A program made the position numbers and the translations under genes. Shown here piece by piece: positions 1 through 64,000 of a DNA stretch of 64,000 nucleotides. Each line of letters begins with the position of its first letter. Position 1 is the first letter of the stretch. Source of the DNA: Sphaerobacter thermophilus DSM 20745. GTDB taxonomy: Bacteria > Chloroflexota > Chloroflexia > Thermomicrobiales > Thermomicrobiaceae. The stretch spans positions 806,001 through 870,000 of the forward strand of contig NC_013524.1 in the NCBI RefSeq assembly GCF_000024985.1. Reading direction: 5' to 3'. Below the pieces are notes generated by a model. The model was given only the letters and a program-made list of their open reading frames with translations. It did no database searches and was not told the origin of the DNA.

Positions 1-2
1 CG

Positions 3-449
3 CAGCTAGAGAAGCGGTGGGATAAGGGGAATCATTGGTGGGAGCTCCGCGCCTGCGCCTACTACAATGCGTTTGAGGCGCCGAAGATCGTGTTCCCTGA
101 CATTGCCAAGGAACCCCGGTTTGCGATTGACACGTCGAGGTCATTCACTGGCGACACTACGGCGCTTATTCCAACGGAAGACCTGTACCTGTTGGGCGTG
201 CTCAACTCCCAAGTTGCGCTCCACTTGATGGATCAGATCAGTCCGACGATCCGGGGCGGGTTCTATCGATACAAACCGCAGTACGTGCGACAGATCCCCA
301 TCGCTCATCCGTCGCCGTCGGACCGCACAGCTATTGAAGGTTTGGTCGAGAAGATCCTTGCTCAGCCGCAGGGAGCGGAGATATCCGAGCTAGAAGCCGA
401 GATCGATGCCCGCGTCGCGCGGCTGTACGGTCTACCGAGTGGGAGGTGA
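3..449 (+). CDS. C-terminal part of TaqI/Eco57I-like DNA methylase (partial)
   Basis: Only the 3' part is present: the frame is already open at the left edge and ends at TGA 447-449, so the true start lies outside. The 148 visible residues resemble the C-terminal target-recognition region of TaqI-like or Eco57I-like N6-adenine methyltransferases: WWELRACAYY, then PKIVFPDIA, and a closing LYGL segment (family knowledge). This part would read the DNA site. The catalytic NPPY and SAM motifs must lie upstream and cannot be checked. An internal GTG at 90 is not a credible start because homology continues upstream of it. An Mrr_N-type protein follows after 3 bases and then a nuclease-helicase, so this is probably the methylase or IIG-type subunit of a defence operon. 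Confidence 0.75.
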   Translation, partial: QLEKRWDKGNHWWELRACAYYNAFEAPKIVFPDIAKEPRFAIDTSRSFTGDTTALIPTEDLYLLGVLNSQVALHLMDQISPTIRGGFYRYKPQYVRQIPIAHPSPSDRTAIEGLVEKILAQPQGAEISELEAEIDARVARLYGLPSGR

Positions 450-452
450 GGA

Positions 453-1049
453 GTGGTCACGCACGCGCACACCAACGTCTCCGCCGCCTTCGATATCCTG
501 CTCGAAGCCATGGATGAGGAGATCGCGGGCATCAACCGGGCGGTCACGGAGGCGCTGGGGCACGGCGACTATGCCCGGGCGAGGGAGCTCGTCGGCCTGG
601 CGGAGCGGAAGGTAGGGATGCGCGAGCAGCTCTTGGCCTTCCGTGGGGAATGGGAAGGCGTGCCGGCCGCGCGTGTCGAGACGAATGGGCGGTCGACGCG
701 CGCTCCGCGACGCAATCTTGGGCGCGTTGGCCCAGGGCTCCGAACTCGTGAGGAGGCGTTCTACCTCCCTATTCTGCAGACTCTGGATGAGATGGGTGGT
801 GTGGCGCGAGCGTCTGAGGCGCTGGAGCGCGTCAAGGAGCGCATGGAGCACGTGCTGAAGCCTGCGGACCTGGACCCTCTTCCGTCCGACCCGAACATGC
901 CACGATGGCGCAACAGCGCACTCTGGGCGCGGCATTACATGGCCAAAGAGGGGCTGGTGAAGTCTGACACTCCCCACGGCATTTGGGAGATCAGCGAGCA
1001 GGGGCGCGAGTATCTCCGGCGGGCACGAGAGCAAGGGCAGGGGGCGTGA
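453..1049 (+). CDS. Mrr_N-type winged-helix protein of restriction operon
   Basis: 198 residues, GTG start. The N-terminal 60 residues look helical. Residues about 95-190 resemble the winged-helix Mrr N-terminal domain (restriction-system Mrr_N): a DEMGGVARASEALERV helix, a WARHYMAKEGLV helix and a GIWEISEQGREYL wing and terminal helix, the usual layout of that fold. No nuclease motif is visible, so it is probably a DNA-binding or accessory subunit. It follows the methylase end by 3 bases and its TGA overlaps the GTG of the nuclease-helicase gene in a GTGA arrangement, so the three genes are likely translationally coupled. The domain call rests on pattern recognition and the role in the complex is inferred. 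Confidence 0.65.
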   Translation: MVTHAHTNVSAAFDILLEAMDEEIAGINRAVTEALGHGDYARARELVGLAERKVGMREQLLAFRGEWEGVPAARVETNGRSTRAPRRNLGRVGPGLRTREEAFYLPILQTLDEMGGVARASEALERVKERMEHVLKPADLDPLPSDPNMPRWRNSALWARHYMAKEGLVKSDTPHGIWEISEQGREYLRRAREQGQGA

Positions 1050-4000
1050 CGGCGCACGACATCATCGACAACCGGCACGAGCGGCTGGTCGACCACATCC
1101 TCGCTATCCTGCCGCAGGCCGCGCGCGCAAGGTTCGCCGTCGGCTACTTCTTCCTGTCCGGCCTGGAGGCGCTCGGTGCCAGCCTCGACGCGATCGGGGA
1201 GCTGCGCCTGCTGATCGGCAACACCTCGAACCGGGAGACGATCGAGCAGCTCAGCGAGGCGTACCGCCGCCTGGATCTGGTCCAGGAGCGGGCCGAGGAG
1301 ATGCGCCTGGCCCGCCGGGCCGACCACCGGGCGCGCGCCCGCGAGACGGCGGACAACCTGCGCCAGACGATCGGCGTGATGGATCAGACCGACGCCGGGG
1401 AGGAGCTGGTTCACACGCTCATCCGCATGGTCGAGGAGCAGCGGCTGAAGGTCCGTGTCTACACCCGCGGCCGGCTCCATGCCAAGGCGTACATCTTCGA
1501 CTGGACCAACCCGACTCCCGGCAACCGGGGTATCGCCATCGTCGGCTCCAGCAACCTCACCCTCGCCGGGATCCAGGACAACACCGAGCTGAATGTTCTG
1601 GTCCATGACAACGGCAACCCGCTTGACCCTAGCCAGGGGAACCATGCGAAGCTCGTCGCCTGGTTCGAGGAGCTGTGGGAAGAGGCGCAGGACTTCGACG
1701 AGCTTTTGATGACCGAGCTGCGCCAGTCGTGGGCCGGCCGGCTGGCGACGCCCTACGACGTCTACATGAAGACCCTCTACACCCTGGTCCGCGACCGGCT
1801 GGAGGGGGAGGAGCAGCGGACGCTGCTCGGGGAGGACGAGATCACCCGCTCGCTGGCCGACTTCCAGGAGGTCGCGGTGCGGCAGGCGATCCGTATGATC
1901 CGGGAGTACGGCGGGTGCTTCGTGGCCGACGTGGTGGGTCTGGGCAAGAGCTTCGTCGGTGCGGCGATCGTGAAGTACTTCGAGCGGGCCGAGGGCCGGC
2001 GGGCGCTGATCATCTGCCCCAAGGCGCTCAAAGAGATGTGGGACGAGTACAACGAGCGGTTTCACCTCAATGCGCACGTGGTCCCGATGAGCATGCTCCT
2101 GGAGGGGGATCGCGGCGTGGACCTGCTCCACGACGTGCAGTACCGCGAGCGGGACTTTGTGCTGATCGATGAGAGTCACAACTTCCGCCACAGCGACACG
2201 CAGCGGTACCGCGTGCTCCAGTCGTTTATCGCGGCAGACCCGGAGCGGCGTGTCTGCCTGCTGACCGCGACGCCACGCAATAGCCGTGCGCTGGATGTCT
2301 ACCACCAGATCAAGCTCTTCCACCACGACGAGGTGCCGCGCATGCCGATCGACGCGCCGACCCTGCGCGCGTTCTTCAATCGGATCGGCGATGGCCCGGG
2401 GGCGGACGGTACGAACACAGCGCGCTTGCAAGACCTGCTGCGGCATATCCTGATCCGGCGCACCCGCCGAAGCGTGCTGCGTTGGTACGGCTACGCCGAC
2501 GACACCGGACAGCCGCTCAGCGCGTTGAGCGAGTCTGAGGCCGCGGCGTACCTCGACGGCCGTGATGGTCGCCGGGCCTACATCCAGGTTGCCGGCCGGC
2601 GCCAGTATTTCCCTCGCCGCGAGCTGGAGACGCTGCGGTACAGCATCGAAGACACGTACAACGGTCTCTACGAGACGATCCGTGGTTATCTAGGCCGGCC
2701 AGGGCGCGGGCGGGAAGTTGCGATCGCGGAGCGTGCCGAGGCACCCGCCGAGCTGACCTACGCCCGCTACGGGCTCTACAACTACGTGCGCCCGGAGAAG
2801 CGCGACCAGGCTCCCTACACCGACTTGCAGCGGGCCGGGCGGAATCTGCGCGGCTTGATCCGGACGATGCTCTTCAAGCGGTTTGAGTCGAGCGTCGCGG
2901 CGTTCCGGCAGACGCTGGAGCGCATGGTGCAGACGCAGACGGCCTTCCTGGCCGCGCTCGACGCCGGGATCGTACCGGCCGGCGAGCCGGCCGAGCGCCT
3001 GCTGGGCCGGGCGGATGCCATCGGCGACGATCTGGTCGACGCGCTGGCCGCGGTCTCACGGAGCTACCGGGCGGAGGACTTCGATGTCGAGCGGCTCCGG
3101 CGGCACATTGAGGCCGATGTGCGCCTCCTGCGCACCATGCTCGACCTCGTCGCGCCGATCAGGCCCGAGCGGGACGACAAGCTGCGGGTGCTCCGGCGGC
3201 GGCTGGAGACCGCCCCGATCGCCGGGAAGAAGTGCCTGATCTTCACCCAGTACGCCGACACGGCGGTCTACCTCTACGAGAACCTGAACCGCGGCGGCGC
3301 GCGGGCCGACATCGAGGTGATCTATGGCGACGACAAGAGCAAGTCCCGCATCGTCGCCCGCTTCGCGCCACGGGCCAACCCCCATCTGCAGCAGCGCGAG
3401 GGGGAGCCGGAGATCCAGATCCTGATCGCGACCGACGTGCTGGCCGAGGGGCTCAACATGCAGGACTGCGACGTGGTCATCAACTACGACCTGCACTGGA
3501 ACCCGGTGCGGCTGATCCAGCGCTTCGGCCGGATCGACCGGATCGGCTCCGAGCACGCCGTCATCTGGGGGTGCAACTTCCTGCCGGAGCGAGGGATCGA
3601 GCGCAACCTGCGGCTGACCGAGGTGCTGCGGAACCGTATTCAGGAGATCCACGAGACGATCGGGGAGGACGCCGCGATTCTCGACCGGTCCGAACAGATC
3701 AACCCCGAGGCGATGTACGCCATCTACGAGGGGAACACCAGCGCGCTCTCACGCTATGAGGACGACCCCGAGGAGGCATCGTACGTCGACCTCAATGAGG
3801 CGGAGGAGATGTTCCGGCGCCTGCGTCAGGACGATCCCGACGAGTTCCGACGTATCGCCGACCTGCGTGACGGCATCCGGGCGGGTATGCCGTCGCAGGA
3901 GAAAGGGTGCTTCGTCTTTTGCCAGGCCGGGTCTTTCCAGCAGTTGGTCCTCGTCGACGAAGCGGGCAACGAGATCACCCGCGACATCGGTCGCGTGCTT

Positions 4001-4438
4001 GCCGCCATCCGCGCCACCCCGGAGACTCCCGGTCTCTCCAGGCTCCCGTCGGGACACAACGATCGGGTGATGGCGGTGAAACGCCGCTTCGAGCAGGACG
4101 TGCGCTACCGACGGACGCAGCAGGAGCACACCGGGTCCCGCTCGGTCGCCCAGGACTGGGTGTTGCGGCAGCTCCGGGAACTTTATGCCGAGACCAGTGA
4201 CGAAGGGCTGCGGGAAAAGATCAACATGCTGGAGCGAGCCTTCAGCATCTCACCGACGGCGGCAGTACGCCGGGAGCTCGGCACCCTACGGCGCGACGGT
4301 ATTGCCGGCCTTCGGCTTATCGACAATCTCATCACGATCTACCACCGCCACCGCCTGCAGGACCGCCTCGAACAGTCTCAACGCCCCGACGGCGTGCCTG
4401 ACATCCCGCACGTCGTCTGCAGTATGGCGCTGGCGTGA
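1046..4438 (+). CDS. PLD nuclease-like plus SNF2/DEAD helicase fusion protein
   Basis: 1130 residues. The start chosen is the GTG at 1046 that overlaps the TGA of the previous gene. An alternative start at 983 would run 67 bases into that gene. Residues 1-200 form a phospholipase D-like domain with one HxKx4D motif (HAKAYIFD near residue 145) followed by GSSNLT. A superfamily 2 SNF2/DEAD-like helicase follows: VVGLGKS (motif I, near 296), DESH (motif II, near 375), LLTATPRNS (III), DVLAEGLNMQ (V) and QRFGRIDRIG (VI, near 825). The last 270 residues are unassigned. Such proteins accompany methylases in phage-defence operons; DISARM has comparable parts as separate genes. Likely an ATP-driven DNA translocase with nuclease function; the partner roles are inferred. 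Confidence 0.85.
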   Translation: MTAHDIIDNRHERLVDHILAILPQAARARFAVGYFFLSGLEALGASLDAIGELRLLIGNTSNRETIEQLSEAYRRLDLVQERAEEMRLARRADHRARARETADNLRQTIGVMDQTDAGEELVHTLIRMVEEQRLKVRVYTRGRLHAKAYIFDWTNPTPGNRGIAIVGSSNLTLAGIQDNTELNVLVHDNGNPLDPSQGNHAKLVAWFEELWEEAQDFDELLMTELRQSWAGRLATPYDVYMKTLYTLVRDRLEGEEQRTLLGEDEITRSLADFQEVAVRQAIRMIREYGGCFVADVVGLGKSFVGAAIVKYFERAEGRRALIICPKALKEMWDEYNERFHLNAHVVPMSMLLEGDRGVDLLHDVQYRERDFVLIDESHNFRHSDTQRYRVLQSFIAADPERRVCLLTATPRNSRALDVYHQIKLFHHDEVPRMPIDAPTLRAFFNRIGDGPGADGTNTARLQDLLRHILIRRTRRSVLRWYGYADDTGQPLSALSESEAAAYLDGRDGRRAYIQVAGRRQYFPRRELETLRYSIEDTYNGLYETIRGYLGRPGRGREVAIAERAEAPAELTYARYGLYNYVRPEKRDQAPYTDLQRAGRNLRGLIRTMLFKRFESSVAAFRQTLERMVQTQTAFLAALDAGIVPAGEPAERLLGRADAIGDDLVDALAAVSRSYRAEDFDVERLRRHIEADVRLLRTMLDLVAPIRPERDDKLRVLRRRLETAPIAGKKCLIFTQYADTAVYLYENLNRGGARADIEVIYGDDKSKSRIVARFAPRANPHLQQREGEPEIQILIATDVLAEGLNMQDCDVVINYDLHWNPVRLIQRFGRIDRIGSEHAVIWGCNFLPERGIERNLRLTEVLRNRIQEIHETIGEDAAILDRSEQINPEAMYAIYEGNTSALSRYEDDPEEASYVDLNEAEEMFRRLRQDDPDEFRRIADLRDGIRAGMPSQEKGCFVFCQAGSFQQLVLVDEAGNEITRDIGRVLAAIRATPETPGLSRLPSGHNDRVMAVKRRFEQDVRYRRTQQEHTGSRSVAQDWVLRQLRELYAETSDEGLREKINMLERAFSISPTAAVRRELGTLRRDGIAGLRLIDNLITIYHRHRLQDRLEQSQRPDGVPDIPHVVCSMALA

Positions 4439-4500
4439 GGCATGTTGCGCATCAGAAGCACCGGAACTTGCTGGCTCACGTTCCCCAGGGGCATGGACGT

Positions 4501-4541
4501 CCCCCCTCTCCCACAAGGGGAGAGGGGCCGGGGGTGAGGGG
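4501..4541. repeat. Family A intergenic palindrome, short form
   Basis: A stem of the type CCCTCTCCC/GGGGAGAGGGG followed by GGGGGTGAGGGG. The same core recurs at eight other places in this window. This copy lacks the CGTCAT and GTGTTCCGTG flanks seen in the long copies. It lies between the convergent 3' ends of the helicase and ZIP genes and could act as a two-way terminator, though no T-run follows. Confidence 0.7.
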
Positions 4542-4551
4542 TAACCCCACC

Positions 4552-5748
4552 TCACGCCGCCACGACCAGCGCCGTGAGGTACATGATCGCGATGCCGGCG
4601 GTGACGCCGGTGAGGGAGGTCCAGTCGAGGAGCGGGGCGCGGCGGTCGGCGCCGGTGAGGAGCCGGGCGACCTCGACGACGACCTGCGCGATGGCGCCGA
4701 TGCCGATGGCCAGGAAGAGCGTGGCCCAGAGGGGACTGAACGCGAACCCGCCGATCCAGACCCCGGCGATGGCCGGCCCGCCGGCCAGGAGCGCCAGCCG
4801 CGCGAAGTGGGTCAGGCGCGGGCGTTCGCGCAGGATCGGCGCGGCGATGCCGACGCCCTCGGTGACGTTGTGGAGCGTGAAGCCGGCGATCAGGAAGACG
4901 CCCAGCGCGACCTCGCCCAGCGCGAAGGCCGCGCCGATGGCCAGCCCCTCGCCGAGGTTGTGCAGCCCGATGCCGAGCGCGATGCGGTAGGCGACATCCA
5001 GCCCGCGCCGCGGCGCGCCTTCCGGACGGCGCGCCAGGGTCATCAGCAGCAGGAAGGTGAGCAGCGCCACCACCGGGACGAGGAGCGGCCCGCTCAGTGC
5101 CCCGGGCACCCGCGCCGCCGTTTCCTGCGCCTCTTCGAACATGTCGATCGCCAGGAAGAGCAGCAGCCCCACCGTGAGTGCCAGCAGGAAGCGCATCCCG
5201 CGCCGGCCGAGCTGGCGCAGGGCGGGGTACCAGAGGAGCCCGATCGCCACCGGCACCACGCCGACGTAGAACCCGATCAACCCCAGCCGCACGAAGGTGC
5301 TCGCCTGCGGCGCGGGCGACTGCACCGCGACCGGTACCTCGGCCTCGAAGCGCACCCCGTTGCGCGACAGGAGGGTGATGGTGTGCGCCTCGCCCTCGAC
5401 CCACGGATAGGGGATCGCGATGGTGGCCGCGTCGAGCCGGCCGAGCGTCTGGGATGGCTCCATGGTGAAGGCCCAGTAGGCGTCGTCCACCAGCACCTGG
5501 GCGATGGTGACCGGGTCGGGGCCGTCGTTGACCACCTCGAGCTGGATCATCCCCGGCGCGGGCAGGGTGACCCGCTGGATGCTGAGGGCCTCGATCGGCG
5601 GCACATCACGCCGGGTCAGCCCACCGCCGGTAGCGATGATCGCCGCGAGCACCGCCGCCAGCAGCACCAACGGCACCAGCGCGAGCACGACCCGTCGCGC
5701 GCTCCACCGCGACTCGGCCCGCTGCTCCACCCGCTCCGCGCGTGCCAT
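4552..5748 (-). CDS. ZIP-family metal transporter with extra N-terminal domain
   Basis: 398 residues. A membrane segment lies at about residues 20-40 and a predicted extracytoplasmic beta-rich region at about 45-150. An integral ZIP domain with several helices follows. The ZIP signature helices are visible: GLHNLGEGLAIGAAF and FTLHNVTEGVGIAAP, whose His and Glu residues form the metal site in this family. ZIP proteins move zinc, iron or manganese into the cytoplasm. The N-terminal domain is unusual, since ZIP proteins are normally near 250-300 residues. AAGGGA precedes the ATG. It lies downstream of a multicopper oxidase on the same strand, separated by a family A repeat, which suggests a shared metal-uptake role. 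The transported metal is not readable from sequence. Confidence 0.85.
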   Translation of the reverse strand: MARAERVEQRAESRWSARRVVLALVPLVLLAAVLAAIIATGGGLTRRDVPPIEALSIQRVTLPAPGMIQLEVVNDGPDPVTIAQVLVDDAYWAFTMEPSQTLGRLDAATIAIPYPWVEGEAHTITLLSRNGVRFEAEVPVAVQSPAPQASTFVRLGLIGFYVGVVPVAIGLLWYPALRQLGRRGMRFLLALTVGLLLFLAIDMFEEAQETAARVPGALSGPLLVPVVALLTFLLLMTLARRPEGAPRRGLDVAYRIALGIGLHNLGEGLAIGAAFALGEVALGVFLIAGFTLHNVTEGVGIAAPILRERPRLTHFARLALLAGGPAIAGVWIGGFAFSPLWATLFLAIGIGAIAQVVVEVARLLTGADRRAPLLDWTSLTGVTAGIAIMYLTALVVAA

Positions 5749-5766
5749 GGTGCTGTCCCTTCGAGC

Positions 5767-5912
5767 GCGTCATGCGTCATACGTCATACGTCATACGTCA
5801 TGCGTCAGCCGTACTGCGTATTGCGTGTTCCGTTGTTCTCCCCTCTCCCCGGGTGGGCTCCGTCCGAGAGGGGCCTGGGGTGAGGGGGACGTATGACGGA
5901 TGACGCATGACG
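5767..5912. repeat. Family A palindromic repeat, long form
   Basis: A nested inverted repeat. Outer arms are tandem CGTCATGCGTCAT/ATGACGCATGACG units, followed by GTATTGCGTGTTCCG-type sequence on the left, with a central CCCCTCTCCCC...GAGAGGGG hairpin containing GGGCTCCGTCC. It fills the whole gap between the multicopper oxidase stop and the ZIP gene and abuts both. The left arm holds three or four tandem 9-bp units (CATACGT-type). Confidence 0.85.
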
Positions 5913-7004
5913 CTACCTCACCTCAAACAAGCTGCTCCAGCCCAGCTCGGCGAACTCCGACTGGTGGGCGTGGAACATGTACAGGCCCGGCTCGTGCTCC
6001 TGGTACGAGAACTCCAGGATCCCGCGCTGCGCCTGGCACTGCATGACCGTGTCGATCCGGCGCAGCGTCGGCTCCAGGGTGGTGCCGTGGTCGTAGTAGT
6101 CGAAGAAGTTCGCGTGCAGGTGCAGCGAGTTGACCGGGTCGAACTCCGTGATGTTGATCAGGTAGACCCGGATCGGCCGGGTCCGGTCCACCGGGATCGG
6201 GTGCTTCATATAGTGGAAGGCCACGGTGTTGACGGCGTAGACCTCGTTCTCGCCGTCGAAGTCGGTGTCGAAGGCGTTCATCACCATCACGAACTCCTGC
6301 CACGCGGCCGACTCGGGGTAGTCGGGGTGGCGGGCGCGTGCGGCCTCACCGTGGCGCGCCGGGTCGGGGTTGATGATGAAGGCGCCGTAGAGCCCCTTCG
6401 CGATGTGCTTCTTCAGCGGCATGCTGTGGCAGTGGTAAAGGTGGCAGCCGAACGGCTCCGCCCGGAACTCGTAGGTGAACGCCTCGCCGGGCTCGATATC
6501 GCCGCGGCCGATCCCCGGCACCCCATCCATGGCGGCGGTGTGGATGCCGTGGAAGTGGATCGTGTGCGGGTGGCTCCCGGCGTTGACGAAGTTGACGCGG
6601 ACGAGGTCTCCCTCGTTGCAGCGCAGGGTCGGGCCGGGCACCTGACCGTTGTAGGTCCAGGCCGGGAAGAAAACCCCCGGCGCGATCTCGATCTCCTTGT
6701 CGAAGGCGGTCAGGGTGAACTCCCGCACGGTCTGTCCATCCGCGCCCACGCTGACGGTGCCGTAGTCGAACGCGGTAAGGAAGGCCGACGGGTCGTAGCC
6801 CATCGCGGCGGTGTCGACATCCCCCACCGTCATCGCCGGGCCGTGCGGGGTCGCCGCGTGGTTGTCGGTGTGGCTCTCAGCGTGGGACGTGTGGTCGTGA
6901 TCGCGGCCGGGCGAGCGCGTGCCGAGCCAGCCAAGCCCGCCGACCGCCGCGCTCAGCGAGCCGGCCCGTAGGAACTGTCGTCGTGAGAGCCACCGCTCGC
7001 CCAT
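5913..7004 (-). CDS. Two-domain multicopper oxidase, Tat-exported
   Basis: 363 residues. The N-terminus carries a twin-arginine signal (RRQFLRAG with a following hydrophobic stretch), so the folded enzyme is exported. Four copper-ligand clusters are visible: HPHTIHFHGIH, HLYHCHSMPLKKH, LHLHANFF and MFHAHQSEFAELGW. The Cys-containing HCH motif lies in the first cupredoxin domain and the second has only HAH. This is the two-domain architecture related to nitrite-reductase-like ancestors (family knowledge), with the type 1 site in domain 1. A His-rich linker follows the signal. The likely role is oxidation of metals or small phenols outside the membrane. The ZIP transporter lies downstream, so metal oxidation or uptake is a reasonable inference. 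Confidence 0.88.
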   Translation of the reverse strand: MGERWLSRRQFLRAGSLSAAVGGLGWLGTRSPGRDHDHTSHAESHTDNHAATPHGPAMTVGDVDTAAMGYDPSAFLTAFDYGTVSVGADGQTVREFTLTAFDKEIEIAPGVFFPAWTYNGQVPGPTLRCNEGDLVRVNFVNAGSHPHTIHFHGIHTAAMDGVPGIGRGDIEPGEAFTYEFRAEPFGCHLYHCHSMPLKKHIAKGLYGAFIINPDPARHGEAARARHPDYPESAAWQEFVMVMNAFDTDFDGENEVYAVNTVAFHYMKHPIPVDRTRPIRVYLINITEFDPVNSLHLHANFFDYYDHGTTLEPTLRRIDTVMQCQAQRGILEFSYQEHEPGLYMFHAHQSEFAELGWSSLFEVR

Positions 7005-7054
7005 ACCCTCGCTCCATTATGTCGCCTTCCCAGCATGAACTGTGCCGTGGATAA

Positions 7055-7080
7055 TTTCAAGTGTAGCTATGGCTAAATTT
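7055..7080 (-). promoter_or_regulatory. Operator-like box and -35 upstream of multicopper oxidase
   Basis: Read on the minus strand, AATTTAGCCATAGCTAC contains the palindrome TAGC-CATA-GCTA and is followed three bases later by TTGAAA (7060-7055), a plausible -35. The same arrangement (TTAG..CTA, three bases, TTGA) occurs upstream of the manganese ABC operon near 14906-14927. This points to a shared metal-responsive repressor of the DtxR/MntR kind. The -10 is weak. Confidence 0.5.
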
Positions 7081-7142
7081 CGGGAGGTGTGGGGGGTGAG
7101 GGCCGTCTTCGGTATCCGACAACCCTGATCGCTGCATCGAAC

Positions 7143-7171
7143 TTGACATCTCTTACAGTCTGCTGCATCGT
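7143..7171 (+). promoter_or_regulatory. Possible promoter of antitoxin gene
   Basis: TTGACA at 7143-7148 is a perfect -35 hexamer. With a 17-base spacer the -10 would be CATCGT, which is poor, so the assignment is tentative. It lies about 30 bases upstream of the chosen ATG of the antitoxin. Confidence 0.35.
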
Positions 7172-7202
7172 GGGGCCGGACGGTGAGACGCGGAGGTGCG
7201 CG

Positions 7203-7814
7203 ATGGTAGCAGCGGTCGTGATCACGGCAACGCCGGAGCTGGAAGCGACTGAGCCGCGCATCCACGACGCGCTGCGGCGTTTTCAGGAGCGCCTGAACGC
7301 GCTCCAGCCGTCCGAAATGGAGGCGGTCATCGAGGCTGCCACGCGCGCTCTGAGCCAGTCCGAGGAGCCGGTGCCCCCGATCGTCGACGCGCTCAGCGGC
7401 GGGCGGCGTCCCACCGCGGCCGAGCGTGTCGAGGCGGAGATCGATGTTCTGATGCGGTCGTTTGCTCGCCGTCGGGAACTGCTGGCTGGCGCGCTGACCG
7501 CGTCGCAGGTCGCGCGGTTGCTCGGCACTTCGCGCCAGACACCGCATGACCGACTCGCCGCCGGCACGTTGCTCGCCGTCATGGATCAAGGCGCCTGGCG
7601 CTTCCCGGCCTGGCAGTTCGACCCCGAGGGTGACAACGGGGTCGTCCCCGGGCTGCCCGAGGTGATCCGCGCGCTGCGCGTCTCCCCCATCGCCAAGATG
7701 AGCTGGCTCACGCGCCCCAACCCGATGCTCGACGGCGATACCCCGCTGGCCCGCCTCAAGGCCGGGCAGGTCGAGCAGGTCGTTGCCCTGGCGCGCGCGG
7801 TGGGTGCCGACTGA
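7203..7814 (+). CDS. MbcA/ParS/Xre-type antitoxin
   Basis: 203 residues. The ATG at 7203 is chosen because GGAGG sits a few bases upstream; an earlier in-frame start at 7089 would extend through the promoter region. The middle holds a helix-turn-helix-like stretch (TASQVARLLGTSRQTPHDRLAAGTL cut by position: residues about 100-125). The C-terminus (residues about 155-200) contains a DUF2384-type segment with FDPEG, PMLDGDTPLARLK and a final helix, as in antitoxins paired with RES-domain NAD-degrading toxins (family knowledge). The next gene starts within a few bases and encodes the beginning of a RES domain. The antitoxin looks intact and probably represses its own promoter. Confidence 0.75.
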   Translation: MVAAVVITATPELEATEPRIHDALRRFQERLNALQPSEMEAVIEAATRALSQSEEPVPPIVDALSGGRRPTAAERVEAEIDVLMRSFARRRELLAGALTASQVARLLGTSRQTPHDRLAAGTLLAVMDQGAWRFPAWQFDPEGDNGVVPGLPEVIRALRVSPIAKMSWLTRPNPMLDGDTPLARLKAGQVEQVVALARAVGAD

Positions 7815-7815
7815 G

Positions 7816-8067
7816 GTGGTGCGGGTCGCTCTCCCACCGCCCAACCGGCCCATCGCCCCCTGTTTCCACGAGATCCCTGCCGGGGCGCGGCTCGTCCGCA
7901 TCTTCGACCCGACGCGCCGGAACCAGACGGCGCTGACCTTTCGGTCGTACGGTCCCCTCAAGCGCTTCGACCATCACCGCGGCCGGGAGCCGGACCGCGC
8001 CGCTTCCTGGGAGGGCGTGGCGGACATTCACCTGTTCCTCAGCGCCACCTCGGTCGCTAGTCCGTAG
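7816..8067 (+). pseudogene. Truncated RES-domain toxin
   Basis: 83 residues from GTG 7816 (GTG 7819 is also possible), one base after the antitoxin stop. The first 55 residues match the start of RES-family toxins: IPAGARLVRIFDP, then TALTFRSYGPLKRFDHHRG, which carries the arginine of the NAD-binding site. After DHHRG the sequence no longer resembles the family and stops after about 30 residues, whereas RES toxins are usually about 150-200 residues and carry further catalytic residues in the missing part. The toxin is therefore almost certainly inactive. The break lies about 100 bases from an AT-richer restriction gene, so insertion of that gene may have removed the rest (inference). Confidence 0.7.
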
Positions 8068-8171
8068 CAGAACGGCTGGTTGATGCTTTGCTTGATCGAG
8101 TACGTCTCCCTAGCCAGCCAAGATGTCCAGACACCCAATCCTCAGTCTCCAGCCATCGACAGTGCCTCGTT

Positions 8172-10526
8172 CTATGCTTCGCTGTACACGTCGACTGCGG
8201 ACTCGCAGATTTTGGCCCACGCATCTAACCGATCCTCGACCCAGCGCTCAAGGTCACCACTAGTCGGAACCCGGAAGGACGCAATACGTGCGGGAGTTAA
8301 CTTTCGACCGTAGTTGAAGCGCCAGCGTTCCAACCGGATCGCCGCTGCCGCCACCACAAGTCCGGCCAAGGGTACGTCTACGTCAGGTTTCGGAAGGAGA
8401 ACTAGACAGTCATCGTTTACCGCACAGGGCTCGGTTTGAACGAACGCCTCACCGATGCTACCGGTCTGAGCGACGGTGATGAAGGGCGGTTCAATCAACG
8501 GACGGAAGGTGAGCCAGCCGTAACAACCGTTGTACTCCTCTGTGGGCGAAATGATTAGAGAGTCACCAGGAGGGATCCCTTCTCGACTGTGAAGTTCCTT
8601 CATTCCGTAGTAGATATCGAACATGCCGCCGATCGTTCCAGGTTCGGCTGGGAGGTTCGACGCATTGGACCGTTTCGCGTCACTCAACAGGTTTCGGTAT
8701 GGATGGACATCGATTTCTCCGTTGGCGATGGCCTTCCGTTGGGTTGCTACTTCTCTCGCATAGCGGATGTAGAATGATGTCCATCGACGGAGTAGTTCGT
8801 CGATACTAGTCCGAAGTTCATCTTCGTCAGGCGGTGCCGACGGAATGTATGCCCCCGGCGCCCACTCGTCTCCTGGCTGTATCGCGGCGACACCGGAGAA
8901 CCCTGGGATCACTCTCTTGTTGACGATCGCGTCCACGGTATCTGGTACCTGATTGCGGCCGTCACTCCGAGGAACTCGGATCCCTTTCTTCAGTGTAAGC
9001 CCGTCGTAATGAAGTCTCACAAAGGCGGTTTCGCGCCTCGCATCATGTGGAATCCCTTTCTCAAGCAAGACGACGGTAGTGGTTGCAGAGGCATACGGTT
9101 GGAACAGTTCGTCTGGAAGTTGGACTACGCCCAGCAGAGTGTTGTGGGTCAGAATTTGCTTTCTCCAGCCGGCGTTCTCCTTTTTCACGGTTAGGCTGGT
9201 CGGAAGTATGACGGCTATCCTGCCTCGCAGTCTTAGCGCTTCGAGCGCCCGCTCCACAAAGCGTTCGGGAGGCACATCCGTCTTCTTGTGAGGAAATGGT
9301 GGGTTCATGAGAGCTATATCACATGCGTTTACGGGATAGTCTGTTGCTGTGAAGCAGTCCTCCTTACGGATTCCCGTCTTCCCGTCACCGCGCAACAACA
9401 TGTTGGCCACCGCCAACGCGGCCGTGACAGGTTCAGATTCGTAGCCAATAAGCTTCTCGCGGACAAGCTCTATAGCATCCTCATACCGTAAGCTCGACTG
9501 GTCGTACGCTCGCTGCATTGCCGCGATCAAGAATCCGCCGGTGCCACAGGCTGGATCAATGACCACGTCAGAGGGAGTCGACTCGCACAAGTCCGCCATC
9601 ATTCGTGCAATGTGGCGCGGTGTAAAATATTGACCAATAGTGTTGCCGCCGGTGTAGCGGAAGAACGTCTCATACAGCTGTCCCAAGTAGTCATGCGCAA
9701 AGGAGGAAGTTGCAACATTGAGCTTTTCAAGTGTCGACAGAACACGCCACGCGGACGCAGCAAGCTTTGCGTTAGCCTCATCGACGTGCAGACTGCGCGC
9801 AAGCTCCGGTTTGCCCGCGTCCTTGAATGCTTCCTCGCAGGCCGCGTTGATGTCACGGAGCACGTAGCGAGGATCTCTCCGCAGGTTCCCTTTCGTGTGC
9901 CAAAGTGCGAGCATCATGGCACCCACGTAGGCGGGACGGAACTCGTCCTTGATGTTAGCTTCGCGCAGGATCCTGTTGATGAGGTCTGCACGCTCTGCAA
10001 GCACTTCTGGGTCAGGAATGACGGGAGCGAGATCCATCAGTGTCGGCGATGACAGAAGCGAATCAACGTCCGCGGGCGTTGGAATCCACGAAATTGGATT
10101 GTTTTCGTACTTGACAGGCTTCCATTCGCCGAGGTGAAACTTGAGCACTCCTACGCGAATAGTGGTGTTCTCTTGGCCAGAAACCCCGACAGCGAGTACA
10201 GGATGGCCCGCCTCTAAGCACGCGGCGCCGTAGATTTCTGATGCTTCGTGCAGGGCTTGTGGTAAGGCGTCTTCCTTCGCTTTGGTTTCTATGACCATCA
10301 CTGGGCGCACTGTTGGTCCTGAGGTAACCACTAGGAAGTCCGGGAAGGCATCGCCCTTCCCGGTCTTGCTTCGACCCCTAAAGATGTCTGCCAACTCTGG
10401 GAAAGACTTGTATTCGTTCTGGCGGATCACGCGGCCTCTTGGAGGGCGGCTAGTAGGCCACCCTTGAATCTCAAGGAGATCCTCCGCAACAGCTTCTGTT
10501 CTCACTTCCGAGAGATGGCTGTTCAT
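8172..10526 (-). CDS. Single-chain restriction-modification enzyme (nuclease-N6 methylase-TRD)
   Basis: 784 residues from ATG 10526; a GTG at 10544 would add six. The N-terminus (about 1-170) has a PD-(D/E)xK-like pattern: DAFPDFLVV, then VMVIETKAKE. Residues about 190-560 are an HsdM-like N6-adenine methylase: GQYFTPRHIARMM, DPACGTGGF (SAM motif I, near 325), MNPPF (catalytic motif IV, near 409). The last 190 residues look like a type I-S-like target-recognition half. Restriction, modification and recognition are thus in one chain, as in type IIG enzymes. Codon use is clearly more AT-rich than in the neighbours, which suggests recent acquisition. No separate HsdS or HsdR gene lies beside it. 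Confidence 0.82.
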   Translation of the reverse strand: MNSHLSEVRTEAVAEDLLEIQGWPTSRPPRGRVIRQNEYKSFPELADIFRGRSKTGKGDAFPDFLVVTSGPTVRPVMVIETKAKEDALPQALHEASEIYGAACLEAGHPVLAVGVSGQENTTIRVGVLKFHLGEWKPVKYENNPISWIPTPADVDSLLSSPTLMDLAPVIPDPEVLAERADLINRILREANIKDEFRPAYVGAMMLALWHTKGNLRRDPRYVLRDINAACEEAFKDAGKPELARSLHVDEANAKLAASAWRVLSTLEKLNVATSSFAHDYLGQLYETFFRYTGGNTIGQYFTPRHIARMMADLCESTPSDVVIDPACGTGGFLIAAMQRAYDQSSLRYEDAIELVREKLIGYESEPVTAALAVANMLLRGDGKTGIRKEDCFTATDYPVNACDIALMNPPFPHKKTDVPPERFVERALEALRLRGRIAVILPTSLTVKKENAGWRKQILTHNTLLGVVQLPDELFQPYASATTTVVLLEKGIPHDARRETAFVRLHYDGLTLKKGIRVPRSDGRNQVPDTVDAIVNKRVIPGFSGVAAIQPGDEWAPGAYIPSAPPDEDELRTSIDELLRRWTSFYIRYAREVATQRKAIANGEIDVHPYRNLLSDAKRSNASNLPAEPGTIGGMFDIYYGMKELHSREGIPPGDSLIISPTEEYNGCYGWLTFRPLIEPPFITVAQTGSIGEAFVQTEPCAVNDDCLVLLPKPDVDVPLAGLVVAAAAIRLERWRFNYGRKLTPARIASFRVPTSGDLERWVEDRLDAWAKICESAVDVYSEA

Positions 10527-10851
10527 CCGCCATGGACCTTTCACTGTAAGTCCCAGAGACTCGATCTTCTACGTTGTTACCCTAGACCGTATAATACCGG
10601 CGTCTCCGAGAAGTGGGCCAGTGGACGACGTAAACGGGCGGCTGGCAATCCGGCCGCGATCGTGAGGGATCATCGTCTAGACGGTCGGCGAACAGGATAG
10701 GTTCCGAGGACGAGACGTCGATCGGGGTGGCTCGGGCAGGGCCTTAGTACCACGATGACGGATGCGAATCCAGGGTGTCAGGATGCCCGTTAACTGCCTA
10801 CGGGCTGGGTGGGACACGATTTCCGGCCAACCGGGGATCGCTACGCCGCCC
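10527..10851. other. Gap between restriction gene and ABC operon
   Basis: No convincing gene is seen. On the minus strand a TATTAT (10596-10591) about 65 bases before the restriction gene could be its -10, with no clear -35. The remainder is GC-rich sequence without recognisable repeats. It contains the 5' side of the restriction gene and the 3' side of the metal permease gene. Confidence 0.4.
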
Positions 10852-11961
10852 CTACCCCACCAACGCCTCCTGGGCCACGCGCATGCCTTCGCCGGTCAGG
10901 GTCAGCGCCTGGCCGTGGCGGTGGATGAGGCCGCGGCGTTCGGCGCGGTGGATGACCTGGGCGGCGAAGTCGGGATCCCAGCGGAGGTGCTCCTGGAGGT
11001 GGTCGACGCGGCTCTCGGTGGCGGCGTCGGGCGTGTCGCGGTGGTTGAAGAGGTGGATGGCGAGCATGGTCTGGGCGAACTCCCAGCGCTGCGCAGCCCG
11101 GCGGCGGGCGGCGGCGATCACGCCCCGCTGGGGGGCGAAGAGGCAGGCGGCGCCGAAGAGGAGCCCGGCCACCGTGGCCATCGACCCGGCGATTGAGGCG
11201 TCGAGCCAGTGGGCCAGCCAGTAGCCGCCGATGGCTGCCACCGCGCCGGTGAGCGCGCCGAGGCCGAGCATGACCGGCAGCCGATCGGTCAGGAGGTAGG
11301 CGGTCGCCGGGGGCGCGATCATCAGCGCCACGACCAGGATTGAGCCGACCGCCTCGAAGGCCCCGACGGCGGTGACCGACACCAGCGACATCAAAATGTA
11401 GTGGACCACGGCCGGGGTGAAGCCGAGCGCGGCTGCCAGCCCGGCGTCGAAGGTGACGAGCTTCAGTTCCTTGTAGAGCAGGCCGATGACGACGACGTTC
11501 AGCGCCAGGATGCCGCCCATCAGGTAGAGCGCGCGGGGGCCGAGATCCCAGCCGGCCACGATGAACCGGTCGAAGGGGGCGAAGGCCAGTTCGCCGAGGA
11601 GGACGGCGTCGGTGTCGAGGTGGACGTTGCCGGCGTAGCGGGCGATCAGCAGCACCGCGGCGCTGAAGAGCACCGGGAAGACCAGGCCGATCGCGGCGTC
11701 CTCCCGCACCCGGCCGGTGCGGTTCAGCAGTTCGACCAGGCTCACGGTCACGACGCCGGTCAGGGTGGCGCCGACGATCAGGAGCGGGGACGCCAGGTCC
11801 TCGGTGATGAAGAAGGCGAGGACGATGCCGATCAGGATGGCGTGGCTGATGGCGTCGCTCATGAGCGCCATGCGGCGCAGCACCAGGAACGTGCCGGGCA
11901 GGGCGCAGGCCGCCGCGACGACGACGGCGATGAGCTGGATCTCGATCTGGGGCGCGCTCAC
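10852..11961 (-). CDS. Metal ABC transporter permease with C-terminal winged-helix tail
   Basis: 369 residues. The first 285 form an ABC-3 family permease with about eight or nine membrane segments and the conserved LRRMALMSDAISHAIL loop that couples to the ATPase. The last 80 residues (HLQEHLRWDPDFAAQVIHRAERRGLIHRHGQALTLTGEG) look like a winged helix similar to DtxR/MntR-type regulators, an extension known in some TroD/MntD-like permeases. It may sense metal or simply be structural. The ATG overlaps the end of the other permease gene by four bases, so the two are translationally coupled and probably form a heterodimer in the membrane. Confidence 0.88.
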   Translation of the reverse strand: MSAPQIEIQLIAVVVAAACALPGTFLVLRRMALMSDAISHAILIGIVLAFFITEDLASPLLIVGATLTGVVTVSLVELLNRTGRVREDAAIGLVFPVLFSAAVLLIARYAGNVHLDTDAVLLGELAFAPFDRFIVAGWDLGPRALYLMGGILALNVVVIGLLYKELKLVTFDAGLAAALGFTPAVVHYILMSLVSVTAVGAFEAVGSILVVALMIAPPATAYLLTDRLPVMLGLGALTGAVAAIGGYWLAHWLDASIAGSMATVAGLLFGAACLFAPQRGVIAAARRRAAQRWEFAQTMLAIHLFNHRDTPDAATESRVDHLQEHLRWDPDFAAQVIHRAERRGLIHRHGQALTLTGEGMRVAQEALVG

Positions 11962-12872
11962 GGGATCACCTCCCCCTCCACCTGCAGGCGCCGCCGGTTA
12001 CGCCGCTGGCGCAGCGCGTTCCACACGATGCCCCGGTTGGGTGCGAAGCAGAGGGAGATCAGCACCAGGGCGCTGGCGCAGAGGACGATGAGCGGGCCGG
12101 TCGGAAGCCGGGCAGCGGTGCTGCTGATGACCGCGCCGCTGACGCCCGCCAGCGCGCCGAAGCCCCCGGCGAGGGCGATCATCAGCCCCAGCCGGTCGGT
12201 CCACTGGCGCGCCGCGGCGGCCGGGGCGACCACCAGCGCGCTCATCAGCACCACGCCGACCATCTGCAGGCCGACCACGATGGCGATGACCAGCAGGGTG
12301 GTCAGGAGGACGTCGAGCGCGCGGATCGGGAAGCCCAGGGTGCGGCCGAACTCCGGGTCGAAGCTCAGGAGCTTCAGCTCCTTCCAGAAGAGGAGCATGA
12401 GGAGCAGGGCCACCCCGCCGAGCGCGGCCATGGTGACGACGTCCTGGGCCAGGATCGTCGCGGCCTGGCCGAAGAGGAACTTGTCGAGGCCCGCCTGGGT
12501 CGCGTCCTCCCGCTTCTGGATAAAGGTCAGCAGCACCAGGCCGATGCCGAAGAAGACCGAGAGGATGATGCCGAGGGCGCTGTCGAACTTGACGCGGGTG
12601 GTGCGCACGACGCCCATGACGAGCAGGGTGCCGAGCCATCCGGCCACGGCGGCGCCGAGGACGAGCACCAGCGGCGCCTTGCTCCCGGTCAGGAGGAAGG
12701 CGAGGGCGATGCCGGGGAGCGCGGCGTGGGAGATGGCGTCGCCCAGGAGGCTCTGCCGCCGGAGCACGGCGTAGGAGCCGAGGGTGCCGCTGACGATGCC
12801 GAGGATGGCGGCGCCGAGCGCGACGGTGCGCAGGGTGTAGTCGAACAGCAGGTCGTGGAGCAGGTCCGGCAT
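11958..12872 (-). CDS. Metal ABC transporter permease
   Basis: 304 residues, ABC-3 family (TroC/MntB/ZnuB type) with repeated hydrophobic segments and LRRQSLLGDAISHAALPG, the coupling-helix motif also present in the second permease. It pairs with the downstream permease to form the membrane channel of the importer. It starts seven bases after the ATPase gene ends and overlaps the next permease by four bases. The terminal LCFAPNRGIVW segment matches the CLFAPQRGVI end of the partner membrane domain, showing that they are paralogues. Confidence 0.9.
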   Translation of the reverse strand: MPDLLHDLLFDYTLRTVALGAAILGIVSGTLGSYAVLRRQSLLGDAISHAALPGIALAFLLTGSKAPLVLVLGAAVAGWLGTLLVMGVVRTTRVKFDSALGIILSVFFGIGLVLLTFIQKREDATQAGLDKFLFGQAATILAQDVVTMAALGGVALLLMLLFWKELKLLSFDPEFGRTLGFPIRALDVLLTTLLVIAIVVGLQMVGVVLMSALVVAPAAAARQWTDRLGLMIALAGGFGALAGVSGAVISSTAARLPTGPLIVLCASALVLISLCFAPNRGIVWNALRQRRNRRRLQVEGEVIP

Positions 12873-12879
12873 GGGGGCG

Positions 12880-13674
12880 CTACTCCTCCCCGCCTGCCAC
12901 GGCCGCGACGGTGCCGTCCTGGCCGGGCTGGCCCAGGAAGGCGATGTGGCCGCCGTAGGTGCGCCGCAGCAGCTCGGGGGTGAAGACCTCCTCGACCGGA
13001 CCGCTGGCGATCTTGCGCACGTTGAGCAGCGTCACCCAGTCGAAGTACTCGGGCACGGTCTGGAGGTCGTGGTGCACGACGACGACCGTCTTGCCGGCCG
13101 AGCGCAGGTCGCGCAGCAGCCCGACGATGGTCCGCTCGGTAGTGGCGTCGACGCCCTGGAAGGGCTCGTCCATCAGGTAGATGGCGGCGTCCTGCACCAG
13201 GGCGCGGGCCAGGAAGACGCGCTGCTGCTGGCCGCCGGAGAGCTGGCTGATCTGCCGGCCGGCGAAGTCGCGCATGCCCACCTGCTCCAGGGCGTCGAGC
13301 GCGGCCTGCCGCTCTCGCTGGCCCGGGCGGCGGATCCAGCCGAGCGCGCCGTAGCGGCCCATCATCACGACGTCGAGAACGCTGGTCGGGAAGTCCCAGT
13401 CGACGCTGCCGCGTTGGGGCACGTAGGCGACCCGGCGGCGCACCTCCGCCAGCGGCTTGCCCTCGATGCGCACCTGCCCGGCGACGACCGGCACCAGCCC
13501 GAGGATGGCCTTGATCAGCGTCGTCTTGCCGGCGCCGTTCGGTCCGACGATCGCCATCAGCACGCCGCCAGGGACATCGAGGTCCACATCCCAGAGGACG
13601 GCGCGGTCCTGGTAGGCGACGGTCAGGTCGCGGACGGTGATCGGGTGCGCGGTGGCGGTGGTGGTTGCGAGCAT
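12880..13674 (-). CDS. Metal ABC transporter ATPase
   Basis: 264 residues from ATG 13674, preceded by AAAGGA; an ATG at 13710 would lie in the repeat element. Walker [11 protein letters not shown]-loop [12 protein letters not shown], signature LSGGQQQR, Walker B YLMDEPF and the H-loop VVHHD are all visible. The VDWDFP sequence after the Q-loop is typical of manganese/zinc/iron importer ATPases (family knowledge). It powers the two permeases encoded downstream. A 165-base family A repeat separates it from the binding-protein gene, although both are presumably in one transcript. Confidence 0.92.
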
Positions 13675-13702
13675 CGATCTGGGTCCTTTCCGTCGTGGAT
13701 CA

Positions 13703-13870
13703 GGCGTCATGCGTCATACGTCACCCGTGTTGCGCGATGCGTGTTCCGTGTTCCGTGTTTCGTTGTTCTCCCCTCTCCCCTGGTGGGCTCCGTCCGAGAG
13801 GGGCCGGGGGTGAGGGGACGCGGGACGGAACACGCAACACGGAGCACGGAATACGCAATACGCATGACGC
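13703..13870. repeat. Family A palindromic repeat inside the metal ABC operon
   Basis: Long form: GGCGTCATGCGTCATACGTCA, then GTGTTCCGTGTTCCGTG units, central CCCCTCTCCCC..GAGAGGGG, then CGGAACACGCAACACG, GCACGGAATACGCAATACG and GCATGACGCC. The two outer halves are inverted copies, so the whole element can fold on itself. It separates the binding-protein stop from the ATPase ribosome site and could lower downstream expression or stabilise the upstream mRNA. Confidence 0.85.
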
Positions 13871-14815
13871 CTACTCCCCCTCCAGCGCCGCGACGATGGT
13901 GTCGATGTTGTGGCGGACCATGCCGATGTAGGTGCCGGCCGGTGTGCCGGGGCTGCCCATCGCGTCGGAGTAGAGCTGCCCGCCGACCGCGACCTCGAAG
14001 CCGCGGGCGCGGACCGCCGCCTGCACCGCCTCGATGGCACGCGGTGAGACGGAGGACTCGACGAACATGGCCCGGATGCGGCGTTCGACGATGAAGTCCG
14101 CCAGCTCCTGGACGTCGGCGGTGCCGGCCTCGGTGGCGGTGCTGATACCCTGCAGGCCGCGGACTTCGAACCCGTAGGCGCGGCCGAAGTAGTTGAAGGC
14201 ATCGTGCGCGGTGATCAAGACCCGCTGCTGCGGCGGGATGCGCTCGGCCTGGGCCGTGACGTAGGCGTGCAGATCGGCCAGTTCCGCCAGGTAGCGGTCG
14301 GCGTTGGCGCGGTAGAGGTCGGCGCTGCCGGGGTCGAGGTCGATCAGCGCGTCGCGCACAGCCTCGACCGTGTACATCCAGAGGGAGACATCGAACCAGA
14401 CGTGGGGGTCGAAGGCCCCGGCGAAGGCCGGTGGAGCGAGGAGCAGGTCGCGCGGGATGCCGTCGGTCACCGCGACGGTTCGGGTGCGGCCCTGCATCCG
14501 CTCGAACACCTCGGCCATCTTGGCCTCCAGGTGCAGGCCGTTGTAGAAGACGATGTCGGCCTCGGCCAGGCGGATCACGTCCCCCTCGCTGGCCTTATAG
14601 AGGTGCGGGTCCACTCCGGGACCCATCAGCCCGACGACCGTGACCCGCTCGCCGCCGACCTGCTCGACCACGTCGGCGATCATGCCGATGGTGGCGACGG
14701 CGCGCACCTGCCGCCCCTCCACGTCCACCTGCGCGGCTCCGCTGGCCACGCGGCCGCACCCGCTGAGGAGGAGGGCAGCGATCAGAGCCAGTGCCAGCCA
14801 GCGGCGATGCGTCAT
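13871..14815 (-). CDS. Manganese-type ABC substrate-binding lipoprotein
   Basis: 314 residues. The N-terminus is a lipoprotein signal (LALALIAALLLSGC), so the protein is anchored outside the membrane. It is a cluster A-I binding protein (TroA/PsaA/MntC/ZnuA). The four expected metal ligands are visible: His in VDPHLY, His in FDPHVWFD, Glu in FVESSVS and Asp in LYSDAMG. The His-His-Glu-Asp set is the one found in manganese or iron binders, whereas zinc binders usually have three His. No His-rich loop is present, which also argues against ZnuA. It is first in its operon, behind a clear promoter. Confidence 0.9.
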   Translation of the reverse strand: MTHRRWLALALIAALLLSGCGRVASGAAQVDVEGRQVRAVATIGMIADVVEQVGGERVTVVGLMGPGVDPHLYKASEGDVIRLAEADIVFYNGLHLEAKMAEVFERMQGRTRTVAVTDGIPRDLLLAPPAFAGAFDPHVWFDVSLWMYTVEAVRDALIDLDPGSADLYRANADRYLAELADLHAYVTAQAERIPPQQRVLITAHDAFNYFGRAYGFEVRGLQGISTATEAGTADVQELADFIVERRIRAMFVESSVSPRAIEAVQAAVRARGFEVAVGGQLYSDAMGSPGTPAGTYIGMVRHNIDTIVAALEGE

Positions 14816-14882
14816 CCGGTCTCGTTGCCTCCCTGGTTCGGCGCCGGGTACGTCGCGGCGCCCCCTGTTTCACACGATCACC

Positions 14883-14927
14883 AGTCTAATTTAGTCATAA
14901 GCCCTTGTCAATATTAGACACAGCTAA
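14883..14927 (-). promoter_or_regulatory. Promoter and operator-like box of the manganese ABC operon
   Basis: On the minus strand TTGACA (14911-14906), 17 bases, TAGACT (14888-14883) forms a good sigma-70-type promoter. Just upstream lies TTAGCTGTGTCTAA (14927-14914), an inverted TTAG/CTAA repeat ending three bases before TTGA. Box and spacing match the multicopper oxidase promoter. A metal-dependent repressor bound here would contact the -35. Confidence 0.7.
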
Positions 14928-15040
14928 ATTCGGCGGTCGGCGGCCCGGCCGGTGCCCCGGCTCCGGCGCTGTGCGAGAATGCCGGCTGGGCGCGAATGGC
15001 GCTGTGAGCAGTCAGCCACAGCATGTGCACTATTGCTCCG

Positions 15041-15133
15041 CGCATCCTGTCATGCTGAGCGAAGCGAAGGATCTCCTATTGGAGCGACCGACCCAACCGA
15101 GATCCGTCACTCTGCTCGGGACGACAGGATGCG
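15041..15133. repeat. Family C palindromic element (TGCTGAGCGAAGCG type)
   Basis: An imperfect 90-bp inverted repeat. The left arm is CGCATCCTGTCATGCTGAGC, then GAAGCGAAGGATCTC; the right arm is GAGATCCGTCACTCTGCTC, then ACGACAGGATGCG. Sequences like GTCATnCTGAGCGAAGCGAAG are widespread bacterial intergenic repeats (family knowledge). Only one copy is seen in the window. It lies just upstream of the creatininase-family gene. Confidence 0.75.
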
Positions 15134-15172
15134 GGGCGACATGCTGAGCGTGAGGCAAAGGAGAGGATCACC

Positions 15173-15928
15173 ATGGCGGAGATCAAGCGGCTGGCGGACC
15201 TGCACTGGCCCGACGTCCGGGCGCTCCTGGATTCCGGGACGCGCACGGTGGTGACGGCGGCCGGGTCGATGGAGCAGCATGGCCCGCAGTTGCCGTTTCA
15301 GACCGACACGCTGCTCGGCACCGTCCTGGCCGAGGCGGTGGCGGAACGGCTGGGCAACGTGCTGGTCGGCCCGACCATCCCGTTCGGCGTCTCGGAGCAC
15401 CACATGGCCTTCCCCGGCACGATCACGCTCGACACGGCCACTTTCAAGGCGGTGGTGCGGCACTACGTGGCGAGCCTGGCGCACCATGGGTTCACGACCG
15501 TCATCGTGATCCCGAGCCACGGCGGCAACTTTGCCCCGCTGCGGGAGCTGGAGGAGGAGACCGGCGGGCAAATCGGCGGCGCGCGCTACCTGCCCTACAC
15601 CGACCTGATGGCGTTCATGAAGCCCATGGAGGAGATTGCGGCGCAGGACGGCATCACGCCGCAGGTGGCGGGCGCGCACGCGGGTGAGGCCGAGACCTCG
15701 ATGGTGTTGGCAGCCCGGCCGGACCTGGTGGACATGAGCCAGGCGGCCGAGGGCTTCGTCGGCACGTTCGATGCAGGCGCCGCCCAACTGATCTTCGAGC
15801 GCGGGATGACCGCCTTGACCGCGAACGGCATCCTGGGCGATGCCCGCCCGGCCGATGCTGCCCGCGGCGAGCGCTACATCGCCGCCCTGGCTGACATGCT
15901 GGCGGCCTACTTCCGCGAGCGGATGTAG
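15173..15928 (+). CDS. Creatininase-family amidohydrolase
   Basis: 251 residues, ATG preceded by AAAGGAG. The metal-binding motifs of the creatinine amidohydrolase/MftE/ArfB family are visible: GSMEQHGPQLPFQTDT, FGVSEHHMAFPGT, IPSHGGN and GAHAGEAETS. These supply the Glu, His and Asp ligands for two divalent metals that activate water for amide hydrolysis. The family includes creatininase, mycofactocin peptidase MftE and formamide hydrolases of flavin and deazaflavin pathways. No mycofactocin or flavin gene lies nearby, so the substrate is unknown. The stop abuts a family A-like repeat. Confidence 0.88.
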   Translation: MAEIKRLADLHWPDVRALLDSGTRTVVTAAGSMEQHGPQLPFQTDTLLGTVLAEAVAERLGNVLVGPTIPFGVSEHHMAFPGTITLDTATFKAVVRHYVASLAHHGFTTVIVIPSHGGNFAPLRELEEETGGQIGGARYLPYTDLMAFMKPMEEIAAQDGITPQVAGAHAGEAETSMVLAARPDLVDMSQAAEGFVGTFDAGAAQLIFERGMTALTANGILGDARPADAARGERYIAALADMLAAYFRERM

Positions 15929-15929
15929 G

Positions 15930-16101
15930 ACGTATTGCGTGTTGCGTATTGCGTGGTGCGTGTTCCGTGTTGCGTTGCACGTGGCTAGGCAAATGCTCCT
16001 CGCTCCTGGCAGCACCGGGACGGAGTCGCCAGAGGGCGAGCGACCACTACGCAGTACGCACCACGAAACACGCTACACGCATCACGCATCACGCATCACG
16101 C
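15930..16101. repeat. Family A variant with a different core
   Basis: Flanks are of family A type: GTATTGCGTGTTGCGTATTG on the left, and tandem ACGCATC units with CGAAACACGCTACACG on the right. The central CCCTCTCC palindrome is replaced by unrelated sequence (GGCAAATGCTCCTCGCTCC and GAGTCGCCAGAGGGCGAGCG). The right edge contains the stop codon of the response regulator gene, so the element forms that gene's last codons. Confidence 0.7.
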
Positions 16102-16740
16102 CGGGTGTCGGTCGGCCGGGCGGCCGGGGTCTACCCAGCCGTGCTGGATGGCGAAGAGCACGGCTTGGAGCCGGTCGCGCACGTGGAGCTTGTGGAACAG
16201 GCGGCTCATGTGGTTCTTGACCGTCTGCTCGGAGATGAAGAGCGCCTCGGCGATCTCCCGGTTCGACAGCCCCCGCACCATGCAGTCGAGGATCTCGACC
16301 TCTCGCGTGGAGAGCGGGAGGGCCGCCGCGTCCCGGGCCGGCGCAGCCCGTGGCTGAGCGCAGACCCGGTCAAGCGTCGCCAGCAGTTCCTTGTTGGTGC
16401 TCCTCTTGGTGATGTAGGCGTCCGCGCCGGCCGTGCGCGCGGCGCGGACGTTCCCCTCGTCGGCGCTCCTGGCGAGCATGACAACCCGCGGCGCGTTGCG
16501 GCGCCGCTTCAGCACGGTCGTGAGTTGCACGCCGGTGACACCCGGCAGATGGAGGTCGAGCAGCACCAGCCGGACCTGGTGCTGCTCGATCTGTGCCAGT
16601 GCCTCGTACGCGCTTGATGCTTCCCCGACGACGGTATATGCGCCACTCTCTTCAAGGAGGCGGCGCAGCCCGCGGCGGTAGAGCGCATGATCGTCGACAA
16701 GGAGCACGCGTCGCCGGCTCGGAGATGTACGTCGGTCCAT
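16096..16740 (-). CDS. LuxR/NarL-type response regulator (orphan)
   Basis: 214 residues; ATG 16740 is chosen because a GGGAGGGGA site precedes it. The receiver domain (about 10-125) has the acidic pair in LLVDDH, the phospho-acceptor Asp in LVLLDLHLPG and the conserved Lys in AYITKRS. The C-terminal part (about 145-205) is a LuxR helix-turn-helix: LSTREVEILDCMVRGLSNRE, then IAEALFISEQTVKNHMSRLF. It should bind DNA when phosphorylated. No histidine kinase gene lies next to it, so its input is unknown. Its last few codons lie in a repeat element, suggesting that the C-terminal end was reshaped by repeat insertion. Confidence 0.92.
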   Translation of the reverse strand: MDRRTSPSRRRVLLVDDHALYRRGLRRLLEESGAYTVVGEASSAYEALAQIEQHQVRLVLLDLHLPGVTGVQLTTVLKRRRNAPRVVMLARSADEGNVRAARTAGADAYITKRSTNKELLATLDRVCAQPRAAPARDAAALPLSTREVEILDCMVRGLSNREIAEALFISEQTVKNHMSRLFHKLHVRDRLQAVLFAIQHGWVDPGRPADRHPA

Positions 16741-17150
16741 AGTGCGATCCCCTCCCTTCCCGTCGTGGCAGCGCATCGTTCCCAGCGCTGGCGACCTCGG
16801 GTTGCTGGATCTCGCACGGTCATGCAACGACGTGATCCGGATTCGCAAGAGAGCGTATCAGTTGTTGCCGTTCCGGTATATCACCGAGAACTGCATTGTG
16901 GATGAGAGAATGTTCATCTGGACGGTGTGCGGGAACCGGCGCGCGTGCGCGGCGCAGCGGCCGATCCCGGCGGGCTGCGAGATCGCGCTATGCACCCCCG
17001 CGTCATGCCCGTCCGGCCGGGGATTCCGGCGCCGATCCGGGCCCCCGCACGTTGACGCGGTATCTGCCGGGGGGTACAGTTGCCGCGGATCGCCGAATAT
17101 CGACGCGGCGCAGCCGGCCGGGTTGCCCGCGGGTGCCGGGAGACGGATGT
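16741..17150. other. 410-base divergent gap
   Basis: This separates the divergent response regulator and FixX-like genes and must hold both promoters. I see no clear -35/-10 pair, repeat or conserved RNA motif. Open frames across it are shadows of GC-rich sequence and do not look like protein. Confidence 0.4.
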
Positions 17151-17468
17151 ATGTCAGTCGTTGTTCGCGACGGGATCAAGGATCGAGCGGGACTTGAGCG
17201 CAAGCTCGCCATCGACACTTACAACGTCGACCCGACCCGCGCCCACATCCGCATCATCGACCCCGACGTCTGCCTCCAGTGCGAGCGCCAGCAGTGCGTC
17301 AACTGTTGCCCGGCGGCATGCTACACCCCTCAGCCGGACGGGCGGGTCCTGTTCTCCTACGAGGGCTGCGTCGAGTGCGGCACCTGCCGGATCGTCTGCT
17401 ACGAGTTCGACAACATCGAGTGGACCTACCCCCGCGGCGGCTTCGGCATCCAGTACCGGTACGGGTGA
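17151..17468 (+). CDS. FixX-like 4Fe-4S ferredoxin
   Basis: 105 residues from ATG 17151, preceded by GGGAGA. Two cysteine clusters are visible: CLQCERQQCVNCCPAACYT and CVECGTCRIVCYEF. Together with WTYPRGGFGIQYRYG at the end they match FixX-type ferredoxins, which sit beside the FixC/ETF-quinone oxidoreductase and pass electrons between ETF (FixAB) and quinone. Usually it is part of a fixABCX operon; none of fixA, fixB or fixC is in the window. A strong terminator follows, so it is the last or only gene of its transcript. Confidence 0.88.
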   Translation: MSVVVRDGIKDRAGLERKLAIDTYNVDPTRAHIRIIDPDVCLQCERQQCVNCCPAACYTPQPDGRVLFSYEGCVECGTCRIVCYEFDNIEWTYPRGGFGIQYRYG

Positions 17469-17497
17469 TACCCCGCCATTCCCAGCGCATCGGCAAG

Positions 17498-17520
17498 CGG
17501 CGGCCGAGGCCGCCGTTTTT
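17498..17520 (+). terminator. Rho-independent terminator after FixX-like gene
   Basis: CGGCGGCC, a GA loop, GGCCGCCG and then TTTTT form a perfect 8-bp stem with a T-run 30 bases after the stop codon. Confidence 0.9.
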
Positions 17521-17539
17521 CGTGCCGGACGGGGCGCGG

Positions 17540-17935
17540 GGAGGGGCCGCGCGCGGCACGTGCCCGGGGCTGAAGCCGCCGGGCTCACAACGAAAGCCGG
17601 CTGAAGCCGGCTGGGGACATCGGACTCAGATCCCGGAGATGTGGTGTCCGCCGGTCGGTGACTGCCCGGGGGTTCACCCCCGGTCTGACACGGCGACGTC
17701 CACTGAAGGGACTGAAGAAGCTGAATCCGGTGGGTGGCCGGATCGGGTCCGCCGACATGTAGGTATCACAACCCCTTCAGTGGGCTTACCCTGTATTCAG
17801 CCCGGCTGCTTTAGCCCCGGGCACATGCCGGGCGGCGGCACCCAACGCCGGGATGTGAACGCAGTTATCCTAGCCGGCTTTAGCCGGCTTTTCTTGTGAG
17901 CCCGGAGGGTTCCCCCGGGCCCCGACCACGGCGCG
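17540..17935. repeat. Family B repeat cluster
   Basis: A string of short palindromes: GCCCGGGGCTGAAGCCGCCG, AGCCGGCTGAAGCCGGCT, CCCGGGGGTTCACCCCCGG, then TCCACTGAAGGGACTG paired with CCCCTTCAGTGGGCTTA, CAGCCCGGCTGCTTTAGCCC and AGCCGGCTTTAGCCGGCTTT. The same units, in the same kinds of order, recur near 25.5-26.1, 28.8-29.3, 43.3-43.6 and 51.7 kb. No gene is seen inside. Confidence 0.85.
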
Positions 17936-18153
17936 GATTCCTCCTACCACGCTGCGGACCGCGATAGCCCTAGGTCCTCACCGCGGTGCCGAATCCTCTT
18001 ACCACCCCGCCCCGGGCACGCGCCACCGCCGTAGTCTCGGCCGCCGCGCCCTGCCCGGTCCGCCCCGGCGCGGGGTGGGTGGTAGACTAGGAGAGCGAAG
18101 GCTGGGCTGTGAAGCGGCCCGGCATCGGTCGCCAGCCGGGAAGGACGCCCCCT

Positions 18154-18693
18154 GTGTATTGGACCCGCAAGCATGTCTTGATCTGTACCGCGCAGCACTG
18201 CAACCAGAAGGGTGCGCAGGCGGTCGCCGGTCGGCTCCGCATTGAGCTCAAGCGTAAGGGGCTCGATGTCGACGTCCTGGCCAACACCTGCGACTCGATC
18301 GACATCTGCGACATCGGGCCCAATATCGTCGTCTATCCCGACCGGATCATCTACCACGGGGTCAAGACGTCGGACATTCCGGAGCTGGTCGAGTCGCTCC
18401 GCCCCGGCGGCAAGCCGGTGGAGCGTCTCCTGCTGAAGCCCTACGAGGGGGAGGAGCAGGCCCGCCGCGAGATCTACGAGGCGGCGGTGCGGGCCGAGCC
18501 GATCTCTCCCGAGGACTTCCTGGCGCTGGCACAGGCGCACGGCTGGGACGAGTCCTGGGTCAACGAGCAGGCGCGGCGCGGGTTCATCGCTCGCAAGCAG
18601 ATCGATGACCGGCCGGTGATCATGGTCACCAGCAAGGCGCGGCAGCGCTACGGGATCGTGGGGGAACCGTCCGAGGAGGCCGCCGGGACCTGA
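18154..18693 (+). CDS. 2Fe-2S thioredoxin-like ferredoxin protein
   Basis: 179 residues. GTG 18154 is chosen for the GGAAGGA site eight bases upstream; GTG 18109 would add 15 poorly conserved residues. The N-terminal 90 residues have the four cysteines of thioredoxin-like 2Fe-2S ferredoxins: CTAQHCNQKGA and NTCDSIDICDIGP, followed by YPDRIIYHGV. The C-terminal half is helical and ends with a segment (KQIDDRPVIMVTSKARQRYG) I do not recognise. Likely an electron carrier. Its neighbour is the phosphoribosyltransferase gene 26 bases downstream, with no obvious functional link. Confidence 0.78.
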   Translation: MYWTRKHVLICTAQHCNQKGAQAVAGRLRIELKRKGLDVDVLANTCDSIDICDIGPNIVVYPDRIIYHGVKTSDIPELVESLRPGGKPVERLLLKPYEGEEQARREIYEAAVRAEPISPEDFLALAQAHGWDESWVNEQARRGFIARKQIDDRPVIMVTSKARQRYGIVGEPSEEAAGT

Positions 18694-18719
18694 GGACGCG
18701 GCACGAGGAAACAGGTGTG

Positions 18720-19700
18720 ATGGGAGAACCCAAGGAGGTCATCCGGAACCCCGAGCCGGATGATGTCCCGTCCGAGCCGGGGGGCGCCCCGTCCCCCGCT
18801 TCCACCGAGTCGACCTCGTCCTCCGAGCCGAGTAAGCCTCGCTTCGCTCACCCCGCCGAGGCGGAGTTCGCCGCCTTCCTGGACTTCTACCGCATTCGCT
18901 GGGAGTACGAGCCCAAGGCCTTCCCCCTGCGCTGGCGGGACGGCCGGGTGGCCGAGATGTTCCGCCCCGACTTCTACCTGCCCGAGCAGGATCTTTACGT
19001 CGAGTTGACCACGATGCGGCAGAGCCTGGTCACGCGGAAGAACCGCAAGGTGCGGCGGCTGCGCCAGCTCTACCCGAACATCAACATCGTGCTCCTCTAC
19101 CGCAAGGACTTCCACGAGCTGCTCTCCCGCTTCGGGTACGGCTCGGTGCACATCACGTCGCTGCGGCCCGATCAGATCGAGCGGGTGCTGCTGAGCGCCG
19201 CCGAGATCCAGGGGCGGGTCGCGGAGCTGGGCCAGCAGATCTCGGCCGACTACGCCGGGGAGTCGATCCTGCTGGTGGGCGTGCTCAAGGGGATCACCTT
19301 CTTCCTGGCTGATCTGTCTCGCGCGATCACTCGGCCGCTGGCTATCGACTACCTCCAACTGGCACACACCGGCGAGGGGGTCCATATCACCAAAGATCTT
19401 GACCTGGACGTGCGCGGGCAGCACGTGCTCCTGGTTGAGGACATCGTGAACACCGGGGTGTCGGTCGACTTCGTGCTGCGCACCTTGCGGGAGCGCGAGC
19501 CCGCCAGCCTGCGGGTCTGCACCCTGCTCGACAAGGCCGAGCGGCGTCTGGTGCCGGTGCCGGTGGACTACGTGGGCTTCACCATCCCCAACGAGTTCGT
19601 GGTCGGCTACGGGCTCGACTACCGCGAGCTCTACCGCAACCTCCCCTTCCTCTGTGTGCTCAAGCGCGAGGTGTACGAAGAGGCTTTGCCGGGGGAGTGA
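18720..19700 (+). CDS. Phosphoribosyltransferase (Hpt-like) fused to nuclease-like domain
   Basis: 326 residues from ATG 18720, behind GAGGAAACAGG. Residues 1-40 are low-complexity Pro/Ser/Glu. Residues about 42-135 read as a PD-(D/E)xK-like fold: EAEFAAFLDFYRIRWEYEP, then FRPDFYLPEQDLYVELTT. Residues about 150-326 form a hypoxanthine-guanine phosphoribosyltransferase: LVGVLKGITFFLADLSRA, then LLVEDIVNTGVSV (the PRPP-binding loop) and LDKAERRL, VDYVGFTIPNEFVVGYGLDY. The second part would salvage purines. Hpt proteins are normally about 180 residues, so the N-terminal half is additional. Its catalytic state is not known. Confidence 0.82.
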   Translation: MGEPKEVIRNPEPDDVPSEPGGAPSPASTESTSSSEPSKPRFAHPAEAEFAAFLDFYRIRWEYEPKAFPLRWRDGRVAEMFRPDFYLPEQDLYVELTTMRQSLVTRKNRKVRRLRQLYPNINIVLLYRKDFHELLSRFGYGSVHITSLRPDQIERVLLSAAEIQGRVAELGQQISADYAGESILLVGVLKGITFFLADLSRAITRPLAIDYLQLAHTGEGVHITKDLDLDVRGQHVLLVEDIVNTGVSVDFVLRTLREREPASLRVCTLLDKAERRLVPVPVDYVGFTIPNEFVVGYGLDYRELYRNLPFLCVLKREVYEEALPGE

Positions 19701-19707
19701 GGAGTCC

Positions 19708-19806
19708 TACGTCATCCGTCATCCGCCCCCTCACCCCCGACCCCTCTCGGACGGAGCCCATCAGGGGAGAGGGGAGTAGGACGGAACACGGAACACGCAA
19801 CCCGCA
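19708..19806. repeat. Family A palindromic repeat
   Basis: CGTCATCCGTCATCC, CCCTCACCCCCGACCCCTC, CGGACGGAGCCC, AGGGGAGAGGGGA, then CGGAACACGGAACACGC. The orientation is inverted relative to the copies at 5.8 and 13.7 kb. It occupies the gap between convergent genes. Confidence 0.8.
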
Positions 19807-21450
19807 TCATCGTATCAGCACCATCAACAGCACCTGGGCGAGGACGATCTTGGCGACGGTGGCGATGGGGTAAACCGCCGCGTAGCCGACGTTCGGCAGT
19901 TCATTGTCGGTCTGCTCCAGCGCGAAGCCGAGGACGGCCGGCTGGGTGTGGATGCCGGCCACCATCCCGATCAGCACCCCCATTGGGATGCGGAGCAGCC
20001 GGTAGCCGACCCAGAGGGCGAGGAATGCCGTCGTCGTGGTGACAACGACACCGGCTGCGAAGAGCAAGAGGCCGCTCCGCTCGACGATGGTGGTGACGAA
20101 GGGGTGGCCGGCGCGGGTGCCGACTCCCGCCAGGAAGAAGATCAGCCCCATCTGGCGGATCGTCAGGTTCGCCGAGTAGGGCAGGCTCCAGACGAGCGGC
20201 CCGGTCCGTTCCAGTGACCCGAGCACCAGCGCCACGATCAAGGGGCCGCCGGCCAGCCCGAGCGTGAAACTGAGGCCGCCGGGCAACGGGATCGGCACCA
20301 GTCCCAGCAGCAGCCCCAGCGCCAGTCCCAGGCCGAAGGTGAGGATGTCGATCTCGCTGAGGGCGCGGTAGGAGTCGCCCAGGAAGCGGCTGACCGCGTC
20401 CATGTTCGACCGCGCGGTGACGACGCGCACGCGGTCGCCCGGCTCCAGCACCGTGTCGCCGCTGGGCAGGAAGTCGACGTCGCCGCGCCGGACGCGCGTG
20501 ATCACGGCGCCGAACTGCTGCGGGAGGTTGAGGTCGCGGAGCCGGTGGCCGACGACCTTGGGGTTGGAGACGAAGATGCGGCGGAAGTCGAGCTCGTGGC
20601 GTGCGAGGTCGAGTTGCTCATTGCTCGTCTCGCCCAGGGCGGCGGTGACCCGCTCCAATTCCTCCTCGGTGCCGACGGCGGTGATGAGGTCGCCGGGCGC
20701 GAGGAGGGTGTCGGCCGTGACCAGGCGGGTTTCCTGTCCATGCCGGTAGCGCCCGAACACCACGTCCCAGCCGTGGCGTTGGACCAGGGTCGCGATCGGG
20801 ACATCAGTCGCCTCCGGCCGGGTGACGCGGATGGTGCGGTTGGTTAGGCGGCTCTCGACTGCGGGGAGGTCCGGCATGGCCCGCGCCTCGGTCGCGTAGT
20901 CGATGCGCCAGAGGCGGCGGACCAGCAGGATCGCCAGGATCACCCCGACGACGCCCATCGGGTAGGTGACCGAGTAGGCGACCACCGGCTCGGCGAGGAT
21001 CTGATCGATCGGGCCGGGGGGCGGGTTGAGCCGCAGATAGTCGAGCACCGCGGCCAGTGCCGGGGTGTTGGTGACGCTCCCGGCGAAGAGGCCGGCCGTG
21101 TGCGCCGCGCTGAGATCGAGGAGCACGTAGGCTCCGGTCGAGAGGACGGCGGCGAAGGCGAGCACGCCGGCCGCGAAGAGATTGTCCCGGGGGCCTCTGC
21201 GACGGAGGGCACTGAAGAAGCCGCGACCGCTGCTCAGGCCGATGGTGTAGACGAAGAGCACGAGGCCGAGGTTGTAGATGATCTCCGGGAGCTGGAGGTC
21301 GGGGTCGAGCGCCCCGACGGCGAGCCCCGCGAACAAGACCGCCGCCACGCCGAGACTCACCCCGGCGACCGTGATGCGCCCGATCGGGTAGCCGATCGCC
21401 GCGACCACGAACAAGAGCAGCAGCGGATTGTCGCGCAAGAGATCGATCAT
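19807..21450 (-). CDS. AspT/YidE-type membrane transporter with two RCK_C domains
   Basis: 547 residues. Two membrane halves of about five or six helices each (residues about 10-190 and 375-547) flank a cytoplasmic region (about 195-365) with two TrkA-C/RCK_C-like segments, VPIATLVQRHGWDVVFGRYR and HRLRDLNLPQQFGAVITRVRR. Each membrane half carries a related motif (FVYTIGLSSG and FFLAGVGTRAG). This is the aspartate-alanine exchanger/YidE/YbjL architecture and length (family knowledge). The substrate is unknown; YidE and YbjL remain uncharacterised in most bacteria. The RCK_C domains suggest ligand gating. Confidence 0.88.
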   Translation of the reverse strand: MIDLLRDNPLLLLFVVAAIGYPIGRITVAGVSLGVAAVLFAGLAVGALDPDLQLPEIIYNLGLVLFVYTIGLSSGRGFFSALRRRGPRDNLFAAGVLAFAAVLSTGAYVLLDLSAAHTAGLFAGSVTNTPALAAVLDYLRLNPPPGPIDQILAEPVVAYSVTYPMGVVGVILAILLVRRLWRIDYATEARAMPDLPAVESRLTNRTIRVTRPEATDVPIATLVQRHGWDVVFGRYRHGQETRLVTADTLLAPGDLITAVGTEEELERVTAALGETSNEQLDLARHELDFRRIFVSNPKVVGHRLRDLNLPQQFGAVITRVRRGDVDFLPSGDTVLEPGDRVRVVTARSNMDAVSRFLGDSYRALSEIDILTFGLGLALGLLLGLVPIPLPGGLSFTLGLAGGPLIVALVLGSLERTGPLVWSLPYSANLTIRQMGLIFFLAGVGTRAGHPFVTTIVERSGLLLFAAGVVVTTTTAFLALWVGYRLLRIPMGVLIGMVAGIHTQPAVLGFALEQTDNELPNVGYAAVYPIATVAKIVLAQVLLMVLIR

Positions 21451-21540
21451 CGGTCCCCCAATGCTTGAAGTGCCGCGCCGTGTCTTGCCGGGCGGTCAGT
21501 GCTGACCAGATACCGGCATGGCGCGTGCCGGGGGTGTGAT

Positions 21541-21673
21541 GCGTTATGCGTCATGCGTCATGCGTGATACGTGTTCCGTGCTGCGTGTTGCGTGTTCCTC
21601 CCCTTTCCCCTGGTGGGCTCCGTCCGAGAGGGGCCGGGGGTGAGGGGGACGCACGACGAATGACGCATGACGC
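21541..21673. repeat. Family A palindromic repeat upstream of ECF41 operon
   Basis: GCGTTATGCGTCATGCGTCA, GTGTTCCGTGCTGCGTG, CCCCTTTCCCC, CTCCGTCCGAGAGGGG, then GACGAATGACGCATGACGC. It ends 13 bases before the ECF41-type -35 element and fills most of the gap from the AspT-like gene. Confidence 0.82.
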
Positions 21674-21685
21674 ACCACGCACCCC

Positions 21686-21712
21686 TGTCACACCGCGCCG
21701 CCCTGTCTCGTC
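21686..21712 (+). promoter_or_regulatory. ECF41-type promoter
   Basis: TGTCACA (21686-21692), a 16-base spacer and CGTC (21709-21712) match the published ECF41 promoter consensus exactly in both elements and spacing. It lies about 40 bases upstream of the oxidoreductase ATG. The sigma factor gene is next in the operon, so autoregulation is expected. Confidence 0.85.
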
Positions 21713-21753
21713 TCCTGGGTGAAGGTCGGACACGACACGGACAGGAGAGACCG

Positions 21754-22974
21754 ATGACGAAGGAGCGGACGCAGGAGGTCGTGATCCTGGGCGGGGGCTA
21801 TGCCGGGCTGATGGCGGCCGTTCGGCTGGCGAATCGCCGAGTGCCGTCGCGGGTCACGCTGGTGGATGCGAAGGCGGAGTTCCCGGAGCGCATCCGGCTG
21901 CACCAGGTCGCGGCCGGTCAGCAGCTCCGGCGACGGTCGATCCCCGAGCTGCTGCGCGGCACCGGGGTGGAGTTCATGCAGGGGCGGGCGAGCGAGCTCG
22001 ACCCGGAGGCCCAACTCGTCGCCGTGCAGACGCGCGATGGCCAGCGGACGTTGCGCTACGACTGGCTCCTCTACGCGCTCGGCAGCCAGGTGGATCTGTC
22101 CCCCATCCCAGGGCTGCACCAGCACACGCTGGCGCTCGACGATCGCTCCACCGCCAAGGATCTGGCGGCCCGGCTCGAGCGGCTGGGCGACGGGCGGGTT
22201 CTGATCGTCGGTGGCGGATTGACCGGCATCGAGGCTGCGGTCGAGCTGGCCGAGCGGTTCCCGCGCCTCGCAATCGAACTGGTGACGGCCGGTGCGCTCG
22301 GTGAGGATCTGTCCCCGGCGGGGGCGGCACACATCCGGCGGGTGTTTGAGCGGCACGGGATTGCGCTGCGCGAGCACGCGCGGATTGAGGAGATCCAGGA
22401 GGGCGTCGCTCGCCTCGCGGGCGGCGAGCGCATCCCGTTCGACATCTGCCTGTGGGCCGGTGGGTTCCGTGCGCCGGGCCTGGCGGCGCGGGCCGGGTTG
22501 CCGACCAACGAGCGGGGGCAGGTCATCGTCGATCGGACGCTGCAGGTACCTGGGCATCCGGAGATCCTGGTCGCCGGGGACGCCGCGCTGGCGCCCGGAC
22601 CAGGCGGCAAGCCGCTGCGGATGTCCTGCGCCGCCGGGCAGCCGATGGGCGCGCACGCCGGTGACACGCTGGCCCGGCTGATCCGTGGGCAGGAGCCCGA
22701 GCCGTTCCGCTTCAGCTACATCCTCCGCTGCATCAGCCTCGGCCGGCACGATGGGCTGATCCAGTTTGTCGCATCCGACGACACGCCGCGTGATCGGGTG
22801 CTGACGGGTCGGGCCGCGGCGGTGGTGAAAGAGGCGATCTGCCGCTATACACTCACGAGCGTCGAGGCGGAGCGACGCCTGCGCCTCCCGCTTTACTGGT
22901 GGCTGCGGCCGACGGAAACCGCGAGCTACGCGCTGCCGGCCGGCGCGCGGACGGGAGTGACGACTGATGTGTAA
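21754..22974 (+). CDS. NADH dehydrogenase-like FAD oxidoreductase (ECF41 partner)
   Basis: 406 residues from ATG 21754, behind ACAGGAGAG. Both dinucleotide folds are visible: VVILGGGYAGLMAA for FAD at the N-terminus and VLIVGGGLTGIEAAVELAE for NAD(P)H near residue 150. ILVAGDAAL near residue 275 is the second FAD contact. The protein resembles type II NADH dehydrogenases and related disulfide-reductase-fold enzymes, but there is no obvious C-terminal membrane anchor. ECF41 sigma genes are typically paired with an oxidoreductase, epimerase or carboxymuconolactone decarboxylase-like gene (family knowledge). Here the stop overlaps the sigma factor start by eight bases. The physiological substrate is unknown. 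Confidence 0.88.
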   Translation: MTKERTQEVVILGGGYAGLMAAVRLANRRVPSRVTLVDAKAEFPERIRLHQVAAGQQLRRRSIPELLRGTGVEFMQGRASELDPEAQLVAVQTRDGQRTLRYDWLLYALGSQVDLSPIPGLHQHTLALDDRSTAKDLAARLERLGDGRVLIVGGGLTGIEAAVELAERFPRLAIELVTAGALGEDLSPAGAAHIRRVFERHGIALREHARIEEIQEGVARLAGGERIPFDICLWAGGFRAPGLAARAGLPTNERGQVIVDRTLQVPGHPEILVAGDAALAPGPGGKPLRMSCAAGQPMGAHAGDTLARLIRGQEPEPFRFSYILRCISLGRHDGLIQFVASDDTPRDRVLTGRAAAVVKEAICRYTLTSVEAERRLRLPLYWWLRPTETASYALPAGARTGVTTDV

Positions 22975-23890
22975 TCCGGGCGAGCCGGAGCGCCGCGAGG
23001 ACACGGCCGCGGAGCGGCTGGACGCCTTCACGGCGCACCGGCCGCTCCTCTTCTCTATCGCCTACCGGATGCTCGGCAGCGTCATGGATGCCGAGGACAT
23101 GATCCAGGAGGCGTTCCTGCGCTGGCTGCGTGCCCCGGCCGGCGAGGTCGCCTCGCCGAAGGCGTACCTGACGACGACCATCACCCGGCTCTGCATCGAT
23201 CACCTGCGCTCGGCCCGCGTGCGCCGCGAGCAGTACGTCGGCCCCTGGCTGCCCGAGCCGCTGCTGACCGCGTCGTATCCGGACATCGCGGAGACCGCCG
23301 CGCAGCGGGAGTCGATCTCCCTGGCCTTCCTCGTCATGCTGGAGCGGCTGGAGCCGGTAGAGCGGGCTGTCTTCCTGCTGCGAGAGGTCTTCGACTACGA
23401 CTACGCTGAGATCGCGCCGATCGTTGACAAGACCCCGACCAACTGCCGGCAGATCGTGCGCCGGGCACGGGAGCGAATCGCGGACGAGCGCCGCCGGGTC
23501 GAGGTGCCGCCGGAGCGCCAGGAGGCGTTGATCGACGCGTTCTTGGGCGCCTGCGCCAACGGCGACCTGCCGGGGCTGCTCACGCTGCTGGCCGACGACA
23601 TCACGATGTGGACCGACGGCGGGCCGCATGCCCGCGCCGCGCGCCGGCCGATCGTGGGTGCGGACCGCGTGGCGCGCTTCAGCATCGGCGTCACGCCGCG
23701 CATCCCGCCGGGTACCACGGCACACCACGTCGAGATCAACGGCCAGCCCGGCGTGGTGCTCTACGCCGGTGGAGAGCCGCACACCGCCTTCGTGGTCGAC
23801 CTGGTCGGAGATCGGATCCACCGGATCTGGATGGTGCTCAACCCCGACAAACTGCGCCACCTGCCACGAGGCACGGCCCTCGCCTCCTAG
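22967..23890 (+). CDS. ECF41-family sigma factor with SnoaL-like C-terminus
   Basis: 307 residues. Sigma region 2 is visible at about 22-90 (AYRMLGSVMDAEDMIQEAFL) and region 4 at about 125-175 (LEPVERAVFLLREVFDYDY, ICR-type helix-turn-helix). Two ECF41 hallmarks are present: GPWLPEPL in the linker and NPDKL near the end of the SnoaL-like C-terminal domain (about 185-300). In this group the C-terminal domain replaces a separate anti-sigma factor and tunes activity (family knowledge). It is co-transcribed with the upstream oxidoreductase under a promoter of its own type, which implies positive autoregulation. Confidence 0.93.
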   Translation: MCNPGEPERREDTAAERLDAFTAHRPLLFSIAYRMLGSVMDAEDMIQEAFLRWLRAPAGEVASPKAYLTTTITRLCIDHLRSARVRREQYVGPWLPEPLLTASYPDIAETAAQRESISLAFLVMLERLEPVERAVFLLREVFDYDYAEIAPIVDKTPTNCRQIVRRARERIADERRRVEVPPERQEALIDAFLGACANGDLPGLLTLLADDITMWTDGGPHARAARRPIVGADRVARFSIGVTPRIPPGTTAHHVEINGQPGVVLYAGGEPHTAFVVDLVGDRIHRIWMVLNPDKLRHLPRGTALAS

Positions 23891-24120
23891 CCAGCGCCGG
23901 AGAACGAATCCCTCCACGCCGCCGGGCGGTGCCCACGTGCCGCCCGGCTTGGGTCGGGAGGACGCACGGGGTGCTGCTCGTGGCGCATGCAGCGAGCGGC
24001 GGCAGGTGGGATGACCGGATCTCGGCGGAAGCCAGTTCTTACTATGGTAGGATGTGCTCGCGGTTCGTCGCGTCGCGACGGGCTACGTACGGGCGATGGC
24101 GGTCAGGAGGACACGCGGGA

Positions 24121-24483
24121 ATGCAGGTTCAGCGGACGCCGATGCGCTGCCCGATCTGCGATCGGGAACTGGTGGACGTGCGCATTCGGAATATCGGCAC
24201 AGTCACAGCCAACCTCCTCTGGCAGATGCACGCCGGCCGGTGCACGGAGCACGGCTGGTTCCAGGCTGAGGTCATTAGCAAACCGCCCCGCGAGATCTTC
24301 CCGGTCAACCGCCCCGGCGGCGTCGTCCGCCGTGTGGAAGTCGACGGCCGGGAGTACTTCTCCTTCCCCACCGTCTGGAACGCCATGGATCCCCGCCAGG
24401 ATGTGGATCCCTTCGACCCGCGCTACTGGGAAGTGGATTGGGACCGAATCCGCGGCGCATCAATCGGCGTCACCCGCGGGTAG
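24121..24483 (+). CDS. Hypothetical zinc-ribbon-like protein
   Basis: 120 residues from ATG 24121, with AGGAGG upstream. The N-terminus carries CPICDREL and then HAGRCTEHGWFQAE, so a CxxC...C..H zinc site is plausible. The rest (VNRPGGVVRRVEVDGREYFS, DPFDPRYWEVDWDRIR) shows no motif I recognise. GGTAGGAT about 70 bases upstream might be a -10 region. The gene stands alone between the ECF41 sigma gene and a family A repeat followed by mutM. Function unknown. Confidence 0.6.
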   Translation: MQVQRTPMRCPICDRELVDVRIRNIGTVTANLLWQMHAGRCTEHGWFQAEVISKPPREIFPVNRPGGVVRRVEVDGREYFSFPTVWNAMDPRQDVDPFDPRYWEVDWDRIRGASIGVTRG

Positions 24484-24598
24484 GACGTCATGCGTCCCCC
24501 TCACCCCCGGCCCCTCTCGGACGGAGCCCCACCAGGGGAGAGGGGAGAAAAACGAAACACGGAACACGCAACACGCATCACGGATGACGCATGACGCA
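24484..24598. repeat. Family A palindromic repeat upstream of mutM
   Basis: GACGTCATGCGTCC, CCCTCACCCCCGG, CCCCTCTCGGACGGAGCCCC, AGGGGAGAGGGGAG, CGAAACACGGAACACGC, CACGGATGACGCATGACGC. It starts directly after the previous stop codon and ends 22 bases before the mutM start. Confidence 0.82.
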
Positions 24599-24619
24599 GA
24601 TCTGAGGAGGAACCACCCC

Positions 24620-25480
24620 GTGCCGGAACTGCCCGAGGTCGAAGCCGCGCGGCGCGGCATTGCCGAGCAACTGCTCGGGCGCGTGCTGGTCGGCTATGAG
24701 TTGACGCGCCCGGCACTGGTCGTCCCCGCCCCGGGGCTGACGCTCGACGCGCTGGTCGGATCCCGGTTGGAGTGCGTCGAGCGTCACGGCAAGTATCTCT
24801 TCCTCAGCTTCGAGCCGGCGGTGCTGGTCATCCACTTGAAGCTTGCCGGGCAGCTCGTCGCCCGCGGAAGCGGTATCCCAGGCTTTGCCGCCGGCCATCC
24901 CGTGCCCGCCTACGACGCGCCGCTGCCCCACAAGTCCACCCACCTGCGGTTCGACTTCGACGGTGACGCACACCTCTACCTGACCGACATTCGCCACTTC
25001 GCCCGAGTCTGGCTCCTGCCCCACGACGACCTGCCTGCCTTCCGAGAGGGCCTGCACTTGGGTCCCGACGTGCTCGACCCTGCGTTCACCGTGGAGACGC
25101 TGCGTCAGGGGCTGGCCCGGCGGACCGTCGGCCGACTGAAGCCCACGTTGCTCGACCAGAGCCTCGTCGCCGGGCTCGGCAACATCTACGTCGACGAGAG
25201 CCTGTGGCAGGCCAAACTCCATCCGGAGCGCACCGCCGCCTCGTTGACAGACGCCGAGATCGAGCGACTCTACGAGGGCATCCACACCACCATGGAACTT
25301 GCCTTGCCGACCGGCGGCGCGCGCATCCTCAACAGCAAGGCGCAGACGGAGGTCGGCGAGTTCCCCTTCGTCCACGGACGCGAGGGGCTGCCCTGCCCCC
25401 GCTGCGGCACGGCGATTATCAAAATCCGCGTCAACAACCGAGGCACCTACCTCTGCCCCCAGTGCCAGCCGGCGCCCTGA
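24620..25480 (+). CDS. mutM: Formamidopyrimidine-DNA glycosylase MutM/Fpg
   Basis: 286 residues from GTG 24620, seven or eight bases after GAGGAGG. Pro-Glu after the initiator begins PELPEVEAARRG, the invariant Fpg N-terminus whose Pro1 attacks the damaged base site and Glu2 assists. LDQSLVAGLGNIYVDE is the helix-two-turn-helix. The C-terminal zinc finger is complete: CPRCGTAIIKIRVNNRGTYL with CPQC. It removes 8-oxoguanine and formamidopyrimidines and nicks the strand. A KSTHLRFDF stretch near residue 110 follows a slightly long loop. The signature residues of an active enzyme are all present. Confidence 0.96.
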   Translation: MPELPEVEAARRGIAEQLLGRVLVGYELTRPALVVPAPGLTLDALVGSRLECVERHGKYLFLSFEPAVLVIHLKLAGQLVARGSGIPGFAAGHPVPAYDAPLPHKSTHLRFDFDGDAHLYLTDIRHFARVWLLPHDDLPAFREGLHLGPDVLDPAFTVETLRQGLARRTVGRLKPTLLDQSLVAGLGNIYVDESLWQAKLHPERTAASLTDAEIERLYEGIHTTMELALPTGGARILNSKAQTEVGEFPFVHGREGLPCPRCGTAIIKIRVNNRGTYLCPQCQPAP

Positions 25481-25549
25481 GGTTCCGCCCCTCACCGAAA
25501 GCCCGCGAGAGCAGGTTTGGGACATGGTACCCACGCCCAAGTGGTACGG

Positions 25550-26070
25550 TGTCCATCAGCCGGTTCGTGCCCGGGGGTAAACCCCCGGGCTCACAACGAA
25601 AGCCGGCTTCAGCCGGCTTTGGAGTGCGGCGGACAACGCCGCCGCTTTGGTATGGCGCGGCATCATGCCGCGCCAGGGTTGGTGTCGTACCGTCGTCCGG
25701 ATGCTAGATCGGTGGCGTGGAGATCCCTGTGTCGTGGTGTGTGCCCGGGGGTTTACCCCCGGGCTGAATATGAAAAGCCCACTGAAGGGGCTCTCTTGTC
25801 CACCCGCGGGCTGACCCGATCGGCCACCAACGGGGCGCCGCGTCCCCAGCCCCTTCAGTGGGCTTCGCATTCGTAGCCCGGCGGCTTTAGCCCCGGGCCT
25901 AGAGCACGGCGCGAGGATCCTCGCATCACCCATCCGCGGGCACGCGTCACCATCTCGCGCCATAACGACGCGGCAGCCAGCGCCGCTGCACCCCAAATCG
26001 AGGTCCAGCCCGCTTCAGCGGGCTTTCCTTGTCAGCCCGGGGGTTTACCCGCGGGCACCTACCACGGCAC
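25550..26070. repeat. Family B repeat cluster
   Basis: GCCCGGGGGTAAACCCCCGG, AGCCGGCTTCAGCCGGCTTT, a GCGGACAACGCCGCC unit, GCCCGGGGGTTTACCCCCGG, AGCCCACTGAAGGGGCTC with AGCCCCTTCAGTGGGCTTCG, CCCGGCGGCTTTAGCCCCGG, and GCCCGCTTCAGCGGGCTTTC. Arms are complementary and often end in a short T-run, so single units look like terminators. No gene is seen between 25481 and 26324. Confidence 0.85.
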
Positions 26071-26324
26071 GGCGACCCTCGCACCACCGTTCCCGGGCTT
26101 GGGAGTAGCTGTCAGGGGCCGCTCTCGTTGAGGGCTTGCCTGCGCAGGGGAGACTGTGGTACTCGTGCCGAGCGTTGAACGTATGGGCGCCCAACGTGGG
26201 TGCTTGCCATACCCGCGCAATCGTGCGACGCTACGGTCGCCACCGGCGCACTGCGCCGGGATCGTGCTCGCCCAGACCGGGCTGCCTCGGGGGACGATCA
26301 CCACGCAAGGAGGGATGTGAGCCG

Positions 26325-26774
26325 ATGCCCGACCAGGAAATCATCAACGGGTTGATCGCGACCTACCGGGAATTGAACCACCGGGTGCGCGGCGATGCGA
26401 AGGACTTGTCCGGCGACGCGCACGAGGCGCTGGTCAGCACGCTGCGCCGCTTGCGGGACCGCGAACTCCGCGCCTCGCAGGCAATCAAGCGTATCCTGGT
26501 GGGAGACGCAGTCGACGAGGATGACGAGGCCCCGCTCACGGAGACCGAGTTCGCGGAGTCGATGAGCAACTCTCCCAACGTGTTGCTGTCGCAGTTCGGC
26601 ACGGCGCGAGAGGCGACCCTGGCGATGGTGCGCGACCTGCCGGATGAAGAGTGGAACAAGGTCGTGCAGACGCCGCGCGGGCAGATGTCCCTGCGGGACT
26701 ACCTCAAGACGCTGGTCGATCGAGATCGCCAGAAGCTGGAGGAGATCGACGGCCTGCTCAAGGCCCGCGCCTGA
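26325..26774 (+). CDS. DinB-like four-helix protein
   Basis: 149 residues from ATG 26325, behind AAGGAGGG. The sequence is almost entirely helical. The segment TPRGQMSLRDYLKTLVDRDR resembles the end of the third and start of the fourth helix of DinB/YfiT-like proteins, though the usual His ligand of the metal site is an Asp here, so metal binding is doubtful. These proteins are thiol-transfer or stress-related enzymes of mixed function. The gene is flanked by repeats and stands alone upstream of ctaA-ctaB. Family membership is a moderate-strength call. Confidence 0.5.
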   Translation: MPDQEIINGLIATYRELNHRVRGDAKDLSGDAHEALVSTLRRLRDRELRASQAIKRILVGDAVDEDDEAPLTETEFAESMSNSPNVLLSQFGTAREATLAMVRDLPDEEWNKVVQTPRGQMSLRDYLKTLVDRDRQKLEEIDGLLKARA

Positions 26775-26942
26775 CCACTCCCGCGCCATCGCCCTGCGCA
26801 GCGCGCAGCTATGGCGGCTGCGGTATGATAGAAGCACCCCGCGCCGCGGGATGCCGACCAGCACGGCACCCCGCGCGGGGGCTGCTATGTACCGGTGACG
26901 CCGGGCCTCGCCCGGGCAGCGAGGGAGTGACAGACAACCCCG

Positions 26943-28742
26943 ATGACGCGCTATGTGAAACTCGCAGTCACCACGCTCCTTACCGGTTATCTTCTCGTTG
27001 TCCTCGGCGGGGCAGTGCGAGTCGCTGGAGCGGAATCCGGTTGTGGACCCGGCTGGGTTGGCTGCGACGGTTCGCTCGCCCCGATCCTCTCGTTCCCCAT
27101 CGCGTTTGACTATTTCCACCGCGCCTTCGCGGTCGTGGTGACGCTGCTCAGTGTCGGCCTGGTGGTCCTGGCCTGGCGTGAGTCGCGCTCGCGCGGGCTG
27201 CTGCTTGGCCTGTCGGGGGCGGCGCTCGGGCTGGTCCTGATCCAGGGCGTGCTCGGGATGTTCACCGCGCAACCGGCGGCCGGCGCTGCGGTTGGGACCG
27301 CGCACCTGGCGCTGGCGGAGATCTTCCTGGCGGTGGTGGCGCTGGCCGCGCTGATCGCGTCAGCCGGGTGGCTCGTGCCGGCCGATTGGCGAACTGCCGG
27401 CCGTCGCACCAGCGCAGGCTGGCTGGCGATCGCGGCGTCCGTGGGGGCCTTTGCCCTGCTCGCAACCGGCGCCTACACCGCGCTGAGCGGCAGCGGCACC
27501 GCCTGTACCGGCTGGCCGCTGTGCGGCGACCGCGTCGTTCCCACTGGCTGGACACCGGTCGATATCCACCTCACGCACCGCTGGGTCGCGGCGATCACGA
27601 CGACGCTGATCCTGGCGCTGGCGATCCACGTGCGGCGGGTCCGGTCGGACTCCCCGGCCCTGGTGGGCCTTTCGACCGGTGGCGCGGTGTTGATGGTCGC
27701 CCAGGTCTTCGTCGGGGCAGCCAATGTCTGGGTGGAACTGAACCCGGTGATCACGACGGCGCACCTCGCGGTGGCGACCATCGTCTGGGGGGTCGTCGTC
27801 TCCGTGGCCGCGTTGGACCGGATGCTCCCGGTAGCGGAGCGCGCGCCGGCGGCGCAGCCGGCTCGCCGGGTCTGGCGCGACTACTTCGTCTTGACCAAGC
27901 CCGGGGTTATGGCGCTGCTGCTGACCACCACCCTTGGCGCCATGCTCTTCGCCAAGGCCGGGCTGCCGCCGCTGCGCATCCTCATCTGGACGCTGATCGG
28001 CGGGGCGCTCGCCTCGGGCGGGGCGGCGGCGATCAACCACTACCTTGACCGCGACATCGACCGCATCATGACGCGGACCCGCAACCGGCCGGTCGCAGGC
28101 GGCCGGGTGACGCCGGTGCAGGCGCTGATCTTCGGCGTGACCCTCAGCGTGCTGTCGGTCTACCTGATGGCGGTCTTCGTCAACCCGCTGGCCGCGATCC
28201 TCTCGCTGGCCGGGAATCTCTTCTACGTCATCGTCTACACCATGTGGCTCAAGCGGGCGACGCCGCAGAACATCGTGATCGGCGGCGCGGCGGGCGCGAT
28301 CCCGCCCCTGGTCGGTTGGGCGGCCGTCACCGGCAACGTTGGTCTGCCGGCGATCATCATGTTCATCATCGTGTTTGCCTGGACGCCGCCGCACTTCTGG
28401 GCGCTGGCGCTGTTCCGCTCCAAGACACGCGACTACGCTGCGGCGGGGGTGCCGATGTACCCGGCCGTCTACGGCGATGCGAAGACACGGCAGCAGATCT
28501 TCATTTATACGCTGTTGCTGGTGATCACCAGCCTGCTGCTCGTCTTCCCGCTGGGGGCGAACGGGCTGCTCTACTTCGCGGTCGCTGCGGTTCTGGGTGG
28601 GCTGTTCGTCCACAAGGCGGTGCAGTTGCTCCGCCGCCCGGCGCAGCAGCCCCTGCTGGCGCGCTCGCTCTTCATGTACTCCAACTACTACCTGGCGCTC
28701 CTCTTCCTCGCTATGGTCGTGGACCGGTTGGTCCTGGCCTAG
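26943..28742 (+). CDS. Fused heme A synthase and heme O synthase (CtaA-CtaB)
   Basis: 599 residues. Residues 1-295 form CtaA/Cox15: eight helices, heme ligand histidines in DYFHRAFA, GTAHLALA, HLTHRWVA and TTAHLAVA, and the extracytoplasmic Cys pairs CGPGWVGCDG and CTGWPLCGD. Residues about 305-599 form CtaB/Cox10: LTKPGVMALLLTTTLGAML, and NHYLDRDIDRIMTRTRNRP with the DxxxD Mg/farnesyl-diphosphate motif. CtaB farnesylates heme b to heme o and CtaA oxidises it to heme a, so the fusion carries consecutive steps. Fusions of this kind are known in Chloroflexota. A second, single CtaA lies at 60.3 kb. No Shine-Dalgarno lies close to the ATG. Confidence 0.94.
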   Translation: MTRYVKLAVTTLLTGYLLVVLGGAVRVAGAESGCGPGWVGCDGSLAPILSFPIAFDYFHRAFAVVVTLLSVGLVVLAWRESRSRGLLLGLSGAALGLVLIQGVLGMFTAQPAAGAAVGTAHLALAEIFLAVVALAALIASAGWLVPADWRTAGRRTSAGWLAIAASVGAFALLATGAYTALSGSGTACTGWPLCGDRVVPTGWTPVDIHLTHRWVAAITTTLILALAIHVRRVRSDSPALVGLSTGGAVLMVAQVFVGAANVWVELNPVITTAHLAVATIVWGVVVSVAALDRMLPVAERAPAAQPARRVWRDYFVLTKPGVMALLLTTTLGAMLFAKAGLPPLRILIWTLIGGALASGGAAAINHYLDRDIDRIMTRTRNRPVAGGRVTPVQALIFGVTLSVLSVYLMAVFVNPLAAILSLAGNLFYVIVYTMWLKRATPQNIVIGGAAGAIPPLVGWAAVTGNVGLPAIIMFIIVFAWTPPHFWALALFRSKTRDYAAAGVPMYPAVYGDAKTRQQIFIYTLLLVITSLLLVFPLGANGLLYFAVAAVLGGLFVHKAVQLLRRPAQQPLLARSLFMYSNYYLALLFLAMVVDRLVLA

Positions 28743-28837
28743 CGGCTACGGGGAGCGTCAGGGGCGCTCCGCAGGTGTGGTGAGGACCGCCGCCGGGTGG
28801 CGCGTGCCCTGGGATGAGTGGTGTGAGGATCCCGCCG

Positions 28838-29275
28838 CCCGGCATGTGCCCGGGGCTCAAGCCGCCGCTTTGGAATCGCGCGGCCGCAGCCGCGCCGGGG
28901 TTGGTTTCGCGCTGGCGGCGGGACACGGGCGTGTTGGCGCGGGGATCCCCGCGCCGCGGTACATGCCTCGGGATGGGTGGTGTGAGGATCCCGCCACACG
29001 GCGCGTGCCCGGGGCTCAAGCCGCCGGGCTGAATAGTTGGGTCAGCCCACTGAACGGGCTGTGATGGCGACATCCCGGCGTATGTTGTTTGGCCGCCTGC
29101 TGGGCGCGGCGTCCCCAGCCCCTTCAGTGGGCTTTGTATTGTCAGCCCGGCGGCTTGAGCCCCGGGCACATGCCGGGCGGCGGGGTCCATCCTGCCGAGG
29201 CGCTGGCTCTGCGTTGCCCCAGCCGGCTTCAGCCGGCTTTTGTTGTGAGCCCGGCCGCTTTAGCGCCGGGTCCCG
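28838..29275. repeat. Family B repeat cluster
   Basis: CATGTGCCCGGGGCTCAAGC, GCGCGGCCGCAGCCGCG, GCGTGCCCGGGGCTCAAGCC, GCCGGGCTGAATAGTTGGGTC, AGCCCACTGAACGGGCTG with AGCCCCTTCAGTGGGCTTTG, CCCGGCGGCTTGAGCCCCGG, CAGCCGGCTTCAGCCGGCTTTT. The unit GTGCCCGGGGCTCAAGCCGC appears twice here. No gene between 28743 and 29404. Confidence 0.85.
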
Positions 29276-29368
29276 ACCGCCGCGCCGGACCCGGCTGGCA
29301 CGCAGCGGACGGAGGCCGTTCCACGACCACCTGCCCGCTGTCGTGACTCGTGCGAGGCGTTACAACAG

Positions 29369-29395
29369 CCCGGGCGGCGCCGCGCGCCGCCCGGG
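29369..29395. terminator. Strong GC hairpin after osmC-like gene
   Basis: CCCGGGCGGCGC, a CGC loop and GCGCCGCCCGGG form a perfect 12-bp stem 10 bases beyond the OsmC stop codon on the minus strand. No T-run follows, so termination may be weak or the stem may protect the mRNA end. Confidence 0.6.
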
Positions 29396-29404
29396 AGTGA
29401 GGTG

Positions 29405-29830
29405 CTAGGCAAGTTCCGCGTTGAGGCGGATCTCGACGTTGTTCCGCAGCGCGTTGGAAACCGGGCAGTTCTGCTCGCCCTCTTGCGCGATCTGCTTGAA
29501 GGTCGCGTCGTCGAGGCCCGGGACCCGGCCGCGTACCGTCAGTTCCACCGTGGTGATCTTCGGGGGGTCGAAGGTGCAGACGGCGGTGACCTCCAGCTGC
29601 TCGGGCGTGTGCCCGTGCTCCGCCAGGGTGTTGCTCAGCGCCATGGCGTAGCAGGCGGCGTGGGCGCCGGCGATCAGTTCTTCGGGGCTCGTCTTGCCGT
29701 CCGGCTGCTCGGTGCGCGCGGCCCAGGTGACCGGCTGCTGCGAGATGACCCCGCTCCCGAGGGACACGGTCCCGCTCCCCTGGAACAGGTTCCCCTGCCA
29801 GACGACTTCAGCGCGGCGCTCCGCGGCCAT
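29405..29830 (-). CDS. OsmC/Ohr-family peroxiredoxin
   Basis: 141 residues from ATG 29830, which follows GGAGAAGGGAGGG; longer frames upstream are not supported. The two reactive cysteines of the family are visible in GAHAACYAMALSN and in QNCPVSNAL. KTSPEELIAGAHAAC is the usual lead-in to the first Cys. OsmC/Ohr proteins reduce organic or fatty-acid hydroperoxides using lipoylated proteins or thiols. The length is that of OsmC. It lies 113 bases from the end of the large kinase gene on the same strand. Confidence 0.92.
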   Translation of the reverse strand: MAAERRAEVVWQGNLFQGSGTVSLGSGVISQQPVTWAARTEQPDGKTSPEELIAGAHAACYAMALSNTLAEHGHTPEQLEVTAVCTFDPPKITTVELTVRGRVPGLDDATFKQIAQEGEQNCPVSNALRNNVEIRLNAELA

Positions 29831-29943
29831 GTGGCCCTCCCTTCTCCTGAGTCCGGCATGGATGAGTCTGAATGTCGACGTCGCCATTATCGGCGCGTGG
29901 TGCAGTCGTCGCAAGTTGGGAGCCGGGGCGGGCCTCGGGAGGC

Positions 29944-32900
29944 TCAGCCGACGACGACGCGGTTGCGCCCGCGGCGTTTGGCGGTGTAGAGGAGGTCGTC
30001 AATGCGGCTGAGCAGCGAGGCGAAGTCGGGCGTCGTCGGGTCGGCTGCAGCGACGCCGAGGCTGATCGTCACCGACACCGGACCGGTGCTGGTCGCGATT
30101 GGCTCCGCGGCGATGCTGTTCCGCAGCCGCTCGGCGATCTGGTACGCGCTGATCAGGTCGGTCTCCGGCAGGATGATGACGAACTCTTCCCCACCGTAAC
30201 GCCCGAGCACATCGACCTCACGCAGGCCGCTGCGGAGCCGGTCGGCCACCGCGCGGAGGACCTCGTCGCCCACGGCGTGGCCGTGGGCGTCGTTGACGCG
30301 CTTGAACTCGTCGATATCGAGGATAATCGCCGCGAGGGGGCGATTGAAACGCTGCGCCCGGCTCAATTCGCGCTCGGCGGTGGTGAGGAGGTGACGGCGG
30401 TTGTAGGTCCCGGTCAGGTCGTCGGTGACGGCGAGCCGCTGGACCTCGGCGAAGAGGCGTGCGTTCTCGATGGCGACCCCCGCCTGACCGGCGAAGGTGA
30501 AGGCGATACCCGCCTCGCGTTCGCCGAAGGCGCCGGAGATCTGGCTGGTCAAGACTACCACTCCGGCGACCCGGCTCTCGGAGATCAGGGGGACACCCAG
30601 CCAGGCGCGCAGGTCGGGCATGCCGCCCCGATGGGCGCAGCGCGGGTCGTCCCGCGTGTCGGCGATGACCAGCGGTTGTCCGGTCGCCACCACCTCGGCC
30701 AGCAGGATGTCGTTCGCCAGTGGGATGACGAGGCCGGGCGCCTCGTCGGGACGGGTCGTGCCGCGGACCATGGCCAGTTCCAGCCGGTCGGCATGGTGCA
30801 GCACCACGGCGGCCGTGTCGTAAGGAACGACCGCGGCGAGGCTGGTCAGCAGGCGGTCGAGGACCTGGGTGAGGTCGAGCGTGGCGGTGAGGGTGCCGGT
30901 CAGGTCCCGCAGGCGCTCGGCCAACAGGCGCTGCTGTCGCTCCGATTCGAACTGCGCCTCGATCTGGGCGAGGCGGGCCGTCTCGAGGGCGATGGCGATG
31001 GAGCCGGCAATGGCGCGCAGGATGTCGAGGTCGGCGGGGGTGAAGACGCCGCGCGCCAGGCGGTTGTCGAGGTAGAGCACACCGAAGGTCCGCTCGCGCA
31101 GGGTCAGCGGCGCGGCAATGATGCTCCGCAGGTCGTAGGCGACGATGCTCTCCGAGCCGAGCACCGGCCCGTCGCTGCTCGCGCTGACGATCATCGGCTG
31201 GCCGGTCGCGCGAACCGTTTCGACTACCGTCCGGCTGAAGTCACGCGGCTCGGTAACCGGATTCCCGGAAGCGTCGCGCCCGGCGACGAGCCTCAGGTCC
31301 GGGCCATCGATGCGGAAGAGGAAGGCGCGCTCCGCGCCCAGGATGCGGACCGCTTCGTCGAGCGCGGCGCGGGACTGCTGCTCCGGGTCCAGCGCCGTCG
31401 CGGTGGCCAGGCTGACCTGGAGCAGGGCGTCGAGGTGCTGCTGGAGACGCCGGGAGCTCGGCTCGACGGCGGGCTCGAGCGCCGGCTCGCGGGCGGTGGC
31501 GGCCGGGAAATCGGCCCGGACGCGTGCGGCGCGGTGCACCCAGCCGTGCTCGGTCGCCAGCGCGTGAGCGTAGCGTGCTGCCCGCTCGGCTCCCGGCTGG
31601 TTCCCCAGCGCGGCCAGCACCAGGGCCCGCTGACGCGTGGCCTCGAACAGGACCCACGGCGCGTCGATCTCGGTCGCCAGCCGGTCGGCGCGGTCGAGCA
31701 GTTCGAGCGCGGCGTGGTGGCGTCCCTCCAACCGCGCGCGGGCGGCGGCCAGCACCCAGGTGTGCGCGCGCAGCGTCGGGTGATCGGCGATCCGCTCCAG
31801 GAACTCGATGGCCTCGTTGAGCCGCCGCAGGGCGGCAGCGCGCCGGTTGGCCGGGGCGCGCTCGACCTGGAGCAGGCGCGCGTGGCCCTGGAAGACGAAG
31901 AAGCGGCGGAAGTGGGGCAGCCCGCGGCCCGACCGGAAATCCAGTTCCTCGCCGCGCGCGATGACCTCTTCGATCTCCGCGTCGCTGCCGCCGCGCTCCA
32001 CCAGGGCGAGCAGCCGGTGGCTGAGGTAGATCTCCCAGGCGAAGCGGTCGCGCGGGTGATCGTTGACGAGGGCTTCGGCCCGCCGGGCGTACTCGCGCGC
32101 CAGGGCGGCCTCCCCGAGCACTTCCAGGACCGCCAGGGCGTAGGCGTCCATGTACCGCTGGACCCGGTGCGCGCCGCCCTGGTTGGTGATCCGCCCGCCG
32201 GTCCGGGCGATCGCCTCCTCGATCCAGCGGCGGGCCTCGCGGATGTAACCGCGGAGCACCAGGTTCCAGATCAGGTCGCCGCTGCCGTTCAGGTACTCGG
32301 CGGGTGCCAGCCAGTCGGCGTGCTGTTCGAGGCAGCGGGTCGCCAGCGTCTCGGCCTCACGCGGGCGTCCGGCGATGTGGTGGGCGATTGCCTCGTAGAG
32401 GAGGGCATAGGCGAGCATGGGCCGGTCGTCGCGGGCGTGCGCGAGGTCGATCGCCTTGCGGAAGTAGCTCTGCATAGCCTCCACGCGCCGCATCGTGGCC
32501 AACAGCATCCCGTAGTCCACGTTGGCCTGGATCAACTCGCGGGAGGGCCCGAGTGCCCGTGCTGCACCGAGGGACAGGAGCAGGTTCTGGAGCACCGTGC
32601 TCTGCGGACGGCCCTCGAGCATCGCCGCTTCGATTGCCAGGTGATAGAGCGCGACCAGGACGCGCAGGCGTGCCGGGTCGCCGGGCGGCGGTGGTATGGC
32701 ACCGCCGAGCCGGTCGTCGAGCACGAACCCGGCCCAGGCGCCGATCGCTCGTGCCATTCGCCCGGCGCGGGCCTCGAGCGTCTCGCCGATCTCGGCGAAG
32801 GCCGCCTCAATCTCCTGCGCCGCTCGCTCGATCTCGAGTTCCCAAATCTGGATGCGGGCCAGTCGGGCGCGGAGCTGCGCACGCCCGGTGGCGTCCGTGC

Positions 32901-35241
32901 AGAGCTTCAAGGCAGATTCGAGGTGGGCGGTCGCTTCGTCGACCCGCCCGGTGCGGCTGCAAACATCGCCCAGAGCGCGGTCGAGGCGCTCATCCGGCGG
33001 CAGCCCGGCATCGCGAGCGATGCGGCGGGCGGTGTCGAGGAAGTCGTAGGCCTCGTTGTAGGCGAAGTGCTCGAGCGCACGAATCCCGGCGGCGAGGTTG
33101 GCTTCGTAGGCCGGGACCGGGCTGCGCAACGGGTCACCCTCGGCATAGTGCCGGGCGAGGCGGTAGATCCCCGTCTCCGTGACTCCGGCTTGGGCCAGCG
33201 TCTCAGCGGCGCGCTGGTGTAGCGAGCGGCGCTCGGCGTCGGCAAGGCGCGCGAGCAGCGCCTCGCGTACCCGGTCGTGGGTGAAGCGGTACGTATCGCC
33301 CTCGTCGTGCTCCACCACGTGCGCGGCCAAGGCGGCGTCGAGTGCGGCGATCGCCTCTGGTGGCGTTAGCTGGGCCATCGCCTCGGCCTCGCCCAGGCGG
33401 AAGGAGGTGCCGAGGACGGCGGCCGCATCGAGGAGGGCTCGGGTAGCCGGGCTGAGCCCGTCGATCCGCTCGCTCAGGAGGCGTGCGATGTCGGCCGGTA
33501 GCGAGAGGCTGGCGAGCCGCGCGCGGTCGACCAGCCAGGTCCCCCACGACGGCCGGAGAACCCCGGTCTCGAGCATGGCCCGCACGTACTCTTCGACGGC
33601 GTACGGGAGGCCGCCGCTCAGGGTCACGACGCGCTCCACCACGTCGGCTTCCACCTGGTGGTCGCCGAGGTGGGCGGCGATCAACTCCGCGACAGCGCGC
33701 TCGTCGAGCGGGCTCAGCCGTATCCGGGCTACTCTCGATGCGCCGAATCCAGACGCGGCCTTACTGGTTTCACCCTGCATCCCCTCACGAGCCGTGAGCA
33801 CGACCAGCAGGGGCGCGTGCTCGACTCGGTCGGTGAGCCGACGAAGCACCTGCCGGCTGGCCTTGTCGAGCCAATGGATGTCCTCGACGATCATCACGGC
33901 GTGGCCACTCCCCTGTGCCAGATCGCGCAGGAAGGTGGCGAGCGCGGCCGAGAAGTGGTCTTCGACCGGCTCCGAGGAACCCTCCGGCTCGACGCCGAGC
34001 AGTGCTGCCAGCACCGGGGAGAGCCCGGCGACCACGCGGGCCGCGGGCCGCGCGGCCTCTTTCAGCCGTACTTCGGCTGCCATGCGCCGGTCGGGTGGCA
34101 GGCGACGCAGTGAGCGGACGTGCTCCTCGATCGCTTCGCGCAGCGGCGCGAACGGCACCGGGTTCGCCTCGGTGCACCGCCCGCGCAGCACCAGCGCACC
34201 GCCGGCCGCGGCAAGGTGCTGGAGTTCCGCGACGAGGCGGGTCTTCCCGCTGCCCGCCACCCCGGTGATCAGGACGGCCGAGCCGGTACCCTCGGCCGCC
34301 GCGGTCAGCAGGCGGCGCAGGCGATCCAATTCCCGATCTCGCCCGATGAGCGGGACGAGCGGTTGGGCGTGGTGATCCTCGGTCCCGAGCGGGGCCTCGG
34401 CTCCGGCGGCCAGCGCGGCATTGAGCGCGGGCAGCGCCGCCAGGTCGGCCAGCAGCCCGGCTGCGCTCTGGTAGCGGTCGTCCGGGTCCTTGGCGAGGAG
34501 CTTGGCAATCACGGCGGCCAGCGCAGGGGAGACCGCGGGATTCCGCTCGCGGACGTCCGGCGCGGGCCGGGCGGCATGCTGGTAGGCCAGATCCGCGGCG
34601 TCGGTGCTGACGAACGGGGGGGCACCGGTGGCGCACTCGAACAGGAGGACGCCGAGCGCGTAGAGATCGCTGCGCGCATCGACCGGGCGTTTGAGGAGAC
34701 CGGTCTGCTCCGGAGCTGCGTAGCGCAGCGTCCCGGCGATCTCGTCCCCCACCGCGGTGGGCGAAGGCACGGCCAGCCCCAGATCGACCAGCATCACCCG
34801 GCCGGTGCCGTCGAGGACGACGTTGCTCGGCTTCACATCGCGGTGGACCAACCCGAAGCGGTGCAGTTCGCCGAGGGCGCCGGCCAGGGCGGTGCCGATC
34901 TCGACGACGCGCGACTCGGACAGTGGACCGTGGGCGAGAAGGTCGGCCAGTGTCCCATTTGCCGCGCGTTCGAGTACCAGGTAGGGGAAACTATCGACCT
35001 CCCCGACCTCCAGCACCGTGGGTAAGGCCGGGTGCCGGATGCGCGCCAACGCCGCGGCCTCCCGACGGAAACGCATCAGCGTGTCATCCGTGGAGCCGGG
35101 GGCCATCCGCGGCATCTTCACGGCGTATAGCTGCTCGTCGCGGCGGGCAGTGTAGACGACCGCATGGGCACCACGGCCGATCTCCGCCACGATCTCCAGC
35201 CCAGGGATAGACGGGTACGGTCCCTCCACCTTGCTGTCCAT
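29944..35241 (-). CDS. Giant Ser/Thr kinase-AAA ATPase-GAF-GGDEF signalling protein
   Basis: 1765 residues from ATG 35241. Residues about 1-265: protein kinase with GRGAHAVVY, YAVKMPR, VHRDVKPSNV and VDLGL (DLG instead of DFG). About 310-650: AAA/STAND-type ATPase with Walker A GVAGSGKTR and Walker B VMIVEDIHWLD. About 680-1230: helical TPR-like repeats. About 1265-1590: two GAF-like domains. About 1600-1765: diguanylate cyclase with GRYGGEEF active site and an REVD inhibitory site five residues before it. It can in principle phosphorylate proteins and make c-di-GMP. No transmembrane segment is seen. It is transcribed alone. Input ligands and targets are unknown. Confidence 0.92.
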   Translation of the reverse strand: MDSKVEGPYPSIPGLEIVAEIGRGAHAVVYTARRDEQLYAVKMPRMAPGSTDDTLMRFRREAAALARIRHPALPTVLEVGEVDSFPYLVLERAANGTLADLLAHGPLSESRVVEIGTALAGALGELHRFGLVHRDVKPSNVVLDGTGRVMLVDLGLAVPSPTAVGDEIAGTLRYAAPEQTGLLKRPVDARSDLYALGVLLFECATGAPPFVSTDAADLAYQHAARPAPDVRERNPAVSPALAAVIAKLLAKDPDDRYQSAAGLLADLAALPALNAALAAGAEAPLGTEDHHAQPLVPLIGRDRELDRLRRLLTAAAEGTGSAVLITGVAGSGKTRLVAELQHLAAAGGALVLRGRCTEANPVPFAPLREAIEEHVRSLRRLPPDRRMAAEVRLKEAARPAARVVAGLSPVLAALLGVEPEGSSEPVEDHFSAALATFLRDLAQGSGHAVMIVEDIHWLDKASRQVLRRLTDRVEHAPLLVVLTAREGMQGETSKAASGFGASRVARIRLSPLDERAVAELIAAHLGDHQVEADVVERVVTLSGGLPYAVEEYVRAMLETGVLRPSWGTWLVDRARLASLSLPADIARLLSERIDGLSPATRALLDAAAVLGTSFRLGEAEAMAQLTPPEAIAALDAALAAHVVEHDEGDTYRFTHDRVREALLARLADAERRSLHQRAAETLAQAGVTETGIYRLARHYAEGDPLRSPVPAYEANLAAGIRALEHFAYNEAYDFLDTARRIARDAGLPPDERLDRALGDVCSRTGRVDEATAHLESALKLCTDATGRAQLRARLARIQIWELEIERAAQEIEAAFAEIGETLEARAGRMARAIGAWAGFVLDDRLGGAIPPPPGDPARLRVLVALYHLAIEAAMLEGRPQSTVLQNLLLSLGAARALGPSRELIQANVDYGMLLATMRRVEAMQSYFRKAIDLAHARDDRPMLAYALLYEAIAHHIAGRPREAETLATRCLEQHADWLAPAEYLNGSGDLIWNLVLRGYIREARRWIEEAIARTGGRITNQGGAHRVQRYMDAYALAVLEVLGEAALAREYARRAEALVNDHPRDRFAWEIYLSHRLLALVERGGSDAEIEEVIARGEELDFRSGRGLPHFRRFFVFQGHARLLQVERAPANRRAAALRRLNEAIEFLERIADHPTLRAHTWVLAAARARLEGRHHAALELLDRADRLATEIDAPWVLFEATRQRALVLAALGNQPGAERAARYAHALATEHGWVHRAARVRADFPAATAREPALEPAVEPSSRRLQQHLDALLQVSLATATALDPEQQSRAALDEAVRILGAERAFLFRIDGPDLRLVAGRDASGNPVTEPRDFSRTVVETVRATGQPMIVSASSDGPVLGSESIVAYDLRSIIAAPLTLRERTFGVLYLDNRLARGVFTPADLDILRAIAGSIAIALETARLAQIEAQFESERQQRLLAERLRDLTGTLTATLDLTQVLDRLLTSLAAVVPYDTAAVVLHHADRLELAMVRGTTRPDEAPGLVIPLANDILLAEVVATGQPLVIADTRDDPRCAHRGGMPDLRAWLGVPLISESRVAGVVVLTSQISGAFGEREAGIAFTFAGQAGVAIENARLFAEVQRLAVTDDLTGTYNRRHLLTTAERELSRAQRFNRPLAAIILDIDEFKRVNDAHGHAVGDEVLRAVADRLRSGLREVDVLGRYGGEEFVIILPETDLISAYQIAERLRNSIAAEPIATSTGPVSVTISLGVAAADPTTPDFASLLSRIDDLLYTAKRRGRNRVVVG

Positions 35242-35336
35242 CCGTCTAATCCCCGCCACGCTACCGACAGACAACGATGGCGGAGAGGGGACGAGCCTTG
35301 GGGCTGGTGCCAAGGCTGGTGGTAGTACGGTCCCCA

Positions 35337-35342
35337 GTATAG
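35337..35342 (-). promoter_or_regulatory. Possible -10 of kinase-GGDEF gene
   Basis: On the minus strand GGCTATACT gives a good TATACT -10 about 100 bases upstream of the ATG. The -35 at 17-base spacing (AAGTCG) is poor. Further upstream GGCCCTTGGAACTGGGCC could form a hairpin after the glycosyltransferase stop. Confidence 0.35.
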
Positions 35343-35416
35343 CCTCCGCGTCCCTCGACGACTTGAGCCCTTAGGCCCAGTTCCAAGGGCCGAAAAGTAC
35401 TATTGTTGATCTCGTT

Positions 35417-36466
35417 TCAATCTGATTCGCTGTGCCGATGCTCCCCGGTGAGACACATCACTCGGCAGGCGGCGGCGAACACCTCCTCGACGGTGGCCGA
35501 CGCGATCGCGCCGCGGCTGTCAAGGACGGCGTGGGGACCGCTGGTGGGCGGCCCCCAGCGAGCTGGGTCGGTGTCGCCGAAGATCGTGACCGAGGGGGTG
35601 TCGAGGGCGTAGGCGATATGCGCCGGGCCGGAGTCACCGGTGAGCAGGAGGGCGCAACGCGCCAGGACCGCCCCCAGGACCGGCAGGGAGGTGCGTCCGG
35701 CCAGGTCTATCACCGGGCCACCGGCTTCCCGCGCGATCGTGACGGCGGCCTGTTGCGTCTCGTCATTGCCGACGACGACCAGTGTGCCACCACAGCGTGC
35801 CCGGAGGGCACTGCCCGCGGCAGCAAAGCGCGCGGCCGGCCAGCGGCGGGCAGCGTCGCGGGCGCCGGGGTGGAGCGCGATCCAGGGCGGGCGGCTGTCC
35901 GCCAGGAGCACCGCCGCTGCAGCGTGGTCGGCCGGTGTCAGCGAGAACTCGACCTGCCGCCCGCGGTCGGGTGCGCCGAGGAAGCGGGGCAGGGCCAGCA
36001 CCCGGTCAATCTCGTGGCCGCGGTCGGGCAGGGGCAGCGCCGCGTCCAACCGGCTCGGCCCGTCGCCCGGCCGCACGAACCCGGCGGTGTGGCGGGCGCC
36101 GAGCAGCAGGGTGAAGGGGTTGGCGTAGACGCCGGAGCCGTGCATCTGGAGCGCAAGGTCGAATGCATCGCCCTGCATCCGCCGGAAGAATGCTGTGGCC
36201 GTGCGTGCGTCGAAGAACTGCTCGGCAATGCCGGGGAAGCCGGGGAAGGGGACGAAGCGGTCGACGTGCGGCGAGCGTTCGGCGAGATCCCGGTTGAAGG
36301 GAAGGCCGATCACCGTGAACTCGGCTGCGGGGAGCGCTGCGCGCAGGGCACGCAGCGCAGGGGTGGCGCAGAGGAAGTCGCCGATGCGCGAGGCGCGCAC
36401 GACCACCACCCGGCGAGGTGGCTCCGGCAGGCGAGCGAGCAGGCCGGGCGCGAAGGGGTCAAGCAC
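35417..36466 (-). CDS. Glycosyltransferase family 9 (heptosyltransferase-like)
   Basis: 349 residues from GTG 36466, overlapping the end of the GT2 gene by eight bases. N-terminal VVVVRASRIGDFLCATPALR and C-terminal LLLTGDSGPAHIAYALDTP, followed by IFGDTDPARWGP, are the signature ends of GT9 ADP-heptose:LPS heptosyltransferase-like enzymes with a GT-B fold. Chloroflexota generally lack LPS, so the acceptor is probably another glycan or glycoprotein. It is the last gene of the glycan operon, whose upstream members include a GT2, methyltransferase, radical SAM protein and carbamoyltransferase. Donor and acceptor cannot be read from sequence. Confidence 0.88.
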   Translation of the reverse strand: MLDPFAPGLLARLPEPPRRVVVVRASRIGDFLCATPALRALRAALPAAEFTVIGLPFNRDLAERSPHVDRFVPFPGFPGIAEQFFDARTATAFFRRMQGDAFDLALQMHGSGVYANPFTLLLGARHTAGFVRPGDGPSRLDAALPLPDRGHEIDRVLALPRFLGAPDRGRQVEFSLTPADHAAAAVLLADSRPPWIALHPGARDAARRWPAARFAAAGSALRARCGGTLVVVGNDETQQAAVTIAREAGGPVIDLAGRTSLPVLGAVLARCALLLTGDSGPAHIAYALDTPSVTIFGDTDPARWGPPTSGPHAVLDSRGAIASATVEEVFAAACRVMCLTGEHRHSESD

Positions 36467-37316
36467 CGCCTCGTGCTCCCTCTCCTGTGAGCGGTGCGTA
36501 GCGCGCGACCATCTCGGGGAGCAGATCCAGCGCGTGGCCGTCGACCGTCCCGGCGGCGTTCAGCACCGTGCTCGGCACCTCGGAGGAGTAGGTGCCGGAG
36601 GGAAGGATGCAGCAGCCGCCCCAGCGTCGCATGAGGAGGTTCTGCACCAGCACCTCCTCCCCCGAGTGATAGCGCGGAAGGCGCCGCCAGAAGTCGAAAC
36701 CGCCGACGGCCTGCAGCTTGGCCCGGTCGTAGAGGATGCAGGCGGCGACCCACGCCACCTTGTAGCGTCGGATGACACCGGGCGGCAGTCCCTGCGCTGC
36801 GTGGTAGACGTTGGCGGCGCGGTGGAGGTTCCAGCGCTCCCAGGCCGGGGTTCCGGGATCGACCACCTCCGGCCGGACCGGGCCGTCCCACCACTCGACG
36901 ATCTGCTGCGCGGGCCGCACGTCGTCGCGGTGCGACAGGCCGGCGGGGAAGGCGCCGACGAAGCCGCAGCTCTCGGCCCGCAGCGTGGTCAGCAGGTGCT
37001 CCACGACCCACGGCTCCATGAAGACATCGTCGTCCAGGTAGAGGACGGCATCCGCGCTGGCCAGATGGAGCAGGAAGTCGCGCTGTTCGGCGACACCGTG
37101 CACCTGGGGCCGGTGGTGGTACTCCCTCTCCCCGCCGCGCGCCGCCACGACCCGCAGCAGGGACTGGATGACCGGCGACTCAATCGCGGGCCGATCGCTC
37201 TGGTCGGCGACAACGACGCGGAGGTCGCTCAGGGTCTGGGCCGCCACACCCGCGAGTGTCATCGCCAGCGACTCGTGCCGGTTCCGGGTTGGGATCAGGA
37301 CGTCGACGGTTGCCAT
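36459..37316 (-). CDS. GT2-family glycosyltransferase
   Basis: 285 residues. GT-A fold signals: DVLIPTRNRHESLAMTLAG at the N-terminus, VVVADQSDRP, and AVLYLDDDVFM containing the DxD-like metal site. WVAACILYDRAKLQAVGGFD and GEEVLVQNLLMRRWGG mark the acceptor-side region. The enzyme adds a sugar from a nucleotide-sugar donor. It starts 13 bases after the methyltransferase gene and overlaps the GT9 gene, so it belongs to one operon. No membrane helix is evident, so it probably works at the cytoplasmic face. Confidence 0.9.
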   Translation of the reverse strand: MATVDVLIPTRNRHESLAMTLAGVAAQTLSDLRVVVADQSDRPAIESPVIQSLLRVVAARGGEREYHHRPQVHGVAEQRDFLLHLASADAVLYLDDDVFMEPWVVEHLLTTLRAESCGFVGAFPAGLSHRDDVRPAQQIVEWWDGPVRPEVVDPGTPAWERWNLHRAANVYHAAQGLPPGVIRRYKVAWVAACILYDRAKLQAVGGFDFWRRLPRYHSGEEVLVQNLLMRRWGGCCILPSGTYSSEVPSTVLNAAGTVDGHALDLLPEMVARYAPLTGEGARGGA

Positions 37317-37329
37317 GTCGTCCGGCCCC

Positions 37330-38157
37330 TCACCGCTTGCGTGCCACGATCAGGCGGCCGCCGCCCGGCTCGGGAGCCGAGAGGTCGAGCCGGGCACCCC
37401 ACTCGGCCAGCCGCGCGAATCCGCCGGGCGGGATGCGTCGCCAGACGCGGCCGAGCGCCCGTTGTCCGCCGATCCGCACTTGCTGCGCGACTTCGAGTGC
37501 GTCCCACGCCGTGACCAGTCCGGACCGCAGGTATGACCGGGTCGACTCGATCTCCAGCCCGGCGGCCTCCAAATGCGCCGCCCAGCGTTCGACCGGCCAG
37601 AGGTTGCGGTGGGCCAGGGCCCGGTTGCGGCGCGCGGCGTAGCCCGCCAGCGGCAGGAGCAGCCAGCGGCTGAAGGCCTCGGTCGGCGCGGTGAAGATGA
37701 GGCACCCGCCAGGGCGCAGCACCCGCGCGACGGCGGCCAGCAGGGCGTCGACGTCCGCGACGTGCTCTAACACCGAGTTGCTGATCACGGTCGCGAACGC
37801 CTCGGCGGGGAGGCCGGCCGTCTCCAACGGGCGCGCGATCAAGTGGTGGTAGATGCCCAACCGGGCGGCGCGGGCCAGCGCCGTCCCGTCCGGGTCGACA
37901 CCCACCTCGACCGGGCGGAGCACCAGCGAGGTGACCAGCCCGTCGCCGCAACCGAGGTCGAGCACCGGACGGTGGTAGCCCTGCTCCCGCAGCGCGGCGA
38001 CCTCGGCCGCGCGCCAGAGTCCGAGCGACGGACCCTGCTGCTCCAGAAGCACCCGGAACGTCGGCGCCGGGAGGTGGAGCGGGTAGCGAGCGGCACGGCC
38101 TTCGACGGCCGGGTCAGGCGCCATCTCGCGCCTCAGACGGATGACCGGTAGCTGCAT
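37330..38157 (-). CDS. SAM-dependent methyltransferase
   Basis: 275 residues from ATG 38157, behind GAGGAAA. Class I methyltransferase features: PVLDLGCGDGLVTSLVL (motif I), VGVDPDG (end of strand 2), VISNSVLEHV (motif II region) and VLRPGGCLIFTAP (motif III). The C-terminal half holds FSRWLLLPLAGYAARRNRAL, possibly a membrane-associated or acceptor-binding helix. In a glycan cluster it could methylate a sugar hydroxyl, but the acceptor is not evident. It lies between a radical SAM gene (129 bases upstream) and a GT2 gene (13 bases downstream). Confidence 0.85.
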   Translation of the reverse strand: MQLPVIRLRREMAPDPAVEGRAARYPLHLPAPTFRVLLEQQGPSLGLWRAAEVAALREQGYHRPVLDLGCGDGLVTSLVLRPVEVGVDPDGTALARAARLGIYHHLIARPLETAGLPAEAFATVISNSVLEHVADVDALLAAVARVLRPGGCLIFTAPTEAFSRWLLLPLAGYAARRNRALAHRNLWPVERWAAHLEAAGLEIESTRSYLRSGLVTAWDALEVAQQVRIGGQRALGRVWRRIPPGGFARLAEWGARLDLSAPEPGGGRLIVARKR

Positions 38158-38286
38158 GGGCGTTTCCTCACTCCAGGATCGACGGCGCCGGACGGAGCCT
38201 CGCCGATCCACGTCATTCGCCGCACCGGAGGACGAGAGGCGGCGAGATGCGGGCGCTCCCGTGAACCGCCGGTCGAGCGCGTGCCA

Positions 38287-39285
38287 TCAGAAGATCCCGT
38301 TGTACACCGCGCAGGAGCGGCAGATCTCCGGCGGGTCGTCGGAGTCGAGCCGGGCGCGGAAGTCGGTGAACTCATCGCTGTCCCAGACGGTGGTGACGCC
38401 CTGCTCGGCGGCGTTGCCGAAGTTGATCCGGTCGGGGGTCGCCACCATGCAGCAGGGCATGGTGTAGCCCTCGTAGCTGAAGTAGGCGCCGGTCCAGGGC
38501 CAGGAGCAGCGCTTGCGGCCGGGCGTGCCCGGCGGGTGGGCACGCGGCTCGGCGCGGGGCAGCCGCAGGTCCAGCCCCAGGTCTGCCGCGACTTCGCGTG
38601 CCTCGGCGAAAGCGGCGGCCACGCGCGCCGGGTCCTCGTGCAGCAGCGTCTGCTCGTCGACGAAGGTGCGCATCGGCCGGTAGTGCTCTGGGAGGCTCGA
38701 CTCCCCGAAGTCGTGGCAGAGGTGCTGGACGAACAGCCCCTCGGCACCCCAGCCGTGCGCCAGCCGCACCAGGTCCGGCAGCTCGTGCAGGTTCTGGCGC
38801 ATGACGACGCCGACGATCCGCAGACCGGGCAGCGTCGCACCCAGCCGAGCGCGGGTCTCCAGCAGCAGCTCAACGTTGCGCACTACCCGCTCGAAGCGAG
38901 CCCGGACCCGGATGCGCTCGTAAGTCTCGGCGCTGGCGCCGTCGATCGAGACGTGGAGGCAGTCGAGCCCGCTGGCGACGCACTGCTCGGCGCGCCGCGC
39001 GTTGAGGATCGTCAGGTTGCTGTTGGTCGTGACCCGCGCGCCGCGCCCCGCCGCGTAGGCCACCATGTCGAAGAAGCGGGGGTGCATCATTGGCTCGCCC
39101 AGCCCCTGGAGGTGGAGCGTCTGCAAGTCGGGGAAGGAATCGACGATCCGGGTGAAGGTGTCGAACTCCATGAAGGCGAGCGGCCCCCAGGGCGGGCCGT
39201 CGCGTCGGAACTGGATCGGGCACATCTGGCAGCGGAGATTGCACTGCCCGACCGGTTCGATCTGCACATAGCTGGGAAGTGGCAT
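38287..39285 (-). CDS. Radical SAM protein with SPASM-like C-terminus
   Basis: 332 residues. CNLRCQMCP near residue 15 holds the CxxxCxxC site for the 4Fe-4S cluster that cleaves SAM. LQGLGEPMMHPRF and TTNSNL and HVSIDGAS are the further canonical strands. The C-terminal region has KRCSWPWTGAYFSYEGYTMP, CCM and ICRSCAVYNGIF, a SPASM/twitch-like set of extra cysteines for an auxiliary cluster. Such proteins modify peptides or small molecules, some act on sugars or lipids. It sits between a GT2 gene (25 bases upstream) and a methyltransferase. The substrate is unknown; involvement in making the glycan or its lipid carrier is an inference. Confidence 0.9.
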   Translation of the reverse strand: MPLPSYVQIEPVGQCNLRCQMCPIQFRRDGPPWGPLAFMEFDTFTRIVDSFPDLQTLHLQGLGEPMMHPRFFDMVAYAAGRGARVTTNSNLTILNARRAEQCVASGLDCLHVSIDGASAETYERIRVRARFERVVRNVELLLETRARLGATLPGLRIVGVVMRQNLHELPDLVRLAHGWGAEGLFVQHLCHDFGESSLPEHYRPMRTFVDEQTLLHEDPARVAAAFAEAREVAADLGLDLRLPRAEPRAHPPGTPGRKRCSWPWTGAYFSYEGYTMPCCMVATPDRINFGNAAEQGVTTVWDSDEFTDFRARLDSDDPPEICRSCAVYNGIF

Positions 39286-39309
39286 CGAACTGTCCTCACT
39301 AGGGACGTA

Positions 39310-40287
39310 CTAGAGGAAGAGCACGCGGAACTTCACCGCCCCGCGCAGGCGCCAGAAGACCGACAGCGGCGGGATCAGTGCCGAGGTGACCGCCATCTCG
39401 GCGATGTGGCCCGGCGCGTGGGAGGTCCCGCGCAGGCGCATGGCGCAGAAGCGTACCGTGAGCGCCAGCCAGCCAGCCGCGGCGCCCGCCGCGAGCCGGC
39501 GGTGCCCGGTCGTCCCCGCCGCGCCGGCCGCCAGCAGGGCGCCGACCGCCCCGTAGTAGTGCCAGGGCGGGGCCGGTTGGATCCGCTCGCGGTAGAGGCG
39601 CGCGTGCTTCTTGTAGAGGAGCGCGTTGTACATGCTCTTGCGCTGCTGACGGAGGCTGACGCCCCAGTGGGCGGGACGGACCGGGTGCACGGCCACCGCG
39701 TCCTCGGCGTGGGTCAGCCGTGCGCCGCGGGAGAGCAGCGTGAAAAAGAGGTCGGTGTCCTCGCGCCAGGCCAGGCGAAAGCGCTCATCCAGACCCCCGG
39801 CGGCGGCCAGTGCCTCCCGGCGGAAAAAGCAGCTCGCGGTCACGAACTCCGACCCGGCGAGTTGGGCCGCGTTCCACTCGTAGTCGGTCGGGTCTTTCGG
39901 CAGGGGCACCAGAACCCGGCCGGAGACCGCGGCGACGCCGTCGACGAACCCGGCCAGCCCGGCGCGCAGCCAGCCGGGGACCGGCTCGCAGTCGTCGTCG
40001 GTGAAGGCGATGATCGGGGCATGGGCGGCGTGCCACCCGGCGTTCCGCGCGGCGGCCGGGCCATGCCCGCAGCAGACCGGCACGTAGTGCACCGGCATCG
40101 GGCCGCGAGCGGCCCACTCCTGCACCAGCCGGCGCGTCTCCCTGCAACCCGCGTCGTCGGTGACGATCACCTCGTACGCCTCGGGCGGGAGGTCCTGCGC
40201 CGCCAGCGCCGCGAGGCAGCGGTCGAGGAGACGCGGGCGTCGGTAGGTCGGCACGACGACGGAGGCGCGCAGCGTCGGTGCCGTCAT
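39310..40287 (-). CDS. GT2-family glycosyltransferase with C-terminal membrane segments
   Basis: 325 residues from ATG 40287; its ATGA overlaps the carbamoyltransferase stop. GT-A features: ASVVVPTYRRPRLLDRCLAA, VIVTDDAGC, IIAFTDDDCEPVPGWL (DxD) and ASCFFRREALAAAGGLDERF, with WREDTDLFFTLL near the catalytic base. Residues about 235-325 contain two or three hydrophobic stretches, so the enzyme is probably anchored at the membrane. It is the second gene of the six-gene operon and is likely to extend a membrane-bound glycan. Donor and acceptor are unknown. Confidence 0.9.
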   Translation of the reverse strand: MTAPTLRASVVVPTYRRPRLLDRCLAALAAQDLPPEAYEVIVTDDAGCRETRRLVQEWAARGPMPVHYVPVCCGHGPAAARNAGWHAAHAPIIAFTDDDCEPVPGWLRAGLAGFVDGVAAVSGRVLVPLPKDPTDYEWNAAQLAGSEFVTASCFFRREALAAAGGLDERFRLAWREDTDLFFTLLSRGARLTHAEDAVAVHPVRPAHWGVSLRQQRKSMYNALLYKKHARLYRERIQPAPPWHYYGAVGALLAAGAAGTTGHRRLAAGAAAGWLALTVRFCAMRLRGTSHAPGHIAEMAVTSALIPPLSVFWRLRGAVKFRVLFL

Positions 40288-42011
40288 CGCTCCGGCTTTT
40301 CCAGCAGGAACGGGCCGATCGCCAGCGCGTCGAGCGGCGAAGCCCAGAAGCACTCGAAGGCGTCGCGCGGCGTGCAGACGATCGGCTCGCCCCGCGTGTT
40401 GAACGAGGTGTTGACCAGCACCGGTACGCCCGTGCGCGCCTGGAAGGCCCGTAGCAGGTCGTAGTAGCGCGGGTGCTGCGCTCGCACGATGGTCTGGATG
40501 CGGGCCGTGCCGTCCACGTGCCGCACCGCCGGGATGCGGTTCGCCTGTTCCGGACGCACCTCATGGACGAAAAGCATGAAGGGGGACTCCGCGGCGTCGC
40601 GGAACCAGGTGGCCGCTTCCTCCGCAAGCACCACCGGTGCGACCGGCCGGAAATCCTCCCGATCCTTGATCGCGTTCAGCCGGGTCTGCATCTCGGGGTC
40701 GAGCGGCGAGGCCAGGATCGAGCGAGCACCCAGCGCGCGCGGGCCGAACTCCATCCGCCCCTGGAACCAGCCGACGATCTTGCCGTCCGCCAGGAGGTCC
40801 GCCACCTCACCGGCGACATCGTCCATCCGGCGGTACGGTAGCTTTGCTCCATCCAGGAAGGCCGCGATCTCGTCGTCGCCGAACTCGGGGCCGAGGAAGG
40901 CGTGCTCCATCCGCCATGATCGCTCGACCGCGCCCCGCTCTCGGGCGTCGACCCAGAGCGCGGCGCCGAGCGCCGTCCCGGCGTCCCCCGCCGCCGGTTG
41001 TACCCAGATGTGGCGGAAGGGCCCGTCATCACGCAGGCGGGCGTTCAGGACGCAGTTGAGCGCCACGCCCCCGGCCAGGCAGAGGTCGTCGGCGCCGGTG
41101 GCCTCGTGCAGCCACCGGGCGAGCGCCAGCACTGTCTCCTCCAGCACCACCTGGAGCGAGCGGGCCAGGTCGCAGTGGCGCTGCTCCAGCGGCTCGCCGC
41201 GGCGCCGGGCCGGGCCAAACCACTCCTCCAGGCAGAGCGGCTCGACGGTGTAGCCGCCGTCCCCCTGGAGGCGCACGGCATCGTGGAATCGGTCTAGATA
41301 GCGCGGCTCGCCGAAGGAGGCCAGCGCCATCACCTTATATTCGTCCGCGGAGTGGAGGAAGCCGAGGTGCTCCGTGACCTTCTCGTAGAGGAGCCCGAGC
41401 GAGTGGGGGAAGTCCACCTGCCCGATGCGCTCCAGGTGGGTCCCCTCGCCGACGGCGTACGTGGTCGTAGCGCGCTCGCCGCGGCCGTCGAGCGTCATGA
41501 CCGCGGCGCGTGGGAAGGGCGACGGGAAGAAGGCGCTGACCGCGTGGGCCAGGTGGTGCTCGACCCAGTGCCAGCGGAACGGCCCGTTGCGCGCGGCGCC
41601 GTGGAAGCGTGCCCGCAGGTGGTGGGGCACACCACCGGCGAGGTGCCGCGGGGCGTTGACGATGTGCGCCAGGAAGAGCGGATCCCAGGCGGCCTCCCAC
41701 TCCTCCGGCAGCGGGTGGGCCGACGGCTCCAGCGGCAGGGTAATCGTCGCGGCACCCCGGTGTCGCCCCAACAAGAGCGCCGGGTCGAACGAGTAGGCGA
41801 CGTGGTCTACCTCGGCCTGGTCGATCCCGGCTTGGCGCAGGCAGTAGTCGATGGCGTGGAAGGGCAGTTCCCAGGTGGAGAACGGGACCGGACGCTTGCC
41901 GTGCTTGATCCGGGTGAAGCGCTCCTCCTCCGCGGCGGCAACCACCCGGCCGTCCGCGACCAGGCTGGCAGCCGAGTCGTGGTAGACGGCGTTGATGCCG
42001 AGCGTGTACAT
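40284..42011 (-). CDS. Carbamoyltransferase (NodU/CmcH/TobZ family)
   Basis: 575 residues from ATG 42011, behind GGAGGGA; longer frames upstream lack homology. The N-terminal Kae1-like part has LGINAVYHDSAASLV, EEERFTRIKHGK, VEHHLAHAVSAFF and DLCLAGGVALNCVLNA. The C-terminal YrdC-like part has EFGPRALGARSILASP, DREDFRPVAPVVL and NTSFNTRGEPIVCTP. The family uses carbamoyl phosphate and ATP through a carbamoyl adenylate to carbamoylate hydroxyls of sugars or antibiotics. It is the first gene of the minus-strand operon. A carbamoylated sugar on the product is therefore likely (inference). Key His motifs look intact. Confidence 0.93.
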   Translation of the reverse strand: MYTLGINAVYHDSAASLVADGRVVAAAEEERFTRIKHGKRPVPFSTWELPFHAIDYCLRQAGIDQAEVDHVAYSFDPALLLGRHRGAATITLPLEPSAHPLPEEWEAAWDPLFLAHIVNAPRHLAGGVPHHLRARFHGAARNGPFRWHWVEHHLAHAVSAFFPSPFPRAAVMTLDGRGERATTTYAVGEGTHLERIGQVDFPHSLGLLYEKVTEHLGFLHSADEYKVMALASFGEPRYLDRFHDAVRLQGDGGYTVEPLCLEEWFGPARRRGEPLEQRHCDLARSLQVVLEETVLALARWLHEATGADDLCLAGGVALNCVLNARLRDDGPFRHIWVQPAAGDAGTALGAALWVDARERGAVERSWRMEHAFLGPEFGDDEIAAFLDGAKLPYRRMDDVAGEVADLLADGKIVGWFQGRMEFGPRALGARSILASPLDPEMQTRLNAIKDREDFRPVAPVVLAEEAATWFRDAAESPFMLFVHEVRPEQANRIPAVRHVDGTARIQTIVRAQHPRYYDLLRAFQARTGVPVLVNTSFNTRGEPIVCTPRDAFECFWASPLDALAIGPFLLEKPER

Positions 42012-42214
42012 CGCGCGTCCCTCCGAGCCCCCGGGCCGCTCATCCGCACGTTGCGCGCCGCGCTTCTCTGAAGACAAATCCCCGTCACATCGCGCAGGCC
42101 AACACGAGGAGCGCCACCATCGCCCCCGGCGCAGCGAAGGATCGCTCCCCTCGCCCAACATGGGGTTCGACGAATTATGCGAGCGTACGCGCTCGGCCCG
42201 TGCCCGGGGCTAAA

Positions 42215-43274
42215 ACGCTTGGTGTGAGTTAGCCGGGGCATGCTGTGCCCTCTTGACACAGGAAGGTGCCCACTTCCATACGGGAGATAGCTCGTATCCG
42301 TCTCCCACGAAAGGAGCACCCGATGGATGTGGACACCTTCCTGATTACAGTCTATGTCCTGGTCGACACCTTCTGCCAGACCCACCTGCCCCCGGAGCCC
42401 CACCGCCCCGGCCCCGCGCCGGCCCTGAGCCGCAGCGAGGTCTTGACCCTGGCCATCTTCGGGCAGTGGATGAGGTTCTCCAGTGAGCAGGACTTCTACC
42501 GCTACGCCGAGCGCCACCTGCGCCCCTACTTCCCGACCCTGCCCCACCGCAGCCAATACAACCGGCTGCTGCGGCGGCATCAGGTCGCCCTGGCCCAGTT
42601 CGCCCTCTACCTGGCAGACCAACTTGGCCGGGGGCCAGTGGCGGTGGATGTGCTCGATGTGGCGCCGGCTCCGGTGCGCAACGCCAAGCGCCGCGGGCGG
42701 GGCTGGCTGGCGGGCGAGGCCAACATCGGCTTCAGCTTGCGCCTGGGCTGGTTTGCCGGCTTCCGCGTGCTGACCGCCGTCAGCCTGGAGGGGGCGATCA
42801 CCGGCTGGGGCGTGGCCCCGGCCAGCACCAATGAGCGGTCCCTCGCCGAGACCCTGATTGCCTGTCGGGCCCACCCCGATCCCCGCCTGCCCAGTGTCGG
42901 CACGCCGGTGGCGACCTATCTGGCCGACAGTGGCTTTGCCGGCGAGGACTACAAGGCGCACCTGGCGGCCACCTATGGCGTGACGCTGGTGGCCACCCCG
43001 CAGCGGGGCAGTCGGCGGCGCTGGCCCAAGGCGGTCCGCCGCTGGGTGGCCCGCCATCGCCAGATCGTGGAGACGGTCGTTGGACGACTGCTGCACACCT
43101 TCGGGCTGGCACGCGAGCGCCCGCACACCCTGGCGGGCTTCCAGGCGCGACTGGCGGCCAAGGTGGCGCTGCACAACCTCTGTTGCTGGCTGAATCGGCA
43201 GCAGGGGCGGCCGCTGCTGGCCGTGGCGAACCTGATCACCTGGTAGCCACGGCGCCCTAACTCACACCAAGCGT
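42215..43274. mobile_element. IS982-like insertion sequence with intact ends
   Basis: A 1060-bp element bounded by perfect 18-bp terminal inverted repeats ACGCTTGGTGTGAGTTAG (42215-42232) and CTAACTCACACCAAGCGT (43257-43274). It is flanked on both sides by TAAA (42211-42214 and 43275-43278), a 4-bp target duplication. Joining the flanks restores GCCCGGGGCTAAAGCCGCCG, a family B palindrome, so the IS has inserted into a repeat. The transposase fills most of the element. Confidence 0.92.
42323..43246 (+). CDS. IS982-family-like transposase
   Basis: 307 residues, ATG preceded by AAAGGAGC. The N-terminal LSRSEVLTLAIFGQWM and FYRYAERHLRPYFPTLPHRS patterns resemble IS982-type transposases. DDE-type acidic residues are plausible in VDVLDVAP (first D), TYLADSGFAGEDYKAHLA (second D) and the region around HRQIVETVVGRL (E). 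The gene is uninterrupted and both IS ends are intact, so the element may be active. TTGACA at 42253-42258 may be part of its promoter. Assignment of the exact IS family is by pattern only. Confidence 0.85.
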   Translation: MDVDTFLITVYVLVDTFCQTHLPPEPHRPGPAPALSRSEVLTLAIFGQWMRFSSEQDFYRYAERHLRPYFPTLPHRSQYNRLLRRHQVALAQFALYLADQLGRGPVAVDVLDVAPAPVRNAKRRGRGWLAGEANIGFSLRLGWFAGFRVLTAVSLEGAITGWGVAPASTNERSLAETLIACRAHPDPRLPSVGTPVATYLADSGFAGEDYKAHLAATYGVTLVATPQRGSRRRWPKAVRRWVARHRQIVETVVGRLLHTFGLARERPHTLAGFQARLAAKVALHNLCCWLNRQQGRPLLAVANLITW

Positions 43275-43600
43275 TAAAGCCGCCGGGCTGAATTCGGGTA
43301 AGCCCACCGAAGGGGCTGCGATGGCCACACCCCGGCGGAGCCGATCCGGCATCTCACGTGACGCCCAATCCCTAGCCCCTTCAGTGGGCTTTTCGTTGTC
43401 AGCCCGGTGGCTTTAGCCCCGGACACGCGCCAGGATGCGGGATCCTTCGTACCACCCATCGCGCGTCCCGATGTCGGCGCGCAACCGGCCCCGGCGCGGC
43501 TGGGGCCGCGCCGTACCAAAGCGGCGGCTGGGGCCGCCGCACTCCAGAGCCGGCTTCAGCCGGCTTTCCTTGTCAGCCCGGGGCTCAAGCCCCGGGCACG
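43275..43600. repeat. Family B repeat cluster, right part of IS target
   Basis: TAAAGCCGCCGGGCTGAATTC, AGCCCACCGAAGGGGCTG with AGCCCCTTCAGTGGGCTTTT, CAGCCCGGTGGCTTTAGCCC, then AGCCGGCTTCAGCCGGCTTT and CAGCCCGGGGCTCAAGCCCC. The left part of the same cluster (about 42195-42214) was separated by the IS. No gene is seen up to 43834. Confidence 0.82.
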
Positions 43601-43730
43601 CGCCACGACGCGGGGATCCTCACGCCACCCAGCCCGGACACGGTCGGCAGCCGCGCGAGCCGGCGGAGGCGGGCTGGAGACGGCGCGGCCGGAATGCCAG
43701 CGTATGCGGTTCGTTCTCGCCGTAACCAAA

Positions 43731-43764
43731 GAGCCGCCCCCTGGAAGGCTCCAGGGGGCGGCTC
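43731..43764 (-). terminator. Terminator of the Ig-like surface protein gene
   Basis: GAGCCGCCCCCTGGA pairs with TCCAGGGGGCGGCTC across a four-base loop, a 15-bp stem. On the minus strand it is followed by TTTGGTT, and it lies about 70 bases beyond the stop codon of the protein gene. Confidence 0.75.
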
Positions 43765-43834
43765 CGGTGTGACGGGTCAGCGGAAACCGACCGGCGGTCG
43801 GTTCCCTCCAGTCAGTCGCGCGACGGTGCTGCGT

Positions 43835-45437
43835 CTACCAGTAAACGTAGATCCACGACGATTGCCGTTCCTGACCACGGATCGTTGCCTTGGCGACGAT
43901 GACATCGGTGCCTGATGGGATCATGCTGCTGAAGGAGCAGTACGCCAAGCCATTCATGCTGGTCGTGGTGGTGACGGTCTTGCCCGCGTTCGTGCCTTGG
44001 ATAACCTCGCAGGTCACCGGGAGGTCCGGTATCAGTTGGTAGTAGCCGTCGCGGACGATGAAGGCGACGCTGACGGAGTTCGAATACTTGCTCGGCTGCC
44101 CGCTTAGGTTGATGCTCGATTGACCCGGCAACCAGGTCACGGTCGCCGTCGCGGTCTCGTCGGTGCCGTCGCCGTCGACGTCACCCGTCACGGTGACGGT
44201 GTCGACGTAGTTGTCGTACGTGGCGTTGTCGTAGTTCTTGACGCTACAGGTTGTGCTGCCGTTCGCGCCGGTCGTGGCGTTGACCGACTGGCCGGTGTTC
44301 GGGCCGGCTGTGATCTGGCATTTCACGGGGACACCGCTGACGGGGCCGCCGTACGCGTCGATAGCCGTCACCGTCATGTTGAACCAGAATGTATACGCCA
44401 GCGACGACGACGTCGGCGACACCGTCAGCCTCGCTACGCCGGAGGGTTGCCAGGTGACGGTCACCGTGGTGGTCTCACCGGTGCCGTCGCCGTCGACATC
44501 GGCCGTGACAGTGATGGTGTCCGTGTCATTGTTGGCCGCGGCCTTGGCATCGGTGATGGCGCAGGTCGTCTGGCCGTCCGCTCCGATCGTTGCACCGGTC
44601 GACTGGCCGCTGTTCGGGCCGCTCGTCACCGCACAGGTGACGGCGACGCCGTTGGCCGGACCACCGTAGCCGTCCACCGCCGTGATGGTCAGCGTGACCG
44701 ACTGGCGGGCCGTCGGCGTCGTGGTCGACGGGGTCGCGGTCAGGATCGTCGGGCCGGAGGGCTGCCAGATCAGCGTCACCGTGGTCGTCTCGGTCAGGTC
44801 CCGGACGCCATTGCCGTTGAAGTCGGCCCAGACGGTGACGGTGTCCTCGTGGTTGCTGCCGGAGGCGGCGGTGTCGGTGATGGCGCAGCTCGCCCGGCCG
44901 TTCTGGTCGGTCGTGGTTCGGATGGCCGGCGCGCCCGCGTTCGGACCGGCGCTGACCTTGCACTCCAGCGGGAAACCGGCGATCGGGCCGAAGGCGTTGA
45001 GAGCGGTGACGTGTAGTGTGTAGGTGCCGCGCGCCGTCGGCGTGGCCGACGTGGCGTCGACCGACAAGCCGGCCTGGAAGCGGGTGAAGTCGGTCCGGAC
45101 GAGGTTGTAGACCGCCGAGCCGTCACCGGCTACCTCGTAGTTGACATTGTTCGAGACGCCGACCAGCGTGCCCCCGCCCAGCACGCCGACCACGGCCGCG
45201 CCCCGGAACCCAGCCGGCATCTCGCCCAGGCCGAGCGTGTAGACCGTCGCCCCGGCGCCTGCCGGCAGATTCAGATTCAGCGGCGCCTCCCGGTCATCCG
45301 CACCGGTTGTCGGCGCCACTGGCACCCCGGCCGCGTCGACGAACTGGACGCTCGCCGTCACGGCCATGCCGCTCGGGTTGAACAGGTTGATGCCCGAGGT
45401 ATCGTATGACCACCAGGCTGGCCAGGCGGTGCTTCAC
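43835..45437 (-). pseudogene. Ig-like (Big-1) repeat surface protein with broken 5' end
   Basis: The downstream frame encodes at least 510 residues with four or five Ig-like repeats of about 95 residues. Each has a conserved Cys pair and acidic loops such as DVDGDGTGET, DFNGNGVRD and DVDGDGTDET that may bind calcium. No signal peptide precedes them: the frame opens right after a TGA at 45436-45434 and begins WPAWWSYDTSGINLFNPSG, which looks like internal protein. In another frame, GTG 45437, eight bases after AAAGGAGA, gives MKHRLASLVV, the likely start of the lost signal peptide. A deletion with frameshift therefore removed most of the export signal. An alternative start at ATG 45367 would give a cytoplasmic protein. 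Confidence 0.6.
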
Positions 45438-45711
45438 TGGCGTGTCTCCTTTCGTAACGGGCCCCTTTCCGACATCGGCCCAGGAACACCATCCGCCTGT
45501 TCGAGGGCTGGTCGGGTGGGTTGCACGTCAGGAGCACACGCCACTCGAACGAGCTTTGCCGAAACTCCATGACGTGCGATTCGGCACGTGGTTGCGTCAT
45601 TATGTCCCGAAGCGGCATCGTCTCGCCCGAGGACGGGCGCTCGCAAACGCACATGAGGTAGGATGGGGCCGGGTTCGGCAAAGCAGCGGGAGGTGCAGCA
45701 TCGGCGAGGAG

Positions 45712-45903
45712 CTGACCATCATCATCGCCGGGGTGTTCAGCGTCCTGGTCGTCGTGGCGACCGTCGCGATCATCGGCCGGGTCTTGCCGGGGCACTGGCG
45801 TGCCCGCCGCTGGTCGCTGGTCGTCATCGATGTCATGCTCATCATCGGCTCGCTGCTGATTGCCTCCCGGCCGGTGATCGGTGCCGTGCGACTGGTCATC
45901 TGA
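45712..45903 (+). CDS. Small two-helix membrane protein, start uncertain
   Basis: The reading frame ends with about 60 residues made of two hydrophobic stretches, LTIIIAGVFSVLVVVATVAI and WSLVVIDVMLIIGSLLIAS, joined by a basic loop (GHWRARR). That looks like a real membrane hairpin. No ATG or GTG with a good ribosome site lies just in front; the coordinate given begins at a CTG after GGCGAGGAG. An upstream frame start cannot be excluded. I do not recognise the family. It diverges from the decayed Ig-like gene. Confidence 0.4.
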   Translation: MTIIIAGVFSVLVVVATVAIIGRVLPGHWRARRWSLVVIDVMLIIGSLLIASRPVIGAVRLVI

Positions 45904-46049
45904 TCGACCACTCTCTCCGCGGGCTCGGGATGTGGGAGAGCCCCGGATTTCGTCGTGAATTCGGGGTTTCTTACCCGAAGGCGTGCATCATGTATCGCGG
46001 GAGTGGCGCGTTCGGAAGCCGATCGGCCGACTAATGCCCCCCAACCTAC

Positions 46050-46078
46050 TTGACATCTTTCTTTCCAGTCTGTAATCT
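46050..46078 (+). promoter_or_regulatory. Strong sigma-70-type promoter
   Basis: TTGACA (46050-46055), exactly 17 bases, TAATCT (46073-46078). Transcription should begin near 46085. The next recognisable start codon on this strand is 500 bases further on. Confidence 0.75.
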
Positions 46079-46594
46079 GGGGCCCGGTCACGGCTGGACC
46101 CGGTGCCGAAGGGGACATCGGCCGGGGTGGCGAGCCGACCAGTCCGGTCCGCGGCGACGCCACCAGCGTGGCCAACGCGCTCCCCCAGAGCGCGCGTCGT
46201 GGAGAACTCTAACACGACATCGGCACGGTGCGCCGGTTGGGGGACCGGCTGTGCCGCTGTCGCGGTGCGGTGAGAGGAGCGGTCGCGGCATCGAGCGAGT
46301 CGCTCATCGAGCGGCTCTGGCGTTGCCGGCCACCGCGTCAAGGGAAGGGAAGGGTGTCGGCTGGGATCGGCAGACGAGCGTTCTGTGGCTGCCCACCTGA
46401 CCGCTCCTCCCACACGCACCCCCTCTCTCCACCTCTGGCCCGGGCGATCCACCCACGCGCCGGAGGGCTCCGGACCTACCACCCACCGTCGATCTCAGCG
46501 AAGATAGCCCTCGGCCGCAGTGGCACTGCCTCGCGGCGATTACCGGATGTACGTCTTGGGTGCTCTGCGCGCCCGATGCGAATGGGAGAGCTGA
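46079..46594 (+). other. About 500 transcribed bases with no recognised gene
   Basis: This follows the promoter at 46050-46078 and ends at the serine hydrolase ATG. It contains several GC hairpins, for example CGCTC..GAGCG and GCCGGTT..ACCGGC types, and no frame that looks like protein. It may be a long 5' leader or a separate small RNA. I found no T-box, cobalamin-box or other known riboswitch motif. Confidence 0.4.
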
Positions 46595-47959
46595 ATGTCC
46601 GAGACGACCACGCCCGCCCCTGAGCTCGACGGGGTGGTGGAAGCCGCGATGACCCGCTGGGGGGTGCCCGGCCTGACGCTGGGGATCCTGCGCGACGGGG
46701 AGGCCGAGACCCGCGCCTACGGCGTCGCCAGCCTGGAGAGCGGCTACCCCCTACGGCCGGACAGCCTGTTCCAGATCGGGTCGATCTCGAAGGTCTACAC
46801 CGCGACGCTGGTCATGACCTTCGTCGAGGAGGGCGTGCTCGATCTCGACACGCCGGTGTGGACGTACCTGCCGGACCTCGTGCTGGCCGACGCCGCGGCG
46901 CGCGATGCGATCACCGTGCGCCACCTGCTGGCCCACACCAGCGGGCTGGAAGGCGACCGCTTCACCGACTATGGCATGGGGGACGACGCCCTGACGCGTG
47001 CCATCGCCGAGTTCCACACCCTGCGGCAGATCACCCCGCCCGGCGAGACCTGGGCCTACTGCAACAGCGGCTTCTACCTCACCGGCGCGATTATCGAGCG
47101 ACTGACCGGGAAGCCGTTCGAGGCGGTCATGCGGGAACGGGTCTTTGAGCCGCTGGGCCTGACGCGCTCCTTCTTCTTCGCACACGAGGCGATCACCTAT
47201 CCGGTGGCGGTCGGCCACTCGCCGGTGCAGCCGGGCGAGCCGGCCCACGAGGTGGCACGCCGCTACCCGCTGCCGCGCTGCGTCAACGCCGCCGGCGGCA
47301 TCATCTCCGACGTCGGCGACCTGCTCCGTTTTGCCGCGTTCCACCTGGGCGACGGCACCGTGGACGGGAAGCGGGTGCTCTCCCCCGAATCGCTGGCAGC
47401 GATGCGCGAGCCGCAGGCGGAGGCCGGGAGCTTCGCCGAGGCCTACGGGCTGGCCTGGGCGCTGCACGCTTACGACGGCGGGTGGGTCATCGGGCACGGC
47501 GGCACGACCGGCGGGTTCCAGGCCCAGCTCCGTCTCGTGCCCGGGCGCGGCTTCGCCGTGGCGGTCCTGACCAACAGCTCGCAGGGCGCGGCGGCGTACA
47601 GCGAGATCATCGACTGGGTGCTGGAGCACGAGTGCGGCCTGCGGCCGGTTCGGCCGGAGCCGGTGAGCCTGTCCGCGGATGAGCTGGCCTGGTTCGCCGG
47701 GCGCTACCATCGCCCTGACGTCGACATCACGATTTCGGTCGACGGGGACCGGCTGCGCGCCGACGTGGTGACCCGCAGCCAGCTCACCGGCAAGGAGACG
47801 ACGCTGCCCCCGCTGACGCTCATCCCGATCGGCGAGCGGCGTTTCCTGATCGCCGACACCCACGTGCGCGGGGAGACGGTCGAGTTCCTGGAGGGCCCCG
47901 ACGGCGCCCCCCGCTTCCTCCGCTTCCACGGCCGCCTGGCGGACTGGCAGGGGCGGTAG
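46595..47959 (+). CDS. Serine hydrolase, beta-lactamase class C family
   Basis: 454 residues; ATG preceded by GGGAGAG. The catalytic set of class C beta-lactamase/DD-peptidase-fold enzymes is present: SISK (SxxK, near residue 63), YCNSG (YxN) and HGG (KTG equivalent) in VIGHGGTTGGF. No signal peptide is evident, so it is probably cytoplasmic or leaderless. The C-terminal 110 residues (AWFAGRYHRPDVDITISVDG onwards) form a lipocalin-like or beta-barrel extension common in this family. The substrate may be an ester, a D-peptide or an amide; antibiotic resistance should not be assumed. A hairpin terminator follows. Confidence 0.92.
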   Translation: MSETTTPAPELDGVVEAAMTRWGVPGLTLGILRDGEAETRAYGVASLESGYPLRPDSLFQIGSISKVYTATLVMTFVEEGVLDLDTPVWTYLPDLVLADAAARDAITVRHLLAHTSGLEGDRFTDYGMGDDALTRAIAEFHTLRQITPPGETWAYCNSGFYLTGAIIERLTGKPFEAVMRERVFEPLGLTRSFFFAHEAITYPVAVGHSPVQPGEPAHEVARRYPLPRCVNAAGGIISDVGDLLRFAAFHLGDGTVDGKRVLSPESLAAMREPQAEAGSFAEAYGLAWALHAYDGGWVIGHGGTTGGFQAQLRLVPGRGFAVAVLTNSSQGAAAYSEIIDWVLEHECGLRPVRPEPVSLSADELAWFAGRYHRPDVDITISVDGDRLRADVVTRSQLTGKETTLPPLTLIPIGERRFLIADTHVRGETVEFLEGPDGAPRFLRFHGRLADWQGR

Positions 47960-47997
47960 CGCCTGGGCTAGACGACTCGCAGCAGTATCGCAACGAG

Positions 47998-48028
47998 TGC
48001 CGCCGTCGGTGTCAAACCGACGGCGGCA
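47998..48028 (+). terminator. Hairpin terminator after serine hydrolase
   Basis: TGCCGCCGTCGGT, a GTCAA loop and ACCGACGGCGGCA form a perfect 13-bp stem about 40 bases after the stop. The following T-run is short (TTGT). Confidence 0.7.
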
Positions 48029-48043
48029 TTGTCACGTCTGACA

Positions 48044-48089
48044 TTCCCCCTCTCCCCTTGTGGGAGAGGGGGTCAGGGGGTGAGGGGTT
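48044..48089. repeat. Family A intergenic palindrome, short form
   Basis: CCCCCTCTCCCC, TTGT, GGGAGAGGGGGTCAGGGGG and TGAGGGG, as at 4.5 kb. It lies between the convergent serine hydrolase and molybdenum hydroxylase genes. Confidence 0.65.
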
Positions 48090-48096
48090 CTTCCCC

Positions 48097-50358
48097 CTAC
48101 TCCGCCTTCGCTATCGCCGCGCGGATGCGCGGGGCGGTCATCGGGAGGTCGGTGACGCGGGCGCCGGTCGCGTCGGCGATGGCGTTGGCGATGGCCGCCG
48201 CGGTCGGGATGACCGGCGGCTCGCCGACACCCTTGGCGCCGAACGGCCCGGCCGAGGACGGTACCTCCACCAGCTTCACCTCGATCGGTGGCACCTGCGG
48301 GGCGGCCGGCAGGCTGTAGTCCATCAGCGTCGGGTTCAGAGGCTGGCCGTTGTCGTCGTAGATCAGGCCCTCGTGCAGCGCCCAGCCGATGCCCTGGGCC
48401 ACACCGCCGTGGATCTGCCCTTCCACGAGCGCCGGGTTCAACGCCCGCCCGACGTCCTGCGCCGCGACGATCCCCAGCAGCGTGACCTCACCAGTCGCCG
48501 GGTCCACCCGGACATGGGCGATCTGAGCGGAGAAGCCGGGTGCGCGCGCCGTCACGGCCGACTTGCCGACGCCGTAGACCGGCTCGTACTTGCCGCCGAA
48601 CGTCATGCTCAGGCGCGCGATCTCGCCGATGGCGATCGAGCGGTCGGGCACACCCTTGACCTGGACCTTGCCGTCCACTATCTCCAGGTCTTCCGGCGCC
48701 GCCTCCAGCTCGGCCGCGGCGATGGCGAACACCTGCCGCCGTGCCTCCTCCGCTGCGGCGCGCACCGCCAGTCCCACCGTGTAGGTGATCTTGCTGCCGC
48801 CGCTCATGCCCGCGTACGGGGCGCCGTCGGTGTTGTCGGTCACGACCTTCACCCGGTCCACCGGGACGCCGAAGGTCTCGGCGGCGATCATCGCCATCGT
48901 CGTGTTGGTGCCGGTTATGTCGACCGACCCCAGGGACACGGTCAGGCTGCCGTCGGTGTTGACCCGGACGTTGGCTGCGCAGGGCTCGATCCCGCCGGGC
49001 CAGCCGCCGATCGCGATGCCGAAGCCCTCGTTCGGACCGGCGGTGCGCTGCTGCCAGTGGTCGCGCACTGCCTCGAGCACCTCACGCAACCCCATCTCCG
49101 GCCAGGGCACGTCGTTGGGCTGCGGGTCGCCCGGGGCAGAGACGTTGCGCAGCCGGAACTCCAGCGGATCCCAGCCGAGCGCGCGGGCCGCCTCGTCCAC
49201 CGCCTGCTCGATCGCGAAGGTTCCCTGCGGCGCGCCGGGGGCGCGATAGGCACCTACACCCGGTTTGTTGGTCAGTACCTCGTAGCCGATCAGGTCGAGG
49301 TTGGCGCAGCGGTAGTAACCGCCCAGGATCAGCAGCGCCACAACGGCCGGTGCACCGGGGTAGACCCCCGAGTCGAAGATGACGTGACCCTGGATGGCGG
49401 TGATGGTCCCGTCTTTCTTGGCCCCGAGCTTCACGTCGATCACCGCGCCAGGGGCGGGGGTCGCCAGCAGGAACTCCTCCATGCGGGAGAGGACCAGCTT
49501 GACCGGGCGGCCGGTGCGCAGCGCCAGGGCGCCAACCAGGGGCTCCAGGAGAACCGTCTTGCCGCCGAAGCCGCCACCGACCTCCATCGGCACGATCGTC
49601 ACCTGGTTCTGCGCCAGGCCCAGCGTGTCGGCGGTGACGGTGCGCGCGTAGAACTGGCCCTGGGTCGCGGTGTAGATCGTGAGGTTGCCCAGCGGGTCGG
49701 GTACCGCCAGCGTCGCATGCGGCTCGATGTAGCCCTGGTGCACCGAGGGTGTGGTGAAGCTGCGCTCGACGACGACGTCCGCCTCGGCAAAGCCCTGCTC
49801 GACATCGCCCCGGCTGAAACGGACGGCGCTGATGACGTTGTCCGGCAGGCGGTTGACGTCGACCTCTTCACCGCCCTGGACCGTGGCATGCATCTGCGCC
49901 TCGGCCCACTCCCCCTCCTGCGCCTTGGGGCGGATTACCGGGGCGTCCGGCTGCATCGCGGCGCGCGGATCGATCACGACACCGAGCGGTTCGTAGTCGA
50001 CCTGGACCAGCGCCGCGGCCTCCTCCGCAGCCGCCTCACTCTCGGCGATCACCACCGCGACCGGCTGACCGTAGTAGATCACCTTGTCGCGGGCGAGCAT
50101 GGCCCGCGCCCTCTCCGATGGCTCAGGTCCGTCCGGCAACAGGTCCGCACCCGTGACGACGTCCACCACGCCGGGGACCGCCCGCGCGGCGCTGGTGTCG
50201 ATACCGGTGATGCGGGCGTGCGCCTGGGTGGCGGTCGTGAGCCGGGCGATGAGGGTTCCCGGCGGGGTCAGGTCGGCGGTGTAGCGGGTCTGGCCGCGCA
50301 CCTTCTGTGGTGAGTCGATACGTGGGATTGATTTCCCGATCAGCGTAGTCGCGGTCAT
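48097..50358 (-). CDS. Xanthine dehydrogenase-family molybdenum-binding subunit
   Basis: 753 residues from ATG 50358, behind GAGGGAGG. The N-terminal aldehyde oxidase a/b hammerhead domain (VRGQTRYTADLTPPG) precedes two molybdopterin-binding domains: GGGFGGKT, GAYRAPGAPQGTFAIEQ and, near the end, GAKGVGEPPVIPTAAA, whose Glu is the catalytic base. AYRAPGAPQ differs from the AYRCSFR of form I CO dehydrogenase, so CO oxidation is unlikely. A hydroxylase for an aromatic heterocycle or aldehyde is more likely. The usual FAD and 2Fe-2S subunits are not adjacent, so partners must be elsewhere. Confidence 0.9.
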   Translation of the reverse strand: MTATTLIGKSIPRIDSPQKVRGQTRYTADLTPPGTLIARLTTATQAHARITGIDTSAARAVPGVVDVVTGADLLPDGPEPSERARAMLARDKVIYYGQPVAVVIAESEAAAEEAAALVQVDYEPLGVVIDPRAAMQPDAPVIRPKAQEGEWAEAQMHATVQGGEEVDVNRLPDNVISAVRFSRGDVEQGFAEADVVVERSFTTPSVHQGYIEPHATLAVPDPLGNLTIYTATQGQFYARTVTADTLGLAQNQVTIVPMEVGGGFGGKTVLLEPLVGALALRTGRPVKLVLSRMEEFLLATPAPGAVIDVKLGAKKDGTITAIQGHVIFDSGVYPGAPAVVALLILGGYYRCANLDLIGYEVLTNKPGVGAYRAPGAPQGTFAIEQAVDEAARALGWDPLEFRLRNVSAPGDPQPNDVPWPEMGLREVLEAVRDHWQQRTAGPNEGFGIAIGGWPGGIEPCAANVRVNTDGSLTVSLGSVDITGTNTTMAMIAAETFGVPVDRVKVVTDNTDGAPYAGMSGGSKITYTVGLAVRAAAEEARRQVFAIAAAELEAAPEDLEIVDGKVQVKGVPDRSIAIGEIARLSMTFGGKYEPVYGVGKSAVTARAPGFSAQIAHVRVDPATGEVTLLGIVAAQDVGRALNPALVEGQIHGGVAQGIGWALHEGLIYDDNGQPLNPTLMDYSLPAAPQVPPIEVKLVEVPSSAGPFGAKGVGEPPVIPTAAAIANAIADATGARVTDLPMTAPRIRAAIAKAE

Positions 50359-50482
50359 TCTGCCTCCCTCGGCTATTCGTGCCGGTCTCGCGTCCGGAAT
50401 CTTGGTCCTTAGCTGGCTCAGCGTCAAGGTAGGTCCGAGATCGCAGGGTCAGCCGACTCAGGGCGAGCGGTACCTCCCGCTC

Positions 50483-50511
50483 TTGTCGTGTGTACGGACA
50501 ATGCGTACGAT
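50483..50511 (+). promoter_or_regulatory. Promoter of lipoprotein gene
   Basis: TTGTCG (50483-50488), 17 bases, TACGAT (50506-50511), about 40 bases upstream of the lipoprotein start. Confidence 0.55.
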
Positions 50512-50552
50512 CAGCAGGCGGGTTGGCTCGGCGGTGAGAGAGGACGGCCGGC

Positions 50553-51557
50553 GTGCACCGGGGATCGTGGAACGGAGTACAGCGGCGAGCGGTGCAAACG
50601 CTCGTGATCATCCTGGCTGCCGCCGTGCTCGGTGCCTGCGGCGGATCCGGGCCGTCCGCCACGATGGGACCGGGCGCGGCGAGTGGGACCCCTGCAGAGG
50701 CGTCGCCGGTCATCTTATCCCTGCCACCCACCGCGACCCCGACGCTCGCCGCCACGCCCACGGCAACGCCGCCTACCACCTCGCTGCGCGATGTCGACTG
50801 GCGTGCGGTTCTGACCGGTGACCCTGCGCTCGAATTCGGCGCTGCCCCGTCGGGCTTCCCCGCCGAGCTGGGCGACCTCTACCTTCCGGATGGACCGGGC
50901 GGGGTCTACGGCTTCCCAGCACTGGATGAAATCCTCTACGGCGACCTCGACGGCGACGGGCAGGAGGACGCCGTCATCCCGTTCCACTCCGGCGGCACGG
51001 CGGGCGCGATCGGTGTCCTCGTCTACCGCGCGACGCCGGACGGGCCGCGACTTGCGGCGGCCCAGCCGTCGTACAAGATGGACATCCGCCTCGACGGCGG
51101 CGAACTGGTCCTGCGCACCGCGGCCTATGCCGGTTGGGAACCGAACTGCTGCCCGAGCGCCTGGGTCGAAACCCGCTACCGGCTCGAGGGTGACGCGCTC
51201 GTGCCGACCGCGGAGCAGGTCGGGCCGGTCCAGGGGAGCGAGCTGCTCACCGTCGAGCACTTCTACGGGCTGCTCGATGCGGGCGACTACGAGGCGGCGT
51301 ACGCCTTCCTCTCACCGAACTTCCAGGCGGCGAACCCCTACGACGCCTGGGTCTCGGGCTACGCGAACACCGAGCGCGTCATCGCCTACGTGGCGCAGAG
51401 CGAGCCGGGTCGCGTCACGGTGAACCTGGAGGTGCACGAGCGCGACCCTGCCGGGGACACTCGCGTGCGCTACTTCAGCGGCACCTGGTACCTGATCTTC
51501 GACTCCGAGCGCCGGCAATGGCTGCTCGACCGGGCGGAGATCCGAGAGGTGGCGTGA
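50553..51557 (+). CDS. Secreted lipoprotein of unknown function
   Basis: 334 residues. The N-terminus has a lipobox (VIILAAAVLGAC), so a lipid-anchored exported protein is expected. Residues about 40-75 are a Pro/Thr-rich linker (SLPPTATPTLAATPTATPPT). A following region has GDLDGDGQEDAVIPF, an EF-hand-like acidic loop used in repeats of FG-GAP type, and the pair NCC. The C-terminal 110 residues (LLTVEHFYGLLDAGDYEAAY) look like an NTF2-like fold. I recognise no enzyme motif. Confidence 0.75.
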   Translation: MHRGSWNGVQRRAVQTLVIILAAAVLGACGGSGPSATMGPGAASGTPAEASPVILSLPPTATPTLAATPTATPPTTSLRDVDWRAVLTGDPALEFGAAPSGFPAELGDLYLPDGPGGVYGFPALDEILYGDLDGDGQEDAVIPFHSGGTAGAIGVLVYRATPDGPRLAAAQPSYKMDIRLDGGELVLRTAAYAGWEPNCCPSAWVETRYRLEGDALVPTAEQVGPVQGSELLTVEHFYGLLDAGDYEAAYAFLSPNFQAANPYDAWVSGYANTERVIAYVAQSEPGRVTVNLEVHERDPAGDTRVRYFSGTWYLIFDSERRQWLLDRAEIREVA

Positions 51558-51654
51558 GCGTCAAGTCCTGCGCGTGGCGGTCCGCGGGTCCCATGACCTC
51601 GCCGGGAGCTATCCAGCCCAGGAGCGCGGGCGTCGTCGTTCAGCGCAATTCGCC

Positions 51655-51700
51655 GCTGGCACGTGCCCGGGGGTTTACCCCCGGGCCCCGACCACCGCGC
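51655..51700. repeat. Family B repeat unit
   Basis: GTGCCCGGGGGTTTACCCCCG followed by GGCCCCGACCACCGCGCGG. The palindrome is the same as in the clusters at 17.6 and 25.7 kb. It lies in the gap between convergent genes. Confidence 0.7.
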
Positions 51701-51800
51701 GGCGTCCCTCGCACCACCTATTTCAGGCACCTACCTGGGCGTTGGATACCGTGTCAGCCGGGGGTATTGGAGTGTTGGTTCCTTTCCGCTACTACCTGTA

Positions 51801-52232
51801 CTACCTGCGGTCAGCGGTGAAGCCCGCCGTCTCATCCAGCTCCGGCAGCAGCACGACGCTCTCCTGCTCGTTCGGGTCGGTGCGGGCGATGACGGCGATG
51901 CACGGCTCGGTCTGACTGCGGTTGGCCGGCAAGTGCGGGACGCCTGCCGGGATGTAGACGAAGTCGCCCGGGCCGGTGACGACGTGCTCGCGGAGTCCTT
52001 CTCCGTACCACATCTCCGCCTCGCCGCTGAGCACGTAGATGGCCGTTTCGTGTCGCTCGTGCAGATGCGCCCTGGCTCGGCCGCCGGGCGGGATGGTCAG
52101 CAGGTGCATGCAGAGCCCGGTCGCGCCCGCGCTCTGAGCCGAAATACCCTCGAAGTAGGAGAGGCCCTGCTTCCCCTCGTAGCTGTGGCTGCCGCGAACG
52201 ACGGTGCAGGTGGGCTGGGCTGGCTCAGGCAT
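51801..52232 (-). CDS. Cupin-domain protein
   Basis: 143 residues, single-domain cupin. Motif 1 is visible as RAHLHERHETAIYVLSGEAE with His, His, His and Glu metal ligands. Motif 2 is GPGDFVYIPAGVPHLPAN with the fourth His. The C-terminal part has TDPNEQESVVLLPELD. The family covers dioxygenases, isomerases and sensors, so the reaction is unknown. It stands alone on its strand, convergent with the lipoprotein gene. Confidence 0.85.
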   Translation of the reverse strand: MPEPAQPTCTVVRGSHSYEGKQGLSYFEGISAQSAGATGLCMHLLTIPPGGRARAHLHERHETAIYVLSGEAEMWYGEGLREHVVTGPGDFVYIPAGVPHLPANRSQTEPCIAVIARTDPNEQESVVLLPELDETAGFTADRR

Positions 52233-52411
52233 GGGCGTCCTCCTCGCTCGTTCCCGGTCATGTGTTCAGCGCATCGTAGCACCGCGCCGGTTCGGCTCCA
52301 AGACGGGCCGCGGGGTATACTGGCGGATTGGCCGGCGAACGGGCCGTCAGGACGCCCACGCCGAGCCGATCGAGCGATGGCACAGGGTGCGAGAGGAGGT
52401 ACACCCAGAAC

Positions 52412-52921
52412 ATGGATGCGGCGACGCTTCGCCCTGGACGGGTGAGGTCGGCGGAGAGCGAGCGGCAGTGGTCCTGGTTGGTGGTTGGGGCCATCGCCCT
52501 GATGCTGACCTACTTCGCCATCACCAACCACGTCGATCTAGCCCCTTGGAACAACCTCGAGGCGGCCGGGCCGCAACTGGCGAGCACTCTCTCGGGCGTA
52601 ATCCCCTTCAGCATCATCGCCCTGGGGTTCGCGCTGCGGATCCCCCTGCTGATGCTCGTCGGCACGGTCTACAGCTATGTCTGGCTCCTGCTGCAGATCC
52701 GGCAGTGGTGGATCCCGTACCTCTTCGGCTCGACGCCGCTGCACCGCGCGTTCGACTGGTACACCGCCCACGGCTACGATCAGACGGTCCGCTTCCTGCC
52801 CGTCATTGAAGGACGGCCCGTGCCCGACGCGCAGCACGTCGTCCTCGAGCTGCTGTCGCTGCTGGTTGTGATCGTGACGACGGTGGCGTACGTCCGGTTG
52901 CGCCGGGAGCGCTACTCCTAA
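52412..52921 (+). CDS. Membrane protein of unknown function
   Basis: 169 residues from ATG 52412 behind GAGAGGAGG. At least four hydrophobic segments are visible: WLVVGAIALMLTYFAI, VIPFSIIALGFALRIPLLML, VGTVYSYVWLLLQI and LELLSLLVVIVTTVAYV. Between them FGSTPLHRAFDWYTAHGY, with RFLPVIEGRPVPDAQHV, forms a loop. I do not recognise the family. TATACT at 52316-52321 might serve as its -10. The gene is followed at 32 bases by the CPBP-type protease gene. Confidence 0.7.
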   Translation: MDAATLRPGRVRSAESERQWSWLVVGAIALMLTYFAITNHVDLAPWNNLEAAGPQLASTLSGVIPFSIIALGFALRIPLLMLVGTVYSYVWLLLQIRQWWIPYLFGSTPLHRAFDWYTAHGYDQTVRFLPVIEGRPVPDAQHVVLELLSLLVVIVTTVAYVRLRRERYS

Positions 52922-52952
52922 GAGCCCTCTAGAGTGGAGATTCAGTCGGATC

Positions 52953-53792
52953 ATGACGAACGGCGAAACCAGCCGTGCCAGGGGTGATCTCGCGTGGTTC
53001 ATTTGCCTCACCATCGGCATCACCTGGCTCAGCTACCTTCCGATCATCGTCGCGGTGCGGCGCGACGAGACGGTCGATCATAATTCACCGGTGGCCCTGC
53101 TCGGCCTCCTGGCGGTGCTGGCGCCGGCGCTGACGGCGTGTGCTCTGGCCGCCGTGCGCGGCGGGCGGCGCGAGTTGCGCACCCTGCTGGGGATGGCGGG
53201 GCGGTGGCGCTTCCCCCTGCGGTGGTACCTCGTGGTCCTGGTCGTCCCGTTCGCCGTGCTCTTGACCGGCGTGGCCGTGGACTCCCTGGTGTCGGGCGTG
53301 CCGCCGGAAGCGTGGATCCTCGCGCCATCGGCCCAGACGCTCGCGACCTTCTGGATCGCACCGCTCGGTGAGGACCTCGGCTGGCGCGGCTACGCGCTTT
53401 CCCGGGCGCTCACCCGGTGGAGCCCGGTCGCCACGAGCCTGATCCTCGGCCCGATCTGGGCGCTGTGGCACCTGCCGATGGCCTTGGTCCCCGGCACCGC
53501 GCAGGCCGATCAGTCCTTCCTGCTCTTCACCGTGCAGGTCACGGGCGCGACCATGCTCTTCACCCGGGTGTTCATCGCCACGCGCGGGAGCGTGCTGGCG
53601 ATGATCCTGATGCATGCCGCGGCCAACCTGTCGTTCAACGTCGTCCCCGTGTTCGCGCATGAGGGTGGCAACGCCACGCGCACCGCGCTCATCTCCGTGC
53701 TGTACCTCGTCGCCGGCGTGGTAGCCCTGCTCACTCTGCCCCGCCGGGCCGAGCGTGTGCAGCCGGAGAAGGCCTCCGTCCCTGCCGACTGA
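52953..53792 (+). CDS. CPBP-family intramembrane metalloprotease-like protein
   Basis: 279 residues with seven or eight hydrophobic segments. The CPBP (CAAX protease and bacteriocin-processing) motifs are GEDLGWRGYAL (usual EExxxR appears as ED with GWRG), LILGPIWALWHLPMAL and MHAAANLSFN, which together provide the Glu, Arg, His and Asn residues thought to bind zinc. One of the two Glu positions is Asp here. Such proteins cleave prenylated or hydrophobic substrates in the membrane, or act as immunity proteins. It is likely co-transcribed with the membrane protein upstream. Confidence 0.85.
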   Translation: MTNGETSRARGDLAWFICLTIGITWLSYLPIIVAVRRDETVDHNSPVALLGLLAVLAPALTACALAAVRGGRRELRTLLGMAGRWRFPLRWYLVVLVVPFAVLLTGVAVDSLVSGVPPEAWILAPSAQTLATFWIAPLGEDLGWRGYALSRALTRWSPVATSLILGPIWALWHLPMALVPGTAQADQSFLLFTVQVTGATMLFTRVFIATRGSVLAMILMHAAANLSFNVVPVFAHEGGNATRTALISVLYLVAGVVALLTLPRRAERVQPEKASVPAD

Positions 53793-53825
53793 TCCGGCTG
53801 ATCCCTCTACGGCGACGGCATAACC

Positions 53826-53859
53826 CCAGCGGCCGCGGGTGCGCACCCACGGCCGCTGG
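53826..53859. terminator. GC hairpin after CPBP gene
   Basis: CCAGCGGCCG pairs with CGGCCGCTGG around an inner GGGTG/CACCC stem. It lies 33 bases after the stop codon, without a T-run. Confidence 0.5.
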
Positions 53860-53948
53860 CCGTACAACGCTCGGCATCGCTGTGGATCGACATGCAGCGC
53901 CCACCGGCAGGGATCGAACCGCGCCGGGACGGTGCGGTAGGCCATTGC

Positions 53949-54023
53949 CTCCTCATCGACTCGCAGCCGAACCAGGAGAAGCCGCGCACCATCCACCACA
54001 ACCCTGTGGTCTCGTTGTCGTTA
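53949..54023 (+). pseudogene. Relic of an FMN/F420 oxidase (PPOX) gene
   Basis: In one frame this gives LLIDSQPNQEKPRTIHHNPV, then VSLSL. It aligns without gaps to LIYSRPDQQKVRNIRHNPKV, then SLHF, of the intact gene at 55.1 kb. Shortly upstream, RRDG is also shared with that protein, with the part in between missing. No start codon, and the frame decays right after this stretch. It is therefore a deleted copy. Confidence 0.7.
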
Positions 54024-54048
54024 ACTCACCTTGGCGCTGTGAGACTAC

Positions 54049-54077
54049 TTGACCTTCTGAGCCTTTTCCTCTACGAT
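54049..54077 (+). promoter_or_regulatory. Promoter of collagen-like gene
   Basis: TTGACC (54049-54054), exactly 17 bases, TACGAT (54072-54077). It lies about 95 bases upstream of the start codon. Confidence 0.65.
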
Positions 54078-54172
54078 CTCACTGTTTATGCTTTGGAGAG
54101 CGGTTCGTTTGGTCCGGTGACCGGTCACAGCGAGCCCGCCGCGGTGGGGTGTACGCGAGAGAGGGGGCGAGT

Positions 54173-54778
54173 GTGACGCGGGGATCGGTGCTCGGTCGCC
54201 TGGTGCGATCGGGACGGGTGGTGGTGCTGCTCGTCGTCGGCCTGCTGGTGGGGCTGTTCAGCGGGGTGGCGCTGGCCAACCAGGACGCCCAGGTGATCTA
54301 CGGCTGTAAAACCGGGTTGGCCGGGTTGCTGCGCATCGTGGACAACCCGAAAAAGTGCTGGTGGTTCGAGACTCCCATTTCCTGGAACCAGATGGGGCCA
54401 CAGGGGCCACAGGGGCCAGCGGGACCGGCGGGACCCAAGGGCGAGAAAGGCGATCCGGGTCCACAGGGGCCTGCGGGCCCGCAGGGGCCACAGGGACCGA
54501 AAGGTGAGAAGGGCGATTCAGGTCTGGATAACATCACGATCTACACGCCGACCCCAGTGACCATTGAGAATGGGCAGAGTGGGTCCTGGGAGTTCACCTG
54601 TCAGGTTCCCAGTAATCGCGTCTTGGGTGGAGGGTATGAAATTCAGCCTGGCGGACCTGGGGTGGAAGTGCGGGCGAGCCGACCGATTCAATCCTTAGTC
54701 CAAGTGTGGCGGGTGATCGTTACTAACAATTCCGGAACAAACCAGGAATTGACCGTCTCGATGATCTGTGCGCAATAA
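54173..54778 (+). CDS. Collagen-like secreted or surface protein
   Basis: 201 residues from GTG 54173, behind AGAGAGGGGG. A signal or anchor segment ([20 protein letters not shown]) is followed by [14 protein letters not shown] and [18 protein letters not shown], the usual lead-in to bacterial collagen-like tracts. The Gly-X-Y tract runs for about 17 triplets ([19 protein letters not shown] and so on), ending in GEKGDSG. A C-terminal 85-residue beta-rich domain with two cysteines follows. Probably a trimeric extracellular protein. Family knowledge places such proteins on cell surfaces or spores. A hairpin terminator follows. Confidence 0.85.
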
Positions 54779-54810
54779 GGCACACCGGTCATCCCATCGG
54801 TGATCCACTG

Positions 54811-54839
54811 GCCGCTGGCGATGTCTCGTCTCCAGCGGC
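54811..54839 (+). terminator. Terminator-like hairpin after collagen-like gene
   Basis: GCCGCTGG, a 13-base loop and CCAGCGGC, followed by TTCCTTG, about 35 bases after the stop. The remaining gap to 55135 shows no gene; a TAGACT at 55069-55074 may be the -10 of the next gene. Confidence 0.5.
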
Positions 54840-55135
54840 TTCCTTGTCTCCATCCGCGGGGCGGTCGCCAGCACCGTTCGGACGGTGCGCCGGCTGGGGG
54901 CGTGGTGGCGCGCCGGCACGGCCTCCGCGTTCGGGGGGGGTCGCGTCTCAGCGGTGGGAGTGCGGCACGCCGGGGCCACGACCGCGAGTCGGCCCTCCAT
55001 GTCCAGGGTCCGGCGCGCAGTGGGGAGAACGGCTGAGGCCAGGGCTGAGTGTCGCGCTTCCGAGCAGATAGACTGGGAGGGACGGTCGCTGTTGGACGTA
55101 AGCAGGTATGAGTGAGGAGTGGGAGGGGCATCGCG

Positions 55136-55552
55136 ATGCTCGATACCACCACGGAGTGGGGACGGCTGGTCGAGCGGCGGCTGCGTGAGGAGGAGGTCAT
55201 CTGGCTGACGACCGTCCGGCGCGATGGGCAGCCGCAGCCGATCCCCGTCTGGTTCCTGTGGGACGGCGAGACGATCCTCATCTACTCGCGGCCGGATCAG
55301 CAGAAGGTGCGCAACATCCGCCACAACCCAAAGGTGTCGCTGCACTTCAACACCGACGAGTACGGCGACAGCGTGGTGCGGATCGACGGCGTGGCGGAGA
55401 TTGTGCCGGACGCGCCGCCCGTTACCGAGGTGCCGGAGATGATCGAGAAGTACCGGGACGGGATCCGGCGCATCGGCTCCGACCCTGAGTCGTTCGCCCG
55501 CGACTACTCGGTCGCCATCCGCGTCGTACCGCAGCGGTTCTACGGCTGGTAG
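55136..55552 (+). CDS. PPOX-class flavin/F420-dependent oxidoreductase
   Basis: 138 residues from ATG 55136 behind GGGAGGGG. A split-barrel FMN- or F420-binding fold of the pyridoxamine-phosphate-oxidase class: WLTTVRRDGQPQPIPVWFLW, ILIYSRPDQQKVRNIRHNP and VVRIDGVAEIV. Length and motif order resemble the Rv3369-like (TIGR03667) group, probable F420-dependent enzymes. The cofactor cannot be decided from sequence. A relic of a second copy lies 1.1 kb upstream, on the far side of the collagen-like gene. Confidence 0.85.
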   Translation: MLDTTTEWGRLVERRLREEEVIWLTTVRRDGQPQPIPVWFLWDGETILIYSRPDQQKVRNIRHNPKVSLHFNTDEYGDSVVRIDGVAEIVPDAPPVTEVPEMIEKYRDGIRRIGSDPESFARDYSVAIRVVPQRFYGW

Positions 55553-55751
55553 CCTCATGCAGCGCCGGACAAGGTCGTCGGCAGGCTGGATCGCGGACGC
55601 TGACCGCCTGCGGTCCGTCGGGCGACGAGCGGGGTGGGCCGGCGCTCACGGGGGCAGCCCGCCGGATGAGCACTTCGCCATCTCGGAAACGGCCGCTCTA
55701 TCCTGTGCTCGTTGGGTTCCTGCGCCTTGGACTCTGTGGGGGAGATGAGTC

Positions 55752-56330
55752 ATGAGCATTCCCGGCGCGCGTGATTGGCGCGAGATGACGGCATGGATGG
55801 CCGAGCTGCTGAAGCGGCGGACCGGTGACGACGTGGAGACGTGGAATGCCCGCGTGCGCGAATCCGGCGCGCACGACGAGGCGAGCCTGCGGGCGTGGCT
55901 CACCGAGCAGGGCGTAACCGGCTACGCGCAAACACTCCTGGTGATGGAGCGGTTCGGCTATCCTGACTTCTTCCTTGCCACGGCGGATGACCTGATTGCC
56001 GCGCATTACGCCGACCGACCCGCGCTTCGGCCGATCCTGGACGCCGTGCTCGTGCGGGCGGGGCAGCTTGGCGAGGTGAAGGTTCAGGCGCGCAAGACGT
56101 TTGTGGCTCTGGTCACGCCGCGCCGGACCTTCGCGGTGGTGCAACCCACGACCAGGCGGCGGGTGGATCTCGGGCTGCGACTCGCGGACCCGCCACTTGG
56201 CGGGCGCCTCCGCGCTGCCTCGAGCATGGGCAACGGCGCCATGACGGCGCGGATCGGCCTCGAATCGGTGGAGGAGGTCGACGACGAGGTCGACGAGTGG
56301 CTGCGGCGCGCCTACGAAGAAAACACCTGA
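55752..56330 (+). CDS. DUF4287/DUF5655-type protein
   Basis: 192 residues. The N-terminal part (about 5-75: WMAELLKRRTGDDVETWNAR, LRAWLTEQGVTGYAQTLLVM) resembles DUF4287. The C-terminal part (about 90-190: KVQARKTFVALVTPRRTFAV, RRVDLGLRLADPP) resembles DUF5655, a fold seen in proteins with predicted DNA-binding or transport functions. Function is unknown. It stands alone; its stop is followed by about 270 bases that contain the promoter of the oxidase operon. Confidence 0.75.
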   Translation: MSIPGARDWREMTAWMAELLKRRTGDDVETWNARVRESGAHDEASLRAWLTEQGVTGYAQTLLVMERFGYPDFFLATADDLIAAHYADRPALRPILDAVLVRAGQLGEVKVQARKTFVALVTPRRTFAVVQPTTRRRVDLGLRLADPPLGGRLRAASSMGNGAMTARIGLESVEEVDDEVDEWLRRAYEENT

Positions 56331-56455
56331 TCCGACGATCGCGCCGGAGAATGACGCGCGTTCGTCCGCGGCGCCGGCGACAGGACGAAGACTGTCGTGC
56401 CGTGACGGCCCCGACCAGCGCCCCCTATGGGGAGCCTCTGAGTGCGTACTTGGGC

Positions 56456-56484
56456 TTGACACGGCCGTCCGGGTTCCGGATAAT
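56456..56484 (+). promoter_or_regulatory. Promoter of the heme-copper oxidase operon
   Basis: TTGACA (56456-56461), exactly 17 bases, GATAAT (56479-56484). Transcription should start near 56491, about 110 bases before the ctaG start. It is one of the best sigma-70-type matches in the window. Confidence 0.8.
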
Positions 56485-56600
56485 GGCTGCATCGATAATC
56501 CGCGCGGTGCTATTTGAGTCGCTGCGCAGTTCGTCGTAGGACGTGTCCCTCGCCTAGGAGCATCGTCCGCGCGTTTCGCGCAATTCCCAGGAAGGCGATC

Positions 56601-57473
56601 GTGGTCATCCCCCTGCTCCATGTGGCCAGTGGCGCGAACCCGGACGAGTGGTATCTGGCCTGGCATGCCGATCCGCTCCTCACCTTGCTGCTCGGCGGCT
56701 CCGCGGCCGGGTACCTGCTCGCCTACCGGGCGGCCGCCCTGGCCGGCCGGCGGGTGCCGCCCCGTTGGCAGGTCCTCGCCTACCTTGGTGGGCTGGTGAG
56801 TCTGGCGGTGGCGCTCATGGGCCCGCCGGACCACTTCAACGGCGTGCTCTTCTCGGTCCACATGGTCCAGCACCTGATCCTCATGCTGGTCGCCGCGCCG
56901 TTGCTGGTGTTGGGCCGGCCGGTGCAGGTTCTCCTGCGAGGCCTGCGCCCCCACCACAGCCGCGCGCTGATGGGGATCACCGCCCGGCACCCCGGGCTGC
57001 GCGGGCTGCTCGGTATGGTCGTCCACCCGATGACCGTGTTCCTCCTCTATAATGGGAGCTTCCTGTTTTGGCACCTCCCGGGGCCCTATCAGGCCGCCGT
57101 GCGCGACGAGCTCATCCACGATCTGGAGCATGTCGCCTTCTTCGGCACGGCGCTCCTCTTCTGGTGGGTGCTGATCGATCCGGTCCCGCGGCACTATCGC
57201 CTGTCCACGACCGCGGCCGCGCTGCTGCTGTTCGCGACCTGGATGGCCGGGGACCTTATCTGCGCCACGATTACCCTGTCGCGCAACCTCATTTATCCGG
57301 TCTACGCCGAGACGGAGCCGCCCTGGGGCCTGACCCCGCTCGGCGACCAGCGGCTTGGGGGCGCGATCATGTGGGCCAGCGCGGGACTCTACTACGCGGT
57401 GGTCCTGATCGGTCTCCTCGCCGCGCCGTACCTCCGAACGCGCCCGGCGAACCACGCCGGCCAGCACGCCTGA
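56601..57473 (+). CDS. ctaG: CtaG-like cytochrome oxidase assembly protein
   Basis: 290 residues from GTG 56601, with AGGAAGG upstream. Caa3-type CtaG (DUF1404-like) membrane protein with about seven helices. It carries the conserved HMVQHLILMLVAAPLLVLGR and the histidine-bearing HDLEHVAFFGTALLFWW, likely to bind copper. CtaG of this type is needed to assemble the copper centre of caa3 or ba3 oxidases. It is the first gene of the operon that goes on with a small one-helix protein, subunit II, subunit I and CtaA. Confidence 0.88.
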   Translation: MVIPLLHVASGANPDEWYLAWHADPLLTLLLGGSAAGYLLAYRAAALAGRRVPPRWQVLAYLGGLVSLAVALMGPPDHFNGVLFSVHMVQHLILMLVAAPLLVLGRPVQVLLRGLRPHHSRALMGITARHPGLRGLLGMVVHPMTVFLLYNGSFLFWHLPGPYQAAVRDELIHDLEHVAFFGTALLFWWVLIDPVPRHYRLSTTAAALLLFATWMAGDLICATITLSRNLIYPVYAETEPPWGLTPLGDQRLGGAIMWASAGLYYAVVLIGLLAAPYLRTRPANHAGQHA

Positions 57474-57697
57474 TCGGTCCGCGCCCAGCGACCTGGCGCG
57501 GCATCGGATCCCACCCCAGCGGGTGGGGCGAAACCATCCCGACGGGTAGGACACAGCCGGTGGCGTTGTTGCTACCGTAGCGCAAACCCGGCAGCGTAGC
57601 GCGAGCCAGCGTCCCAACGATCGTTCCCTGGTCATCCGCGGCAGCGGTTCATATCGCCGGTTGCGGCTCGATGAGCGTACCGGAAGGGGCATGACGT

Positions 57698-57868
57698 ATG
57701 GCACACGACGATCCATCGCAGACTCCGAGTCGGGAGCGACCCCCCTGGCCGCAGGTGCTTCTCGATGACCTGTTCTTGCTCCTGCTCGCCGGGCTGGTGG
57801 TGCCGACGTTGACCTACATCGTGTGGGGGCTGATCAGCCTGGCCAACGTGCCGCTCTTCGGGGAGTAG
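57698..57868 (+). CDS. Small one-helix membrane protein of oxidase operon
   Basis: 56 residues from ATG 57698, with AAGGGG eight bases upstream. The N-terminal 20 residues are polar and proline-rich (MAHDDPSQTPSRERPPW), followed by one transmembrane segment, LFLLLLAGLVVPTLTYIVWG. It ends 48 bases before the subunit II gene. In ba3-type oxidases a small subunit IIa with one helix supplies the first helix of subunit II (known for Thermus), so this may be its counterpart. Homology cannot be shown for such a short protein. Confidence 0.7.
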   Translation: MAHDDPSQTPSRERPPWPQVLLDDLFLLLLAGLVVPTLTYIVWGLISLANVPLFGE

Positions 57869-57916
57869 CGACAGGGCTGGGCGGCTCGCCCGCGCGAAGG
57901 GGGAAAGGGGGTGTAC

Positions 57917-58468
57917 ATGGCTGGCAGGTTCAGCCCGCTGGCGAAGCCCCAGGGGACGTGGTGGAGCCCGCTGGGCCGCGACGAGCGGCTCTGGGTGGCG
58001 ATCGCTGCCATCTGGGGCCTGGGCATGTTCCTGATGATCGCGTTCATCTGGCCGGCGATCGGCAACGAGCAGAACGAGATTCAGAGCTATCGGATCGATC
58101 CCGCCGAGTTTCACCGCCTGACCATGGAGTTCACCGAGGCGCACCAGATCGGGGAGATGGATGGTGTGCCGGTGGTTGCTCCGCCGCCAGGCAGCGACAT
58201 CTACCTGGAGGGGCAGCAGTTCGCCTGGCGGCCGGTGGTGCAGCTCAAGCGCGGCGAGCAGTACCGGTTCCTGATCTCCTCGCGCGATGTGCAGCACGGC
58301 TTCTCGCTGGTGATGGAGCGCCACAGCGTCAACTTCCAGGTCTTGCCGGGGTTCGTCACCGCGATCCGCCTGACGCCCGAGCAGGTGGGCGAGTTCGCTG
58401 TCGTCTGTAACGAGTTCTGTGGCGCGGGTCACCACCTTATGACCGGCCGGATCATCGTGACCGACTAG
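57917..58468 (+). CDS. Cytochrome oxidase subunit II, CuA-containing
   Basis: 183 residues from ATG 57917; GTG 57911 is two codons earlier. One N-terminal transmembrane helix (VAIAAIWGLGMFLMIAFIW) is followed by a periplasmic cupredoxin. The CuA ligands are complete: His in RDVQHGF, then CNEFCGAGHHLM with two Cys, His and Met. The single-helix form is that of ba3-type enzymes. It accepts electrons from a cytochrome c or cupredoxin and passes them to subunit I. It starts 48 bases after the small one-helix gene and ends 24 bases before subunit I. Confidence 0.93.
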   Translation: MAGRFSPLAKPQGTWWSPLGRDERLWVAIAAIWGLGMFLMIAFIWPAIGNEQNEIQSYRIDPAEFHRLTMEFTEAHQIGEMDGVPVVAPPPGSDIYLEGQQFAWRPVVQLKRGEQYRFLISSRDVQHGFSLVMERHSVNFQVLPGFVTAIRLTPEQVGEFAVVCNEFCGAGHHLMTGRIIVTD

Positions 58469-58492
58469 GGCGCGGAGGAAAGGGGCAACACG

Positions 58493-60232
58493 ATGCAGAC
58501 GGCAATATCAGGCCTGGCGCGCCGCTGTGGGGTCACCGGTCTCGTGATCGACCGGTCGGCCGAGCGGCTGATTAAGTTCCACGCGGTGACCGCGGTCCTC
58601 TTCCTGGCGCTCGGCGGCATACTGGCGCTGCTGATCGCGCTGACCCGTTGGCAGGTGGTCCATCTCCTGCCGGCCAAGCAGTTCTACGCCTTCCTCTCCG
58701 CGCACGGCATGGTCATGCTGATCTTCTGGATCCTCTTCTTCGAGATGGCCGGCCTCGTCTTCGGCAGCACGGTGCTGCTGAGTGCGCGGATGGTGGTACC
58801 TCGGCTCGGCTGGGTGGCCTACGCCATGATGCTGGGTGGCGCGGTGGTCGCCACCGGGCTGATGCTGACCGACCGGGCGACGGTGATGTTTACCTCCTAC
58901 CCACCGCTTCAGGCTCCGCCTCTCTACTACGCGTCGGTCCTGGTCTTCGCGGTGGGGGCAATCCTGGGGGTAGTTCACTTCTTCATCAACGTCCTCGCCG
59001 CGCGGATGCGGGGGGATGTCGGCTCACTGCCGCTCTTCACCTTCGCGCTGGCGGGGGCGGGGATCATCGCGCTCTGGAGCCTGATCTCCGGTGCCGCGGC
59101 GCTGCTGCCGGCCTTCCTCTGGTCGGCGGGTGTGATCGACTCGATCGACCCAGGCGTCTACCGGCTCCTCTACTGGGGGCTGGGGCACGGGGCGCAGCAG
59201 GTCAACCTGGCGGCGATGGTGGCGGTCTGGTACGGGCTCGCGAGCCTGATGACCGGCGGCCGCCCCCTCAACGAGGGCCTGAGTCGCTTCGCGATCGTCC
59301 TCTACATCTTCTTCATCAACATGGGGGCGATGCACCACCTGCTGGTCGACCCGGGCCTGACCCCGTGGCTGCGCAACATCAACACCAGCTACTTCATGTA
59401 CCTCGCCGTACTCGGGAGCCTGATCCATGGCTTCAGCATTCCCGCCTCGGTCGAGCTGGGGATGCGGACACAGGGGCACCGACGGGGTCTGTTCGGCTGG
59501 CTGCGGCGGGCGCCCTGGGGGGAGCCGGGCTTCGCCGCGCTCGCGGTGAGCCTGTTCCTCTTCGGGGTCATGGGTGGCATCAGCGGGGTGATCATCGGCG
59601 GGCCGCAGGTGAACATGATCGTGCACAACACGCTGCTGTCGCCCGCGCACTTCCATATGACGGTGGTGGCGGGCACGACGATCGCCTTCATGGGGCTCGC
59701 CTACTACCTCGTGCCGCTGATCTTCCAGCGGCAACTCGTGCTGCGGGGCTGGGCCCGGTACCAGCCGTATCTCTATGGCGCGGGCATGGTCGTCTGGGGG
59801 ATCGGGACCGGGCTGGCGGGGCACTGGGGCGTGCCGCGGCGGCACTGGGACATCACCTTCGATCGGGTCTCGACGCTCCCCACCCAGATCTTCCAGACGA
59901 CCGAGGTGGATGTCTTCATGGCACTGCTGGGGATCGGCGCGGTGATTGCGGTGATCGGCGGCGCGATGTTCGTGACGATTATCGTCGCCACCGTCGCACT
60001 TGGGCAGCGCACCGCGACGCCAGACCTGGGGCGGGTTATGGCGAACGCGTTCTCGTCGGCGCCGGCCGTGGCCGGAGCCTCCGGTGAGGAGGGGGAGGCT
60101 CCGGCGCCCGCCCACGGCGCGTTCGAGGCGCCGGGCGCGCTGGTGCTGTCCCTGGCGTTCTTGACGCTGTTCGTGTTGCTGTACGGCTTCTCCTGGTTTG
60201 AGTTGAGCACCGTGCCCTGGCAGGTGCGCTAG
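58493..60232 (+). CDS. Heme-copper subunit I, B-family-like, lacking the active-site Tyr
   Basis: 579 residues with about 13 or 14 helices. All six heme- and copper-binding histidines are visible: SAHGMVM (low-spin heme), GLGHGAQQ and GAMHHLL (CuB) and LSPAHFHMTVV (both hemes). HHLLVDPGL is like HHQFADPGI of Thermus ba3, so it is B-family-like. In helix VI the usual GHPxVY has become GHGAQQVNL: the tyrosine cross-linked to the CuB histidine is Gln here. Oxygen-reducing members need that Tyr (or one supplied elsewhere), and NO-reducing members of the superfamily lack it. Hence either an NO reductase or an oxidase with a displaced Tyr. Confidence 0.9.
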   Translation: MQTAISGLARRCGVTGLVIDRSAERLIKFHAVTAVLFLALGGILALLIALTRWQVVHLLPAKQFYAFLSAHGMVMLIFWILFFEMAGLVFGSTVLLSARMVVPRLGWVAYAMMLGGAVVATGLMLTDRATVMFTSYPPLQAPPLYYASVLVFAVGAILGVVHFFINVLAARMRGDVGSLPLFTFALAGAGIIALWSLISGAAALLPAFLWSAGVIDSIDPGVYRLLYWGLGHGAQQVNLAAMVAVWYGLASLMTGGRPLNEGLSRFAIVLYIFFINMGAMHHLLVDPGLTPWLRNINTSYFMYLAVLGSLIHGFSIPASVELGMRTQGHRRGLFGWLRRAPWGEPGFAALAVSLFLFGVMGGISGVIIGGPQVNMIVHNTLLSPAHFHMTVVAGTTIAFMGLAYYLVPLIFQRQLVLRGWARYQPYLYGAGMVVWGIGTGLAGHWGVPRRHWDITFDRVSTLPTQIFQTTEVDVFMALLGIGAVIAVIGGAMFVTIIVATVALGQRTATPDLGRVMANAFSSAPAVAGASGEEGEAPAPAHGAFEAPGALVLSLAFLTLFVLLYGFSWFELSTVPWQVR

Positions 60233-60264
60233 ATCCGGCCCGAGCGTGGGGCGTGGGAAAGAGC

Positions 60265-61239
60265 ATGAGAGGTGGTCTAGCTCCGGTGTCCTCGACGATG
60301 GTCCCCCGACGCTTCGCCCGGCTGGCGATCGCCACCGCGGTCGCCGGCTATCTCCTGATCGTGGTCGGCGGCACGGTCCGCGTGACCGGTGCCGGAATGG
60401 GCTGCGGTCCCGACTGGCCGCTCTGCAATGGTCAGGTCATCCCGGAGTGGGATGTGCTGGCCTGGACTGAGTTCATCCACCGGGTGGTGGCGCTGGCGGT
60501 CATCCTGCTGACCGGGCTGCTCGCGGTGCAGGGCTGGCGGCTGCGGCGGATCAACCCCTGGTTCGCTCGCCTGCCGCTGGCTGCGGTCGGGCTGGTGCTG
60601 GTGCAGGCGTCGCTCGGCGCGATCACGGTGTTCACCCACCTGGACGCGCTGGTCGTCACGATCCACCTGGGGGTGGCACTCACGTATCTGGCGATCGGCC
60701 TGGGCCTCGCCCTGCTCGCGGTGGCGGTGAACGGCGAGCGTGGGGAGTCTCGCATCGGGCGCGGCGCGCGGCTCGGTGCCTGGGCACCCGCCGCTGCCGC
60801 CGGCGTCTTCGCGGTGATGCTGACCGGGGCGTACACCGCCAAGAGCGGCGCCAGCATCGCCTGCACCGAGTGGCCGCTCTGCGGCGGGGCGTGGGTGCCG
60901 ACGGGCTGGACGCCGGTCGATGTCCACCTTACCCACCGGTGGACCGCGGTCGTGGCGGCCGTGCTGGTGGCGGTGGTGGGGCGGCACGCCCGGCGCTGGC
61001 GCGCGGACGCGCCGATGCTCGCGACGCTCGGCAGCACCGCCGACCTGTTGATGGTGGTGCAGATCCTGGTCGGGGCGGCCAATATCTGGCTCGACCTCGC
61101 ACCAGTAGTGCGGATCGCCCACCTGGCGATTGCGGCGCTCATCTGGGCACTGCTGGTGCTGCTGGTGCTGCTGGATCGGCAACCGGCGCTGGCCGCCGCC
61201 CCGCTGCCGCGTTCGGCGCCCGCTCCATCCCGTGCCTGA
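60265..61239 (+). CDS. ctaA: Heme A synthase CtaA (second copy)
   Basis: 324 residues from ATG 60265, with GGGAAAG just upstream; a GTG four codons earlier and ATG 60298 are alternatives. The heme-ligand histidines EFIHRVVA, VTIHLGVA, HLTHRWTA and RIAHLAIA and the loop Cys pairs CGPDWPLCNG and CTEWPLCGG are those of CtaA/Cox15. It oxidises heme o to heme a. It follows subunit I by about 30 bases, suggesting that the enzyme encoded here uses heme a. The fused CtaA-CtaB at 26.9 kb is paralogous to it; no CtaB is in this operon. Confidence 0.93.
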   Translation: MRGGLAPVSSTMVPRRFARLAIATAVAGYLLIVVGGTVRVTGAGMGCGPDWPLCNGQVIPEWDVLAWTEFIHRVVALAVILLTGLLAVQGWRLRRINPWFARLPLAAVGLVLVQASLGAITVFTHLDALVVTIHLGVALTYLAIGLGLALLAVAVNGERGESRIGRGARLGAWAPAAAAGVFAVMLTGAYTAKSGASIACTEWPLCGGAWVPTGWTPVDVHLTHRWTAVVAAVLVAVVGRHARRWRADAPMLATLGSTADLLMVVQILVGAANIWLDLAPVVRIAHLAIAALIWALLVLLVLLDRQPALAAAPLPRSAPAPSRA

Positions 61240-61248
61240 GCGCGGACG

Positions 61249-61599
61249 CTAGCTCCGGTCTGGGCCGGGCGACTCGTCGCGGCGGGGACTGAGGGCGTTG
61301 AGCGTCTCGACCACCTCGTCACCGACGACCTGAGCGCCGTGGGGGACATCCCCCGGGATGACCGCGACCTCGCCGGGGCCGAACACCCGCCGGGTGCCGG
61401 CCACGTCGAACTCGATCCGCCCGCTGAGCACAGCGGTGACCTGCTCCTGCGGGTGGTGGTGCTGGGGGAAGACGCTGCCGGGCTGATAGACGTAGCGGAC
61501 CAGCGTCTGCCGCTCGCCGTGGATTACCTGGCGGGTGATCCCGGGGTAGACCTCCTCGTCCGGGATGTCGTCCCAGGCCACCGCGCGCACGTCCGTCAT
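61249..61599 (-). CDS. Small cupin-domain protein
   Basis: 116 residues from ATG 61599, behind GGGAGG. Cupin motif 1 is FPQHHHPQEQVTAVLSGRIE with four potential metal ligands, and motif 2 is GEVAVIPGDVPHGAQV. Near the N-terminus there is ITRQVIHGERQTLVRYVYQP, typical of simple metal-binding cupins. The reaction is unknown. It is convergent with ctaA with only nine bases between, and a family A repeat lies upstream. Confidence 0.85.
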   Translation of the reverse strand: MTDVRAVAWDDIPDEEVYPGITRQVIHGERQTLVRYVYQPGSVFPQHHHPQEQVTAVLSGRIEFDVAGTRRVFGPGEVAVIPGDVPHGAQVVGDEVVETLNALSPRRDESPGPDRS

Positions 61600-61621
61600 C
61601 CTCCCGCTCCCTTCACTGCTC

Positions 61622-61662
61622 CCGGTCCCCCCACCCCCGACCCTCCTCCACAAGGGGAGAGG
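61622..61662. repeat. Family A intergenic palindrome, short form
   Basis: CCCCCCACCCCCGACCCTCC followed by AAGGGGAGAGGGGAG, the inverted counterpart of the 4.5-kb copy, upstream of the small cupin gene. Confidence 0.6.
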
Positions 61663-61705
61663 GGAGACGGTGGAATGACACCGCGGGCATGAGGCTTTCA
61701 CGCTC

Positions 61706-61732
61706 GGAGCGCCGGAACCCTGCCGGCGCTCC
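61706..61732 (-). terminator. Hairpin after redoxin gene
   Basis: GGAGCGCCGG, a seven-base loop and CCGGCGCTCC form a perfect 10-bp stem, 45 bases beyond the redoxin stop on the minus strand. No T-run is present. Confidence 0.6.
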
Positions 61733-61776
61733 TGGTCGGGCGTGTGTCCTGAAACTCAGGACAGGTGCTTCGAGGG

Positions 61777-62271
61777 TCAGCCAGGCACCCAGGGGGGCAC
61801 GTCGTCGGTGCCGGACGTGATGTCCACCGGCTCGACGCCGAGCAGCTTGGCCACCTCGGCGCTCAGGTCGTCCATCGCCGGTTTCTGGAACCCCATCCCC
61901 TGCCAGACGATCTCGCCCTGCTGGTTGATGAGGAATACCGACGGCGTGGCCATGATGTCGTACGCGCGCGAGGTCGCGTAGTCGTCCTGATCGACCAGGA
62001 GCGGGAAGGTCACCCCGTAGCGGCGCGCGAACGAGCGCGTGACGTTCGGCGAGTCCTGCGCGATTCCCCAGACAGTGAGACGATCCTTGGGGTACTGCTG
62101 GTAGATCCGCTCCAGGAAGGGGAAGATCGTCTTGCTCGCCTGGCAAGACGACTTGTAGATGCTGATCAGGACCGGACCGGCCTTGAGAGCCTCGGCCAGG
62201 CTGTGCTCTCGCCCTTCAGCGGCGTCCTTGAGCGTGAACTCGGGCGCTCTGGCGCCGGTCTCCAGTGGCAT
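61777..62271 (-). CDS. Redoxin/TlpA-like protein with CxxS active site
   Basis: 164 residues from ATG 62271, behind AAAGGAG. Thioredoxin fold of the AhpC/TSA-Redoxin type: APEFTLKDA, LISIYKSSCQASKTIFPFLE, WGIAQDSPNVTRSFARRYGV and ATPSVFLINQQGEIVWQ. The active site is SSCQAS, with Ser where TlpA or ResA would have a second Cys. A one-cysteine peroxidase or a disulfide-exchange protein with altered chemistry is likely. No signal peptide is evident from this start. TATGAT at 62378-62373 may be its -10. Confidence 0.82.
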   Translation of the reverse strand: MPLETGARAPEFTLKDAAEGREHSLAEALKAGPVLISIYKSSCQASKTIFPFLERIYQQYPKDRLTVWGIAQDSPNVTRSFARRYGVTFPLLVDQDDYATSRAYDIMATPSVFLINQQGEIVWQGMGFQKPAMDDLSAEVAKLLGVEPVDITSGTDDVPPWVPG

Positions 62272-62391
62272 CCCGCGCTCCTTTCCTGCCGCCGCGCCTC
62301 GGGCGCGGCGGACCAACCCGCTCCCCCTCACTCGCGCCCGTGCCGGGCACGGTCGCATCCCTCTGCTATGCAATCATACCCTATCCGCCCG

Positions 62392-63438
62392 TTAGAGCGG
62401 CGGCAAGCCAAGCCCGGTGACGTCGCGGACGCGCTCCATCTTCGCCGCGGCGATCTCCCGCGCCCGTGCGGCACCCTCGTGCAGGATCCGCACCACCTCG
62501 GCCGGCTGGGCGCTCAGCTCGTCCAGCCGCTGCTGGAGCGGCGCCAGGTGCTCGACGATGACCTCGGCGAGATCCTGCTTGAAGGTCCCGTAGCCCTTCC
62601 CCACGTAGCGCTCCTCCAGCTCGGGGATGGGGATGTCCGAGAAGAGGTGGTAGATGGTGAGCAGGTTGGAGATGGCGGGCTTCCCTTCCTCGTCGAACCG
62701 GATCTCGGTGCCGGAGTCGGTCACGGCGCGGCGGATCTTGCGCCGGATCACATCCGGGCTGTCGCGCAGTTCGATACGACTGTTGGGGTCCGGATCGCTC
62801 TTGCTCATCTTCTTGGTCGGGTCCTGGAGCGACATGATGCGGGCCCCGGCCTCTTTGATGTCGGCGTCGGGCACGACGAAGGTCTCGCCGAAGGTGTTGT
62901 TGAAGCGGATGGCCACGTCGCGCGTCAATTCGATGTGCTGCTTCTGGTCCTCACCCACCGGCACCAGCGCCGCGTCGTAGAGCAAGATGTCGGCTGCCTG
63001 GAGCACGGGGTAGAAGAGGATACCGGCGCCGACGCGCTCGCTCCCCTTCGACTTCTCCTTGAACTGCGTCATGCGGCGCAGCTCACCGTAGGTGGCCAGG
63101 GTGCCGAGAATCCACGCCAGCTCGGTGTGCTCGCGCACGTCGGACTGGATGAAGAGGATCGAGCGCGCGGGGTCGATCCCGGCAGCCAGGAGCACGCTGG
63201 CCAGCTCGAGATTGCGTGCCCGGAGGTCGGCCGGGTCGTAGGGGATGGTCATCGCGTGCAGGTCGACGATGCAGAAGACGTTGTCGTAGTCGTCCTGCTG
63301 GCGGACCCAGTTGCGGATCGCCCCCAGGTAGTTCCCGATGTGAATGCCGCCCGTGGGCTGGATGCCGGAGAAAACGCGCGGGCGCTGCTGCGGCGCGTCC
63401 GCGGTCTCCCGGCTAGCGGTGGTGGCCTGTTCGACCAT
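62392..63438 (-). CDS. trpS: Tryptophanyl-tRNA synthetase
   Basis: 348 residues; ATG 63438 follows AAGGAAAGG. Class I motifs: VFSGIQPTGGIHIGNYLGAI (HIGN, the HIGH equivalent) and KKMSKSDPD (KMSKS loop). DLHAMTIPYDP and EDQKQHIELTRDVA are the tryptophan- and ATP-pocket regions of bacterial TrpS. It charges tRNA-Trp with tryptophan. A T-box leader and promoter lie upstream on the same strand, so expression should respond to uncharged tRNA-Trp. Confidence 0.97.
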   Translation of the reverse strand: MVEQATTASRETADAPQQRPRVFSGIQPTGGIHIGNYLGAIRNWVRQQDDYDNVFCIVDLHAMTIPYDPADLRARNLELASVLLAAGIDPARSILFIQSDVREHTELAWILGTLATYGELRRMTQFKEKSKGSERVGAGILFYPVLQAADILLYDAALVPVGEDQKQHIELTRDVAIRFNNTFGETFVVPDADIKEAGARIMSLQDPTKKMSKSDPDPNSRIELRDSPDVIRRKIRRAVTDSGTEIRFDEEGKPAISNLLTIYHLFSDIPIPELEERYVGKGYGTFKQDLAEVIVEHLAPLQQRLDELSAQPAEVVRILHEGAARAREIAAAKMERVRDVTGLGLPPL

Positions 63439-63515
63439 GTGCTCTGCGCCTTTCCTTACGATAGGTTCGCCCGGAGCCGATCATCGCGGCCGGGCTCGAG
63501 AGTCGTTCCATATGC

Positions 63516-63828
63516 AAAAGACCTCCGCCCGCAAGGGACGGAGGTTGATGTATCCACTCCGCGGTGCCACCCTCGTTGGGCGCCGATCATGCGGGCGCCC
63601 CACTCGGTGAGCCTCCGGACCGGCATGCGCCGTCCGAGGCCCGGCTCCGTGGTAACGGTGGAGCTTCCGGCGCCGCCTACTGGCTGCGGCATCCCGCACG
63701 TTCGGGGCGCGGCTCGCGGAACCATTCCGCGCCGCCGCCGGGTCGGCGTTCCACCGGCTGCCGACTCTCTGGGCCGCGTGTCGGCGCGTACTCGCTCCGG
63801 TCGTCGCCATTCACGCTCTCGTGTTGTC
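63516..63828 (-). promoter_or_regulatory. T-box leader of trpS
   Basis: On the minus strand GGGTGGCACCGCGGAGTGG contains the T-box core TGGCACCGCGG (63569-63559). It is followed by a terminator: ACCTCCG..CGGAGGT stem and CTTTTG (63545-63516). Upstream there are AGTA in a GCGAGTACGCG context and AGAGAGTCGGCAG..GGTGGAA, as in Stem I. TGG at 63724-63722, within GGAATGGTTCC, is a candidate Trp specifier. Uncharged tRNA-Trp would stabilise the antiterminator. Confidence 0.88.
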
Positions 63829-63834
63829 GGCCAG

Positions 63835-63864
63835 AGCCTACCAGTCGCTGGGAAACGGTGTCAA
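63835..63864 (-). promoter_or_regulatory. Promoter of T-box-trpS transcript
   Basis: On the minus strand TTGACA (63864-63859), 18 bases, TAGGCT (63840-63835). Transcription would begin near 63828, at the start of the T-box leader. Confidence 0.7.
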
Positions 63865-64000
63865 GGCGAGGTTTTCCAACGGGTCGGCTATACTATGCGG
63901 TGCAGGAGTACGACGGGGTAGGGGTGGAACGGGCCCGGATTTCAGCGGGAGACGCATCCTGTTGCGACGATCCGGACGTATATTGAAATGCCACGCCTGG
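63865..64000. other. Right edge of the window
   Basis: On the plus strand TATACT (63889-63894) could be a -10 reading to the right, without a clear -35. An ATG at 63988 may begin a gene that continues outside, but too little is visible to support it. Confidence 0.3.

What the first reader, a model, noticed from the sequence alone, without database searches (positions are those of the whole stretch)
58493..60232. Subunit I has Gln instead of the active-site Tyr: NO reductase candidate
All six histidines of heme-copper enzymes are present, and HHLLVDPGL resembles ba3. But the helix VI motif reads GHGAQQVNL, so the residue four after the CuB His is Gln, where oxidases have the cross-linked Tyr. 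NO-reducing lineages with a CuA subunit II (described as CuA-NOR/bNOR and sNOR) also lack that Tyr. The operon would then make a heme a-containing NO reductase rather than an oxidase. An LYIFFINMG Tyr in helix VII, three residues from the position of the cbb3 Tyr, leaves room for an oxidase with a moved Tyr.
Basis: partly seen in the sequence, partly recalled or inferred. Interest (0 to 1): 0.78.

Follow-up and report, generated by a model that had tools for sequence, protein, structure and literature searches.

The report
Nitric oxide reductase mislabelled as oxidase
This bacterium's supposed oxygen-using enzyme lacks the tyrosine that oxygen chemistry needs and belongs to a known enzyme family (eNOR) that turns nitric oxide into nitrous oxide, which fills the gap in a denitrification pathway that earlier genome surveys called incomplete.

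Summary
The 579-aa subunit I at 58493-60232 has all six heme-copper histidines, and Gln236 stands four residues after the CuB histidine in helix VI, where B-family oxidases have the cross-linked Tyr. Gln235 and Gln236 are invariant in 101 distinct homologues; Tyr is invariant in 42 B-family oxidases. The tree gives two separate clades (100/99).

sNOR and bNOR carry Asn at this site; Gln is the published hallmark of eNOR (PMC8756737), a family with a characterised member according to PMC11388526. The operon has a CuA subunit II (ligands conserved in 84 sequences), a 56-aa one-helix subunit, CtaG and CtaA. Homologues lie in operons with nirK or nirS. The same genome has a full NirK and NosZ and no other NOR-type heme-copper gene, so this gene fills the NO to N2O step; a 2023 study called that step missing in Sphaerobacter (PMC9977764). 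The 'moved Tyr' alternative fails: Tyr271 is four residues off the cbb3 position and is Ile in five homologues.

Verdict: a new member of a known kind. Activity is not shown.

The parts
56514..57473 (+). CtaG-like Cu insertion/assembly factor (Caa3_CtaG), start codon uncertain
   Evidence: Pfam PF09678 3.3e-61; upstream of subunit II in the Sphaerobacter/Thermomicrobium loci
57698..57868 (+).
   Evidence: A hydrophobic ORF of similar size lies directly upstream of subunit II in 77 of 85 eNOR loci; close relatives share the pattern DDxFLLxxxGLVVPTLxYxxWGL; annotated as hypothetical in T. roseum
57911..58468 (+). CuA subunit II, 185 aa; start GTG 57911 or ATG 57917
   Evidence: COX2 Pfam 7.4e-06; CuA ligands H129, C166, C170, H174, M177 84/84 and E168 82/84 (2 Asp); Glu25 84/84, equivalent by sequence context to ba3 subunit II Glu15 at the K-path mouth
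58493..60232 (+). eNOR subunit I, catalytic heme-copper subunit, 579 aa
59186..59203 (+). Helix VI active-site motif H232-G-A-Q235-Q236-V (Gln in place of the cross-linked Tyr)
   Evidence: Invariant QQ in 101 distinct family members; VY in 42 of 42 B-family oxidases
59303..59338 (+). Helix VII Tyr271 to His281/His282 (candidate 'moved Tyr')
   Evidence: Tyr 96/101, Ile 5/101; CuB His pair 101/101
60253..61239 (+). CtaA/COX15 heme a synthase
   Evidence: Pfam PF02628 7.9e-41; the same position in relatives holds CtaA or a CtaA-CtaB fusion

Best explanation
The operon 56514-61239 makes an eNOR-type nitric oxide reductase. Inferred mechanism: reduced cytochrome c or a cupredoxin gives electrons to CuA in subunit II, then to the low-spin heme in subunit I, then to the high-spin heme/CuB centre. 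Two NO bind there and are joined to N2O and water. No Tyr radical is needed, because no O-O bond is split; Gln236 (with Gln235, Asn238 and His312) occupies the place of the oxidase Tyr and probably orders water and protons around the bound intermediate. Protons come from the cytoplasm by a K-type path (Glu25 of subunit II, Ser315, Ser309, Tyr247, His312), so turnover is likely electrogenic. In this organism the enzyme takes NO from NirK and hands N2O to NosZ. Shown here: the sequence features, family membership, operon and genome context. Inferred: substrate, electron donor, heme types, proton path and any pumping.
For: Gln at this site defines eNOR, while sNOR and CuANOR have Asn and c/qNOR have Glu (PMC8756737). 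Q235/Q236 are 101/101 in the family against V/Y 42/42 in B-family oxidases. The Gln proteins form one clade, 100/99, separate from the Tyr proteins. CuA ligands are conserved. Family members stand in operons with nirK (G088: NirK, subunit II, subunit I, CyoE in one direction) or directly downstream of nirS (G402, G437, G439); none of 32 B-family oxidase neighbourhoods has nir. G088 matches Ardenticatena maritima in family, size and layout, whose eNOR was reported in an operon with NirK (PMC4653789). Nir occurs in 27 of 35 genomes with the gene against 7 of 32 relatives with only a Tyr oxidase of the B family (p = 8e-6). The own genome has NirK (368 bits, over cut-off), Sec-type NosZ (915 bits, over cut-off) and five COX1 genes, of which only this one lacks the Tyr. 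The T. thermophilus plasmid homologue sits with Rrf2, DUF542, P460 and multicopper oxidase genes.
Against: No activity data for this protein. The gene is on the other contig from nirK and nosZ, not in one operon with them. Eight of 35 genomes with the gene have no NirK or NirS, among them three of the window's own family. The characterised R. marinus sequence could not be fetched, so it is not in the tree. The co-occurrence test is not corrected for phylogeny. No FNR/DNR-like site was found upstream.
Confidence: 0.88

Rival explanations
1. It is an oxygen reductase of a B-like lineage that works without the helix VI Tyr, using Tyr271 of helix VII as a moved radical donor, as cbb3 does.
For: Tyr271 is present in 96 of 101 homologues; ba3-like fold; CtaA and CtaG as in oxidase operons.
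Against: Tyr271 is Ile in a clade (L014, L015, L044, L046, L049) that keeps QQ, N238, H312 and all ligands. It lies 10 residues before the CuB His pair against 6 in cbb3, a full helix turn away. The genome already has four Tyr-bearing oxidases. nir linkage is absent from real B-family oxidases.
Confidence: 0.05
2. It is an NO reductase with a mainly detoxifying role in aerobic cells, against external or self-made NO, not a respiratory denitrification enzyme.
For: No narG over cut-off and no NIR_SIR gene in the own genome; some carriers lack nir; NO-stress type genes beside the Thermus and Defluviimonas copies.
Against: Own NirK and NosZ; conserved CuA and K-path residues suggest a role in energy metabolism.
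Confidence: 0.3
3. It is an sNOR or bNOR (CuA-NOR), as the first reader suggested by analogy.
For: Same B-type scaffold with a CuA subunit II.
Against: Those families have Asn at the diagnostic site (PMC8756737 Table A4); this clade has Gln in 101 of 101.
Confidence: 0.03

Closest known systems
eNOR (Hemp and Gennis 2008; Ardenticatena maritima; Rhodothermus marinus enzyme of Murali et al. 2024, paper not held)
   Same: Gln at the Tyr position, CuA cupredoxin subunit II just upstream, B-type scaffold, one predicted proton channel, found in Chloroflexi and in operons with nirK or nirS
   Different: About 53% identical to the probable A. maritima protein; here unlinked to nir and flanked by CtaG and CtaA; carries a small one-helix subunit not mentioned in the papers read
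B-family ba3 oxygen reductase (T. thermophilus)
   Same: Fold (VIA-align Z 36, 23-24% identity), six His, CuA subunit II, HHxxxDPG motif, subunit II Glu and Tyr247/Ser309 of the K-path
   Different: No helix VI Tyr; Gln235, Gln236, Asn238 and His312 replace Val, Tyr, Trp and Thr; separate clade
bNOR/CuA-NOR and sNOR
   Same: CuA-containing NO reductases on a B-type scaffold
   Different: Asn, not Gln, at the diagnostic site (PMC8756737)
cNOR and qNOR
   Same: Catalyse NO to N2O in most known denitrifiers
   Different: Glu at the site, heme c or fused quinol subunit, no CuA; none found in this genome by the COX1 search

Membership tests
eNOR | Gln at the position of the cross-linked Tyr in helix VI | tested here: met
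   Gln236; 101/101 homologues; definition from PMC8756737
eNOR | Six heme/CuB histidines | tested here: met
   H71, H232, H281, H282, H386, H388
eNOR | Cupredoxin (CuA) subunit II directly upstream | tested here: met
   57911-58468 with all CuA ligands; conserved in 84 sequences
eNOR | Groups with published eNORs, apart from oxygen reductases | tested here: inconclusive
   One Gln clade, 100/99, holding Ardenticatenaceae, Anaerolineales and Thermus members, groups named in PMC8756737 and PMC4653789; the R. marinus reference itself could not be fetched
eNOR | One proton channel | tested here: inconclusive
   K-path residues kept or replaced by polar ones (subunit II E25, Y247, S309, S315, H312); sequence only
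eNOR | NO reductase activity | not testable with these tools
   No biochemistry available
B-family oxygen reductase | Tyr four residues after the helix VI CuB His | tested here: not met
   Gln in the window; Tyr in 42/42 B-family members
sNOR / bNOR (CuA-NOR) | Asn at the helix VI site | tested here: not met
   Gln236; definition from PMC8756737
cNOR / qNOR | Glu at the helix VI site; no CuA subunit | tested here: not met
   Gln236 and an intact CuA subunit II
cbb3 (C-family) type moved Tyr | Tyr in helix VII six residues before the CuB His pair | tested here: not met
   Nearest Tyr is ten residues before and is not fully conserved; cbb3 numbering from own knowledge

The most novel reading that the evidence does not exclude
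The invariant Gln235-Gln236-Asn238-His312-Glu84 set, together with the conserved one-helix third subunit, makes a proton-delivering (perhaps pumping) NO reductase site of its own design, so that this lineage conserves energy from NO reduction, unlike cNOR.
Probability: 0.3. Interest if true: 0.6.

Novelty: new member of a known kind. Interest (0 to 1): 0.38.

Why it matters
Genes of this family are labelled as cbb3-type or b(o/a)3-type cytochrome oxidases in public records, so denitrification surveys miss them. Graf et al. 2014 counted no nor in any of the Chloroflexi genomes with nirK, nirS or nosZ, and none in R. marinus (PMC4250227). Here the missing step is identified, and Sphaerobacter becomes a probable nitrite-to-N2 denitrifier, which bears on N2O budgets in composts and hot soils. 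The residue set also gives testable sites for how NO reduction works without the oxidase Tyr.

Tried and rejected
FNR/DNR-like palindromes (TTGATN4ATCAA, up to 2 mismatches): 14 in the window against 4 expected, but none upstream of the operon (only one inside ctaG), so no regulatory claim. Rhodothermus marinus eNOR could not be reached: its plasmid is held but a genus search needs a genome handle, and the PNAS 2024 paper is not held. Reference sNOR/bNOR sequences were looked for among plasmid hits; none with Asn at the site was found; all those opened had Tyr there and served as extra oxidases only. The structure model came without coordinates, so distances around Gln236 and Tyr271 could not be measured; pLDDT also drops to 63-76 around residues 271-310. 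The scan of genome contigs used a QQ[IV]NL pattern and is therefore biased towards Gln; the unbiased whole-genome searches gave the same split. Physical nir linkage alone, 8 of about 84 distinct eNOR loci by rough count against 0 of 32 controls, is not significant by Fisher (p = 0.10); it matters as operon evidence, not as a count.

Full report
What is there. The ORF 58493-60232 (+), 579 aa, is a heme-copper subunit I. The window is part of contig 2 of a 3.99 Mb, two-contig genome; two Sphaerobacter MAGs hold the same protein at 95-96% identity, so the source is very probably Sphaerobacter thermophilus (inference). All six ligand histidines are present.

Surroundings. The operon is CtaG (56514-57473), a 56-aa one-helix ORF (57698-57868), CuA subunit II (57911-58468), subunit I, and CtaA (60253-61239). 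In subunit II all CuA ligands are conserved, and so is Glu25, which by its E-x-x-W context matches the K-path entry Glu15 of ba3 subunit II (the ba3 role is own knowledge).

The family. Searches of 400 genomes of the phylum, 120 of one related class and named species give two sharply separate groups: homologues at about 43-96% identity, all with HxxQQ, and B-family oxidases at about 30% with HPxVY or HAxVY. In 101 distinct family members Q235, Q236, N238, H312 and E84 never vary; in 42 oxidases the first four sites are V, Y, W and T in all, and site 84 has other residues. The genome-contig scan used a QQ pattern and is biased, but the whole-genome searches were not and agree. A 62-row maximum-likelihood tree puts all 45 Gln rows on one side of a branch with 100/99 support, next to the Tyr oxidases; the window sits with Sphaerobacter and Thermomicrobium. 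The family reaches Deinococcota, Nitrospinota, Spirochaetota, Actinomycetota, Myxococcota and Pseudomonadota. A structure model (mean pLDDT 84, pTM 0.86) has the heme-copper fold (ba3 first by Foldseek; Z about 36); it cannot tell oxidase from NOR.

Name of the family. Schwartz et al. 2022 define eNOR by exactly this Gln, with a cupredoxin subunit II just upstream, and list Asn for sNOR and CuANOR, Glu for cNOR/qNOR and Tyr for oxidases (PMC8756737). PMC11388526 states that eNOR has been biochemically characterised and reduces NO under microoxic conditions; the primary paper (PNAS 2024) is not held. Ardenticatena maritima was reported with eNOR in an operon with NirK (PMC4653789, 3.62 Mb, 12 contigs). 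Genome G088 (about 3.6 Mb, about 10 contigs, same family code as two genomes whose proteins equal those of named Ardenticatenaceae records) has that arrangement: NirK, subunit II, subunit I, CyoE in one direction. It is probably that species (inference), and its protein is about 53% identical to the window's.

Function from context. In three other genomes the pair stands directly downstream of nirS (G402, G437, G439). T. thermophilus plasmid copies stand near an Rrf2 regulator, DUF542, a multicopper oxidase and, in one, cytochrome P460, and the Defluviimonas copy near a hemerythrin. No nir gene lies near any of 32 B-family oxidases taken as controls. NirK or NirS is present in 27 of 35 genomes with the gene and in 7 of 32 with a B-family oxidase only (Fisher p = 8e-6; not corrected for kinship). 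Eight carriers have neither.

The own genome. It has a NirK over the curated cut-off at C1:170320-171213 followed by a multicopper oxidase and a GAF histidine kinase/LuxR response regulator pair, a Sec-type NosZ over cut-off at C1:816325-818127, no NirS, no NarG over cut-off and no NIR_SIR. The COX1 search finds five genes: two A-family (HPEVY) and two B-family (HPIVY) with Tyr, and this one. So this is the only candidate for a heme-copper NOR between NirK and NosZ. A study of a consortium noted nirK and nos in Sphaerobacter but found the NO step missing (PMC9977764); a compost study reported nosZ expression in S. thermophilus (PMC8434746); Graf et al. 2014 counted Chloroflexi with nirK and nosZ as lacking nor, and R. 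marinus too (PMC4250227). Mislabelling as cytochrome oxidase would explain both (inference). Other NO-removing proteins were not searched for.

Moved Tyr. Tyr271 is in 96 of 101 members, but a Thermomicrobiaceae clade has Ile there with everything else intact. It is 10 residues before the CuB His pair against 6 in cbb3, a helix turn off. A cross-link from there is unlikely, and NO reduction does not need one.

Mechanism. Shown: ligands, CuA, Gln site, operon, pathway neighbours. Inferred: NO as substrate, electron entry at CuA, heme a at the active site (CtaA next door, CtaA-CtaB fusion in T. roseum; but CtaA also serves the genome's oxidases), proton uptake by a K-type path with His312 in the place of ba3 Thr312, and electrogenic turnover.

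Verdict. Interest is moderate: it is not a new class of enzyme, but it closes a stated gap and corrects an annotation that is wrong across many genomes.

Noticed in passing
L088:9720-11303 (+): Directly behind an eNOR gene of a groundwater Chloroflexi MAG lies a second COX1-family protein (95 bits) that has lost the helix VII His-His pair (PLPYFL) but keeps helix VI GHSFQY and helix X HYH: a CuB-less paralogue on a very long branch.
   Followed up: partly
L116 and L119 (T. thermophilus plasmids): Plasmid-borne eNOR homologues annotated as cbb3-type or b(o/a)3-type oxidase sit beside Rrf2, DUF542, a cytochrome c and a multicopper oxidase (P460 in L116), which looks like a mobile NO-handling module.
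   Followed up: partly
eNOR loci of Anaerolineales, e.g. L061, L094, L104: About 40 of 89 loci have a cytochrome b (bc-type N-terminal domain) gene, in most some 4.5-6 kb downstream, a possible dedicated electron donor complex.
   Followed up: partly
window 5913-7004 (-): A 363-aa multicopper oxidase, weakly NirK-like (86 bits, below the NirK cut-off), 52 kb from the operon.
   Followed up: no
G000:C1:169476-171213: The genome's NirK is followed by a multicopper oxidase and a GAF histidine kinase with a LuxR-type response regulator, a possible nitrite/NO-sensing pair.
   Followed up: partly
window 54149-54778 (+): Small protein with a collagen-like [22 protein letters not shown] repeat (Pfam Collagen 6.7e-08).
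   Followed up: no
G483 (L130, L132): One Chloroflexota genome carries two diverged eNOR subunit I genes (54% and 48% identity to the window).
   Followed up: no
L117:9835-11637: T. roseum has a 600-aa CtaA-CtaB fusion behind its eNOR genes, annotated only as heme o synthase.
   Followed up: partly
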